This document shows, piece by piece, positions 1 to 34,872 of a stretch of 34,872 nt of DNA. The notes below the pieces were generated by a model. The model did not search any database, was not told where the DNA came from, and saw nothing but the letters and a program-made list of their open reading frames with translations. Location: positions 1-34,872 of the forward strand of contig SKWQ01000135.1 of assembly GCA_007128855.1 (NCBI GenBank), read 5' to 3'. This DNA comes from Balneolales bacterium (GTDB taxonomy: Bacteria > Bacteroidota > Rhodothermia > Balneolales > Natronogracilivirgulaceae). The number at the start of each line of letters is the position of its first letter. Within the stretch, counting starts at the first letter, position 1. A program made the translations under genes and the position numbers.

Positions 1-380
1 AGGATGATGCCATCCACGCCTGACGACTCGGCTTTGAGAAAAAAAGCATCCAATCCGTATTTCATTACCGGGTTAATGTACCCCATCAGTACGATTGGCA
101 TTTCCGAAAAGCTGCGGATCTGTTGCACCATGCTGAAGATGGAGTCCAGATGCACCCCCTGGTCAAGTGCCACCTTGCTGGCATACTGGATGGTGGGACC
201 GTCAGCCAGAGGATCGCTGAATGGCATGCCGAGTTCCATTATGTCCGCCCCTGACCTTTCCAGTTCCCTGACCAATTCCACGGAGTGTGAAGGATCGGGG
301 AATCCGGCGGTAAGGAAAAGGCTCATTACTTTCCCGTTTCCGGTCTTTTCTGAAAACAGTTTCTGAAGTCTTCCTTTCAT
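1..380 (-). CDS. trpA: Tryptophan synthase alpha subunit, N-terminal part (cut by window edge)
   Basis: The first 126 residues of TrpA are readable on the minus strand from an ATG at 380-378. TrpA cleaves indole-3-glycerol phosphate to indole and glyceraldehyde-3-phosphate, and passes the indole to TrpB inside the alpha2-beta2 complex in the cytoplasm. The signature ELGMPFSDPLADGPTIQ is present. Its Glu49 and Asp60 fall at exactly the residue numbers of the two catalytic acids in Salmonella TrpA, which supports this start. The TIM-barrel strands LFLTAGFP and IVLMGYINPV are also recognisable. It is the last gene of the trp operon seen here, 31 bases after trpB. The C-terminal half lies outside the window. 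Confidence 0.96.
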   Translation of the reverse strand, partial: MKGRLQKLFSEKTGNGKVMSLFLTAGFPDPSHSVELVRELERSGADIMELGMPFSDPLADGPTIQYASKVALDQGVHLDSIFSMVQQIRSFSEMPIVLMGYINPVMKYGLDAFFLKAESSGVDGII

Positions 381-411
381 GCTGGTTGAAATCTAATGTT
401 TGGATAAATGG

Positions 412-1626
412 TCAGGAATGTTTCATGAATTTCGAGATGGTTTCCATGTCCTTGTCGCCACGACCGGAACAGTTCACAACAACGAATTCATCAGGTCGGG
501 TATCCGGCATCATGGTGTAGAGGTAGGCGATGGCATGGGCCGTTTCCAGGGCAGGTATGATCCCCTCCATGGATGAAAGCAGCTTCACTCCCTCCAATGC
601 GTCATTGTCCGTCACAGCGGCGTAGGTCACCCTTCCAGAATCGCGCAGGAACGAGTGCTCGGGACCAACGCCGGGATAATCGAGACCGGCACTTACAGAA
701 TGCGCTTCCGCGATCTGCCCATACTCCGTTTGGAGCAGATAGCTGAGCGAACCGTGCAGGACACCGGGATGCCCGCCGGACAATGTTGCCGCATGCCGGG
801 ATGTATGGACGCCCTCGCCGGCCGCCTCAATTCCGAACAGCCTGACTTCCGGATAGTACAGGAAGGGGTGGAACATGCCAATGGCATTGGACCCACCGCC
901 AACGCAGGCCAGTAGGTAGTCCGGCAACCGTCCCTCCTGTTCCAGGGACTGGTCAATGGTCTCCTTGCCGATGACGGACTGAAACTCCCTGACCATCATG
1001 GGATACGGGTGCGGTCCGACGGCCGATCCGATGATGTAGAAGGTGTCCGCTACATTACTTACCCAGTCGCGGATGGCTTCATTTATGGCATTGCTCAGGG
1101 TTTTCGCTCCTGATTCCACCGGCCGGACCTCGGCCCCGAGGAGGCGCATCCGGTCGACATTCAGTTTCTGCCGTCCGATATCCTCCGCTCCCATGTAGAT
1201 GATGCAGTCCATTCCGAAATAGGCACAGACCGTTGCTGTTGCCACTCCGTGCTGCCCTGCACCAGTTTCCGCGATTATCCGTGTTTTTCCCATTCTTCGG
1301 GCCAGCAAGACCTGTCCAATGGCATTGTTTATCTTGTGGGCGCCTGTATGGCAAAGATCCTCACGCTTAAGATAGATTCTGGCCCGGCCGAAGTGCTCAC
1401 TCAGACGGCCGGCATAGGTGAGCGGTGTTTCCCTTCCGACGTATTCTCGAAGAAGCGTGGAGAACTGCTGTTGGAACGACGGATCCTCCCTGGCAGTGTT
1501 AAATGCTTCCTTCAGGTCTTCAAGCGCGGGAATGAGCGTCTCCGGCACATATCGGCCACCGTATTTTCCAAAAAAGCCCCTGTCGTCGGGCCCAGGCATT
1601 GCTGCCGTTTTTACATTTTCTTTCAT
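412..1626 (-). CDS. trpB: Tryptophan synthase beta subunit
   Basis: This is a 404-residue PLP enzyme that condenses indole with L-serine to give L-tryptophan, the last step of the pathway. The start [15 protein letters not shown] and the PLP-lysine segment [15 protein letters not shown] are typical. So are the GAGQHG loop, the phosphate-binding [10 protein letters not shown] and the C-terminal [12 protein letters not shown]. Length matches the TrpB1 family (about 390-410). The chosen ATG has AGAGG directly against it, which is too close for a normal Shine-Dalgarno. An ATG nine codons further in is a possible alternative start. It lies between trpF (84-base gap) and trpA (31-base gap). Confidence 0.98.
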
Positions 1627-1710
1627 CCTCTTTAAAACATTTATGTATTTACTGTTTACATATTACAAGCAGCATCCCGGTATATCACGTACAGTGTCCG
1701 GAGGCACGCA

Positions 1711-2364
1711 TCATCCGTTATCCCGCATTTCGTTCCATTCCTCAAAGAAGCGCTGCATTCTGTCGAAGTCCTTTTTTCCAGGGGATTCCTCAAGGCTGCT
1801 GGAGAGGTCAACTGCGAATGGTCTGGTGGTCTGGACAGCTTCCCGGACATTCTCCGCGGATATTCCTCCGGCCAGAAAAATCGGTTTGTCAGGCGCCAGT
1901 TGATGCAACAGTGACCAGTTCCATGTCTCTCCGGTGCCGCCATGCATTTTGTCACTTCGGGTATCAAAAAGATAGAAATTAGCAGCTGTATCCCATTCTT
2001 CCATCCTCTTTTGGATTTCGGGCAGATCATTTTCCTGCCTGATCTTAAATACCTTGATGACAGGAACCCGGATCTTTTCAGCATATGCAACCGGCTCGTC
2101 TCCATGCAATTGCACAAGGTCCAGCCCGACACGCCCAACAATCCGGTTGACTTCATCCACGGGCTGGTTGACAAACACCCCGACTTTTTCCGGACCCTCG
2201 ATCCAGCCCGAGATTTCAGATGCATCCCTTGGATGGATGAAACGGGGACTCTCGCTGGTAAAGACAAATCCCAGGTAATCTGCCATGGCCCCTGCGGCAA
2301 ACCGTGCATCCTCAAGCGTGGTGATGCCACATATTTTCAGTTTCGGGAAAGAGATCGTATCCAT
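1711..2364 (-). CDS. trpF: Phosphoribosylanthranilate isomerase
   Basis: This 217-residue TIM barrel converts N-(5-phosphoribosyl)anthranilate to CdRP, the Amadori rearrangement of Trp synthesis. The N-terminal motif LKICGITTLEDARFA contains the catalytic cysteine (KICG). The catalytic aspartate lies in FYLFDTRSDKMHGGTG, followed by IFLAGGISAENV and the phosphate-binding AVDLSSSLEESPGKKD. Length is normal for a stand-alone TrpF, so it is not fused to trpC as in enteric bacteria. It follows trpC after a gap of about 100 bases, the widest gap within the trpG-trpA half of the operon. Confidence 0.97.
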   Translation of the reverse strand: MDTISFPKLKICGITTLEDARFAAGAMADYLGFVFTSESPRFIHPRDASEISGWIEGPEKVGVFVNQPVDEVNRIVGRVGLDLVQLHGDEPVAYAEKIRVPVIKVFKIRQENDLPEIQKRMEEWDTAANFYLFDTRSDKMHGGTGETWNWSLLHQLAPDKPIFLAGGISAENVREAVQTTRPFAVDLSSSLEESPGKKDFDRMQRFFEEWNEMRDNG

Positions 2365-2466
2365 AAAAGAAGAAATTTGTTAACTCTGATTACAAATAGA
2401 CATTTTTATCAACTCCAGTTATCCCTGAATGGCCTAAGCATCATGTCTTCAATCCATGGAGCGGTA

Positions 2467-3276
2467 TCAGTTTGTGTCATTTCCGGTTTCATCGGTCTCA
2501 ATAAGTTGTGCAAGTGCCAGGCCAGGATCGGCTGCGCGCATGAAGTGTTCACCAATCAGGGCACTTTCGATGCCATGACGCTTCAGGTAAGCGAGATCGT
2601 CCGGAGAGGATATGCCGCTTTCTGAAACCCGCAGCACGCCATCAGGTGCCTCCGACAGCAGCGAGACTCCCTGATGCAGATCCACCTTGAACGTTCCAAG
2701 GTCCCGGTTGTTGACACCGACGATGGAAACCAGGTCGAAATCAACGCGATCCCAGTCCTCCCGGCCGTAACACTCCACGAGCACCTGAAGCCCCTCCTCT
2801 GCCGCCGCCGCCAGCAATTCCTTCATCTGCGTATCATCCAGAATCCTTACGATCAACAGTATGGCGTCCGCTCCCCATGCACGTGCTTCCGAAACCTGAT
2901 AGGGATCGATCACGAAATCCTTGCGCAGGACCGGGATTCCGGAGACGGAGGAGACTTCCTGCAGATACATCAGGGAGCCCTGAAAGAAGGGTCCGTCCGT
3001 CAGTACCGAAAGTGCAGCGGCCCCGTGTTTCTGGTAGGATTCAGCAATTTCCGCTGGAAAAAAATCCTTTCGGATCACTCCCTGAGAGGGAGAAGCTTTC
3101 TTGATTTCAGCGATCACGGAAACCCTGTCCGGCTGGAAAAGGGCCGCACCGAAATCCCTTCTTGGGCGGTGGTACTCACTGAACGAGGCGAAATCCTGCT
3201 GTTTGGCCGTACGCTTCCGGACTTTGAGATCCGCGCGCGTTCGGGCGACAATGGTATCAAGTATGGTTTCCCGCAT
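2467..3276 (-). CDS. trpC: Indole-3-glycerol phosphate synthase
   Basis: A stand-alone IGPS of 269 residues that closes the indole ring: CdRP to indole-3-glycerol phosphate, CO2 and water. The hallmark VIAEIKKASPSQG holds the catalytic lysine. PVLRKDFVIDPYQ, LVECY, GVNNRDL and VSESGI follow in family order. I chose the ATG at 3276, giving MRETILDTIVARTRADL, because that is where IGPS homology begins. An in-frame ATG at 3345 overlaps the trpD stop as TAATG and would add 23 residues with no family resemblance. That overlap favours translational coupling, so the longer form cannot be excluded. Confidence 0.95.
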   Translation of the reverse strand: MRETILDTIVARTRADLKVRKRTAKQQDFASFSEYHRPRRDFGAALFQPDRVSVIAEIKKASPSQGVIRKDFFPAEIAESYQKHGAAALSVLTDGPFFQGSLMYLQEVSSVSGIPVLRKDFVIDPYQVSEARAWGADAILLIVRILDDTQMKELLAAAAEEGLQVLVECYGREDWDRVDFDLVSIVGVNNRDLGTFKVDLHQGVSLLSEAPDGVLRVSESGISSPDDLAYLKRHGIESALIGEHFMRAADPGLALAQLIETDETGNDTN

Positions 3277-3344
3277 TACAATTTCAGTTAAAAAGCTCAG
3301 AGTTTCAACGTTTCTGTCAAGATGCTCAAAAGGTGCACAGGGCA

Positions 3345-4373
3345 TTATTGTAAGTCAGATGTACATTCTGCAAGGTTTTCCAACGCCTCACGTGCACTTC
3401 CCGACTCCAGGCTCTCTTCAGCCGCATAGAAGGCATCTTTGATGTCATCATGGATCCCGGATGTGTGGATGGCAAACGCGGCATTCAACAGGACGATTTC
3501 GCGTTGCGGCACGGATGCCTTGTCGTCGAGAACGGCCCGGATGATATCCGCATTATCTTCGGGCGATCCCCCGCGGAGATCCCCGTTAGTGGCGGCAGAA
3601 AGCCCGAAGACCCTGGCATCGAACACACGATTGTTCATGACGGCACCATCCCTGAGCTGGAACACATGAGTTGGAGCTGTGGTGGAGAATTCATCCAGGC
3701 CATCCTCCGCATGCACTGCATAGGCGAATTCCGTGTCCAGATTGGCCAGAATGTGGATGATGTTCTGTGCGGTTTCCAGACTGAAGGCACCGATCATCTG
3801 CCGCCTGACACCAGCAGGATTGAGCATCGGCCCCATGATGTTGAAAAACGTTCTCATCCCCAGCTCCTTCCGGACTGGCATGACATGGGCCATTGCGGGA
3901 TGAAAAAGCGGAGCGAACATGAATGCCATTCCTGTTTCCCGGAAACAGGTCTCCACCTGATCTTTTTTCAGGTCGGGTGTGACCCCCAGGCACCGAAGGA
4001 CATCAAAACTGCCGCTTCTGCTCGAGACCCCGGCATTTCCATGTTTAAGCACCGGTACATCAGCACCTGCAGCGACGAACATGGCGGCTGTCGATATGTT
4101 GAACGTTCCTGAATGGTCACCGCCTGTTCCGCACAGGTCGATGGCGGATTCGGTATCCACTACAACCGGTACTGCCGCTTTCCGCATGACATGCACAAAT
4201 GCGGTCAGCTCGGATGCGGTTTCCCCCTTGCAACCCATTCCAAAAAGAAATGAGGCAATTCTGGCAGGCGGAACGCTGCCGGTGATGATCTGGCGCAATG
4301 CATAATCCGCCTCCTCAGGCGTCAGATCATTTCCTGCAGATATTTTTTGCAGGATGTAAGTGAAATCTTCCAT
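3345..4373 (-). CDS. trpD: Anthranilate phosphoribosyltransferase
   Basis: A 342-residue enzyme that transfers phosphoribose from PRPP to anthranilate. The PRPP-binding motif GTGGDHSGTFNISTAAMF is clear and is followed by VLKHGNAGVSSRSGSFDVL. That second block is the HGN-SS-GS motif with Ala-Gly where enterobacterial enzymes carry Arg. The helical N-terminus (LTPEEADYALRQI, FLFGMGCKGET) and RTFFNIMGPMLNPA are typical. It is a separate protein, not a TrpG-TrpD fusion. It starts 14 bases after trpG and ends in a TAATG with a possible upstream trpC start. Confidence 0.97.
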   Translation of the reverse strand: MEDFTYILQKISAGNDLTPEEADYALRQIITGSVPPARIASFLFGMGCKGETASELTAFVHVMRKAAVPVVVDTESAIDLCGTGGDHSGTFNISTAAMFVAAGADVPVLKHGNAGVSSRSGSFDVLRCLGVTPDLKKDQVETCFRETGMAFMFAPLFHPAMAHVMPVRKELGMRTFFNIMGPMLNPAGVRRQMIGAFSLETAQNIIHILANLDTEFAYAVHAEDGLDEFSTTAPTHVFQLRDGAVMNNRVFDARVFGLSAATNGDLRGGSPEDNADIIRAVLDDKASVPQREIVLLNAAFAIHTSGIHDDIKDAFYAAEESLESGSAREALENLAECTSDLQ

Positions 4374-4387
4374 TTGCGTGATTTATG

Positions 4388-4978
4388 TTAGCGCATATCC
4401 CGTTCCATCCAGTTCTGGATGAGTTTCGGGCCTTCTACAGTCAGTATGCTTTCCGGGTGGAACTGGATCCCTTCCAGCGGAAAATCCCGGTGCCGGATCC
4501 CCATCACCACTCCGTCTTCGGTGCGGGATGTGATCTCGAACTGATCCGGGATGGTATCTTCTTTGAGGACCAACGAGTGGTATCGCGTGGCAATGAATGA
4601 CTGGGGGACATTTGTGTAAATCGTACGTCCGTCATGTAATATGCATGAAGTCTTCCCGTGCATCAGCGTTGGGGCCGATACCACATTTGCTCCGTGGGCA
4701 TGGCCAATGGCCTGATGCCCCAGGCAGACTCCAAGTATCGGGATCATCGGGCCAAACTCCGTGATGAGGGACACAGTGATGCCGGCGTCCTCCGGCCTTC
4801 CCGGACCCGGAGAGATGAGGATCTTATCCGGATTGAGCTCCTTCACCCCCTCGATATCGATCTTGTCATTCCGCACCACCTTGTATGTGTCGGTATGGCG
4901 GGCAACCAGATGCACCAGGTTGTAGGTGAACGAATCGTAATTATCGATGATCAGTACCATGCTGCCGTTGCTGTTCAT
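4388..4978 (-). CDS. trpG: Anthranilate synthase component II, glutamine amidotransferase
   Basis: This class I glutamine amidotransferase of 196 residues supplies ammonia to TrpE. The fold starts VLIIDNYDSFTYNLVH. PGPGRPEDAG follows, then the nucleophile loop GVCLGHQAIG with the catalytic cysteine. The chorismate-utilising subfamily marker LMHGKTS and the His-Glu pair in FHPESIL are also present. The ATG at 4978 overlaps the trpS stop as ATGA, which implies translational coupling and supports this start over the inner Met7. The same subunit may also serve PabB, as in some bacteria with a single amidotransferase. No second copy is visible here. Confidence 0.97.
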   Translation of the reverse strand: MNSNGSMVLIIDNYDSFTYNLVHLVARHTDTYKVVRNDKIDIEGVKELNPDKILISPGPGRPEDAGITVSLITEFGPMIPILGVCLGHQAIGHAHGANVVSAPTLMHGKTSCILHDGRTIYTNVPQSFIATRYHSLVLKEDTIPDQFEITSRTEDGVVMGIRHRDFPLEGIQFHPESILTVEGPKLIQNWMERDMR

Positions 4979-6003
4979 TGCGTTGAAAAATGTCTGACTA
5001 TGCCGGTGGCTTCCCGGATCGGTCCCATCACGGTCTCGGCCCGCTCACGGGCCTTCCTTCCGCCTTCGCGAAGCATGTCCCAGACCGTATCGGGATCACC
5101 GGCAAGCTTCTCCCGCCGGACTCTTGCCTCACTGAAATAATCCCCGATCAGGGTCAGAAGTTCCTTTTTGGCATGTCCGTATCCAAATCCACCCGATTGA
5201 TACTTCCCGCGGATCTCCGCGTTCTTTTCTTCACCGGCAAACAACCGGATGAGCGCATACACATTGCAGGCATCCGGATCCTTGGGATCTTCCAATGGGG
5301 TCGAATCCGTTACCACCGCCATCACTTTCTTTTTCAAAGTCTTTCCGGAGTCAAAAATGTCAATGGTATTGTCATAGGACTTGCTCATCTTCCGCCCGTC
5401 GATGCCGGGCACGGTTGCAACCGACTCCACGATGTAGGGCTCGGGAATGCGGAGGTACTCGCCCCCGAATATCCGGTTGAACCGGGCAGCCAGGTCCCGC
5501 GAAATCTCAATGTTCTGCTTCTGGTCCGCACCGACCGGAACCACATCGGAGTGATAGATCAGGATATCTGCGGCCTGCAGGATGGGATAGGTGAACAGGC
5601 CGATATTAGGCTGCAGGCCCTGGGCAACCTTGTCCTTGTAGGAGACCCCCCTTTCCATCATGCTGACCGGGGTGAGCGTACCCAGGATCCAGGCCAGCTC
5701 CAGCACCTGGGGGACATCGCTCTGGGCGAAAAAGGTGCATTTTTCCGGATCCATCCCCAGCGCAAGATAGTCCAGCGCCACGTCAAACGTGTATTCCCGG
5801 AGCCGCTTGCCATCCTGGACCGATGTCAGCGAATGGTAGTTGGCGATAAAGTAGAAGGCCTTCCCTTTTTCCTGAAAATCAAGATGCTGCCGGATGGCCC
5901 CGAAATAATTGCCGAGATGCAATTTCCCGGATGGCTGGATTCCTGATAGAATGGTTTTGGAAACAGCGGAAACTTGCTTGCCGGTCTTGTTCTGCTCGTT
6001 CAT
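4975..6003 (-). CDS. trpS: Tryptophanyl-tRNA synthetase located inside the trp operon
   Basis: This class I aminoacyl-tRNA synthetase of 342 residues charges tRNA-Trp. The N-terminal SGIQPSGKLHLGNYFGA contains the HIGH-type motif (HLGN). GRKMSKSYDNTIDIF contains KMSKS. The central FTYPILQAADIL and VGADQKQNIE segments are typical of bacterial TrpRS. I used the ATG at 6003. The open frame extends to 6132, but those 43 extra residues are basic, unlike the family, and would nearly reach trpE. Its place between trpE and trpG is unusual. The gene is presumably under the upstream attenuator, which senses the charging of its own product tRNA. Confidence 0.97.
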   Translation of the reverse strand: MNEQNKTGKQVSAVSKTILSGIQPSGKLHLGNYFGAIRQHLDFQEKGKAFYFIANYHSLTSVQDGKRLREYTFDVALDYLALGMDPEKCTFFAQSDVPQVLELAWILGTLTPVSMMERGVSYKDKVAQGLQPNIGLFTYPILQAADILIYHSDVVPVGADQKQNIEISRDLAARFNRIFGGEYLRIPEPYIVESVATVPGIDGRKMSKSYDNTIDIFDSGKTLKKKVMAVVTDSTPLEDPKDPDACNVYALIRLFAGEEKNAEIRGKYQSGGFGYGHAKKELLTLIGDYFSEARVRREKLAGDPDTVWDMLREGGRKARERAETVMGPIREATGIVRHFSTQ

Positions 6004-6112
6004 ACTTTGGTTTGGATAATGTTTGCGTTCAATATTGGTGTTCCTGTAGGTGGCTTTGGTGAAGTTGCGTTTAGACCACGTGTTCGCCTTGCCAGATCTT
6101 TTCTTGTGGACA

Positions 6113-7672
6113 CTACTCCAGCTGGATCGCAACGCTCAGGGCCTCCACCAGCGCCCTGGCCTTGTTAACGGTCTCGTCATATTCCCGGTCCGGATCGCTG
6201 TCAGCCACGATTCCGGCACCCGCCTGGATATAGATGGTTTCATCGGTTACGATCATCGTGCGGATTGCAATGCACGTATCCATATTGCCTGAAAAATCGA
6301 AGTATCCGACCGCTCCTGCATAGGGTCCCCGCTTTGTGGGTTCCATTTCATCGATGATCTGCATGGCGCGGACCTTGGGGGCACCCGAGACGGTGCCGGC
6401 CGGGAAGCAGTTCTCCAGGGCATCGACAGCGGTCATCCCATCCGCCAGCTCTCCGCACGCATCCGATACGATATGCATCACATGGGAGTATCTTTCGATC
6501 ACACGGTCGCGGGTCACCCTGACCGAATCGGGACGGCAAACCCGGGACAGGTCGTTCCTGCCAAGGTCAACGAGCATGATATGCTCGGCCAGCTCCTTCG
6601 GATCCGACAGCAGGTCCTTCTCCATGGCAAGATCTTCCTCTGTGGTTTTTCCACGGGGTCGTGTACCCGCGATGGGCAGCACCCGCACCGTATGGTCCTG
6701 AACCTGTACCAGCACCTCCGGGGAGGAACCGACCAGTGCGAATTCATCGAAGTCCAGGTAAAACAAGTAGGGGGATGGGTTTACCATGCGCAATGCCCGG
6801 TAGAGCATGAACCGGTCACCGGAAAAGCTGCTCTGAAAGCGTTGCGACAGTACGACCTGGAAGATATCCCCGGCATGGATGTACGCTTTGGCTTTTTCGA
6901 CATTGCTGCGGAACACCTCACGGCTGATGTTGCTTTGAAGCGGCTCGTCTGTCCGGCGGTAGCCATCGGCATCGGCAATCGGCTGCTTCATGATCTGCTC
7001 CATACGATCCAGGCACTCCAGTGCCTTTTCATACTGCAGGGCGTGATCGTCAACGGGACCGGTAAAAACGGTTTTTATCAGTATGACCCTGTGCTTGACA
7101 TGATCAAAGGCAAAAATTTCGTCATAAAAGGCCCAGATGGCTTCGGGCAGTTTGAGGTCGTCCGTGGGAACGTCCGGCAACCGTTCCACCTGCCGTACCG
7201 TGTCATAGGCGGAGAAACCGACAGCGCCACCGGTCAGACGCGGCAGGTCGGGCATTTCCGGCTCACTAAGTGTATGACAGAGCCGCCGAAGCGCATCAAA
7301 GTACGGTTCCTTAAGTTCGCGGACGTCCTCATGACCTCTTCTTCCGGCCGATTCCATACCTGACTCTTGCCCCTGCCGGTTATAGCCATTGCTTTGGTCG
7401 CGAAGTCTGGTCAGGGTAACCTTTTCATCTTGAAACCGAAGGATCTGGTAAGGGTTGCGGCCAAGGAATGAGTAACGGGCCAGATGCTCCCCGCCTTCCA
7501 CCGACTCCAGCAAAAAAGGGAACCGTCCCTGCTCACGTATTTTCAGGAACAGAGATACCGGTGTGACCGTATCAGCCATCATCACCCTGTGAACAGGTAT
7601 GGCTGTGTAATTTGCTGCCAGTTTTTGAAAGGTCACCAAGTTCATAGCCGCAGAACGGTTTCGTTGTTTCAT
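6113..7672 (-). CDS. trpE: Anthranilate synthase component I
   Basis: TrpE (519 residues from this ATG) makes anthranilate from chorismate using ammonia from TrpG, and is the committed step. The N-terminal region has the tryptophan feedback site motif LLESVEGGEHLARYSFLG. The catalytic domain carries IAGTRPRG, LVDLGRNDLSRVC, HIVS, FPAGTVSGAPKVRAMQI and QAGAGIVADSDP. These features favour anthranilate synthase over PabB. Possible starts are a TTG at 7684 inside the terminator T-tract, the ATG at 7672 chosen here, or the ATG at 7645 where family homology begins. It is the first structural gene after the attenuator, ten bases from the last T of the terminator. Confidence 0.97.
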   Translation of the reverse strand: MKQRNRSAAMNLVTFQKLAANYTAIPVHRVMMADTVTPVSLFLKIREQGRFPFLLESVEGGEHLARYSFLGRNPYQILRFQDEKVTLTRLRDQSNGYNRQGQESGMESAGRRGHEDVRELKEPYFDALRRLCHTLSEPEMPDLPRLTGGAVGFSAYDTVRQVERLPDVPTDDLKLPEAIWAFYDEIFAFDHVKHRVILIKTVFTGPVDDHALQYEKALECLDRMEQIMKQPIADADGYRRTDEPLQSNISREVFRSNVEKAKAYIHAGDIFQVVLSQRFQSSFSGDRFMLYRALRMVNPSPYLFYLDFDEFALVGSSPEVLVQVQDHTVRVLPIAGTRPRGKTTEEDLAMEKDLLSDPKELAEHIMLVDLGRNDLSRVCRPDSVRVTRDRVIERYSHVMHIVSDACGELADGMTAVDALENCFPAGTVSGAPKVRAMQIIDEMEPTKRGPYAGAVGYFDFSGNMDTCIAIRTMIVTDETIYIQAGAGIVADSDPDREYDETVNKARALVEALSVAIQLE

Positions 7673-7681
7673 AGATATCAA

Positions 7682-7719
7682 CAAAAAAAAACCCGCATCC
7701 AGATAGACTGAAAGCGGGT
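7682..7719 (-). terminator. trp attenuator terminator (pairing 3:4)
   Basis: Read on the minus strand, ACCCGC (7719-7714) pairs with GCGGGT (7696-7691). The stem continues inward after one T-T mismatch through a wobble and CAG/CTG, with loop TCTAT. Nine T residues (7690-7682) follow directly. This is an intrinsic terminator placed between the leader peptide and trpE, so it can only act as an attenuator. It would stop transcription when Trp-tRNA is plentiful. Confidence 0.9.
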
Positions 7720-7771
7720 CATGAAAAATCGGTTACTGGTACAACACACACAGATACCTGTCCGCTCTCAG
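7708..7771 (-). promoter_or_regulatory. trp antiterminator (pairing 2:3)
   Basis: Segment CTGAGAGCGG (7771-7762), which begins at the last base of the Cys codon and covers the leader stop codon, is complementary to CCGCTTTCAG (7717-7708). All ten positions pair, one as G-U. The second segment is the 5' arm of the terminator, so the two structures exclude each other. The roughly 44-base loop holds its own small GGTA/TACC stem at about 7738-7758. A ribosome stalled on the Trp codons would leave the first segment free and allow read-through into trpE. Confidence 0.85.
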
Positions 7772-7779
7772 CAGAAAGG
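7757..7779 (-). promoter_or_regulatory. Pause / anti-antiterminator hairpin (pairing 1:2)
   Basis: CCTTTCTGC (7779-7771), the Pro-Phe-Cys codons just after the four Trp codons, pairs with GCGGACAGG (7765-7757). Eight of nine positions pair around the loop TGAGA. This would hide the segment needed for the antiterminator when the leader is not being translated or the ribosome has left, so the terminator forms. A ribosome stalled at Trp codons would cover the first arm. Confidence 0.75.
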
Positions 7780-7821
7780 CCACCACCACCAATTGGCTAT
7801 ATATGTGTGTTTGATACTCAT
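7768..7821 (-). CDS. trpL: trp operon leader peptide with four consecutive Trp codons
   Basis: The 17-residue peptide MSIKHTYIANWWWWPFC is encoded from an ATG at 7821-7819 to a TGA at 7770-7768. The four TGG codons occupy 7791-7780. Its only likely role is as a sensor: ribosome stalling at these codons when charged tRNA-Trp is scarce decides which downstream RNA structure forms. The stop codon lies inside the antiterminator strand, exactly as attenuation requires. No Shine-Dalgarno precedes the ATG (the upstream bases are TTCTTTCTT), and the putative promoter -10 lies so close that the transcript may be leaderless. A longer in-frame open frame upstream has no support. Confidence 0.9.
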   Translation of the reverse strand: MSIKHTYIANWWWWPFC

Positions 7822-7828
7822 AAGAAAG

Positions 7829-7857
7829 AATTTACAGAAGTTTGTCCCGCCATGCAA
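7829..7857 (-). promoter_or_regulatory. Putative trp operon promoter
   Basis: On the minus strand TTGCAT (7857-7852), a 17-base spacer and TAAATT (7834-7829) precede trpL. The -35 matches the sigma70 consensus at only three positions, but the overall TTG-N20-TAAATTC layout also resembles the Bacteroidota TTG/TAnnTTTG form. Transcription would begin almost at the trpL ATG. Confidence 0.45.
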
Positions 7858-7870
7858 CCCCGGCATGCAA
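7845..7870. repeat. Two adjacent 13-bp direct repeats over the trp promoter
   Basis: The plus-strand units tcccgccatgcaa (7845-7857) and ccccggcatgcaa (7858-7870) are head-to-tail and agree at 11 of 13 positions. The unit nearer trpL contains the candidate -35. The pair could be an operator for a repressor that works together with attenuation, or a chance duplication. A further CCCCGG/CCGGGG inverted element spans roughly 7858-7888. Confidence 0.4.
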
Positions 7871-7957
7871 CTTAAATGTGAACCGGGGGTGGGACAGTTG
7901 GATGCAAAACCGTGAATTTGGTGGTGAAAGTACCTTTGAATTGATGGTAATGGCTGG

Positions 7958-7986
7958 TTGACATTCAATCCGGCAAAAGCTAATAT
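7958..7986 (+). promoter_or_regulatory. Sigma70-like promoter for the lipoprotein/PorV-like operon
   Basis: TTGACA (7958-7963), a spacer of exactly 17 bases, then TAATAT (7981-7986). The -35 is a perfect consensus and the -10 matches at four positions. Transcription would start near 7993, about 105 bases upstream of the lipoprotein start at 8099. It is the plus-strand side of the divergent region shared with the trp leader. Confidence 0.6.
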
Positions 7987-8098
7987 CCACACTTGTCCAA
8001 ATGATATTATACCACGCTCAAAACAGACCGGATGGCATACTTCTACCGAACGTTTACCGTTATTTTCTGAATACGCAACATCACATCAACTTTCTGTT

Positions 8099-8905
8099 TT
8101 GAGAAAATCGTTCTGGTTTTACCCGGTCATGCTCCTGGTTCTTATTGCCGGTATTACATCCTGCGATGAAACCGACGGACCTGCAGGGGTCCTGAGTGAG
8201 CGCCCTTCCATTTCTGATTTCCGGGTAGATCCGTCCGAAATCCGTTTCTCTGCTGAGGACGGCATCGGCGACACCCTGGTCACCTTCCGGGTCGATGTCA
8301 GCAGCAACATCCCCGAGGATTTCCGACTTGTTACCGAGCTGGCCGGTATCCGCGACCGCCAGGTCCGCGCCAGCGATACCCTTCAAGCCGATCCGCAAGG
8401 TTCCGGGCGCTACTCCGGTTCGCTCAGTCTCACCATGAACACCAATCGCTTCGAAAACCTGGTGATCTACGTCTATCCCCTGGCACCCGACGGCAGGGTA
8501 TCCGACCGGGTGGAATCCACCATTACCGTGCGGGGCATCGACACGGGTCGGCCCGAAGTGCTGGAGATCATCCATCCCGATGCCGTTGTGATCCCTTTGC
8601 CCGGCGAACCCGAAAACCGGTTTACCATTTCCGCGAAAGTCACCCATACCATCTCGCCCGACAACATAAATACGGTCCGGCTGGAACTCTTCGACCGCAG
8701 CGACAGCCGTATCTTCGCCTCGAACATGGGCCGGGCCGGGTCCGGCAACGACACCGAACCCGAACCCGAATATCGGATGTACGAACAGGATTTCAGCATC
8801 AACTCCGGCAACTCTCCGGATAACTACCGGGTCGAGATCCACGCTACCGATATCGCCGGCACCGTCAGCGACACCCTTCGCTCCACCCTGATCATTACCC
8901 GATGA
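8099..8905 (+). CDS. Lipoprotein with Ig-like domains
   Basis: No named family was recognised. From a TTG start the protein (268 residues) begins with Arg-Lys, a hydrophobic stretch FYPVMLLVLIAG and a lipobox ending ITSC, so it should be lipidated at Cys22 or nearby. The rest is rich in beta strands and looks like two Ig-like or cadherin-like domains: the first from about residue 35, ending TITVRGID; the second ending YRVEIHATDIAGTVSDTLRSTLIIT. The frame is open further upstream to 7958, but that would place the start inside the promoter. It overlaps the next gene as ATGA. The context suggests a periplasmic or surface partner of the propeller protein and PorV-like barrels. Confidence 0.8.
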   Translation: MRKSFWFYPVMLLVLIAGITSCDETDGPAGVLSERPSISDFRVDPSEIRFSAEDGIGDTLVTFRVDVSSNIPEDFRLVTELAGIRDRQVRASDTLQADPQGSGRYSGSLSLTMNTNRFENLVIYVYPLAPDGRVSDRVESTITVRGIDTGRPEVLEIIHPDAVVIPLPGEPENRFTISAKVTHTISPDNINTVRLELFDRSDSRIFASNMGRAGSGNDTEPEPEYRMYEQDFSINSGNSPDNYRVEIHATDIAGTVSDTLRSTLIITR

Positions 8906-10458
8906 GATTACCCTTTTTGCCTGCACTTCTCAGCTGTCTGCTTCTGCTGCCCACGCAGATCCACGCTCAGATTCTGCCGGGACAGGTACCATCCCCCTAC
9001 AAATCCATATCGCAGAATTCCATTTCCAATATGGGAGTGCTGGGTGATACGCTCTGGATCGGACCCAGGATGAACTACAATATCGCAAACGAACTGGAAT
9101 GGCGGCTTCCTGAAGGTGCCGACTCGGTAACGGATGGACGCGGCCGGCTTTTCTCCATCGCCCTTGCTCCTGACACGGTTTTTGCCGGCATCGGCTACAG
9201 CGAGGTCGTCGGTGAAGCGTCGGTGCAGGCACAGATGGGCTTCTACATCACGACAGATGGCGGCCTGAACTGGGAACTGATCGACACTTCGCGCACCCTT
9301 GACAGCCCCGATGCCAACACCATACGCTATGGCGGACAGGATCTGGAGACCATCCCCGTGATCGTGCCGCAGCAATCCCCTCCCTACATGGTGGATTTCA
9401 AGGGTGATGTTGTCTTTTTTGCCGGATGGGCTTCCGGTATCCGGCGCAGCACCGATTTTGGCCAGACCTGGGAACGGGTCGTGCTCCCCCCCTTCAGTCT
9501 TGATGAACTCACACCCGAAGAGACCTACAGCTTCCGGATCGACCCCCGTGGGGACGGACAGTCCAATGACTTCCTGAATTTCCTTGGATTTTCTGTGCTG
9601 ATCGGCAGTGATGGAAATGTCTATGCAGGTACCGCAGGTGGACTGAATATCTCCGATAACGCCCTGAGCGCTCCGGCCGACAGCATCCGGTGGCGTCACA
9701 TCCGCCAGTCCGGCAGCCCGGAAGGGCTTCTCGGCAACTGGGTCACATCCATCCGTGAGAATCCATTTGACAGGGCCGTTTGGATGACCAACTGGACAGC
9801 CATTACCGGCCAGGACACCGAAGGGATCGTGGTTACGCGGGATGCCGGGACCACGTTCGAACAGCATCTTGCGGGTGAGCGGATTTACGACATCGGTTTT
9901 GACGGCACATATATATTTGCAGCCGGGAACAACGGGGTTTTCATCAGTGCCGATAATGGTGGCTCATGGAGGCAGGTGCGTCAGGTCAAAAGTCCCAATA
10001 CCGTCATGAAGCCCGGAACTACCTACTATGCGGTCAGTACCGCCGCCGGCAGAGTCTGGATCGGCACCAGCGACGGACTGGCATCCACGCAAGATGGCGG
10101 AGTATCCTGGGAAATCACCAGGGTCGATTTTCCGCTGGATGGAAAGAACAGATATCAGGATGACGCACCTGGCGTCAGGGCCTATGCCTACCCGAATCCG
10201 TTCTCACCAAGGCAGCACGACCTGGTGCGCATCAAGTTTGAAAACCGGAATGCCTCGTCGGTCACCATACGGCTGTATGATTTCGGGATGAACCTGATAC
10301 GCACGCTGGACGAAAAGCGCGAGCTTGAATCCGGCACTTACGAAGCTGTCTGGGACGGAACCGATCAGCAGGGCCGGAAGGTGGCTAATGGCACAGTTTT
10401 CTATGAAGTAGACACCGGCAACCGTCGAACCGTGGGCAAAATACTGGTACTTGAATGA
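8902..10458 (+). CDS. Secreted Asp-box beta-propeller protein with FlgD/type IX-like C-terminal domain
   Basis: A 518-residue secreted protein. The signal peptide is MRLPFLPALLSCLLLLP with cleavage near IHAQ. At least four Asp-box (BNR) turns are visible: ITTDGGLNW, STDFGQTW, SADNGGSW and STQDGGVSW. This indicates a sialidase/VPS10-like propeller fold, although nothing shows sialidase activity. The last 85 residues form a separate domain: YAYPNPFSP, then an amphipathic sandwich ending WDGTDQQGRKVANGTVFYEV and KILVLE. That resembles FlgD Ig-like or type IX sorting domains. It is ATGA-coupled to both neighbours. A propeller plus CTD next to PorV/PorQ-like barrels recalls PorZ of the type IX attachment complex, but orthology is not shown. 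Confidence 0.8.
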   Translation: MRLPFLPALLSCLLLLPTQIHAQILPGQVPSPYKSISQNSISNMGVLGDTLWIGPRMNYNIANELEWRLPEGADSVTDGRGRLFSIALAPDTVFAGIGYSEVVGEASVQAQMGFYITTDGGLNWELIDTSRTLDSPDANTIRYGGQDLETIPVIVPQQSPPYMVDFKGDVVFFAGWASGIRRSTDFGQTWERVVLPPFSLDELTPEETYSFRIDPRGDGQSNDFLNFLGFSVLIGSDGNVYAGTAGGLNISDNALSAPADSIRWRHIRQSGSPEGLLGNWVTSIRENPFDRAVWMTNWTAITGQDTEGIVVTRDAGTTFEQHLAGERIYDIGFDGTYIFAAGNNGVFISADNGGSWRQVRQVKSPNTVMKPGTTYYAVSTAAGRVWIGTSDGLASTQDGGVSWEITRVDFPLDGKNRYQDDAPGVRAYAYPNPFSPRQHDLVRIKFENRNASSVTIRLYDFGMNLIRTLDEKRELESGTYEAVWDGTDQQGRKVANGTVFYEVDTGNRRTVGKILVLE

Positions 10459-11576
10459 TGATCCGGAATAGAAATATCCATCACAGCTGCAAGAGCATTG
10501 ACAATCCACGCTTGATGTCAAACAGCCATTCTGGAAACATGGTTGCCATTCTGCTTATGACGGTCCTTTTTCTATGGATACCGTTGCAGGAATCGCTGGC
10601 ACAGAGTGGCGGTTTCAGCGGGGCTTACACCCGCATGGGATTCGGAGCCCGGGGCATGGCCATGGGTAATGCCATGGGGACAGTTTCGCAGGATGGGGTG
10701 TTCGCACACTACAATCCGGCGCTCGCTTCTTTTGCAACCGGAAACCAGATCGACATGGGCACGGCCCTGATGGCATTTGACCGGAGTCTGCATTCCTTCA
10801 ATGTCACCTTCCCCCTCCCACCCAGTGCGGGATTGAACATCGGATTGCTGAACGCCAATGTATATGATATAGACGGCCGCACCTCCAGCGGATACCATAC
10901 CGAGATGCTTTCCACGCATGAGTTCCAGCTCTTTGCAGCATTTGGGCTGAGCGTGAGTCCGCGGGTACACCTTGGTGCTGCTGCAAAACTGCATTACGCC
11001 AGCTTCCATGACGACATTGACAATGCCACAGGTGCAGGATTTGACATTGGGCTGATCATATTACCGACTTCGGACTGGCGAATCGGCCTGGCCGTTCAGG
11101 ACCTGATATCCGCATATTCCTGGAACACGAATCCCATTTACGGGACGCTGGGCGGCCGTAACAGAAACGATCCCATTCCGGTGCGTTTCCGGTTCAGCTC
11201 CTCGTACCGGTTCAATGATATCGGGCTTGTTGTAAGCAGCGAATACGAAATACAACGATTGGAATCTGAAATAGTGGATAGAAGGCATCTCGGTGGATCG
11301 GTTCCACCACAAAACACGACCCGCACCGATAATGTCACAACAAACAGCCAGCTGTTCCGGATCGGAGCATCCTGGAGCGCGCATGAGCGGTTCACCCTTC
11401 GCGGTGGATGGGAGATCATGGACTTGGACTACCTCCGGGAGACCCATAAATTAAGTACAGGTTTTTCAGTGCACCTTCCCTACGATGCCATGAATCCATC
11501 AGTGGACTATGCGTTCGTACGCGAACCTTTGGGAATTGCAGGGATGCATGTACTCACGCTGCGATTGTCCCTGTAG
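10455..11576 (+). CDS. PorV/PorQ-family outer-membrane beta-barrel protein (first copy)
   Basis: A 373-residue predicted outer-membrane barrel. The mature N-terminus YTRMGFGARGMAMGNAMGTVSQDGVFAHYNPALAS is the family signature: an R-MG-GARGMAMG hatch segment and a YNPA motif. Alternating hydrophobic strands follow, and the protein ends TLRLSL. The start overlaps the propeller gene as ATGA. About 28 polar residues then precede the hydrophobic MVAILLMTVLFLW signal segment, so ATGs at 10515 or 10539 are alternative starts. Family members include PorV, which shuttles type IX cargo, and FadL-like barrels of unknown role. The exact substrate cannot be read from sequence. Confidence 0.82.
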   Translation: MMIRNRNIHHSCKSIDNPRLMSNSHSGNMVAILLMTVLFLWIPLQESLAQSGGFSGAYTRMGFGARGMAMGNAMGTVSQDGVFAHYNPALASFATGNQIDMGTALMAFDRSLHSFNVTFPLPPSAGLNIGLLNANVYDIDGRTSSGYHTEMLSTHEFQLFAAFGLSVSPRVHLGAAAKLHYASFHDDIDNATGAGFDIGLIILPTSDWRIGLAVQDLISAYSWNTNPIYGTLGGRNRNDPIPVRFRFSSSYRFNDIGLVVSSEYEIQRLESEIVDRRHLGGSVPPQNTTRTDNVTTNSQLFRIGASWSAHERFTLRGGWEIMDLDYLRETHKLSTGFSVHLPYDAMNPSVDYAFVREPLGIAGMHVLTLRLSL

Positions 11577-11588
11577 CACATTTTTAAA

Positions 11589-12578
11589 ATGACACACATG
11601 AAAACGTTTACTATATATCTGACGGTGCTGACCGGGATGATCCTGCTCACCGCCATCCTTCCGGACAGGACCTACGGTGGTCAGTCAACGGGAATGCACT
11701 TTCTGCTCGTTGGACCGTCTGCGCATAATATGGGTGCTTCGGACGGACACACTGCCGCCTTGACGGGCGCATCGGCCATCTACCTCAATCCCGCCATGCT
11801 CGCCCTCGAGAATCGAAACAGTGCCACCCTGTCCTACATGCTGTGGCCTGCCACCGACACCCAGAACAGTTTTGCCGGCCTGGTCTACAAAGGCGACCGG
11901 CAGGCATTCGGACTGGCATTGCTGTCGTCGCTCAATGATGATATACCATTCCGGAGCGGAGCGACATCCAACCCGGATGGGTATTTTGCTGTGAGGTATT
12001 TCTCAATGGCCGGTTCCTACTCCCGCAGCTTCGGTCCGCTGGCCGTCGGTGTCACGGGCATGTACCTGTACGAGCAGTTTTTCCGGCAGGATGCTTCCGG
12101 TTTTGCCGCAAATGCCGGTCTTGCGCTCAATATGCTTGAGGAACGGGTCCGGCTGGGTGCCTCCCTCCGTAATCTCGGTTCCATGCAGGATCTGGCCGAA
12201 ACGGCAACGCGCCTGCCCACCCTGATCAGTCTTGGCACAAACGTTCAGCTGCTCCAGTTTTCAACCACGGCTGTTGAGGACGAAATCCCACTTCTGCTAT
12301 CTGTAACGGCTGATTACAATATACCGCTGAACGATGTCTCAGGATCGGATGATGGAGCTATTTTATCCCAGGATGCCGGATATCTCAATGCTGGACTTGA
12401 ATTGAACATCGCGCAGATCATTGACCTTCGGGCAGGTGTACGCACAGGTGACACGCAGCGTCGTTTCAGCACCGGAGCCGGCATCTTCATCAGCGATTTT
12501 TACTTCAACTATGCTTTCCTTCCTTTTCAGGATGGTTTCGGCGTAGCGCATGCTGTCAGCTTGCAATACTATTTCTGA
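11589..12578 (+). CDS. PorV/PorQ-family outer-membrane beta-barrel protein (second copy)
   Basis: A 329-residue barrel with a signal peptide (KTFTIYLTVLTGMILLTAIL, cleavage near YGGQ). The family N-terminus is FLLVGPSAHNMGASDGHTAALTGASAIYLNPAML, close to the PorV form FL-I-P-AR-MG followed by YWNPA. Strands alternate through the barrel and the protein ends SLQYYF. A terminal aromatic is the usual beta-signal for BAM insertion. It lies 12 bases after the first copy, so the two are probably co-expressed. The two copies are clearly diverged and are not a recent duplication. Calling one PorV and the other PorQ would be a guess. Confidence 0.82.
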   Translation: MTHMKTFTIYLTVLTGMILLTAILPDRTYGGQSTGMHFLLVGPSAHNMGASDGHTAALTGASAIYLNPAMLALENRNSATLSYMLWPATDTQNSFAGLVYKGDRQAFGLALLSSLNDDIPFRSGATSNPDGYFAVRYFSMAGSYSRSFGPLAVGVTGMYLYEQFFRQDASGFAANAGLALNMLEERVRLGASLRNLGSMQDLAETATRLPTLISLGTNVQLLQFSTTAVEDEIPLLLSVTADYNIPLNDVSGSDDGAILSQDAGYLNAGLELNIAQIIDLRAGVRTGDTQRRFSTGAGIFISDFYFNYAFLPFQDGFGVAHAVSLQYYF

Positions 12579-12651
12579 ATGATGCTGCGGAACGGGTCGA
12601 CGAAATCGCCGCAGGTACTGTTCACCCACAAAACGGCCGGTACCAGATGAC

Positions 12652-12667
12652 CGTATCCCGGGATACG
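12652..12667. repeat. 16-bp perfect palindrome between convergent operons
   Basis: CGTATCCCGGGATACG is a perfect inverted repeat in the 116-base gap between the plus-strand barrel gene and the minus-strand pssA. No T-run follows on either strand, so it is not a classic intrinsic terminator. It could be a protein site or a weak bidirectional stop. The rest of the gap shows no gene. Confidence 0.5.
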
Positions 12668-12694
12668 CTGGGAATACCGTTGGATTGACGCTGA

Positions 12695-13492
12695 TCAGAC
12701 CGGTTCTTCGTGGATTTCCTTCCAGAATCGCCTTACCGAAACGATGACGCCCTTGGCTATGAAAATGCTGAATACGAGGATAAGCCCATATTCCTGCAAT
12801 GCCACGACCGCTACGAAATAGAAAATAAACAGGTATACTTTCCCCTTGTTTTTTTTCAGGTTATCACCCTTGAACCTGGGGATTTTGTCGAACGGAACCG
12901 TGCTCACCATCAAAAGGGAAAGCAACATGATCACCGGTACCAGCATGCTGTTGAAGCCGTGTTTAAACCCGTCAAACAGATCCGGATTGGGATGAAATAT
13001 CAGGAACAGGGCGACAAGCATCATGGCAAGAGCAGGTATCGGCAATCCCTTGAAGAACTCAGGATCCTCTATGCGCGCATCCACATTGAATCGGGCCAGG
13101 CGTACGGCACCGCACAAGACAGGAAAAGAGGAAATGATGATTCCAATAAACATCATCTCATTCAGTGAGTAGCTGTAGAACAGAAAAGCAGGTGCAACTC
13201 CAAAGGATACGATGTCGCTGAGGGAATCCAGCTCGATCCCGAATTCCGTAGTGGCGTTGGCCAGGCGTGCCATGAACCCGTCCATCATGTCGAATACGGC
13301 GGCAAAGACGATGAGCCACGCCCCGAACTCCAGTTTCCCCTCATAGATCTGGACCAGTGCCGCAAACCCGCAGAACAGGTTCATGAGCGTAAAAAAACTG
13401 GGGACGACGGTCCTGGGAATCGGTTTCCTGAACTTGCGTCGCAAATGCTGGTTCCGCAGCTGCCTTCGTAAGAGTCTGTTTTCAGCGTTCAT
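12695..13492 (-). CDS. pssA: CDP-diacylglycerol--serine O-phosphatidyltransferase
   Basis: This integral membrane enzyme of 265 residues makes phosphatidylserine from CDP-diacylglycerol and serine. The CDP-alcohol phosphotransferase signature D-G-x2-A-R-x8-G-x3-D-x3-D is complete in MDGFMARLANATTEFGIELD plus SLSD. Hydrophobic helices follow (FLFYSYSLNEMMFIGIIIS, LVPVIMLLSLLMV, VYLFIFYFVAVVAL). The basic N-terminus (RLLRRQLRNQHLRRKFRKP) should face the cytoplasm. It lies 21 bases after psd, so two consecutive steps of phosphatidylethanolamine synthesis are together. It is the last gene of this minus-strand run. Confidence 0.95.
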   Translation of the reverse strand: MNAENRLLRRQLRNQHLRRKFRKPIPRTVVPSFFTLMNLFCGFAALVQIYEGKLEFGAWLIVFAAVFDMMDGFMARLANATTEFGIELDSLSDIVSFGVAPAFLFYSYSLNEMMFIGIIISSFPVLCGAVRLARFNVDARIEDPEFFKGLPIPALAMMLVALFLIFHPNPDLFDGFKHGFNSMLVPVIMLLSLLMVSTVPFDKIPRFKGDNLKKNKGKVYLFIFYFVAVVALQEYGLILVFSIFIAKGVIVSVRRFWKEIHEEPV

Positions 13493-13513
13493 GGGATTCC
13501 GGATTCACCTCAA

Positions 13514-14161
13514 TCAATCCAGTTTTGCAATGATGGTCTCCCCACCCACGGTCTTATCACCAACTCTCACAAGGATATCCATATCCCCCGGTACCAGGAT
13601 GTCCATTCGGGAGCCGAACTTCATAAGTCCGAACCGGTCACCGGCTTTAACCTCGTCACCTTCCCTGGTGTGAAAAACGATCCGGCGTGCAACCAAGCCG
13701 GTTATCTGCCGAAAAAATATCCGGACACCGGATGGATGACGTATGCCAAATTCCGCACGTTCGTTCAGTTCGGATGCCTTGGGATGCCAAGCGACCAGAT
13801 ACTCCCCTGGATGATATGACACATGTTCCACTTTTCCGGATACCGGATAGCGGTTCACGTGAACATCCATGATGGAAAGAAAAATGCTGATCTGTTTTGC
13901 CCCGCCCCCCAGGTAGGTATTCTCGCGCACGGGATCGATGGATATGACTTTCCCATCTGCAGGGGCAACGATATAGGATCCTTCGGGTACGTTGCGCTCC
14001 GGATCCCGGAAAAAGAACAGGGTGAACCCTGCAATTATAACGGCGACCAGGTAGAGCAGGAACGACGCGTTGATGTTCAAAATCCAGCCAAGGACCACCA
14101 GCATCAGGGCAATGAAAAGGGCGGCAATGATTAAAGGGACACCGTCTTTGGCAAATCTCAT
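13514..14161 (-). CDS. psd: Phosphatidylserine decarboxylase, short form
   Basis: A 215-residue pyruvoyl enzyme that decarboxylates phosphatidylserine to phosphatidylethanolamine. Two hydrophobic helices near the N-terminus (PLIIAALFIALMLVVLGWIL and SFLLYLVAVIIAGFTLFFF) anchor it. VAPADGKVISI and FLSIMDVHVNRYPVSGKV are conserved family blocks. The self-cleavage site is FGSRMDI: the Gly-Ser bond would break so that Ser becomes the pyruvoyl group of the small C-terminal subunit. Length fits the short (archaeal/Bacteroidota-type) branch, not the roughly 320-residue enterobacterial form. It starts three bases after rseP. Confidence 0.94.
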   Translation of the reverse strand: MRFAKDGVPLIIAALFIALMLVVLGWILNINASFLLYLVAVIIAGFTLFFFRDPERNVPEGSYIVAPADGKVISIDPVRENTYLGGGAKQISIFLSIMDVHVNRYPVSGKVEHVSYHPGEYLVAWHPKASELNERAEFGIRHPSGVRIFFRQITGLVARRIVFHTREGDEVKAGDRFGLMKFGSRMDILVPGDMDILVRVGDKTVGGETIIAKLD

Positions 14162-14164
14162 AGG

Positions 14165-15517
14165 TCAGTTGACTACGTGACGGAGGATATCGTTGAAGGT
14201 GACAAAAACCATAAGGGTGATCAGCAGGATAAAGCCGATCTGCTGCAGCGCCATTCTCACCTTCACGGAGGGCTCCCTGCGGGTGATGGCCTCATAGACC
14301 AGGAACATCAGGTGGCCTCCATCCAGCATGGGAATGGGAAGAATATTCATGAGAGCAAGTGTGATGCTCAGAAAAGCCGTGAAGTTCCAGAATCCAAGCG
14401 CTCCGCCCCGCTCGGTCACATCCGCAGTGACAGAGGCAATGGCCACAGGTCCGCCCAGGTTTTCGCGGATAGAAATGGAGCCGGTCAGCAACTGCCGAAA
14501 ACCGTTGATGATGCCTTTAAGCGTGTCGTGGGCCTGCGACACGCCTTCCCGGATCGATGCGAAGAAACCGAATCGCATGATTTCAAAACCGAAATATTCA
14601 TGAGGGTCGACAATCGCAATGCCGATGATGCGGCGCTCCGGATCGGGGGCAATGGCAACATCCATCACTTCCTGATCGCGCCGTATGGAAAAGGTCATTT
14701 CGTCCCCGCCCGATTGAATCTTGTCCACCATCTGGATCCAGAACCCGACCTCTTCCCCGTCTATTGCAACGATCTCATCTCCGGGTTGGAGTCCGGCCCT
14801 GTCGGCAGGTGAACCCTCTGACACGGCCCCCACCTTGCTGGGCAATGCGTTCTGGAGCTCAATGAACTCCGGATTACGTGCCAGGTGATCCAGAAAGTCT
14901 TCTGGCGGACGTATGGTAACCGTCTCACCGTTCCGGTCCACCGTGAATGTCAGCGATTTGCTCGTGATTTCGGAAATGGTAAAAAACTGACCCCTGCGGA
15001 TGTAGTCTATCTCCTTGTCATTGACGGCAACGATGCGGTCCCCGGTCTGAAAACCCACATTTTCAGCGGTCGAGTTTTCCGGGATGTACATCCCCTTGAT
15101 GTTTTCGGCCGGTATCTGGTTAACCCCGTGCGAGAACGTGATGACGGCAAAAATGATATAGGCCAGAAACATATTGAAGATCACTCCGGCTGTGATCACG
15201 ACCATGCGCTGCCACACCGGCTTGCTGCGATACTCGTAGTCCTTGGGCTCGGATTTGGTGAAACTGTCATCCATGCTCTCATCGACCATGCCCGAGATCT
15301 TGACATAACCACCAAGGGGCAGCGCCGAAACGCAATAGTCGGTGTCACCTTTTTTAATACCGAACAACCGGGGTGGAAACCCGATGGAGAACCGCTCCAC
15401 ACGCATTCCGAAAAGTTTCGCAGCCAGAAAATGGCCAAGCTCATGCACGAGCACGAGGACAAAAATGGCGGCAACGAAAATAAGTATGGTCTGGAGTATG
15501 CTGAAAATCACTTCCAT
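14165..15517 (-). CDS. rseP: RIP site-2 metalloprotease RseP
   Basis: A membrane-embedded zinc protease (450 residues) that cuts transmembrane helices of anti-sigma factors or signal-peptide remnants. The first helix carries the zinc motif HELGH (VLVLVHELGHFLAAKLFG). The third zinc ligand is in NILPIPMLDGGHLMF near the C-terminus. Between them are two PDZ-like domains, with STAENVGFQTGDRIVAVN and SPADRAGLQPGDEIVAIDG as their carboxylate-binding starts. I used the ATG at 15517; a TTG two codons earlier is also in frame. It lies 17 bases downstream of dxr, an arrangement common in bacteria, where dxr and rseP sit in an envelope gene cluster. Confidence 0.95.
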   Translation of the reverse strand: MEVIFSILQTILIFVAAIFVLVLVHELGHFLAAKLFGMRVERFSIGFPPRLFGIKKGDTDYCVSALPLGGYVKISGMVDESMDDSFTKSEPKDYEYRSKPVWQRMVVITAGVIFNMFLAYIIFAVITFSHGVNQIPAENIKGMYIPENSTAENVGFQTGDRIVAVNDKEIDYIRRGQFFTISEITSKSLTFTVDRNGETVTIRPPEDFLDHLARNPEFIELQNALPSKVGAVSEGSPADRAGLQPGDEIVAIDGEEVGFWIQMVDKIQSGGDEMTFSIRRDQEVMDVAIAPDPERRIIGIAIVDPHEYFGFEIMRFGFFASIREGVSQAHDTLKGIINGFRQLLTGSISIRENLGGPVAIASVTADVTERGGALGFWNFTAFLSITLALMNILPIPMLDGGHLMFLVYEAITRREPSVKVRMALQQIGFILLITLMVFVTFNDILRHVVN

Positions 15518-15534
15518 GTACAATCCGTGTTAAA

Positions 15535-16683
15535 TCAGACAGTCCGGGCAAAAGCACGCGCTTCACGGTCAACCGCTTCCAGCGACTCTACTGATAACGT
15601 ATCTGAGTTGGTAATATGAGACAAACTTTTAGCTACAATTTCGGAAATCTGAATATACGAAATTTCTTCCTTGAGAAACCGTTCCACGGCAATTTCATTG
15701 GAGGCATTGAGGATGGCGGGTGCGAACCCACCGGCATCTATCGCCTGCAATGCCAGGTCAAAACAAGGGAAACGCTCAAGATCTACAGGTTCAAAAGTGA
15801 GTTGCTGCCTGGTGGTCCAGTCAATATGACGCGCTGCAAGCGGCCAGCGGTCCGGGAAGGTCAGGGCGTATTGAATCGGCAGGCGCATGTCCGGCAGCCC
15901 CATCTGGGCTTTCATGGATCCGTCGTTGAAAAGAACCATGGAGTGGACAATGCTCTGTGGATGGACCACAGCTTCAATCTGGTTCAGGGGCAGGCCGAAC
16001 AGCCAGTGGGCCTCGATTACTTCCAACCCCTTGTTCATCATCGTTGCTGAATCGATGGTGATCTTGGCACCCATGTCCCAGTTCGGATGTTTCAGGGCAT
16101 CATGCACCGTAGCTTTTTGTATCTGGTGCTTGCTCCACGTGCGGAAAGGTCCTCCGCTTGCAGTGATGATGAGCTTTTCGACATTTCCAAGTTTCTCTCC
16201 GGCCATACACTGGAGGATGGCGCTGTGCTCGGAATCGATGGGTATCAGCCGGTCATAGCGTCCGTTCAGGTAAGGCGCGAGAAGCTCACCACCGACCACC
16301 AGGGATTCCTTGTTCGCCAAAGCAACTTTCTTGCCCGATTTCAGTGCTGAAATGGTCGGAAGGAATCCGGAAAAACCGACCAGGCTGTTTATGACCGTGT
16401 CGACATCTCCTGATTTGACAATGTTATTGAGTTCCTCCGGTCCACACAAAAGTTCCGTTTGTGTGTGGGTAACGGCCTGTTTCAGTTGGGAGAAGTGTGT
16501 CTCATCCACAAGCACCGCATGCGACGGCCGGAATTCATTGATCTGATTGGCAAGTGTTTCCCAGTTGGTGTGAGCCGTAATGGCATATACCGATAGATTC
16601 TCGGGATGCGCGCGAACGATATCCAGTGTCTGGGTTCCGATGGAACCGGTGGATCCTAAGATCAATAAGCGTTGCGTGTTCAC
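15535..16683 (-). CDS. dxr: 1-deoxy-D-xylulose 5-phosphate reductoisomerase
   Basis: Dxr (382 residues) converts DXP to 2-C-methyl-D-erythritol 4-phosphate with NADPH, the committed step of the MEP isoprenoid pathway. The NADPH loop LILGSTGSIGTQTLDIV opens the protein. LANKESLVVGG, IPIDSEHSAI, ASGGPFRTW and HPNWDMGAKITIDSATMMNK contain the metal- and substrate-binding residues. I used the GTG at 16683, which places the Rossmann loop a few residues from the start as in the family. The frame continues to an ATG at 16755, adding 24 residues without homology. Confidence 0.95.
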   Translation of the reverse strand: MNTQRLLILGSTGSIGTQTLDIVRAHPENLSVYAITAHTNWETLANQINEFRPSHAVLVDETHFSQLKQAVTHTQTELLCGPEELNNIVKSGDVDTVINSLVGFSGFLPTISALKSGKKVALANKESLVVGGELLAPYLNGRYDRLIPIDSEHSAILQCMAGEKLGNVEKLIITASGGPFRTWSKHQIQKATVHDALKHPNWDMGAKITIDSATMMNKGLEVIEAHWLFGLPLNQIEAVVHPQSIVHSMVLFNDGSMKAQMGLPDMRLPIQYALTFPDRWPLAARHIDWTTRQQLTFEPVDLERFPCFDLALQAIDAGGFAPAILNASNEIAVERFLKEEISYIQISEIVAKSLSHITNSDTLSVESLEAVDREARAFARTV

Positions 16684-16811
16684 TTCGGTAACCTTGTGAT
16701 GATGAATTGGCCGTGATGACAGGATGCGCCCGAACACGGCACGGTAAAATACCATAAAATAACTTCGCCTGAAATTGTTCCCGGGTCCGAAATTATTCTA
16801 TTACTGCGCGC

Positions 16812-17534
16812 TCAGTCCGAAAGACAGATCACGCCGAGCATGCGCCCGCTGCGGTGACCGTCCCTGCGATGCGAATGGAGACGCTTCTCCTGACGTACCG
16901 TACACGATTTGTCATGGATCACCTGCAATTCCGGGATTCCGGTCCTGAGCAACTCCTGGAGTATGAAGCCGTGAAGGTCCACGTGGGGTTTCGGACGGGA
17001 CCGGTCTACATGCCTTTCCGGAAACCGTGAAGCCACTTCCTCCCCGACCTCAAATTCTTCGGGTGAAATGCATGGGCTGACGTAGGTATGGATCAGGTCC
17101 GGCTCTGCGCCGATCTTCTCCATCTGCCTGACCGCCTCCGGAATGATCCCGGCTGCAGCCCCCCTCCACCCGGCATGCACCGCCGCAACAATTTTGTTCA
17201 CCGGATCGGCAAACAGAAGGGCGGCACAGTCAGCTACCAAAACACCAATGGCCAGGCCGGGACTATCGGTGACGAGCCCATCGGCATCCCCAGCCAGACC
17301 GGGCTTATCAGTCAGAAGAACTTTGTTCCCGTGGACCTGTTTGGCCATGCAGAGACTCACATCCCCCAGACCCAAATAACCGGCAGCGATATGCCGGTTG
17401 TTTTCCAGCGCACTTCGGGTGTCGTCCGGGTTCACGGTAATGCTCACGGACCGGAAACCCACGCCCTGCTGTTCTATCTCGCGCGTGATGAACGCTGCGT
17501 GCAATTCCGGTTTGTCAGTCCAGATCAGGGGCAT
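16812..17534 (-). CDS. pgeF: Peptidoglycan editing factor / purine nucleoside phosphorylase, YfiH-LACC1 family
   Basis: A 240-residue member of the multicopper-polyphenol-oxidase-like (YfiH/PgeF/LACC1) family. Members act as purine nucleoside phosphorylases or adenosine deaminases, or prevent wrong amino acids in peptidoglycan precursors; the true substrate here is open. The zinc triad is visible: His in KQVHGNKV, Cys in LVADCAALLFADP and His in AAVHAGWRGAA. The usual proline after ADC-x is replaced by alanine. The C-terminal block LHSHRRDGHRSGRMLGVI matches the family. Its ATG shares one base with the aroE stop (TGATG), which indicates coupling. Confidence 0.9.
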   Translation of the reverse strand: MPLIWTDKPELHAAFITREIEQQGVGFRSVSITVNPDDTRSALENNRHIAAGYLGLGDVSLCMAKQVHGNKVLLTDKPGLAGDADGLVTDSPGLAIGVLVADCAALLFADPVNKIVAAVHAGWRGAAAGIIPEAVRQMEKIGAEPDLIHTYVSPCISPEEFEVGEEVASRFPERHVDRSRPKPHVDLHGFILQELLRTGIPELQVIHDKSCTVRQEKRLHSHRRDGHRSGRMLGVICLSD

Positions 17535-18418
17535 CAGCTTTCACTCCGTGTGAAGTCCAGGGATTCAAGCACTTTTTCCCGGACCAGATCCATTGGCATT
17601 GATTTCCCGAACCAGAGTTCAAAGGAACGCGCGGCCTGATGCAGAAACATATCCAGTCCCCCGATGACCCTTGCACCATGGCGTTCCGCCAGTTGCAACA
17701 GCCTGGTTTCAGGTGGGTTGTAGATGATGTCATAGCAGACCTTGCCCTCGAGCATGGGTATAAGTTGTTCTGAAACCGGAGTCTGTGCCATATCAGGATG
17801 CATGCCTGAAGGTGTGGTATTGACCAGCAGGTCGGATTTGCGGATAGCATCTTCAAGCTGATCGTAGGTAATGTGCAGTACACGATCGCCGAATAAATCC
17901 GCCAGATCGTGCCGGCCGGCTGTCCGGCTAACGACATAGATATGACGGCACCCCCGACCGGCAAGGGCATGTATGGCTGCCCGCGCGGCACCCCCGGTAC
18001 CAAGGATCACGGCCGTTTCAAATACGCCGAATGATTCGAGGGGTTTCGTGAATCCGTACACATCGGTATTGTACCCGGTCAGGCTTCCGTTCAGGGAATC
18101 CGGAACAACCGTGTTTACGGCACCAATCGGACGCGCTGTCTCATCAAGCACATCCAGGAAAGGGACAACCTTCTCCTTGAGTGGAATAGTGATGTTGGCA
18201 CCCCTGAAACCGGGAGCTGAAAAAAGACGTGGTAGAAGCGCCGTCTGCTCAGCTGGACATGCCACAGCGTGGTACGTCACAGGAATCTTGTGATAGGTCA
18301 GCGAAGCATTGTGGAGCAACGGCGACCTGCTGTGGGAAACAGGATAGCCCAGCACGGCTGCAAACGGTTCCTCAGCTGATCCGGACTCGAGAAATTCGGC
18401 GAGGTGCATAGGATGCAT
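17534..18418 (-). CDS. aroE: Shikimate dehydrogenase
   Basis: AroE (294 residues) reduces 3-dehydroshikimate to shikimate with NADPH, feeding chorismate to the trp operon and other aromatic pathways. The substrate half has VLGYPVSHSRSPLLHNA and NITIPLKEKV (catalytic lysine). IGAVNTVV and GYNTDVYGF (catalytic aspartate) follow. The Rossmann loop is VILGTGGAARAAIHAL and the C-terminal LDMFLHQAARSFELW is standard. The frame is open up to 18463, but that start would lie inside the terminator at 18442-18473, so I used the ATG at 18418. The bases just upstream read TTTCCTCCTC, the opposite of a Shine-Dalgarno. Confidence 0.95.
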   Translation of the reverse strand: MHPMHLAEFLESGSAEEPFAAVLGYPVSHSRSPLLHNASLTYHKIPVTYHAVACPAEQTALLPRLFSAPGFRGANITIPLKEKVVPFLDVLDETARPIGAVNTVVPDSLNGSLTGYNTDVYGFTKPLESFGVFETAVILGTGGAARAAIHALAGRGCRHIYVVSRTAGRHDLADLFGDRVLHITYDQLEDAIRKSDLLVNTTPSGMHPDMAQTPVSEQLIPMLEGKVCYDIIYNPPETRLLQLAERHGARVIGGLDMFLHQAARSFELWFGKSMPMDLVREKVLESLDFTRSES

Positions 18419-18441
18419 ACGATGAGGAGGAAATGCCCTAT

Positions 18442-18473
18442 AAAAAAAAAGGGGCTTGAGCAACCCCTTTTTT
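18442..18473. terminator. Bidirectional intrinsic terminator between the SRPBCC gene and aroE
   Basis: A run of nine A, GGGG, a nine-base loop, CCCC and six T form a GC-cored stem with an A/T flank on both sides. On the minus strand it lies 17 bases after the SRPBCC stop codon and ends in a nine-T tract, so it should stop that transcript before aroE. Confidence 0.85.
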
Positions 18474-18490
18474 AAAACCCTGACTGAAAA

Positions 18491-18973
18491 TCAGACGGTC
18501 ACTTCTTCTTTCTTCTCTGAAGCAACTTCCTCTTTTTCGCTTTCATCCTTGAAACTGCCAGTCTCGGCAAGGGACTTGAATTTCTCAAGATCGCCAATGA
18601 GTTGCTGGGGGAGCTCCTGGATGAATTTTGCCATGTCCGTGGAAGGTTCACCAAAGAACGTCCGGTAATCGAGACTGAAATCTACCCTGGTGCGGGAACC
18701 ATTGTTCAGTGGGGTGAAACGAATGGTCCCGGTCTGGTTCAGATTACCATTGATGGTGATCCAGGCAAAACGGGTGTTGCGCAGATCATCAATGATATTG
18801 GTGGTCCATCGGAATTCTTCTCCACCAATTTCAGTTACATATTCAAAAGTTTGTGAGTTGACTTTGTTCACCTCCCTGAGCGAGGAAAGGAACTTCGGAA
18901 AATCAGTAGGAGTGCTCATCAACTCGTAAACTTTGGCTAAAGGCAGGTCAACTTCGATTCTTTGATGCGCCAT
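18491..18973 (-). CDS. SRPBCC (START/Bet v 1-like) domain protein
   Basis: A 160-residue soluble protein with the helix-grip fold start MAHQRIEVDLPLAKVYELMSTPTDFPKFL, which is typical of polyketide-cyclase/SRPBCC proteins. Central strands are FRWTTNIIDDLRNTRFAWITI and TGTIRFTPLNNGSRTRVDFSLDY, with a long C-terminal helix FIQELPQQLIGDLEKFKSL closing the cavity. The last 22 residues are a charged tail (KDESEKEEVASEKKEEVTV). Such proteins bind hydrophobic ligands; the ligand cannot be predicted. The gene stands alone, with its own terminator and divergent from the barrel gene at 19105. Confidence 0.85.
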   Translation of the reverse strand: MAHQRIEVDLPLAKVYELMSTPTDFPKFLSSLREVNKVNSQTFEYVTEIGGEEFRWTTNIIDDLRNTRFAWITINGNLNQTGTIRFTPLNNGSRTRVDFSLDYRTFFGEPSTDMAKFIQELPQQLIGDLEKFKSLAETGSFKDESEKEEVASEKKEEVTV

Positions 18974-18981
18974 AATGTACT

Positions 18982-18987
18982 ATTATA
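18982..18987 (-). promoter_or_regulatory. Putative -10 box of the SRPBCC gene
   Basis: A perfect TATAAT lies on the minus strand eight bases before the ATG at 18973. Transcription would start at or within a base or two of the start codon, suggesting a leaderless mRNA. No convincing -35 is present at 17-18 bases. Confidence 0.4.
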
Positions 18988-19104
18988 CTTCGTAAAGTTG
19001 AGTGGTTCGTGTGATTTGTGGCTGGTATCACCGCAGCATTGCACGCAAGACTTTCAGTTGTCGCACAATAAACCTAAAATAAGCATTTTTCGTATCATCA
19101 GCAA

Positions 19105-20505
19105 TTGAAAATTTACAATTCAATCATCGCACAGACCTTGCGTCCGGTTCTTGTTTGCCGCTTCATACTGCTGACCAGTGTCTTACTACGACTTCTTGTG
19201 CTACCTGCCGATGCTTACGCGCAACCGGCACTCACAGGTGATGCTCATCTGCTTGCAGGTGTCACTACCACCAGCCCGCATCAGTTGCTTCCCGGTGTAC
19301 AGCGCCTGACCGTCAACCTGGATCACCGATTTGAGGGTGGACGCTTCCTGGCCCGGACAGACGTCCGGAACCGATTTGAAGCTTCCGCAGACTCCCTTGA
19401 ATGGACATTGCCCGAGTTCTGGCTGGAACTCTATTTTTCCAGCGGAGACCTGCGCATTGGAAGGCAGATCCTGCAACCCGGTTTCACTGCCATCCAATCA
19501 CCATTGAACAGGATCCAGCCACTGGATCTCCGGAATTTTCTCCTGGAACCGGAATCGGTCCTCAGACGCGGTACCATGGCGGTCGCCTACTCCCTGTATC
19601 GCGGGAACTCCCGTATCAAGGCGATCGTCTCCCCCGTTCACACCCCATCGCTCATACCATCGCCGCCCAGCCGCTGGTTCATGCCGATACCGGCCCCACC
19701 CGGCATCCCATTGCGGATAGCACCCCTAGATCACAACTCCTCAAACCGGAGACCGCAGGCCGCTCTTCTATGGGATTCCGGCACCATAAGTGCAATAGAG
19801 CTTCGTGCTGGTGTACTGTACTGGACCCCGTCCCAGCCGGCATACTTCAAACAGATCCTGTTTTCCGACCCGAACAGCTTCCTATCCACACCGGAGGTTC
19901 TGCTTTCGGAAACATTTACACCGACGTGGATTTTCAACGGTGCCGCCTCTTGGCAGGTCACGGGCACGATCACAGTGACAGCAGAGGCGGCATGGTTCCG
20001 GGAAAGGGCATTCGATCGCATTCCGGCTGCGCTGCGTGATTTCCGGTGGGATGCCCCTGATCCATTGCTCATCCCCGCAGCGCTTCAGGTAATATCGACC
20101 GAGGATAAGGGATTCCTCTCACGCCACAGCACTGTCGAGGCTGCATTTGAATTTCTCTACACCGGAACTTCCACAACACTTGGAGCCCAATGGAACACCC
20201 GGATCATCAGGGATCCCCATCCGGACGTAATCCAGGACACCATATTCCATACCCTTGCAGCAACAGCCCGGCGTTACCTGTTCCGCCAAAGGCTGGTCAG
20301 TGAGATCTCCATGGTGTATCATCCAAACGGAAACGATTTCTGGATCAGGAGCGAACACACATACGATCTTATGGACAATGTAGCCATCTCGGCGGGTGCC
20401 CACTTTTTTGGCGGCCCGTTGCCAGAAGCGAACTATGGAGACCTGAGTTTTGGTTCCTACCGTGGTAACAGCATGCTGTTTGCCGGTATCCGCTACTACT
20501 TCTGA
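19105..20505 (+). CDS. Predicted outer-membrane beta-barrel (porin-like) partner of the RND exporter
   Basis: No precise family was recognised. The 466-residue protein starts at a TTG (the 131-base gap upstream holds no in-frame ATG I could use). It has a long signal peptide (FILLTSVLLRLLVLPADAYAQ, cleavage after AYA). Alternating strands run throughout, and the end FAGIRYYF has the terminal Phe expected of BAM-inserted barrels. Early strands (RLTVNLDHRFEG, LPEFWLELYFSSGDLRIGRQ) resemble DUF1302/alginate-export-like porins. It precedes the RND transporter by 47 bases on the same strand, which suggests one export system with inner- and outer-membrane parts. Confidence 0.75.
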   Translation: MKIYNSIIAQTLRPVLVCRFILLTSVLLRLLVLPADAYAQPALTGDAHLLAGVTTTSPHQLLPGVQRLTVNLDHRFEGGRFLARTDVRNRFEASADSLEWTLPEFWLELYFSSGDLRIGRQILQPGFTAIQSPLNRIQPLDLRNFLLEPESVLRRGTMAVAYSLYRGNSRIKAIVSPVHTPSLIPSPPSRWFMPIPAPPGIPLRIAPLDHNSSNRRPQAALLWDSGTISAIELRAGVLYWTPSQPAYFKQILFSDPNSFLSTPEVLLSETFTPTWIFNGAASWQVTGTITVTAEAAWFRERAFDRIPAALRDFRWDAPDPLLIPAALQVISTEDKGFLSRHSTVEAAFEFLYTGTSTTLGAQWNTRIIRDPHPDVIQDTIFHTLAATARRYLFRQRLVSEISMVYHPNGNDFWIRSEHTYDLMDNVAISAGAHFFGGPLPEANYGDLSFGSYRGNSMLFAGIRYYF

Positions 20506-20552
20506 ACCTCTGAAACATGATCGGTTGATGACTGTCAACTGACGCTGAACCT

Positions 20553-22922
20553 GTGAAACGCCTCGAGCAAAAATACATCAAGCCAGCGATCGACTTCATC
20601 CTGGCACGTCCCCGCACCTGGCTTTTCCTGGTGGCGGTTCTGGCGGTATTCGCCCTGATACCGGCGTGGAATATCGAAGCGGATTTCAACCTGGAAGGCT
20701 TCTATCCGGAAAATGCAGAGACCATCGTTGCGTACCAGCGCGTCGCCCGTGAATTTGGCAGGGACGATACCATGGTCATCATTGGTTTCAGGCACGACTC
20801 CCTTTTCACCCCGCAGCATCTGAAGCAGATCCGTCGCATGGCCGAAGAGCTTGCGAGCCTTCCCTATCTGGTGGAAGTGCGGAGTATCTGGAGCATCAAC
20901 GAATTTGTCAACGAGGATGGCTCGCTGAATGCACGCCCTTATCTGGATGACGGGTTGTTCTCCACCGATACTGACGCAAATGCAGTTTCGGGTGGACATG
21001 GCACATATCAGGCAAACCGACTCGAAAGTGTCCGGAAAAGGATGCTTGATGATCCTTTCGTCGAGGGCACCTATCTCGGCTCAGGCGGCACGGCAACAGC
21101 TCTGTACCTGAATATCGATGAGGAGAAGAATACCTTTCCCAATCGAAGGGAACTGCTTTCGGAAATGGATGACATTCTGGAGTCCTACCGGACGGAGTAC
21201 GACCTGAACATCTCGGGACTCCCCTATTTCCGCACACGTTACGTGGAAACGCTCAACAGGGAGATCATCTTTTACGTATCCCTGGCATCCCTGCTGATCA
21301 TCCTGATCCTCTGGCTGCTGTTTCGCACGTTGCTGGGTGTCATTTTACCCATTTCCATCGTCTGGCTGACCATCCTGTTCGTGACGGCCATCCTGGTGAT
21401 GACAGGTGGCTACTTTGAGATTCTGAGCAGTACCATAGCACCAATCCTGCTTTGTGTGGGTGTTGCCGACTCAGTTCACATGCTTTCAAAATACCAGGAC
21501 TTGCGACTGGACAAGAAAAGCCGTGACCATTCCCTCAGGCAGATGATATTGATCCTGGGAACGGCCACCCTGCTGACCAGTATCACAACGGCCATCGGCT
21601 TCCTGACCCTGATGACCAGCAATGTGATGCCGATGCGGCGTTTTGGCATCTATACGGCCATCGGGGTGATCCTGGCATTCCTTATCACGATATTCGTCCT
21701 GCCCTCAGTACTCAAGTTGTTGCGCAACAACACTCCGGTGGAGGATAAAAGCCGCTTTTTCTTCCGCAAGGTCGGTGCCCTGCTCTCCACAACCCATCGA
21801 ACGGCCCGGCAGCATCACCGCAAAGTGGTCGTTGCCACATTGCTGATAACCACGCTGTTCTCACTCGGCATCACCCAGCTGCGCACAAACAGCAGGGTAT
21901 TCGACGACATCGGAGAGGGATCCGAACTGATCCAACAGAGCCGGTTCATGGACAGGCACCTGGCCCCCCAGTTCCCTCTTGAGATCATTGTGGATACTGG
22001 ACGTGAAGATGGCGTATTTGAACCGGACCTGCTGAAACGGATACAGATGCTGCAGGATCACCTTGCCGGTTATGATGAAGTTGAGCAGAGCATATCGTAT
22101 GCAACCCTGATGTCACGCATTGAGCGGACCATGCGTGGAACCGCTGCCGGCACGCTGCCTGATTCACGACCGCTCATCGCTCAGTATGACCTGCTGCTGG
22201 AGATGACCGGGGGCACCACCGCATCCAGCCTGAATGATTTTGAAAACCGGCAGACCAGGGTCATAGCGCGGGCATATGATGCCGGTTCTTACCGCATTAA
22301 CCGTATGAGGAAAGATCTGGAGTATTATCTGGACGAGCATTTTCCGGATGAGTCCGTCATCCTGACCGGGTCAACCATCCTGTCTGCTGACCTGACCGGC
22401 AACATCGTATCCGCGCTGACATGGAGCATAGGGCTGGCATTCCTATTCATATCCCTGATCATGGCCCTCTTGTTCCGCAACATCAAGCTCATACTTATTT
22501 CATTGCTGCCCAACCTGATCCCATTGCTGATCACCGCCGGTTTCATGGGATTTGCCGGAATCGACATCCGGCCTTCAACAGCCGTGATCTTTACCATCGC
22601 CTTCGGGATCGCCGTTGATGACAGCATCCACTACCTTGCCAGGTTCCGGATGGAAACCCTGAGGGGCGCACCACTGAACACGGCCGTAAAGAACACAACG
22701 ATCCACACCGGAAGGGCCATCGTGCTGACGAGCCTGATACTGCTTGTTGGATTTGGTGTGCTCGGTACCAGTTCGTTCGAGTCGAACATGCTTATGGGAC
22801 TGTTGACCTGCCTGACCATTTTGACCGCACTGGTAGCTGACCTTCTGTTCCTCCCTGCCCTGATCTACTGGATGAATCCGGACATTACAATCGGGGAATC
22901 CGCTGCTCAAGATGCCCGATAA
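20553..22922 (+). CDS. RND-superfamily (MMPL/COG1033-type) exporter
   Basis: A 789-residue inner-membrane transporter with the RND plan: TM1 (LFLVAVLAVFALIPAW), a large periplasmic loop to about residue 228, TM2-6, a second loop, then TM7-12. Both halves contain the MMPL-type TM4 segment with acidic residues: LLCVGVADSVHMLSKYQ and IAFGIAVDDSIHYLARFR. These are the likely proton-relay positions. At 789 residues it is shorter than AcrB-type pumps (over 1,000) and fits predicted exporters that move lipids or other hydrophobic compounds. The start codon is GTG. It ends 38 bases inside the convergent tmk gene. The substrate is unknown. Confidence 0.88.
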   Translation: MKRLEQKYIKPAIDFILARPRTWLFLVAVLAVFALIPAWNIEADFNLEGFYPENAETIVAYQRVAREFGRDDTMVIIGFRHDSLFTPQHLKQIRRMAEELASLPYLVEVRSIWSINEFVNEDGSLNARPYLDDGLFSTDTDANAVSGGHGTYQANRLESVRKRMLDDPFVEGTYLGSGGTATALYLNIDEEKNTFPNRRELLSEMDDILESYRTEYDLNISGLPYFRTRYVETLNREIIFYVSLASLLIILILWLLFRTLLGVILPISIVWLTILFVTAILVMTGGYFEILSSTIAPILLCVGVADSVHMLSKYQDLRLDKKSRDHSLRQMILILGTATLLTSITTAIGFLTLMTSNVMPMRRFGIYTAIGVILAFLITIFVLPSVLKLLRNNTPVEDKSRFFFRKVGALLSTTHRTARQHHRKVVVATLLITTLFSLGITQLRTNSRVFDDIGEGSELIQQSRFMDRHLAPQFPLEIIVDTGREDGVFEPDLLKRIQMLQDHLAGYDEVEQSISYATLMSRIERTMRGTAAGTLPDSRPLIAQYDLLLEMTGGTTASSLNDFENRQTRVIARAYDAGSYRINRMRKDLEYYLDEHFPDESVILTGSTILSADLTGNIVSALTWSIGLAFLFISLIMALLFRNIKLILISLLPNLIPLLITAGFMGFAGIDIRPSTAVIFTIAFGIAVDDSIHYLARFRMETLRGAPLNTAVKNTTIHTGRAIVLTSLILLVGFGVLGTSSFESNMLMGLLTCLTILTALVADLLFLPALIYWMNPDITIGESAAQDAR

Positions 22923-23499
22923 TTTCGCGGAACGTCTCATCCGGAGATCGCGAAGAGTCAAGAGCCACGATCCGGTTTTCACGTTCCGCAAGATCGTCAA
23001 ACCCGGCACTGACCCGCTTGAAAAAGTCAGCTCCGGCACGCTCCATCCGATCTTCTTCACGGATGTCTTTCCTGCGCTGATAGGCTTTTTCAGGATCCAA
23101 TTTCAGGTAAATTGTAATATCGGGTTCCAGATTTTGAGTAGCCAGTGCATTGAGCTGCTCGATTTCCGACACAGGTACAGCACCCCGCCCGTATCCCTGG
23201 TAAGCTGTGGTGGAGTCGTAGAAACGGTCGAGAATGACAATGGCGCCTTCATCAAGCAAAGGCCGGATCCTCGTGGCAACAAGCTGAGCACGAGCAGCGG
23301 AAAAGAGCAGGGACTCGGCCAGCGGATGGATGTGCTCCTTGCTGTTCAGGAGGATGTCACGTATCTGCTCTGACAAAGGCGTGCCTCCGGGTTCCCGGAA
23401 AACATGCACATCGTACCCTTTTTCGGTCAAATAGTTTTTGACCTTTTCAATTTGCGTGGATTTTCCGGATCCATCAATGCCTTCAAAAGTAATGAGCAC
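22885..23499 (-). CDS. tmk: Thymidylate kinase
   Basis: A 204-residue kinase that phosphorylates dTMP to dTDP. The P-loop is FEGIDGSGKSTQ. The DR-Y/F motif and substrate loop are ILDRFYDSTTAYQGYGRG. The lid region REEDRMERAGADFFKRV places an arginine in the lid, and the protein closes with the normal C-terminal helix. It begins with GTG at 23499. Its last 38 bases overlap, on the opposite strand, the end of the RND exporter gene. It follows pspC by 41 bases. Confidence 0.96.
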   Translation of the reverse strand: MLITFEGIDGSGKSTQIEKVKNYLTEKGYDVHVFREPGGTPLSEQIRDILLNSKEHIHPLAESLLFSAARAQLVATRIRPLLDEGAIVILDRFYDSTTAYQGYGRGAVPVSEIEQLNALATQNLEPDITIYLKLDPEKAYQRRKDIREEDRMERAGADFFKRVSAGFDDLAERENRIVALDSSRSPDETFREIIGHLEQRIPRL

Positions 23500-23540
23500 A
23501 GCTTTTCAGGTGGGTGGCAATTTTGTACAACAGAGCCGGC

Positions 23541-24293
23541 TTACAGCAGGCTGTGCCGCGGTTTTTTTGGCATGACCACAGCCAGTACAATATAAATTAC
23601 AAAACTGAAGCCGTAACTTAAAAAAGCCAGCGCAAAAAGTGCCCGCACGATGGTAGGGTCCACGTCAAACCGTTCGGCAATGCCGCCACAAACGCCAAAA
23701 ACCATTTTTTCATCATGTGACCGGTACCATTTCCGATTCATTTCGTATCCATACGGGTCATCGTCATGGCCCGCCGCCCGTCGTTCCCCCGATGTGAAGG
23801 ATGATGATGAAGAGCTGTCTTTGGATTTCGACCCCCGCTTTTTACCGGATCTGGGACCGGTTTCCGGATCCGTTTCAGACCACGTCCCGGAATCCGTATC
23901 CATCACGGAACCGGAAGCTGAGGCCTGTCCTGCCGCGCCGGTACTGTAGGTCGTTTCTGTTTTGGGTGTCCATTCCGAATCATAGGATTTATTTCGGCCC
24001 GATCGTGCACGTGTCAGCAGGCCAAGTCCGATTACGATGACAAGGATGGTTCCGGTGACAGGGATCACCTTGAAAAGGGCTGAAAGATCAGGGCCGAAAG
24101 GCAGAAAAAAGCGTTGAAGCACGAAGAAAACAACCAGCAGCAAAATGATCAGACCGGCACCCCGGGCAAACGTACCCTTTTTGCCGGCATTGGTGCCCTC
24201 ATTTTCATATTCGGAATGCATCCGATCATAGTCACTGTCACTTGCCTGGAAAGAAGGGTCAAGGTGATTGTGTAATTGTCCTCTGTACTGCAT
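23541..24293 (-). CDS. PspC-domain membrane protein with extra N-terminal helices
   Basis: A 250-residue protein. A polar N-terminus is followed by two transmembrane helices (GLIILLLVVFFVLQRFFLPF and VIPVTGTILVIVIGLGLL). A roughly 80-residue linker rich in Ser, Thr, Gly and Asp with a run of serines comes next. The C-terminal PspC domain carries KMVFGVCGGIAERFDVDPTIVRALF and a last helix YGFSFVIYIVLAVVMPKKP. PspC domains take part in phage-shock or envelope-stress signalling. No pspA or pspB is nearby, so a regulatory role is inference. I used the ATG at 24293; the frame continues 16 codons upstream. The 162-base gap before it shows no gene. Confidence 0.85.
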   Translation of the reverse strand: MQYRGQLHNHLDPSFQASDSDYDRMHSEYENEGTNAGKKGTFARGAGLIILLLVVFFVLQRFFLPFGPDLSALFKVIPVTGTILVIVIGLGLLTRARSGRNKSYDSEWTPKTETTYSTGAAGQASASGSVMDTDSGTWSETDPETGPRSGKKRGSKSKDSSSSSSFTSGERRAAGHDDDPYGYEMNRKWYRSHDEKMVFGVCGGIAERFDVDPTIVRALFALAFLSYGFSFVIYIVLAVVMPKKPRHSLL

Positions 24294-24455
24294 GGTTCTG
24301 TGTATTAGATTCCTGTTTGATACCACGGGATATCTCAGCATACGCAGGTTTACCTTTTTTGTTACCGGGCAAGCGCATCCAAAGTGAATCTTATTCGACC
24401 ATGTGCCGCGTTCGTCCCGTTTGCGAACCGAACAGCCTCACATGGAATTTAGGGC

Positions 24456-25028
24456 TTAATCGCGGCAGGACAGGATCCTGTTCTCGGTGACAAGGCAGTC
24501 CATGGGAACATCGTGGTTTTCTGCAGGAATCCGGTCAACAATGAATCTTTCAGGGATCAGCATGGCCTTCAGGGCATGGCCGGCGGAATCCAGGAAACGG
24601 TCGTAGTACCCTTTGCCATAGCCGATGCGATTGCCCGCCGGATCTGCAGCAAGCCCGGGCACCAGGACCAGCTCGATCTCAGGGACCGGAACGGTCAGCT
24701 CCCCGGAGGGCTCCATGATCCCCCAGGGACCTGCCCTGAAATGGTCTTTGTGTTCAACGCGGATGTGCTCCATACCGCCGGCCCTGTCCGATACCCTGGG
24801 CATGACCAGGGTTTTTCCGGTAGCCATGGCTTGCTCAATGATCCTCAGCGTTGATACCTCTCCTTTACCGGCAGCTCCGTAAAAGCAGTGAATGCAGCGT
24901 GCATCCCGATACCACTCCGCATTCAGTACGTGGTCCGTAATGAGGGATCCAAGCCGCTCAAGTTCATCCGCATCCATCCGTTTCCGGGTGGACAGCACCT
25001 CTTGCCTGATCTCTGCGCGACTTTTCAC
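24456..25028 (-). CDS. 5-formyltetrahydrofolate cyclo-ligase
   Basis: A 190-residue ATP-dependent enzyme of the 5-FCL/MTHFS (YgfA) family that turns 5-formyl-THF into 5,10-methenyl-THF and so recovers stored folate. The phosphate-binding block IGYGKGYYDRFL is the family hallmark. LVLVPGLAADPAGNRIGYG precedes it, and the N-terminal basic helix KSRAEIRQEVLSTRKRM contributes to the ATP site. Start codon GTG. It is the third gene after bfn and bshC, 33 bases from bshC, and probably shares their transcript. Confidence 0.94.
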   Translation of the reverse strand: MKSRAEIRQEVLSTRKRMDADELERLGSLITDHVLNAEWYRDARCIHCFYGAAGKGEVSTLRIIEQAMATGKTLVMPRVSDRAGGMEHIRVEHKDHFRAGPWGIMEPSGELTVPVPEIELVLVPGLAADPAGNRIGYGKGYYDRFLDSAGHALKAMLIPERFIVDRIPAENHDVPMDCLVTENRILSCRD

Positions 25029-25061
25029 GGAACCATGGATTTCAATTGCAGGAATGGCATC

Positions 25062-26681
25062 TCAGAGACGGATAACATGATGACACCCGAACAGGCTGCC
25101 ATCCTCCTCCTCCAACCGGGAAAGTATCCGGTCCCAGATATCCGCACCGAATTTGTTCATGTAATATACGAAGGAAATTTCGCGCTCCTGCAGATGATCA
25201 TTTGGGAAAAGGGCGTGTTTAACCTTGCGGATGCGATTGATCTGGACCTCTTCTTTCTGCCTGACTGCGTTGACCATCTTCTTTTTCAGTTTGTCGATGG
25301 ACTTGCCGTACTCTCTGGTGATGGCCAGTGCATGTTTCTGCAATCCGGGGTCTTCCATGTCAATGGCTTCCATCATGTCAGCGGTCAGCCGGTCCACACG
25401 TGTTTTCCAGTCTTCAAAGTGACTGTCCAATTCCGGGTTTCCATGAGTGCGCAGATAGTGCTGTTCCAGATCTTCAAAACGCTTTGCATAATCAGGAAGA
25501 TCAAACGGCAGCTCGTCCATCGACCGTTGTACAGCCGGCTCGACCAGGGTGGCGGACATGCGCGCGGCTATGAAGGGCATCTTCATCCCAAAAAGCTCGT
25601 AAAGTGGCTTCATCTGACCGTAATATGCTACCTCAGCCGGACCGCCTACGTAGGCAGCATTGGGAAGCAGGGAATCCTGTATCAGTGGACGCAAAAAAAC
25701 GTTGGGTGAAAACCTGGCCGGCTCTTCATCCAACCGTTCGAGTATTTCTTCTGTGGACAGGGAAAGTCCGGAACCGGTCTCCCATCTGCCGTTTTCGTGC
25801 CTTAGTCTCACCCTGCCATGATCGTCGTCATGCCAGAATAGCAGGCTGTCACTTACCTGTACCTGCTGGTGATAGGGTTCGGCGAGGCGTTCGCTCTGCT
25901 CCGCCAGGACCGTCCTGATATCATCAGCTTTTTCAATGGCTTTTTTCAGGCAGCCGGTAACGTGCTGCTTGGCTTCGGTAAAATTGCTTCCGGCAAAAAT
26001 GAGTCCGTGTTTTCCGAACATTTTGGAAAGCATAATACCAAAAGACTCGCGATAACTGCGGTCTGCGAGGTAGGAATCATCCATAAGCTTCGTGATCTGC
26101 TCACGGAAGTCAGTAGGGACAAGGGCATCATAAACTTCCGACCGGAAATTTTCAAAGTTTCCATCCACCCTGATCGATCCGGCGGCGTGGCGGGCACACG
26201 TTTCACAGGGCAGGGTAATCCTCCTGATCGAATTATGTTCCGGAATGGCAACCACGGAAATCTCTTCAAAATCATGATCTTCATCAGCCAGCCAGAACAC
26301 GGGGATCACCCTTCTGCCGGTGTCACGGGACAGTTTACGGGCCAGGTGTATGGTGGATATGGTTTTGAACACGGTGTACAGCGGGCCACCCATAAGGCTG
26401 AGCTGCTGGCCGGTGGTGATCGTTACGGTGTTTTCGTCCGAGAGGACTTCGGTCAGGTCGTCGACAGTGCCATCCGCAAGAAACGGTTCATTGAACCGGG
26501 CTATGAGACGTGCCGCCGCGGTGCGGTCCCCTTTCACCTTGTGGGATTCCACAGCCTGCTTCAATACCTGATAGGAGTGTTTGTGAACGAAAAAATCGGA
26601 CAGGTTGTCGCTGTTATCCACATAATCACGAAACAGTCGGGAAAACGACAAGCTGTTGAAATCCAGGTGGTCTATATCCAA
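25062..26681 (-). CDS. bshC: Bacillithiol biosynthesis cysteine-adding enzyme
   Basis: BshC (539 residues) adds cysteine to glucosaminyl-malate, the last step of bacillithiol synthesis. Clear family blocks are TITTGQQLSLMGGPLYTVFKTISTIHLARKL and VIPVFWLADEDHDFEEIS near residues 90-150. FLRPLIQDSLLPNAAYVGGPAEVAYYGQ lies in the middle and a long coiled-coil region (residues about 400-500) follows. Length matches the family. The start is a TTG at 26681. bshA and bshB are not in the window. The gene shows that this organism probably uses bacillithiol as its main low-molecular-weight thiol. Confidence 0.95.
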   Translation of the reverse strand: MDIDHLDFNSLSFSRLFRDYVDNSDNLSDFFVHKHSYQVLKQAVESHKVKGDRTAAARLIARFNEPFLADGTVDDLTEVLSDENTVTITTGQQLSLMGGPLYTVFKTISTIHLARKLSRDTGRRVIPVFWLADEDHDFEEISVVAIPEHNSIRRITLPCETCARHAAGSIRVDGNFENFRSEVYDALVPTDFREQITKLMDDSYLADRSYRESFGIMLSKMFGKHGLIFAGSNFTEAKQHVTGCLKKAIEKADDIRTVLAEQSERLAEPYHQQVQVSDSLLFWHDDDHGRVRLRHENGRWETGSGLSLSTEEILERLDEEPARFSPNVFLRPLIQDSLLPNAAYVGGPAEVAYYGQMKPLYELFGMKMPFIAARMSATLVEPAVQRSMDELPFDLPDYAKRFEDLEQHYLRTHGNPELDSHFEDWKTRVDRLTADMMEAIDMEDPGLQKHALAITREYGKSIDKLKKKMVNAVRQKEEVQINRIRKVKHALFPNDHLQEREISFVYYMNKFGADIWDRILSRLEEEDGSLFGCHHVIRL

Positions 26682-26701
26682 TGTCTTGTGCTTTCTGAGT
26701 G

Positions 26702-27310
26702 TTATCCCTTGAGTCGGTTCAGCTCATCCCGGATCTTTGCCGCTTTTTCGTAATCTTCTTCAGCAATGGCTGCAGTCAGGTTTTTTTCAAGCATTCGGAT
26801 GCGGCTCTCCCTGCTTGATGTTGACGCCGGTTCCTCTGATCCGGTCGAGGTTCCTTCCGGTTCCGGCGTGGCAGGTCCCTCCTCGTGTTCCTCCATTTGG
26901 GGGTCTGTCTCGATGCCGGCCTCTTCCACAATGTGATCGGAAACGAAGATGGGGGCATTGAACCGGATTGCCAGGGCTATGGCATCGCTGGGACGGGAAT
27001 CCTGGGTGAGGGTCTCACCATTGTTCTCATATATTATTTGCGCGTAAAAAGTACCTTCCCTGAGTTCGTTGATATAGATCTCCTTGACGAAGGTATTGAA
27101 ACTCTGGATGATGTTGCGCATCAGGTCGTGGGTCATGGGACGCGGGGGCTTGATGTTCTCAAGCTCCAGGGCGATGGCCTGCGCCTCAAATGTTCCGATG
27201 ATGATGGGCAGCCTGCGCTTTCCATCCGTCTCATTCAAAATAAGTGCATAGGCTCCGCCGCTGCTGGGACTGGTGGAGAGTCCCAATATGTCCATCTGAA
27301 TCTTGCTCAA
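26702..27310 (-). CDS. Bifunctional nuclease (BFN/DUF151) domain with C-terminal UVR motif
   Basis: A 202-residue two-domain protein. Residues 1-135 are a BFN domain: LPIIIGTFEAQAIALELE, PRPMTHDLM, and SRPSDAIALAIRFNAPIFV. The domain has reported RNase and DNase activity in plant and bacterial members. An acidic, proline-rich linker (about 136-160) leads to a UVR motif (LEKNLTAAIAEEDYEKAAKIRDEL), the helical hairpin by which UvrB and UvrC meet. The start is a TTG at 27310; an ATG five codons later is possible. It heads the bfn-bshC-5-FCL set, 20 bases before bshC. Its actual target is not known. Confidence 0.9.
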   Translation of the reverse strand: MSKIQMDILGLSTSPSSGGAYALILNETDGKRRLPIIIGTFEAQAIALELENIKPPRPMTHDLMRNIIQSFNTFVKEIYINELREGTFYAQIIYENNGETLTQDSRPSDAIALAIRFNAPIFVSDHIVEEAGIETDPQMEEHEEGPATPEPEGTSTGSEEPASTSSRESRIRMLEKNLTAAIAEEDYEKAAKIRDELNRLKG

Positions 27311-27535
27311 AACTGCTGGAAGTTTGTGGTTGGTACGTTAAGCTACAAGCAGGGAATCACTCTGAGTGCCCTTCACTGGTAACATGTGAAACAGTTGTTG
27401 CCATTTTATTTGTGTAAGGTAACCAATTTTTCTTCTCTCTTAAACAGTCAAACCCCGGCAAGCGTTGCCTGAAGAACCAAATTCATCCGGAAAAGCACTT
27501 TTTTGCTGATGGCTTTGTCATATTGTCTGTTTTGA

Positions 27536-27566
27536 TTGACATTAGCCCATATCGGAAGTAATTTTA
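27536..27566 (+). promoter_or_regulatory. Putative nuo operon promoter
   Basis: TTGACA at 27536-27541 is followed after 17 bases by TAATTTTA (27559-27566), which fits TAnnTTTG-like Bacteroidota -7 elements better than TATAAT. The transcript would have about 37 untranslated bases before the nuoA ATG. The rest of the 297-base divergent gap (27311-27607) shows no gene, and no clear minus-strand promoter for bfn was found. Confidence 0.5.
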
Positions 27567-27607
27567 GTGCCGAAATTCAGCCACATACATATTTCCCGTC
27601 TCGAATA

Positions 27608-28015
27608 ATGCTCGAACAATACATACCTGTTCTTCTGCTCGTCGCCCTGGCGGTCGTAACGGCAATGGCTTTTATCGTCTTATCGCGGCTGCTCGGTCCG
27701 CAGCGTCCTGCTTCGAACAAGCTCGGTGCCTATGAAAGCGGCATGGACCCGGTCGGCCAGGCACGGGACCGCTACTCTGTGAGCTTCTACATCATTGCCA
27801 TGGAGTTCATCGTATTCGATCTGGAAGTGATTTTCATCTATCCCTTTGCGGTCCGCTTCCAGGAATTCGGAGCGGGAACGTTCTGGGCAATGATGCTATT
27901 TATTTTCATACTTTTCCTCGGTCTTGTCTACACGCTCAAAAAGGGTAGCTTTGACTGGACTGCCGTACCGTTGCAAGACGAACAAAGTCAAGAATCGAGT
28001 TACAAAATCTCCTGA
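27608..28015 (+). CDS. nuoA: NADH-quinone oxidoreductase subunit A
   Basis: A 135-residue membrane-arm subunit of complex I with three transmembrane helices ([58 protein letters not shown]). The loop [21 protein letters not shown] is the conserved cysteine-free form of the Q-site loop; many homologues have C-G in place of A-Y. FDLEVIF holds the conserved acidic pair. I used the ATG at 27608; upstream in-frame codons belong to the promoter region. First gene of the operon, eight bases before nuoB. Confidence 0.95.
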
Positions 28016-28023
28016 ACCAGATT

Positions 28024-28506
28024 ATGAGTCTAGATCGTGTTATGGGTGAAGGTTACTTCACCACTACGGTGGATGCACTGACCAAATGGGGACGTGCCAA
28101 TTCGGTGTGGCCCATGCCGATGGGCCTGGCATGCTGTGCCATTGAAATGATGGCTTTTGCGGGTCCGAAATATGATGCGGCGCGGTTCGGATCCGAAGTG
28201 TTCCGCTTTTCACCCCGCCAAAGCGATGTGATGATCGTGGCCGGCTGGTGTACGTACAAGATGTCCCATGCCATCCGGCGCGTATGGGACCAGATGCCCG
28301 ATCCCAAGTGGTGTATTGCCATGGGGGCCTGTGCTTCCACCGGAGGGATGCACCGTTGCTACGGAGTTGTCCAGGGCGTGGATAATTTCCTTCCGGTGGA
28401 CTATTACATATCCGGCTGTCCACCGCGTCCCGAATCCGTCATCAACGCCATCCTTAAAATCCAGGACAAGATCAAGGAGCAGCAATCCCTTAAGCTGGAC
28501 AGCTAG
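28024..28506 (+). CDS. nuoB: NADH-quinone oxidoreductase subunit B
   Basis: This 160-residue subunit holds the last iron-sulfur cluster (N2), which passes electrons to quinone. The four ligands are visible: the adjacent pair in [10 protein letters not shown], one in [11 protein letters not shown] and one in [10 protein letters not shown]. An additional cysteine-containing stretch [10 protein letters not shown] replaces the usual VAGT-x-T-KM. Seven bases separate it from nuoC. There is no Shine-Dalgarno before the ATG. Confidence 0.97.
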
Positions 28507-28513
28507 ACCTATC

Positions 28514-29017
28514 ATGAATACCGAAATCAGAGACAATCTACTGCAGGACATCCGTGAGTATCTGGGCGGCGATCTGCTTGATGTAAACCTGGATTACACC
28601 TATCCCCTGGTGCATATCAAACGGGAACGCCTGTACGATGCATGCCGCTTCATGAAGAACACCATGCATTTCATCTATCTCAATGAAATCATCGGTACCG
28701 ACCGGTTCACTTCCGAAGAGCGGTTCGAGGTGATCTATCATCTGGTGTCGCTCCGTGACCGGCAGAGGATGTTCCTGAAGGTTCTTGTGGACGAGGAAAA
28801 CCCCTCGCTCCCAACGGTTACCGATATCTGGAAAAGTGCCAACTGGAACGAACGCGAGGTATTCGATATGTTCGGCATCCGCTTCGAAGGGCACCCCGAC
28901 CTGCGCAGGATATTCCTGCCCGAGGACTTCAAGTACTATCCCCTTCGCAAGGAATTCCCGCTTCTGGGAGTGCCGGGCTCCCTCGAAATGCCCAATACAA
29001 CCCCCGATCACGACTGA
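28514..29017 (+). CDS. nuoC: NADH-quinone oxidoreductase subunit C
   Basis: The 167-residue 30-kDa-type subunit of the peripheral arm, separate from NuoD (not the fused NuoCD of enteric bacteria). The signature SANWNEREVFDMFGIRFEGHPDLRRIFLPEDF is complete, followed by YYPLRKEFPLLG. The frame is open much further upstream through nuoB, but the ATG at 28514, seven bases after the nuoB stop, gives the normal family length. Confidence 0.96.
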   Translation: MNTEIRDNLLQDIREYLGGDLLDVNLDYTYPLVHIKRERLYDACRFMKNTMHFIYLNEIIGTDRFTSEERFEVIYHLVSLRDRQRMFLKVLVDEENPSLPTVTDIWKSANWNEREVFDMFGIRFEGHPDLRRIFLPEDFKYYPLRKEFPLLGVPGSLEMPNTTPDHD

Positions 29018-29028
29018 CGGCACACCAT

Positions 29029-30324
29029 ATGATGCAACCCGACCCCACCATAAACCGAAAGAAGCCAACCTATTTCAAAGAGCATCAGGAAGCGCTCTAT
29101 AAAAGCCTGGAAGACAAGCATGCCACGGTTGAAGTCGACCATAGCGATCCCCTGGCCACCAGGATGACGCTCAACATGGGTCCACAACACCCTGCCACCC
29201 ATGGTGTGCTCCGTGTGCTCATGGAGCTGGACGGAGAGGTGATCACCAAGTGCCGCCTTGACACAGGGTACCTGCATCGCGGCATCGAAAAAATGGCGGA
29301 AAACAAGACCTATCAGGAATTCATGCCGTATACCGACCGCATGGATTACATCTCTCCCTACAGCAACAATGTCGCACTTTGCATGGCTGTGGAGAAGATC
29401 GCGAATGTTGAAGTTCCTGATCGGGCAATTTACATCCGTATGATCTGCTGTGAGTTAGCTCGTGTCTCCTCACATCTTTTATGGCTTGGCACCATGATCA
29501 TGGACGCCGGGGCGCTCTCCTTTTTCCTGTGGACTTTCCGCGAAAGGGAAAAGATCTACGATATCTTCGATGAAGTTGCCGGACACCGTTTCACCGTCTC
29601 TCACTCCAGGATCGGAGGGGTCAACAACGACTTCACTCCCGTTGCCGAGGAGAAGATCCGCAAGTTCGTGCGGGATTTTCCGGACGAACTGAAGGGGTGG
29701 CACAAACTACTGGACAGAAACAGGATCTTTGTGGACAGGAACAATGGTGTCGGGGCCATCGGACACGAAGATGCCGTGAACATTGGCCTGGCCGGTCCCT
29801 CGCTGCGGGCCACCGGAATTGCATATGACATCCGGACCTTCGAACCCTATATGCACTACGGGAAAATGGATTTCATGGTTCCCACCCGCACCGAGGGCGA
29901 TAACCTTGCCAGGTATTACTGCCGGATGGAAGAGATGGCCGAATCCATCCGCATCATAGAACAGTGTTTTGACAAGATGCCCAGAAAAGGGCCGATCCGG
30001 GTGGATGATGCCAAGAAAAGCTACCCTTCCAAGGATGAAGTATACTACTCGATGGAGGGACTCATCCACGATTTCATGATGACTGACACCGGGGTATGCC
30101 CGCCTGCCGGCGCCGAAAGCTATCATGCCATCGAAGCCCCGAAAGGTGAACTCGGTTTTTACATTCAAAGCGACGGCACGGGACATCCCTGGCGCCTGAA
30201 GATCAATTCCCCGTCCTTCAGTAATCTGCAGGGACTTGAAACCGTACTTGACGGAGAAATGGTTGCCGACACGGTAGTCGTGATCGGTGGGATGGATCCG
30301 GTAATGGGAGACTCAGACAAGTAA
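29029..30324 (+). CDS. nuoD: NADH-quinone oxidoreductase subunit D
   Basis: The 49-kDa subunit (431 residues) forms most of the quinone cavity with NuoB. LNMGPQHPATHGVLR carries the conserved histidine near the quinone head. GYLHRGIEKMAENKTY, SPYSNNVALCMAVEK and VSSHLLWLGTMIMDAGA follow. The N-terminal 45 residues are an extra polar segment before homology begins. The C-terminus reads GGMDPVMGDSDK where most homologues have a GSLDIVFGE-DR type end. Two adjacent ATGs (29029, 29032) can start it. Two bases separate it from nuoE. Confidence 0.97.
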   Translation: MMQPDPTINRKKPTYFKEHQEALYKSLEDKHATVEVDHSDPLATRMTLNMGPQHPATHGVLRVLMELDGEVITKCRLDTGYLHRGIEKMAENKTYQEFMPYTDRMDYISPYSNNVALCMAVEKIANVEVPDRAIYIRMICCELARVSSHLLWLGTMIMDAGALSFFLWTFREREKIYDIFDEVAGHRFTVSHSRIGGVNNDFTPVAEEKIRKFVRDFPDELKGWHKLLDRNRIFVDRNNGVGAIGHEDAVNIGLAGPSLRATGIAYDIRTFEPYMHYGKMDFMVPTRTEGDNLARYYCRMEEMAESIRIIEQCFDKMPRKGPIRVDDAKKSYPSKDEVYYSMEGLIHDFMMTDTGVCPPAGAESYHAIEAPKGELGFYIQSDGTGHPWRLKINSPSFSNLQGLETVLDGEMVADTVVVIGGMDPVMGDSDK

Positions 30325-30326
30325 TT

Positions 30327-30866
30327 ATGGCTGAAACGTACACATTTGATGCCAAGGATCTCGCCGAGATCGAAAAATTAACGGCAAAGTACCCGGAGAA
30401 GCAGGCGGCTGTGCTCCCGGTGCTCTGGTATGCCCAGGACAAGTTCGGTCACTCGGATCCTGCGGTGCAAAAGCTCGTATCGGAAACGCTCGGGGTTCCT
30501 GAAGCACATATACGCGGTGTGGTCTCTTTCTACACCCAGTTTTATGACAAACCCATGGGTAAAAACGTACTCGATGTCTGCACCTGCCTGAGCTGTCAGG
30601 TATGCGGCGGGTACGACATGCTTCATTATATTGAAGAGAAGCTGGGTATCAAGGCCGGTGAAACCACGCCCGATGGTCAGTTTTCCCTGCAATCGGTCGA
30701 GTGCCTCGGTGCCTGCGGCTATGCCCCCATGCTCCAGGTCACAAACGACAAATTTGTCAACCACCTGACCCGTGAAAAGGTGGACAAGCTGATCGAAGAT
30801 CTGAAGGCCGGCAATAAGCCTGAGTTCGAATCCAACCCCATGCCTCAACACGAAAAAGGTTCCTGA
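30327..30866 (+). CDS. nuoE: NADH-quinone oxidoreductase subunit E
   Basis: A 179-residue thioredoxin-like [2Fe-2S] subunit (cluster N1a) that pairs with NuoF in the NADH module. The ligands are C-x4-C in VCTCLSCQVCGG and C-x3-C in ECLGACGYAPM. The first region has two extra cysteines (CTCLSCQVC), which is uncommon in the family. The C-terminal 20 residues are polar and variable. Confidence 0.96.
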   Translation: MAETYTFDAKDLAEIEKLTAKYPEKQAAVLPVLWYAQDKFGHSDPAVQKLVSETLGVPEAHIRGVVSFYTQFYDKPMGKNVLDVCTCLSCQVCGGYDMLHYIEEKLGIKAGETTPDGQFSLQSVECLGACGYAPMLQVTNDKFVNHLTREKVDKLIEDLKAGNKPEFESNPMPQHEKGS

Positions 30867-30874
30867 CATCCGAG

Positions 30875-32164
30875 ATGAGCAACAACTGGAAATCATACAA
30901 ACCCCTTCTGATACCGGCAATCCCGGATCTCCACGAAATATCCGTCTACGAAAAGAACAATGGATATCAGGCCCTCAAAAAGATCCTCAAGGACCGGAAA
31001 ACCTGGAGTCCGGCCAATGTCGTCAACGAGGTGAAGACCGCGAACATCCGCGGACGCGGTGGCGCCGGTTTCAATGCCGGACTGAAATGGTCGTTCATGC
31101 CGGAACCGGACGGGGAACCGCGCTACCTTGCCTGCAATGGTGATGAGTCGGAGCCGGGCACTTTCAAGGACCGGAAGATTTTTGAGTTCAATCCGCATCA
31201 GTTCATCGAAGGGGCCATCATCGCCGCCTACGCCATGCACGTCGAGGTGATCTATGTCTACATCCGCGGGGAATACCGGCCCTTTGTGCAGAAACTCCAG
31301 AAGGCCATTGACCAGGCATATGACAAAGGCTACCTGGGCAAAAAAATCCTTGGATCGGATTTCAGCGTGGAGATGCACACCCACATGGGAGCTGGCGCCT
31401 ACATCTGTGGTGAAGAATCATCCCTTATGGAATCGCTTGAAGGAAAACGGGGCTATCCCAGGGTGAAACCTCCGTTTCCGGCCCAGCGTGGCCTGTGGGG
31501 GCGACCTACCACCATCAACAACATCGAAACCCTGGCCAACGTCCCGCTGGTGATGAATCACGGTTCTGATTGGTATCTGGAAATCGGGCCATCCACACAT
31601 CCAGGGCCGGTGCTCTATGGTATTTCGGGACATGTCAACCGTCCCGGCGTCTATGAATATCCTGCAGGAATGAACATCATGACGCTCATCAATGAGGTTG
31701 CCGGCGGGGTGCGCGGTGGAAAGAAACTCAAGGCACTGATTCCCGGTGGGTCATCCACCCCACCCCTGCGGGCAGACATGCTTGAGGGAGTGACCATGGA
31801 CGCCGATTCCCTGCGCGAGGCGGGATCCATGATGGGAACAGCCGGGATGGTCGTTTTGGATGAAGATACCGACATCGTCGAGCTGGTTTGGAGGATATCC
31901 CACTTCTACGATCATGAATCGTGCGGCCAGTGCACTCCGTGCCGCGAAGGTACCGGGTGGCTTGAAAAGACACTCCGTAAGATGAAGGACGGAAACGGGG
32001 AGATGAGGGACCTGGATCTTCTGCTGGCCATCTGCTATCGCATGGAGGGACGAACCATCTGCGCCCTGGCCGATGCCGCTGCCTGGCCCGTAAGGTACTC
32101 CATCGACCGGTTCCGTGACGAATTTGAAAAGAAATGCAAAAAAACGGTGTACGCCGTCGCTTGA
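30875..32164 (+). CDS. nuoF: NADH-quinone oxidoreductase subunit F, NADH-binding
   Basis: The 429-residue flavoprotein subunit that oxidises NADH through FMN and cluster N3. The FMN/NADH segments are RGRGGAGFNAGLKW and ACNGDESEPGTFKDR. GEESSLMESLEGKRGYPR contributes the acidic NADH clamp. The [4Fe-4S] ligands lie in ESCGQCTPCREGTGW, with the fourth in TICALADAAAWPV. Length is typical. It follows nuoE by eight bases. Confidence 0.97.
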   Translation: MSNNWKSYKPLLIPAIPDLHEISVYEKNNGYQALKKILKDRKTWSPANVVNEVKTANIRGRGGAGFNAGLKWSFMPEPDGEPRYLACNGDESEPGTFKDRKIFEFNPHQFIEGAIIAAYAMHVEVIYVYIRGEYRPFVQKLQKAIDQAYDKGYLGKKILGSDFSVEMHTHMGAGAYICGEESSLMESLEGKRGYPRVKPPFPAQRGLWGRPTTINNIETLANVPLVMNHGSDWYLEIGPSTHPGPVLYGISGHVNRPGVYEYPAGMNIMTLINEVAGGVRGGKKLKALIPGGSSTPPLRADMLEGVTMDADSLREAGSMMGTAGMVVLDEDTDIVELVWRISHFYDHESCGQCTPCREGTGWLEKTLRKMKDGNGEMRDLDLLLAICYRMEGRTICALADAAAWPVRYSIDRFRDEFEKKCKKTVYAVA

Positions 32165-32185
32165 TGTAACATCACCTGATCAAAC

Positions 32186-33928
32186 ATGCCAGAAATCTTC
32201 ATAGACAACAAACGATACGAGTACGAAAAGCCCGGGAAGGTGCTCCAGTTCATGCTCGACAACGGTCTGGATCTGCCCTTTTTCTGCTACCATCCTTCGC
32301 TTTCCATCCCTGCCAACTGCCGGCAGTGCATGGTCAAAGCCGGCATGCCTGTATTTGACAGGGAGAAGGGCACGTTTGAAACCGATGAGAATGGTGACAG
32401 GGTCATTCGCTTTTTCCCAAAATTGATGACCGCCTGCAGTCTCGATCTTGCTGATGGCATTGTAGTCCATACCCACCATACCGATGACCTGGTGAAACAG
32501 GCCCAGGCCGATAACCTGGAGTTCATCCTCATCAACCATCCGCTGGACTGCCCGATATGTGATCAGGCAGGGGAATGTCCGCTGCAGATCCTGACATATA
32601 AATACGGTCCGGAGGGCAGTCGTTTTGAGCATAAAAAAGTCCACAAACCCAAAGCCATCCAGCTCGGACCGCGTGTCATACTTGACGCCGAACGTTGCAT
32701 CAACTGCACGAGATGCGTACGGTTTACCGATGAAATCAGCAAATCTTATCAGCTATCCATCATCTCCCGCGGCGACAAGAACTATCCCATGACCGCCAAT
32801 GACCAGGAGTTCGATGACCCCTACTCCCTGAATACCGTGGACATCTGTCCGGTCGGTGCGTTGACATCGGCCGATTTCCGTTTCAGGGCCCGGGTATGGG
32901 AGATGAACCAGACCCCGAGCATCGATATGTCCAACGGAAAAGGCTGCAGCACCTGGCTGTGGACCCGGGACAACATGGTGCTTCGTGTCACACCCCGTTT
33001 CAATGAGGAGGTCAACGATCACTGGATGCCCGATGCCGGCCGGCTGGCTTATCGCAAGTTCAATGAGAACCGGATTTCCAGGCCGCACATGCGACCGGAT
33101 GAAACCGAACAGGTCCGCACATCCTGGAACAATGCCCGGCTGACACTGCTCGAAGAACTCGAAAAAGTCTCCCCTGCCGATATTCTGGTCATCGGAAGCC
33201 CGCATGCCTCGGTTGAGGACAACTACGCCCTTCGCACCTGCTTCAGCAGGCTGGGTGTATCGAAGTTCCTTTTTGTGCCACACATCGAGTCCGGTTCCGG
33301 CGACGGATTTCTCATAACGGATGATCAGGCTCCCAACGCCAATGGCGTCAGGTCCCTTGGATTCGAGGAAACTGAAGGCAAAGCACTGGCAAAACTCATA
33401 GAGACTAAAAAACCGCGGCTTATCGCCATTCTGGATGATGACCTTATCGGCCGGACAGACCTCACCCGGGAGCACTTCTCTGAAGCGTGGACCGTTGTCT
33501 GGGGCACAAACCACAACGACACAACCCAGGCCGCAGACCTGGTGATCCCCGTCACGACCGCTGCCGAACATGCCGCATCCTATGTCAACGTGGATGGCCG
33601 CATCCAGCGAACCGTACCTGCCAAGGAAACCATGTACACCAACCGGCGGCTGAACCTGGAAATGTCGATGGGCCGGCTGGATCACTATGGCACAAAGTTC
33701 GACAACTGGGTGACCGACGCCAACCGGGTCGACTGCATTCCGGCCTGGGAATTCCTCATCCGCCTGGAAGATGATGGTGCCGCGTCCGGATGGGAATCGT
33801 CCCGTCAGATCATGGAAGAGATTGCCAAAGCATTCCCTGCCTACCGGGAGGTCTCCTACGACAGAATGGACGAGGAAAACGGCATTCAACTGAAACTGGA
33901 ACAAGATTCGGAAGTCAAAACAGCATAA
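32186..33928 (+). CDS. nuoG: NADH-quinone oxidoreductase subunit G, compact form
   Basis: The iron-sulfur subunit of the NADH module, 580 residues. Cluster N1b uses Cys34, Cys45, Cys48 and Cys84; the last spacing is longer than the common C-x13 by a hairpin insert (residues about 55-78). Cluster N5 is H-x3-C-x2-C-x5-C in NHPLDCPICDQAGECPLQ. N4 is CINCTRC plus DICPVGAL. No N7 cysteine set follows. The molybdopterin-oxidoreductase-like C-terminal part is short compared with about 780-910 residues in Thermus or E. coli. Its stop is directly followed by the nuoH ATG. Confidence 0.93.
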   Translation: MPEIFIDNKRYEYEKPGKVLQFMLDNGLDLPFFCYHPSLSIPANCRQCMVKAGMPVFDREKGTFETDENGDRVIRFFPKLMTACSLDLADGIVVHTHHTDDLVKQAQADNLEFILINHPLDCPICDQAGECPLQILTYKYGPEGSRFEHKKVHKPKAIQLGPRVILDAERCINCTRCVRFTDEISKSYQLSIISRGDKNYPMTANDQEFDDPYSLNTVDICPVGALTSADFRFRARVWEMNQTPSIDMSNGKGCSTWLWTRDNMVLRVTPRFNEEVNDHWMPDAGRLAYRKFNENRISRPHMRPDETEQVRTSWNNARLTLLEELEKVSPADILVIGSPHASVEDNYALRTCFSRLGVSKFLFVPHIESGSGDGFLITDDQAPNANGVRSLGFEETEGKALAKLIETKKPRLIAILDDDLIGRTDLTREHFSEAWTVVWGTNHNDTTQAADLVIPVTTAAEHAASYVNVDGRIQRTVPAKETMYTNRRLNLEMSMGRLDHYGTKFDNWVTDANRVDCIPAWEFLIRLEDDGAASGWESSRQIMEEIAKAFPAYREVSYDRMDEENGIQLKLEQDSEVKTA

Positions 33929-34872
33929 ATGGATCCTCTACTCTTTTCGATACTGGTCATGCTCGCCGTGGTCCTGCTGTTCCTGCTGCCCTCAGCAGCA
34001 GTAGCGGTTTATGCGGAACGGCGGGTCTCAGCTTTCATCCAGAACCGCTATGGCCCAAACCGTGTTGGTCCGCTGGGACTGTTCCAGCCGTTTTCTGATG
34101 TCATCAAGCTTTTCCTGAAGGAAGACATCGTGCCCGAAAAAGCCAACCGGTTCCTGTACACTCTGGCACCCATGATCCCGGTCAGCACCGCCATCATCAC
34201 CGTGGCCGTGATCCCCTTCAGTGAATTTGTATACATCACCGACCTGAATGTTGGTGTCCTGTACCTGCTTGCCGTGGCCTCGCTTGCCGTTTACGGTGTG
34301 ACACTTGCCGGATGGGCATCCAACAGCAAGTACTCCCTTCTGGGTGGACTCCGAGCCGCTGCCCAGATGATCAGCTACGAGTTGCCGATGGGCGTGGCCC
34401 TCGCCTCGGTCATCCTTTTTGCCGGTTCCCTGAGCATCCTTGAAATTGTCCAATCACAGGAACTCTGGTGGAACATATTCCGCAATCCAATAGGCTTTGT
34501 GATCTTTACCATTGCCGCATTCGCCGAGGCCAACAGGGCGCCTTTTGACCTGGTGGAAGCGGAACAGGAACTGGTGGGCGGCTTCCATACCGAATACAGC
34601 TCCATGAAATTCGGGACGTTCTTCCTGGCGGAATACATGCACGTTGTGATCGGTAGCATGCTGATCACCGTTTTCTTCTTCGGTGGTTACCATCTGCCGT
34701 TCGCCGGTTACTGGCTCCCCGAAATGAGTCCTGTCTGGAAGGCGATCCTCGATATCCACGTGTTCATCCTGAAAACGGCTTTCTTTGCTTTCGTATTTAT
34801 CTGGGTGCGCTGGACACTGCCGCGGTTCAAGTTCAACCAGCTCATGCGGCTTGGCTGGACCAGGCTGCTCCC
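33929..34872 (+). CDS. nuoH: NADH-quinone oxidoreductase subunit H (cut by window end)
   Basis: The first 314 residues of the membrane subunit that joins the peripheral and proton-pumping arms. YAERRVSAFIQNRYGPNRVGP and the quinone-channel loop EAEQELVGGFHTEYSSMKFG are the family's conserved blocks. Several transmembrane helices are evident (LVMLAVVLLFLLPSAAVAV, YLLAVASLAVYGVTLAGWA, MLITVFFFGGY, TAFFAFVFIWVRWTL). The ATG follows the nuoG stop without a gap. Only the last residues are missing. Confidence 0.96.
   Translation, partial: MDPLLFSILVMLAVVLLFLLPSAAVAVYAERRVSAFIQNRYGPNRVGPLGLFQPFSDVIKLFLKEDIVPEKANRFLYTLAPMIPVSTAIITVAVIPFSEFVYITDLNVGVLYLLAVASLAVYGVTLAGWASNSKYSLLGGLRAAAQMISYELPMGVALASVILFAGSLSILEIVQSQELWWNIFRNPIGFVIFTIAAFAEANRAPFDLVEAEQELVGGFHTEYSSMKFGTFFLAEYMHVVIGSMLITVFFFGGYHLPFAGYWLPEMSPVWKAILDIHVFILKTAFFAFVFIWVRWTLPRFKFNQLMRLGWTRLL

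Follow-up and report, generated by a model that had tools for sequence, protein, structure and literature searches.

The minus strand of positions 7682-7821 in the window (the whole stretch of 34,872 nucleotides that was analyzed) carries a real and conserved attenuator, and its mechanism is almost certainly ribosome-mediated attenuation, a textbook principle. With a probability of about 0.94, this attenuator is of the E. coli type and controls trpESGDCFBA via the charging of tRNA-Trp. A preliminary description of this DNA had already proposed that Trp-tRNA charging controls the trp operon, and this is now strongly supported by conservation, covariation and a ribosome-position model.

We re-read the minus strand of the interval and recomputed every coordinate. 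All attenuator parts were present and are listed here with the promoter elements and the genes of the operon:

7855-7857, minus strand: -33 promoter element TTG, separated from the -7 box by 20 nt (once 21) in Balneolia leaders
7827-7834, minus strand: -7 promoter element TAAATTCT, matching the Bacteroidota consensus TAnnTTTG at 4 of 6 consensus bases here and at 4-6 in relatives
7768-7821, minus strand: leader ORF trpL, MSIKHTYIANWWWWPFC and stop, from ATG 7821 to TGA 7770-7768, 17 codons, conserved in 16 of 16 same-family loci
7802-7817, minus strand: 5' arm of an outer helix (GUAU...AACACACAUA), leader codons 2-7, from minimum-energy fold, covariation and permutation test
7780-7791, minus strand: sensor of four consecutive Trp codons (TGG), read directly, three or more of which are kept in every same-family locus
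7771-7779, minus strand: segment 1, partner of segment 2, from fold, alignment and direct reading
7757-7771, minus strand: segment 2, pairing with segment 1 through 7765-7757 and with segment 3 through 7771-7762, overlapping the leader stop codon
7739-7752, minus strand: 3' arm of the outer helix (UGUGUGUGUUGUAC), in the spacer after segment 2, supported in the same three ways as the 5' arm
7708-7717, minus strand: segment 3, antiterminator partner of segment 2, from permutation test, alignment and direct reading
7690-7720, minus strand: 3:4 terminator hairpin, 12 bp, -18.0 kcal/mol, with none of 200 shuffles as stable
7683-7691, minus strand: run of nine T 3' of the hairpin, read directly
6113-7645, minus strand: trpE, anthranilate synthase component I, TIGR00564 above cut-off, start most likely ATG 7645
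4975-6003, minus strand: trpS, tryptophanyl-tRNA synthetase (TrpRS), second gene of the operon, TIGR00233 above cut-off and own-genome search, same place in relatives
4388-4978, minus strand: trpG, NCBIfam model
3345-4373, minus strand: trpD, NCBIfam model
2467-3345, minus strand: trpC, NCBIfam model
1711-2364, minus strand: trpF, best model 205 bits against its cut-off of 215
412-1626, minus strand: trpB, NCBIfam model
1-380, minus strand: trpA, N-terminal part running off the window edge (translation MKGRLQKLFSEKTGNGKVMSLFLTAGFPDPSHS...), named by eye

The three pairings are mutually exclusive and conserved in relatives. CCUUUCUGC (7779-7771) pairs with GCGGACAGG (7765-7757) at 8 of 9 positions, with a 1:2 core of UCUGCU (7775-7770) and AGCGGA (7766-7761). 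CUGAGAGCGG (7771-7762) pairs with CCGCUUUCAG (7717-7708) at all 10 positions, including one G-U, and ACCCGC (7719-7714) with GCGGGU (7696-7691) in the terminator. The leader ORF with four UGG codons, the three pairings and the location of the leader stop codon inside segment 2 had all been given in the preliminary description and were recovered almost base for base. Its run of nine T also holds, but the run ends at 7683 and not at 7682, which is a G. Folding of the whole element, proposed there as a check, gave z = -3.05. A leader ORF with Trp codons upstream of a trp operon, alternative pairings and an intrinsic terminator before the first structural gene are thus all in place, as expected for an E. 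coli-type attenuator. The Met encoded by ATG 7645 is invariant in all 7 aligned TrpE proteins, and TTG 7684 is a mechanical ORF call that would overlap the T run; with the start at ATG 7645, the terminator and attenuator are therefore intergenic.

NCBIfam models bear out the gene order trpE-S-G-D-C-F-B that had been read from the open reading frames, with trpA recognized by eye at the window edge. This gene list was correct, but it left out that no TrpRS gene other than trpS was found in the genome (2.65 Mb, incomplete, 88.75% complete), where the second match has 32% identity. The closest named relatives of this genome are Balneolales bacteria. The position of trpS between trpE and trpG recurs in nearly all Balneolia loci that are long enough to tell, including those that lack the leader. 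In the Rhodothermales-like loci L055-L057, trpS also follows trpE, with a gap of more than 500 nt. In a search that used E. coli as positive control, the repressor TrpR (TIGR01321) stayed below its cut-off in all 127 genomes searched in the order. The only weak TrpR-like match in the order (G102, contig C5:174025-174228, genus g28, family f2) has 35.9 bits at a cut-off of 67.25. Near the divergent side of the operon, the window also has an open reading frame on the plus strand (8902-10458) with a C-terminal end weakly similar to the PorZ and PorU type IX secretion models, and its product is probably a secreted protein with a sorting domain.

Conservation was assessed first of all within the family, where sixteen trpE loci had readable upstream DNA. 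In all 16, three or four Trp codons stand in a row within a leader of 13-20 residues and a terminator lies 3' of the leader; a terminator was also found in every relative that has the leader. Loss of the Trp codons in close relatives, named in the preliminary description as an argument against its reading, is therefore not the case. The 21 further Balneolia loci divide into 15 with WWW, one with WW and five (L047-L050, L052) in which a terminator is present without a WW leader. In the Rhodothermales-like loci L055-L059 no WWW leader was found, and L058 has only a distant WW frame. A covariance model (R1) built from 12 same-family leaders matches 113 of 129 genomes of the order (E ≤ 0.01), the weaker matches being only partly checked by eye.

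Outside Balneolia, 22 leaders from other Bacteroidota families have WWW before a frame that reads as TrpE, as judged by eye; these loci were picked by R1 and a pattern scan because they matched, so that 22 is not a frequency for the phylum. The pattern, TGGTGGTGG-N60-90-T6, is unspecific across the phylum and served only to pick loci, and the phylum-wide R1 matches L165 and L167 have no Trp leader. Some of the other Bacteroidota leaders have unusual Trp runs, WFWWW in L161 and WWWW in L166 and L201. The preliminary description had given special weight to the fourth Trp codon, which does not hold up: three codons are the rule, four are found in 3 of the 7 readable same-genus leaders (three in the others) and in two distant Bacteroidota genomes, and the antiterminator is no better at the fourth codon. 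The number is a within-genus variation that recurs elsewhere, and we discarded it as the key novelty.

The five loci with terminator but without WW leader before trpE belong to a marine Balneola subclade, in which the terminator is strong and similar upstream blocks such as ACTAGTGTTTACCCACTTTTT are found. No Rfam match was obtained upstream of trpE in L047, L048 and L052. Because the WW leader is absent while the terminator and upstream blocks are kept, trp control in this subclade seems to have changed to another sensor. The attenuator mechanism is therefore not universal in the order.

Pairing 1:2 is invariant and 2:3 hardly varies within the family, so that a covariation signal for them cannot arise there and support comes from the comparison between families. 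Between families, segments 2 and 3 change together (CUGAAAGCGG/CCGCUUUCAG versus GCAGUGGG/CCCACUGU). In an alignment-free permutation test on 31 Balneolia leaders, which compares the pairs of each species with pairs swapped between species, 2:3 had a mean of -16.0 kcal/mol for own and -12.5 for swapped pairs, a difference reached in 0 of 20000 permutations. A control pairing of the leader with segment 3 gave p = 0.81 in the same leaders. The permutation p-values are indicative only, as related sequences are not independent, although kinship also improves the swapped pairs.

The switching logic was then examined by folding the leader RNA up to segment 3 (cut before segment 4) with 29 nt masked as the footprint of a ribosome. 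The footprint edges are fixed by assumption and folding is at equilibrium, so that the model speaks to logic and not to rates. Averaged over the 31 leaders, the probability of 2:3 pairing, P(2:3), was 0.32 when no ribosome was present; with the A site on the first and on the last Trp codon it was 0.79 and 0.73, respectively, and on the stop codon it fell to 0.015. The corresponding values in the window were 0.15, 0.82, 0.73 and 0.00. The antiterminator is about equally favored when the first, second or third Trp codon occupies the A site (0.82), and slightly less so for the fourth (0.73). Shuffled leaders, in which the region between the Trp codons and the terminator was scrambled, had P(2:3) of 0.24, 0.10 and 0.12 (first Trp, stop, no ribosome). 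A difference between Trp and stop above 0.5 was seen for 96.8% of the natural, but only 11.6% of the shuffled leaders. The E. coli trpL positive control behaved as expected: P(2:3) was 0.51 for a ribosome on Trp, 0.00 for one on the stop codon and 0.05 when none was present. In silico, a ribosome on the Trp codons thus favors 2:3, and one on the stop codon prevents it. Non-Balneolia leaders, for which the terminator was cut only crudely, separated more poorly (0.98 on Trp versus 0.51 on stop), and we gave this result no weight.

The three pairings of the preliminary description stand, but it left out a further helix, 7817-7802 with 7752-7739, which encloses 1:2 and takes its 5' arm from the codons before the Trp run. 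In the minimum-energy fold, this outer helix has 14 pairs, AACACACAUA (7811-7802) with UGUGUGUGUU (7752-7743) and then GUAU (7817-7814) with GUAC (7742-7739). In the 12-sequence alignment, both sides have changed at 5 of 11 pairs. Own pairs had a mean of -13.4 kcal/mol versus -9.3 for swapped pairs in the 31 Balneolia leaders, and -7.8 versus -5.8 in the 22 other Bacteroidota leaders (control p = 0.55), each with 0 of 20000 permutations. The search for covarying structures that had been suggested at the outset has thus identified two of them, 2:3 and the outer helix. When compared with shuffled spacers, 23 of the 31 Balneolia and 8 of the 22 other leaders pass at the 5% level; in E. coli trpL, this test did not detect the helix (p = 0.31). 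Because of these permutation and shuffled-spacer results, we regard the outer helix as well supported in Balneolia and as weaker, though significant for the group, elsewhere.

If the leader codons before the Trp run are barred from pairing, P(2:3) without ribosome rises from 0.32 to 0.62 in the mean and from 0.15 to 0.81 in the window. The outer helix is therefore the probable reason why, in an untranslated leader, termination would be the default. According to Elf and Ehrenberg, the E. coli trp attenuator needs a leaky basal read-through because TrpR shares control, and an extra hairpin lowers the leak of his attenuators, as they argue from modelling (PMC1183508). By analogy, an outer helix in a lineage without recognized TrpR would fit this logic. 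Like those his attenuators, the present element has an additional helix that may lower basal read-through; unlike in them, the amino acid is a different one, and the extra helix encloses 1:2 and uses leader codons.

In the window, 5 nt lie between the end of the -7 box and the leader ATG, which is also the usual spacing in Balneolia leaders. Promoter spacing counts cover leaders with a box at the expected site and thus leave aside L008 and L009 (internal ATG taken) and L018 (short upstream sequence). In Flavobacterium psychrophilum, the consensus box is located at -12 to -5 (PMC9723704), and together with the 5-nt spacing this predicts an RNA start about 1 nt before the AUG. Because of the short distance between box and AUG, the trpL message is probably leaderless, a term that we use for 5' UTRs of 0-3 nt. 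The preliminary description had recognized the attenuator, but not the promoter and this probable start. Leaderless messages make up 5.5% of the mRNAs of F. psychrophilum and are rare in the phylum; in B. thetaiotaomicron, about 3.7% of 5' UTRs are under 10 nt (PMC7366714).

Taking together the sequence elements, the way they are conserved and covary, and the computed folding energies, we infer the following course of events. The Bacteroidota-type promoter would start the RNA at, or 1-2 nt before, the trpL AUG. When charged Trp-tRNA is plentiful, a translating ribosome would cross the four UGG codons, reach the UGA in segment 2 and mask this segment, so that the 3:4 terminator can form and RNA polymerase would halt at the T run near 7683. 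When Trp-tRNA is scarce, a ribosome stalled on UGG would strip the 5' arm from the outer helix and destabilize 1:2; 2:3 would then pair, the terminator would be blocked and the operon transcribed. Without any ribosome, 1:2 and the outer helix would hold segment 2, making termination the default. As the operon includes trpS, the switch would respond to a shortage of TrpRS as well.

Several other explanations of the locus have to be weighed. Tryptophan might be sensed directly by a riboswitch or by a protein-binding RNA, such as one of the Rfam trpB motif type, with the Trp-rich ORF as an incidental feature. RF04312, a hairpin with terminator, indeed aligns over the element, and its mechanism was left open by its authors (PMC11109978). 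However, the alignment has 25 bits at a cut-off of 59 bits, and three further sites in this genome give the model a slightly higher score, for which reason we rejected the trpB motif as the identity of the element. Moreover, consecutive in-frame Trp codons are kept across the phylum while the surrounding leader sequence changes, and we consider direct sensing very unlikely. No more probable is that the leader is mainly a constitutive terminator, or gives rise to a small RNA or a peptide that works in trans, as rnTrpL and peTrpL do in S. meliloti (PMC7298713). Some Balneolia keep the terminator without a Trp leader, as this explanation would allow, but outside the Trp run the peptide varies and its codons change together with the downstream spacer at the RNA level, which points to an RNA function in cis. 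A role in trans could still exist in addition to the cis control.

Finally, a Trp-rich ORF, inverted repeats and a T run might have come together upstream of trpE by chance, as the bare pattern from WWW to T run also occurs elsewhere in Bacteroidota genomes. Against this, all parts are conserved in every readable same-family locus, and shuffled leaders rarely switch in the footprint model, so that we regard the chance of such an assembly as negligible.

Vitreschak et al. (2004, FEMS Microbiol Lett) reportedly predicted such attenuators in Bacteroidetes/Chlorobi. In a 2010 survey, leader-peptide systems had, to the knowledge of its authors, not been shown outside Proteobacteria and Actinobacteria (PMC2965389), and the literature that we found places such leaders mainly in these two phyla. 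The preliminary remark that documentation of such attenuators is sparse in this part of the tree agrees with this literature; the genomes, however, show them to be common there, in most Balneolia examined and in several other Bacteroidota families. Within the phylum, clues to leader-peptide attenuation of amino-acid operons exist for F. psychrophilum, but they consist of one main-text sentence, with no trp leader described there (PMC9723704).

Rfam Trp_leader (RF00513) matches the right interval with 24.7 bits (E 0.006), below its gathering score of 41 bits, and at gathering scores no Rfam family reaches its cut-off on the element. The element thus works like Trp_leader, but is not filed as a member of RF00513. 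With E. coli trpL, it shares the Trp-codon leader upstream of trpE, the stop codon by segment 2, the alternative 1:2, 2:3 and 3:4 pairings, the T run and the behavior in the model. It differs in having four Trp codons (usually three in relatives) instead of two, an outer helix that is not detectable in E. coli, a probably leaderless mRNA, trpS in the operon and no TrpR above cut-off in the order. The Sinorhizobium meliloti trpLE(G) leader also has consecutive Trp codons, its transcript starts at the leader AUG and transcriptional repression is lacking (PMC7298713), but that attenuator controls trpE(G) only. Streptomyces trpL1 (trpE) and trpL2 (trpS) resemble the present case in the WWW leader, leaderless transcription and trpS under a Trp leader (PMC8079986), except that trpE and trpS have separate leaders there and a single leader precedes both genes here.

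A leader of another kind was noticed in the same genome. In L157 (contig C213, 5110-5245, minus strand), a SAM riboswitch (RF00162, 76.8 bits) and an O-acetylhomoserine sulfhydrylase-like gene are preceded by a leader-like ORF (MILIHAYMAMCCMPCFGRSGS and stop) with a terminator. The relative L215 has MFLIHAYMAMCCMPCSGG and stop in the same arrangement, and a second relative, L216, has ...MMCCMPGIADGGG... and a terminator before a sulfite-reductase-like gene. These leaders resemble a Cys-codon attenuator, which in one case would be arranged in tandem with a SAM riboswitch.

The kind of regulator described here is known; less expected is its presence in this lineage, with an outer helix and a probably leaderless message. 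We tentatively suggest, at slightly less than even odds, that the trp attenuators of Bacteroidota are a structural variant of their own: they would be leaderless or nearly so, an outer helix would lock segment 2 in the absence of a ribosome, the leader codons would double as a lock and so limit basal read-through in lineages that lack TrpR, and the sole TrpRS gene of Balneolia would be under the same switch. The outer helix raises the question of whether basal read-through of an attenuator can be set by the codons of the leader itself. In genomes without a TrpR above cut-off, this switch may be the main control by Trp, and it also covers the supply of TrpRS.
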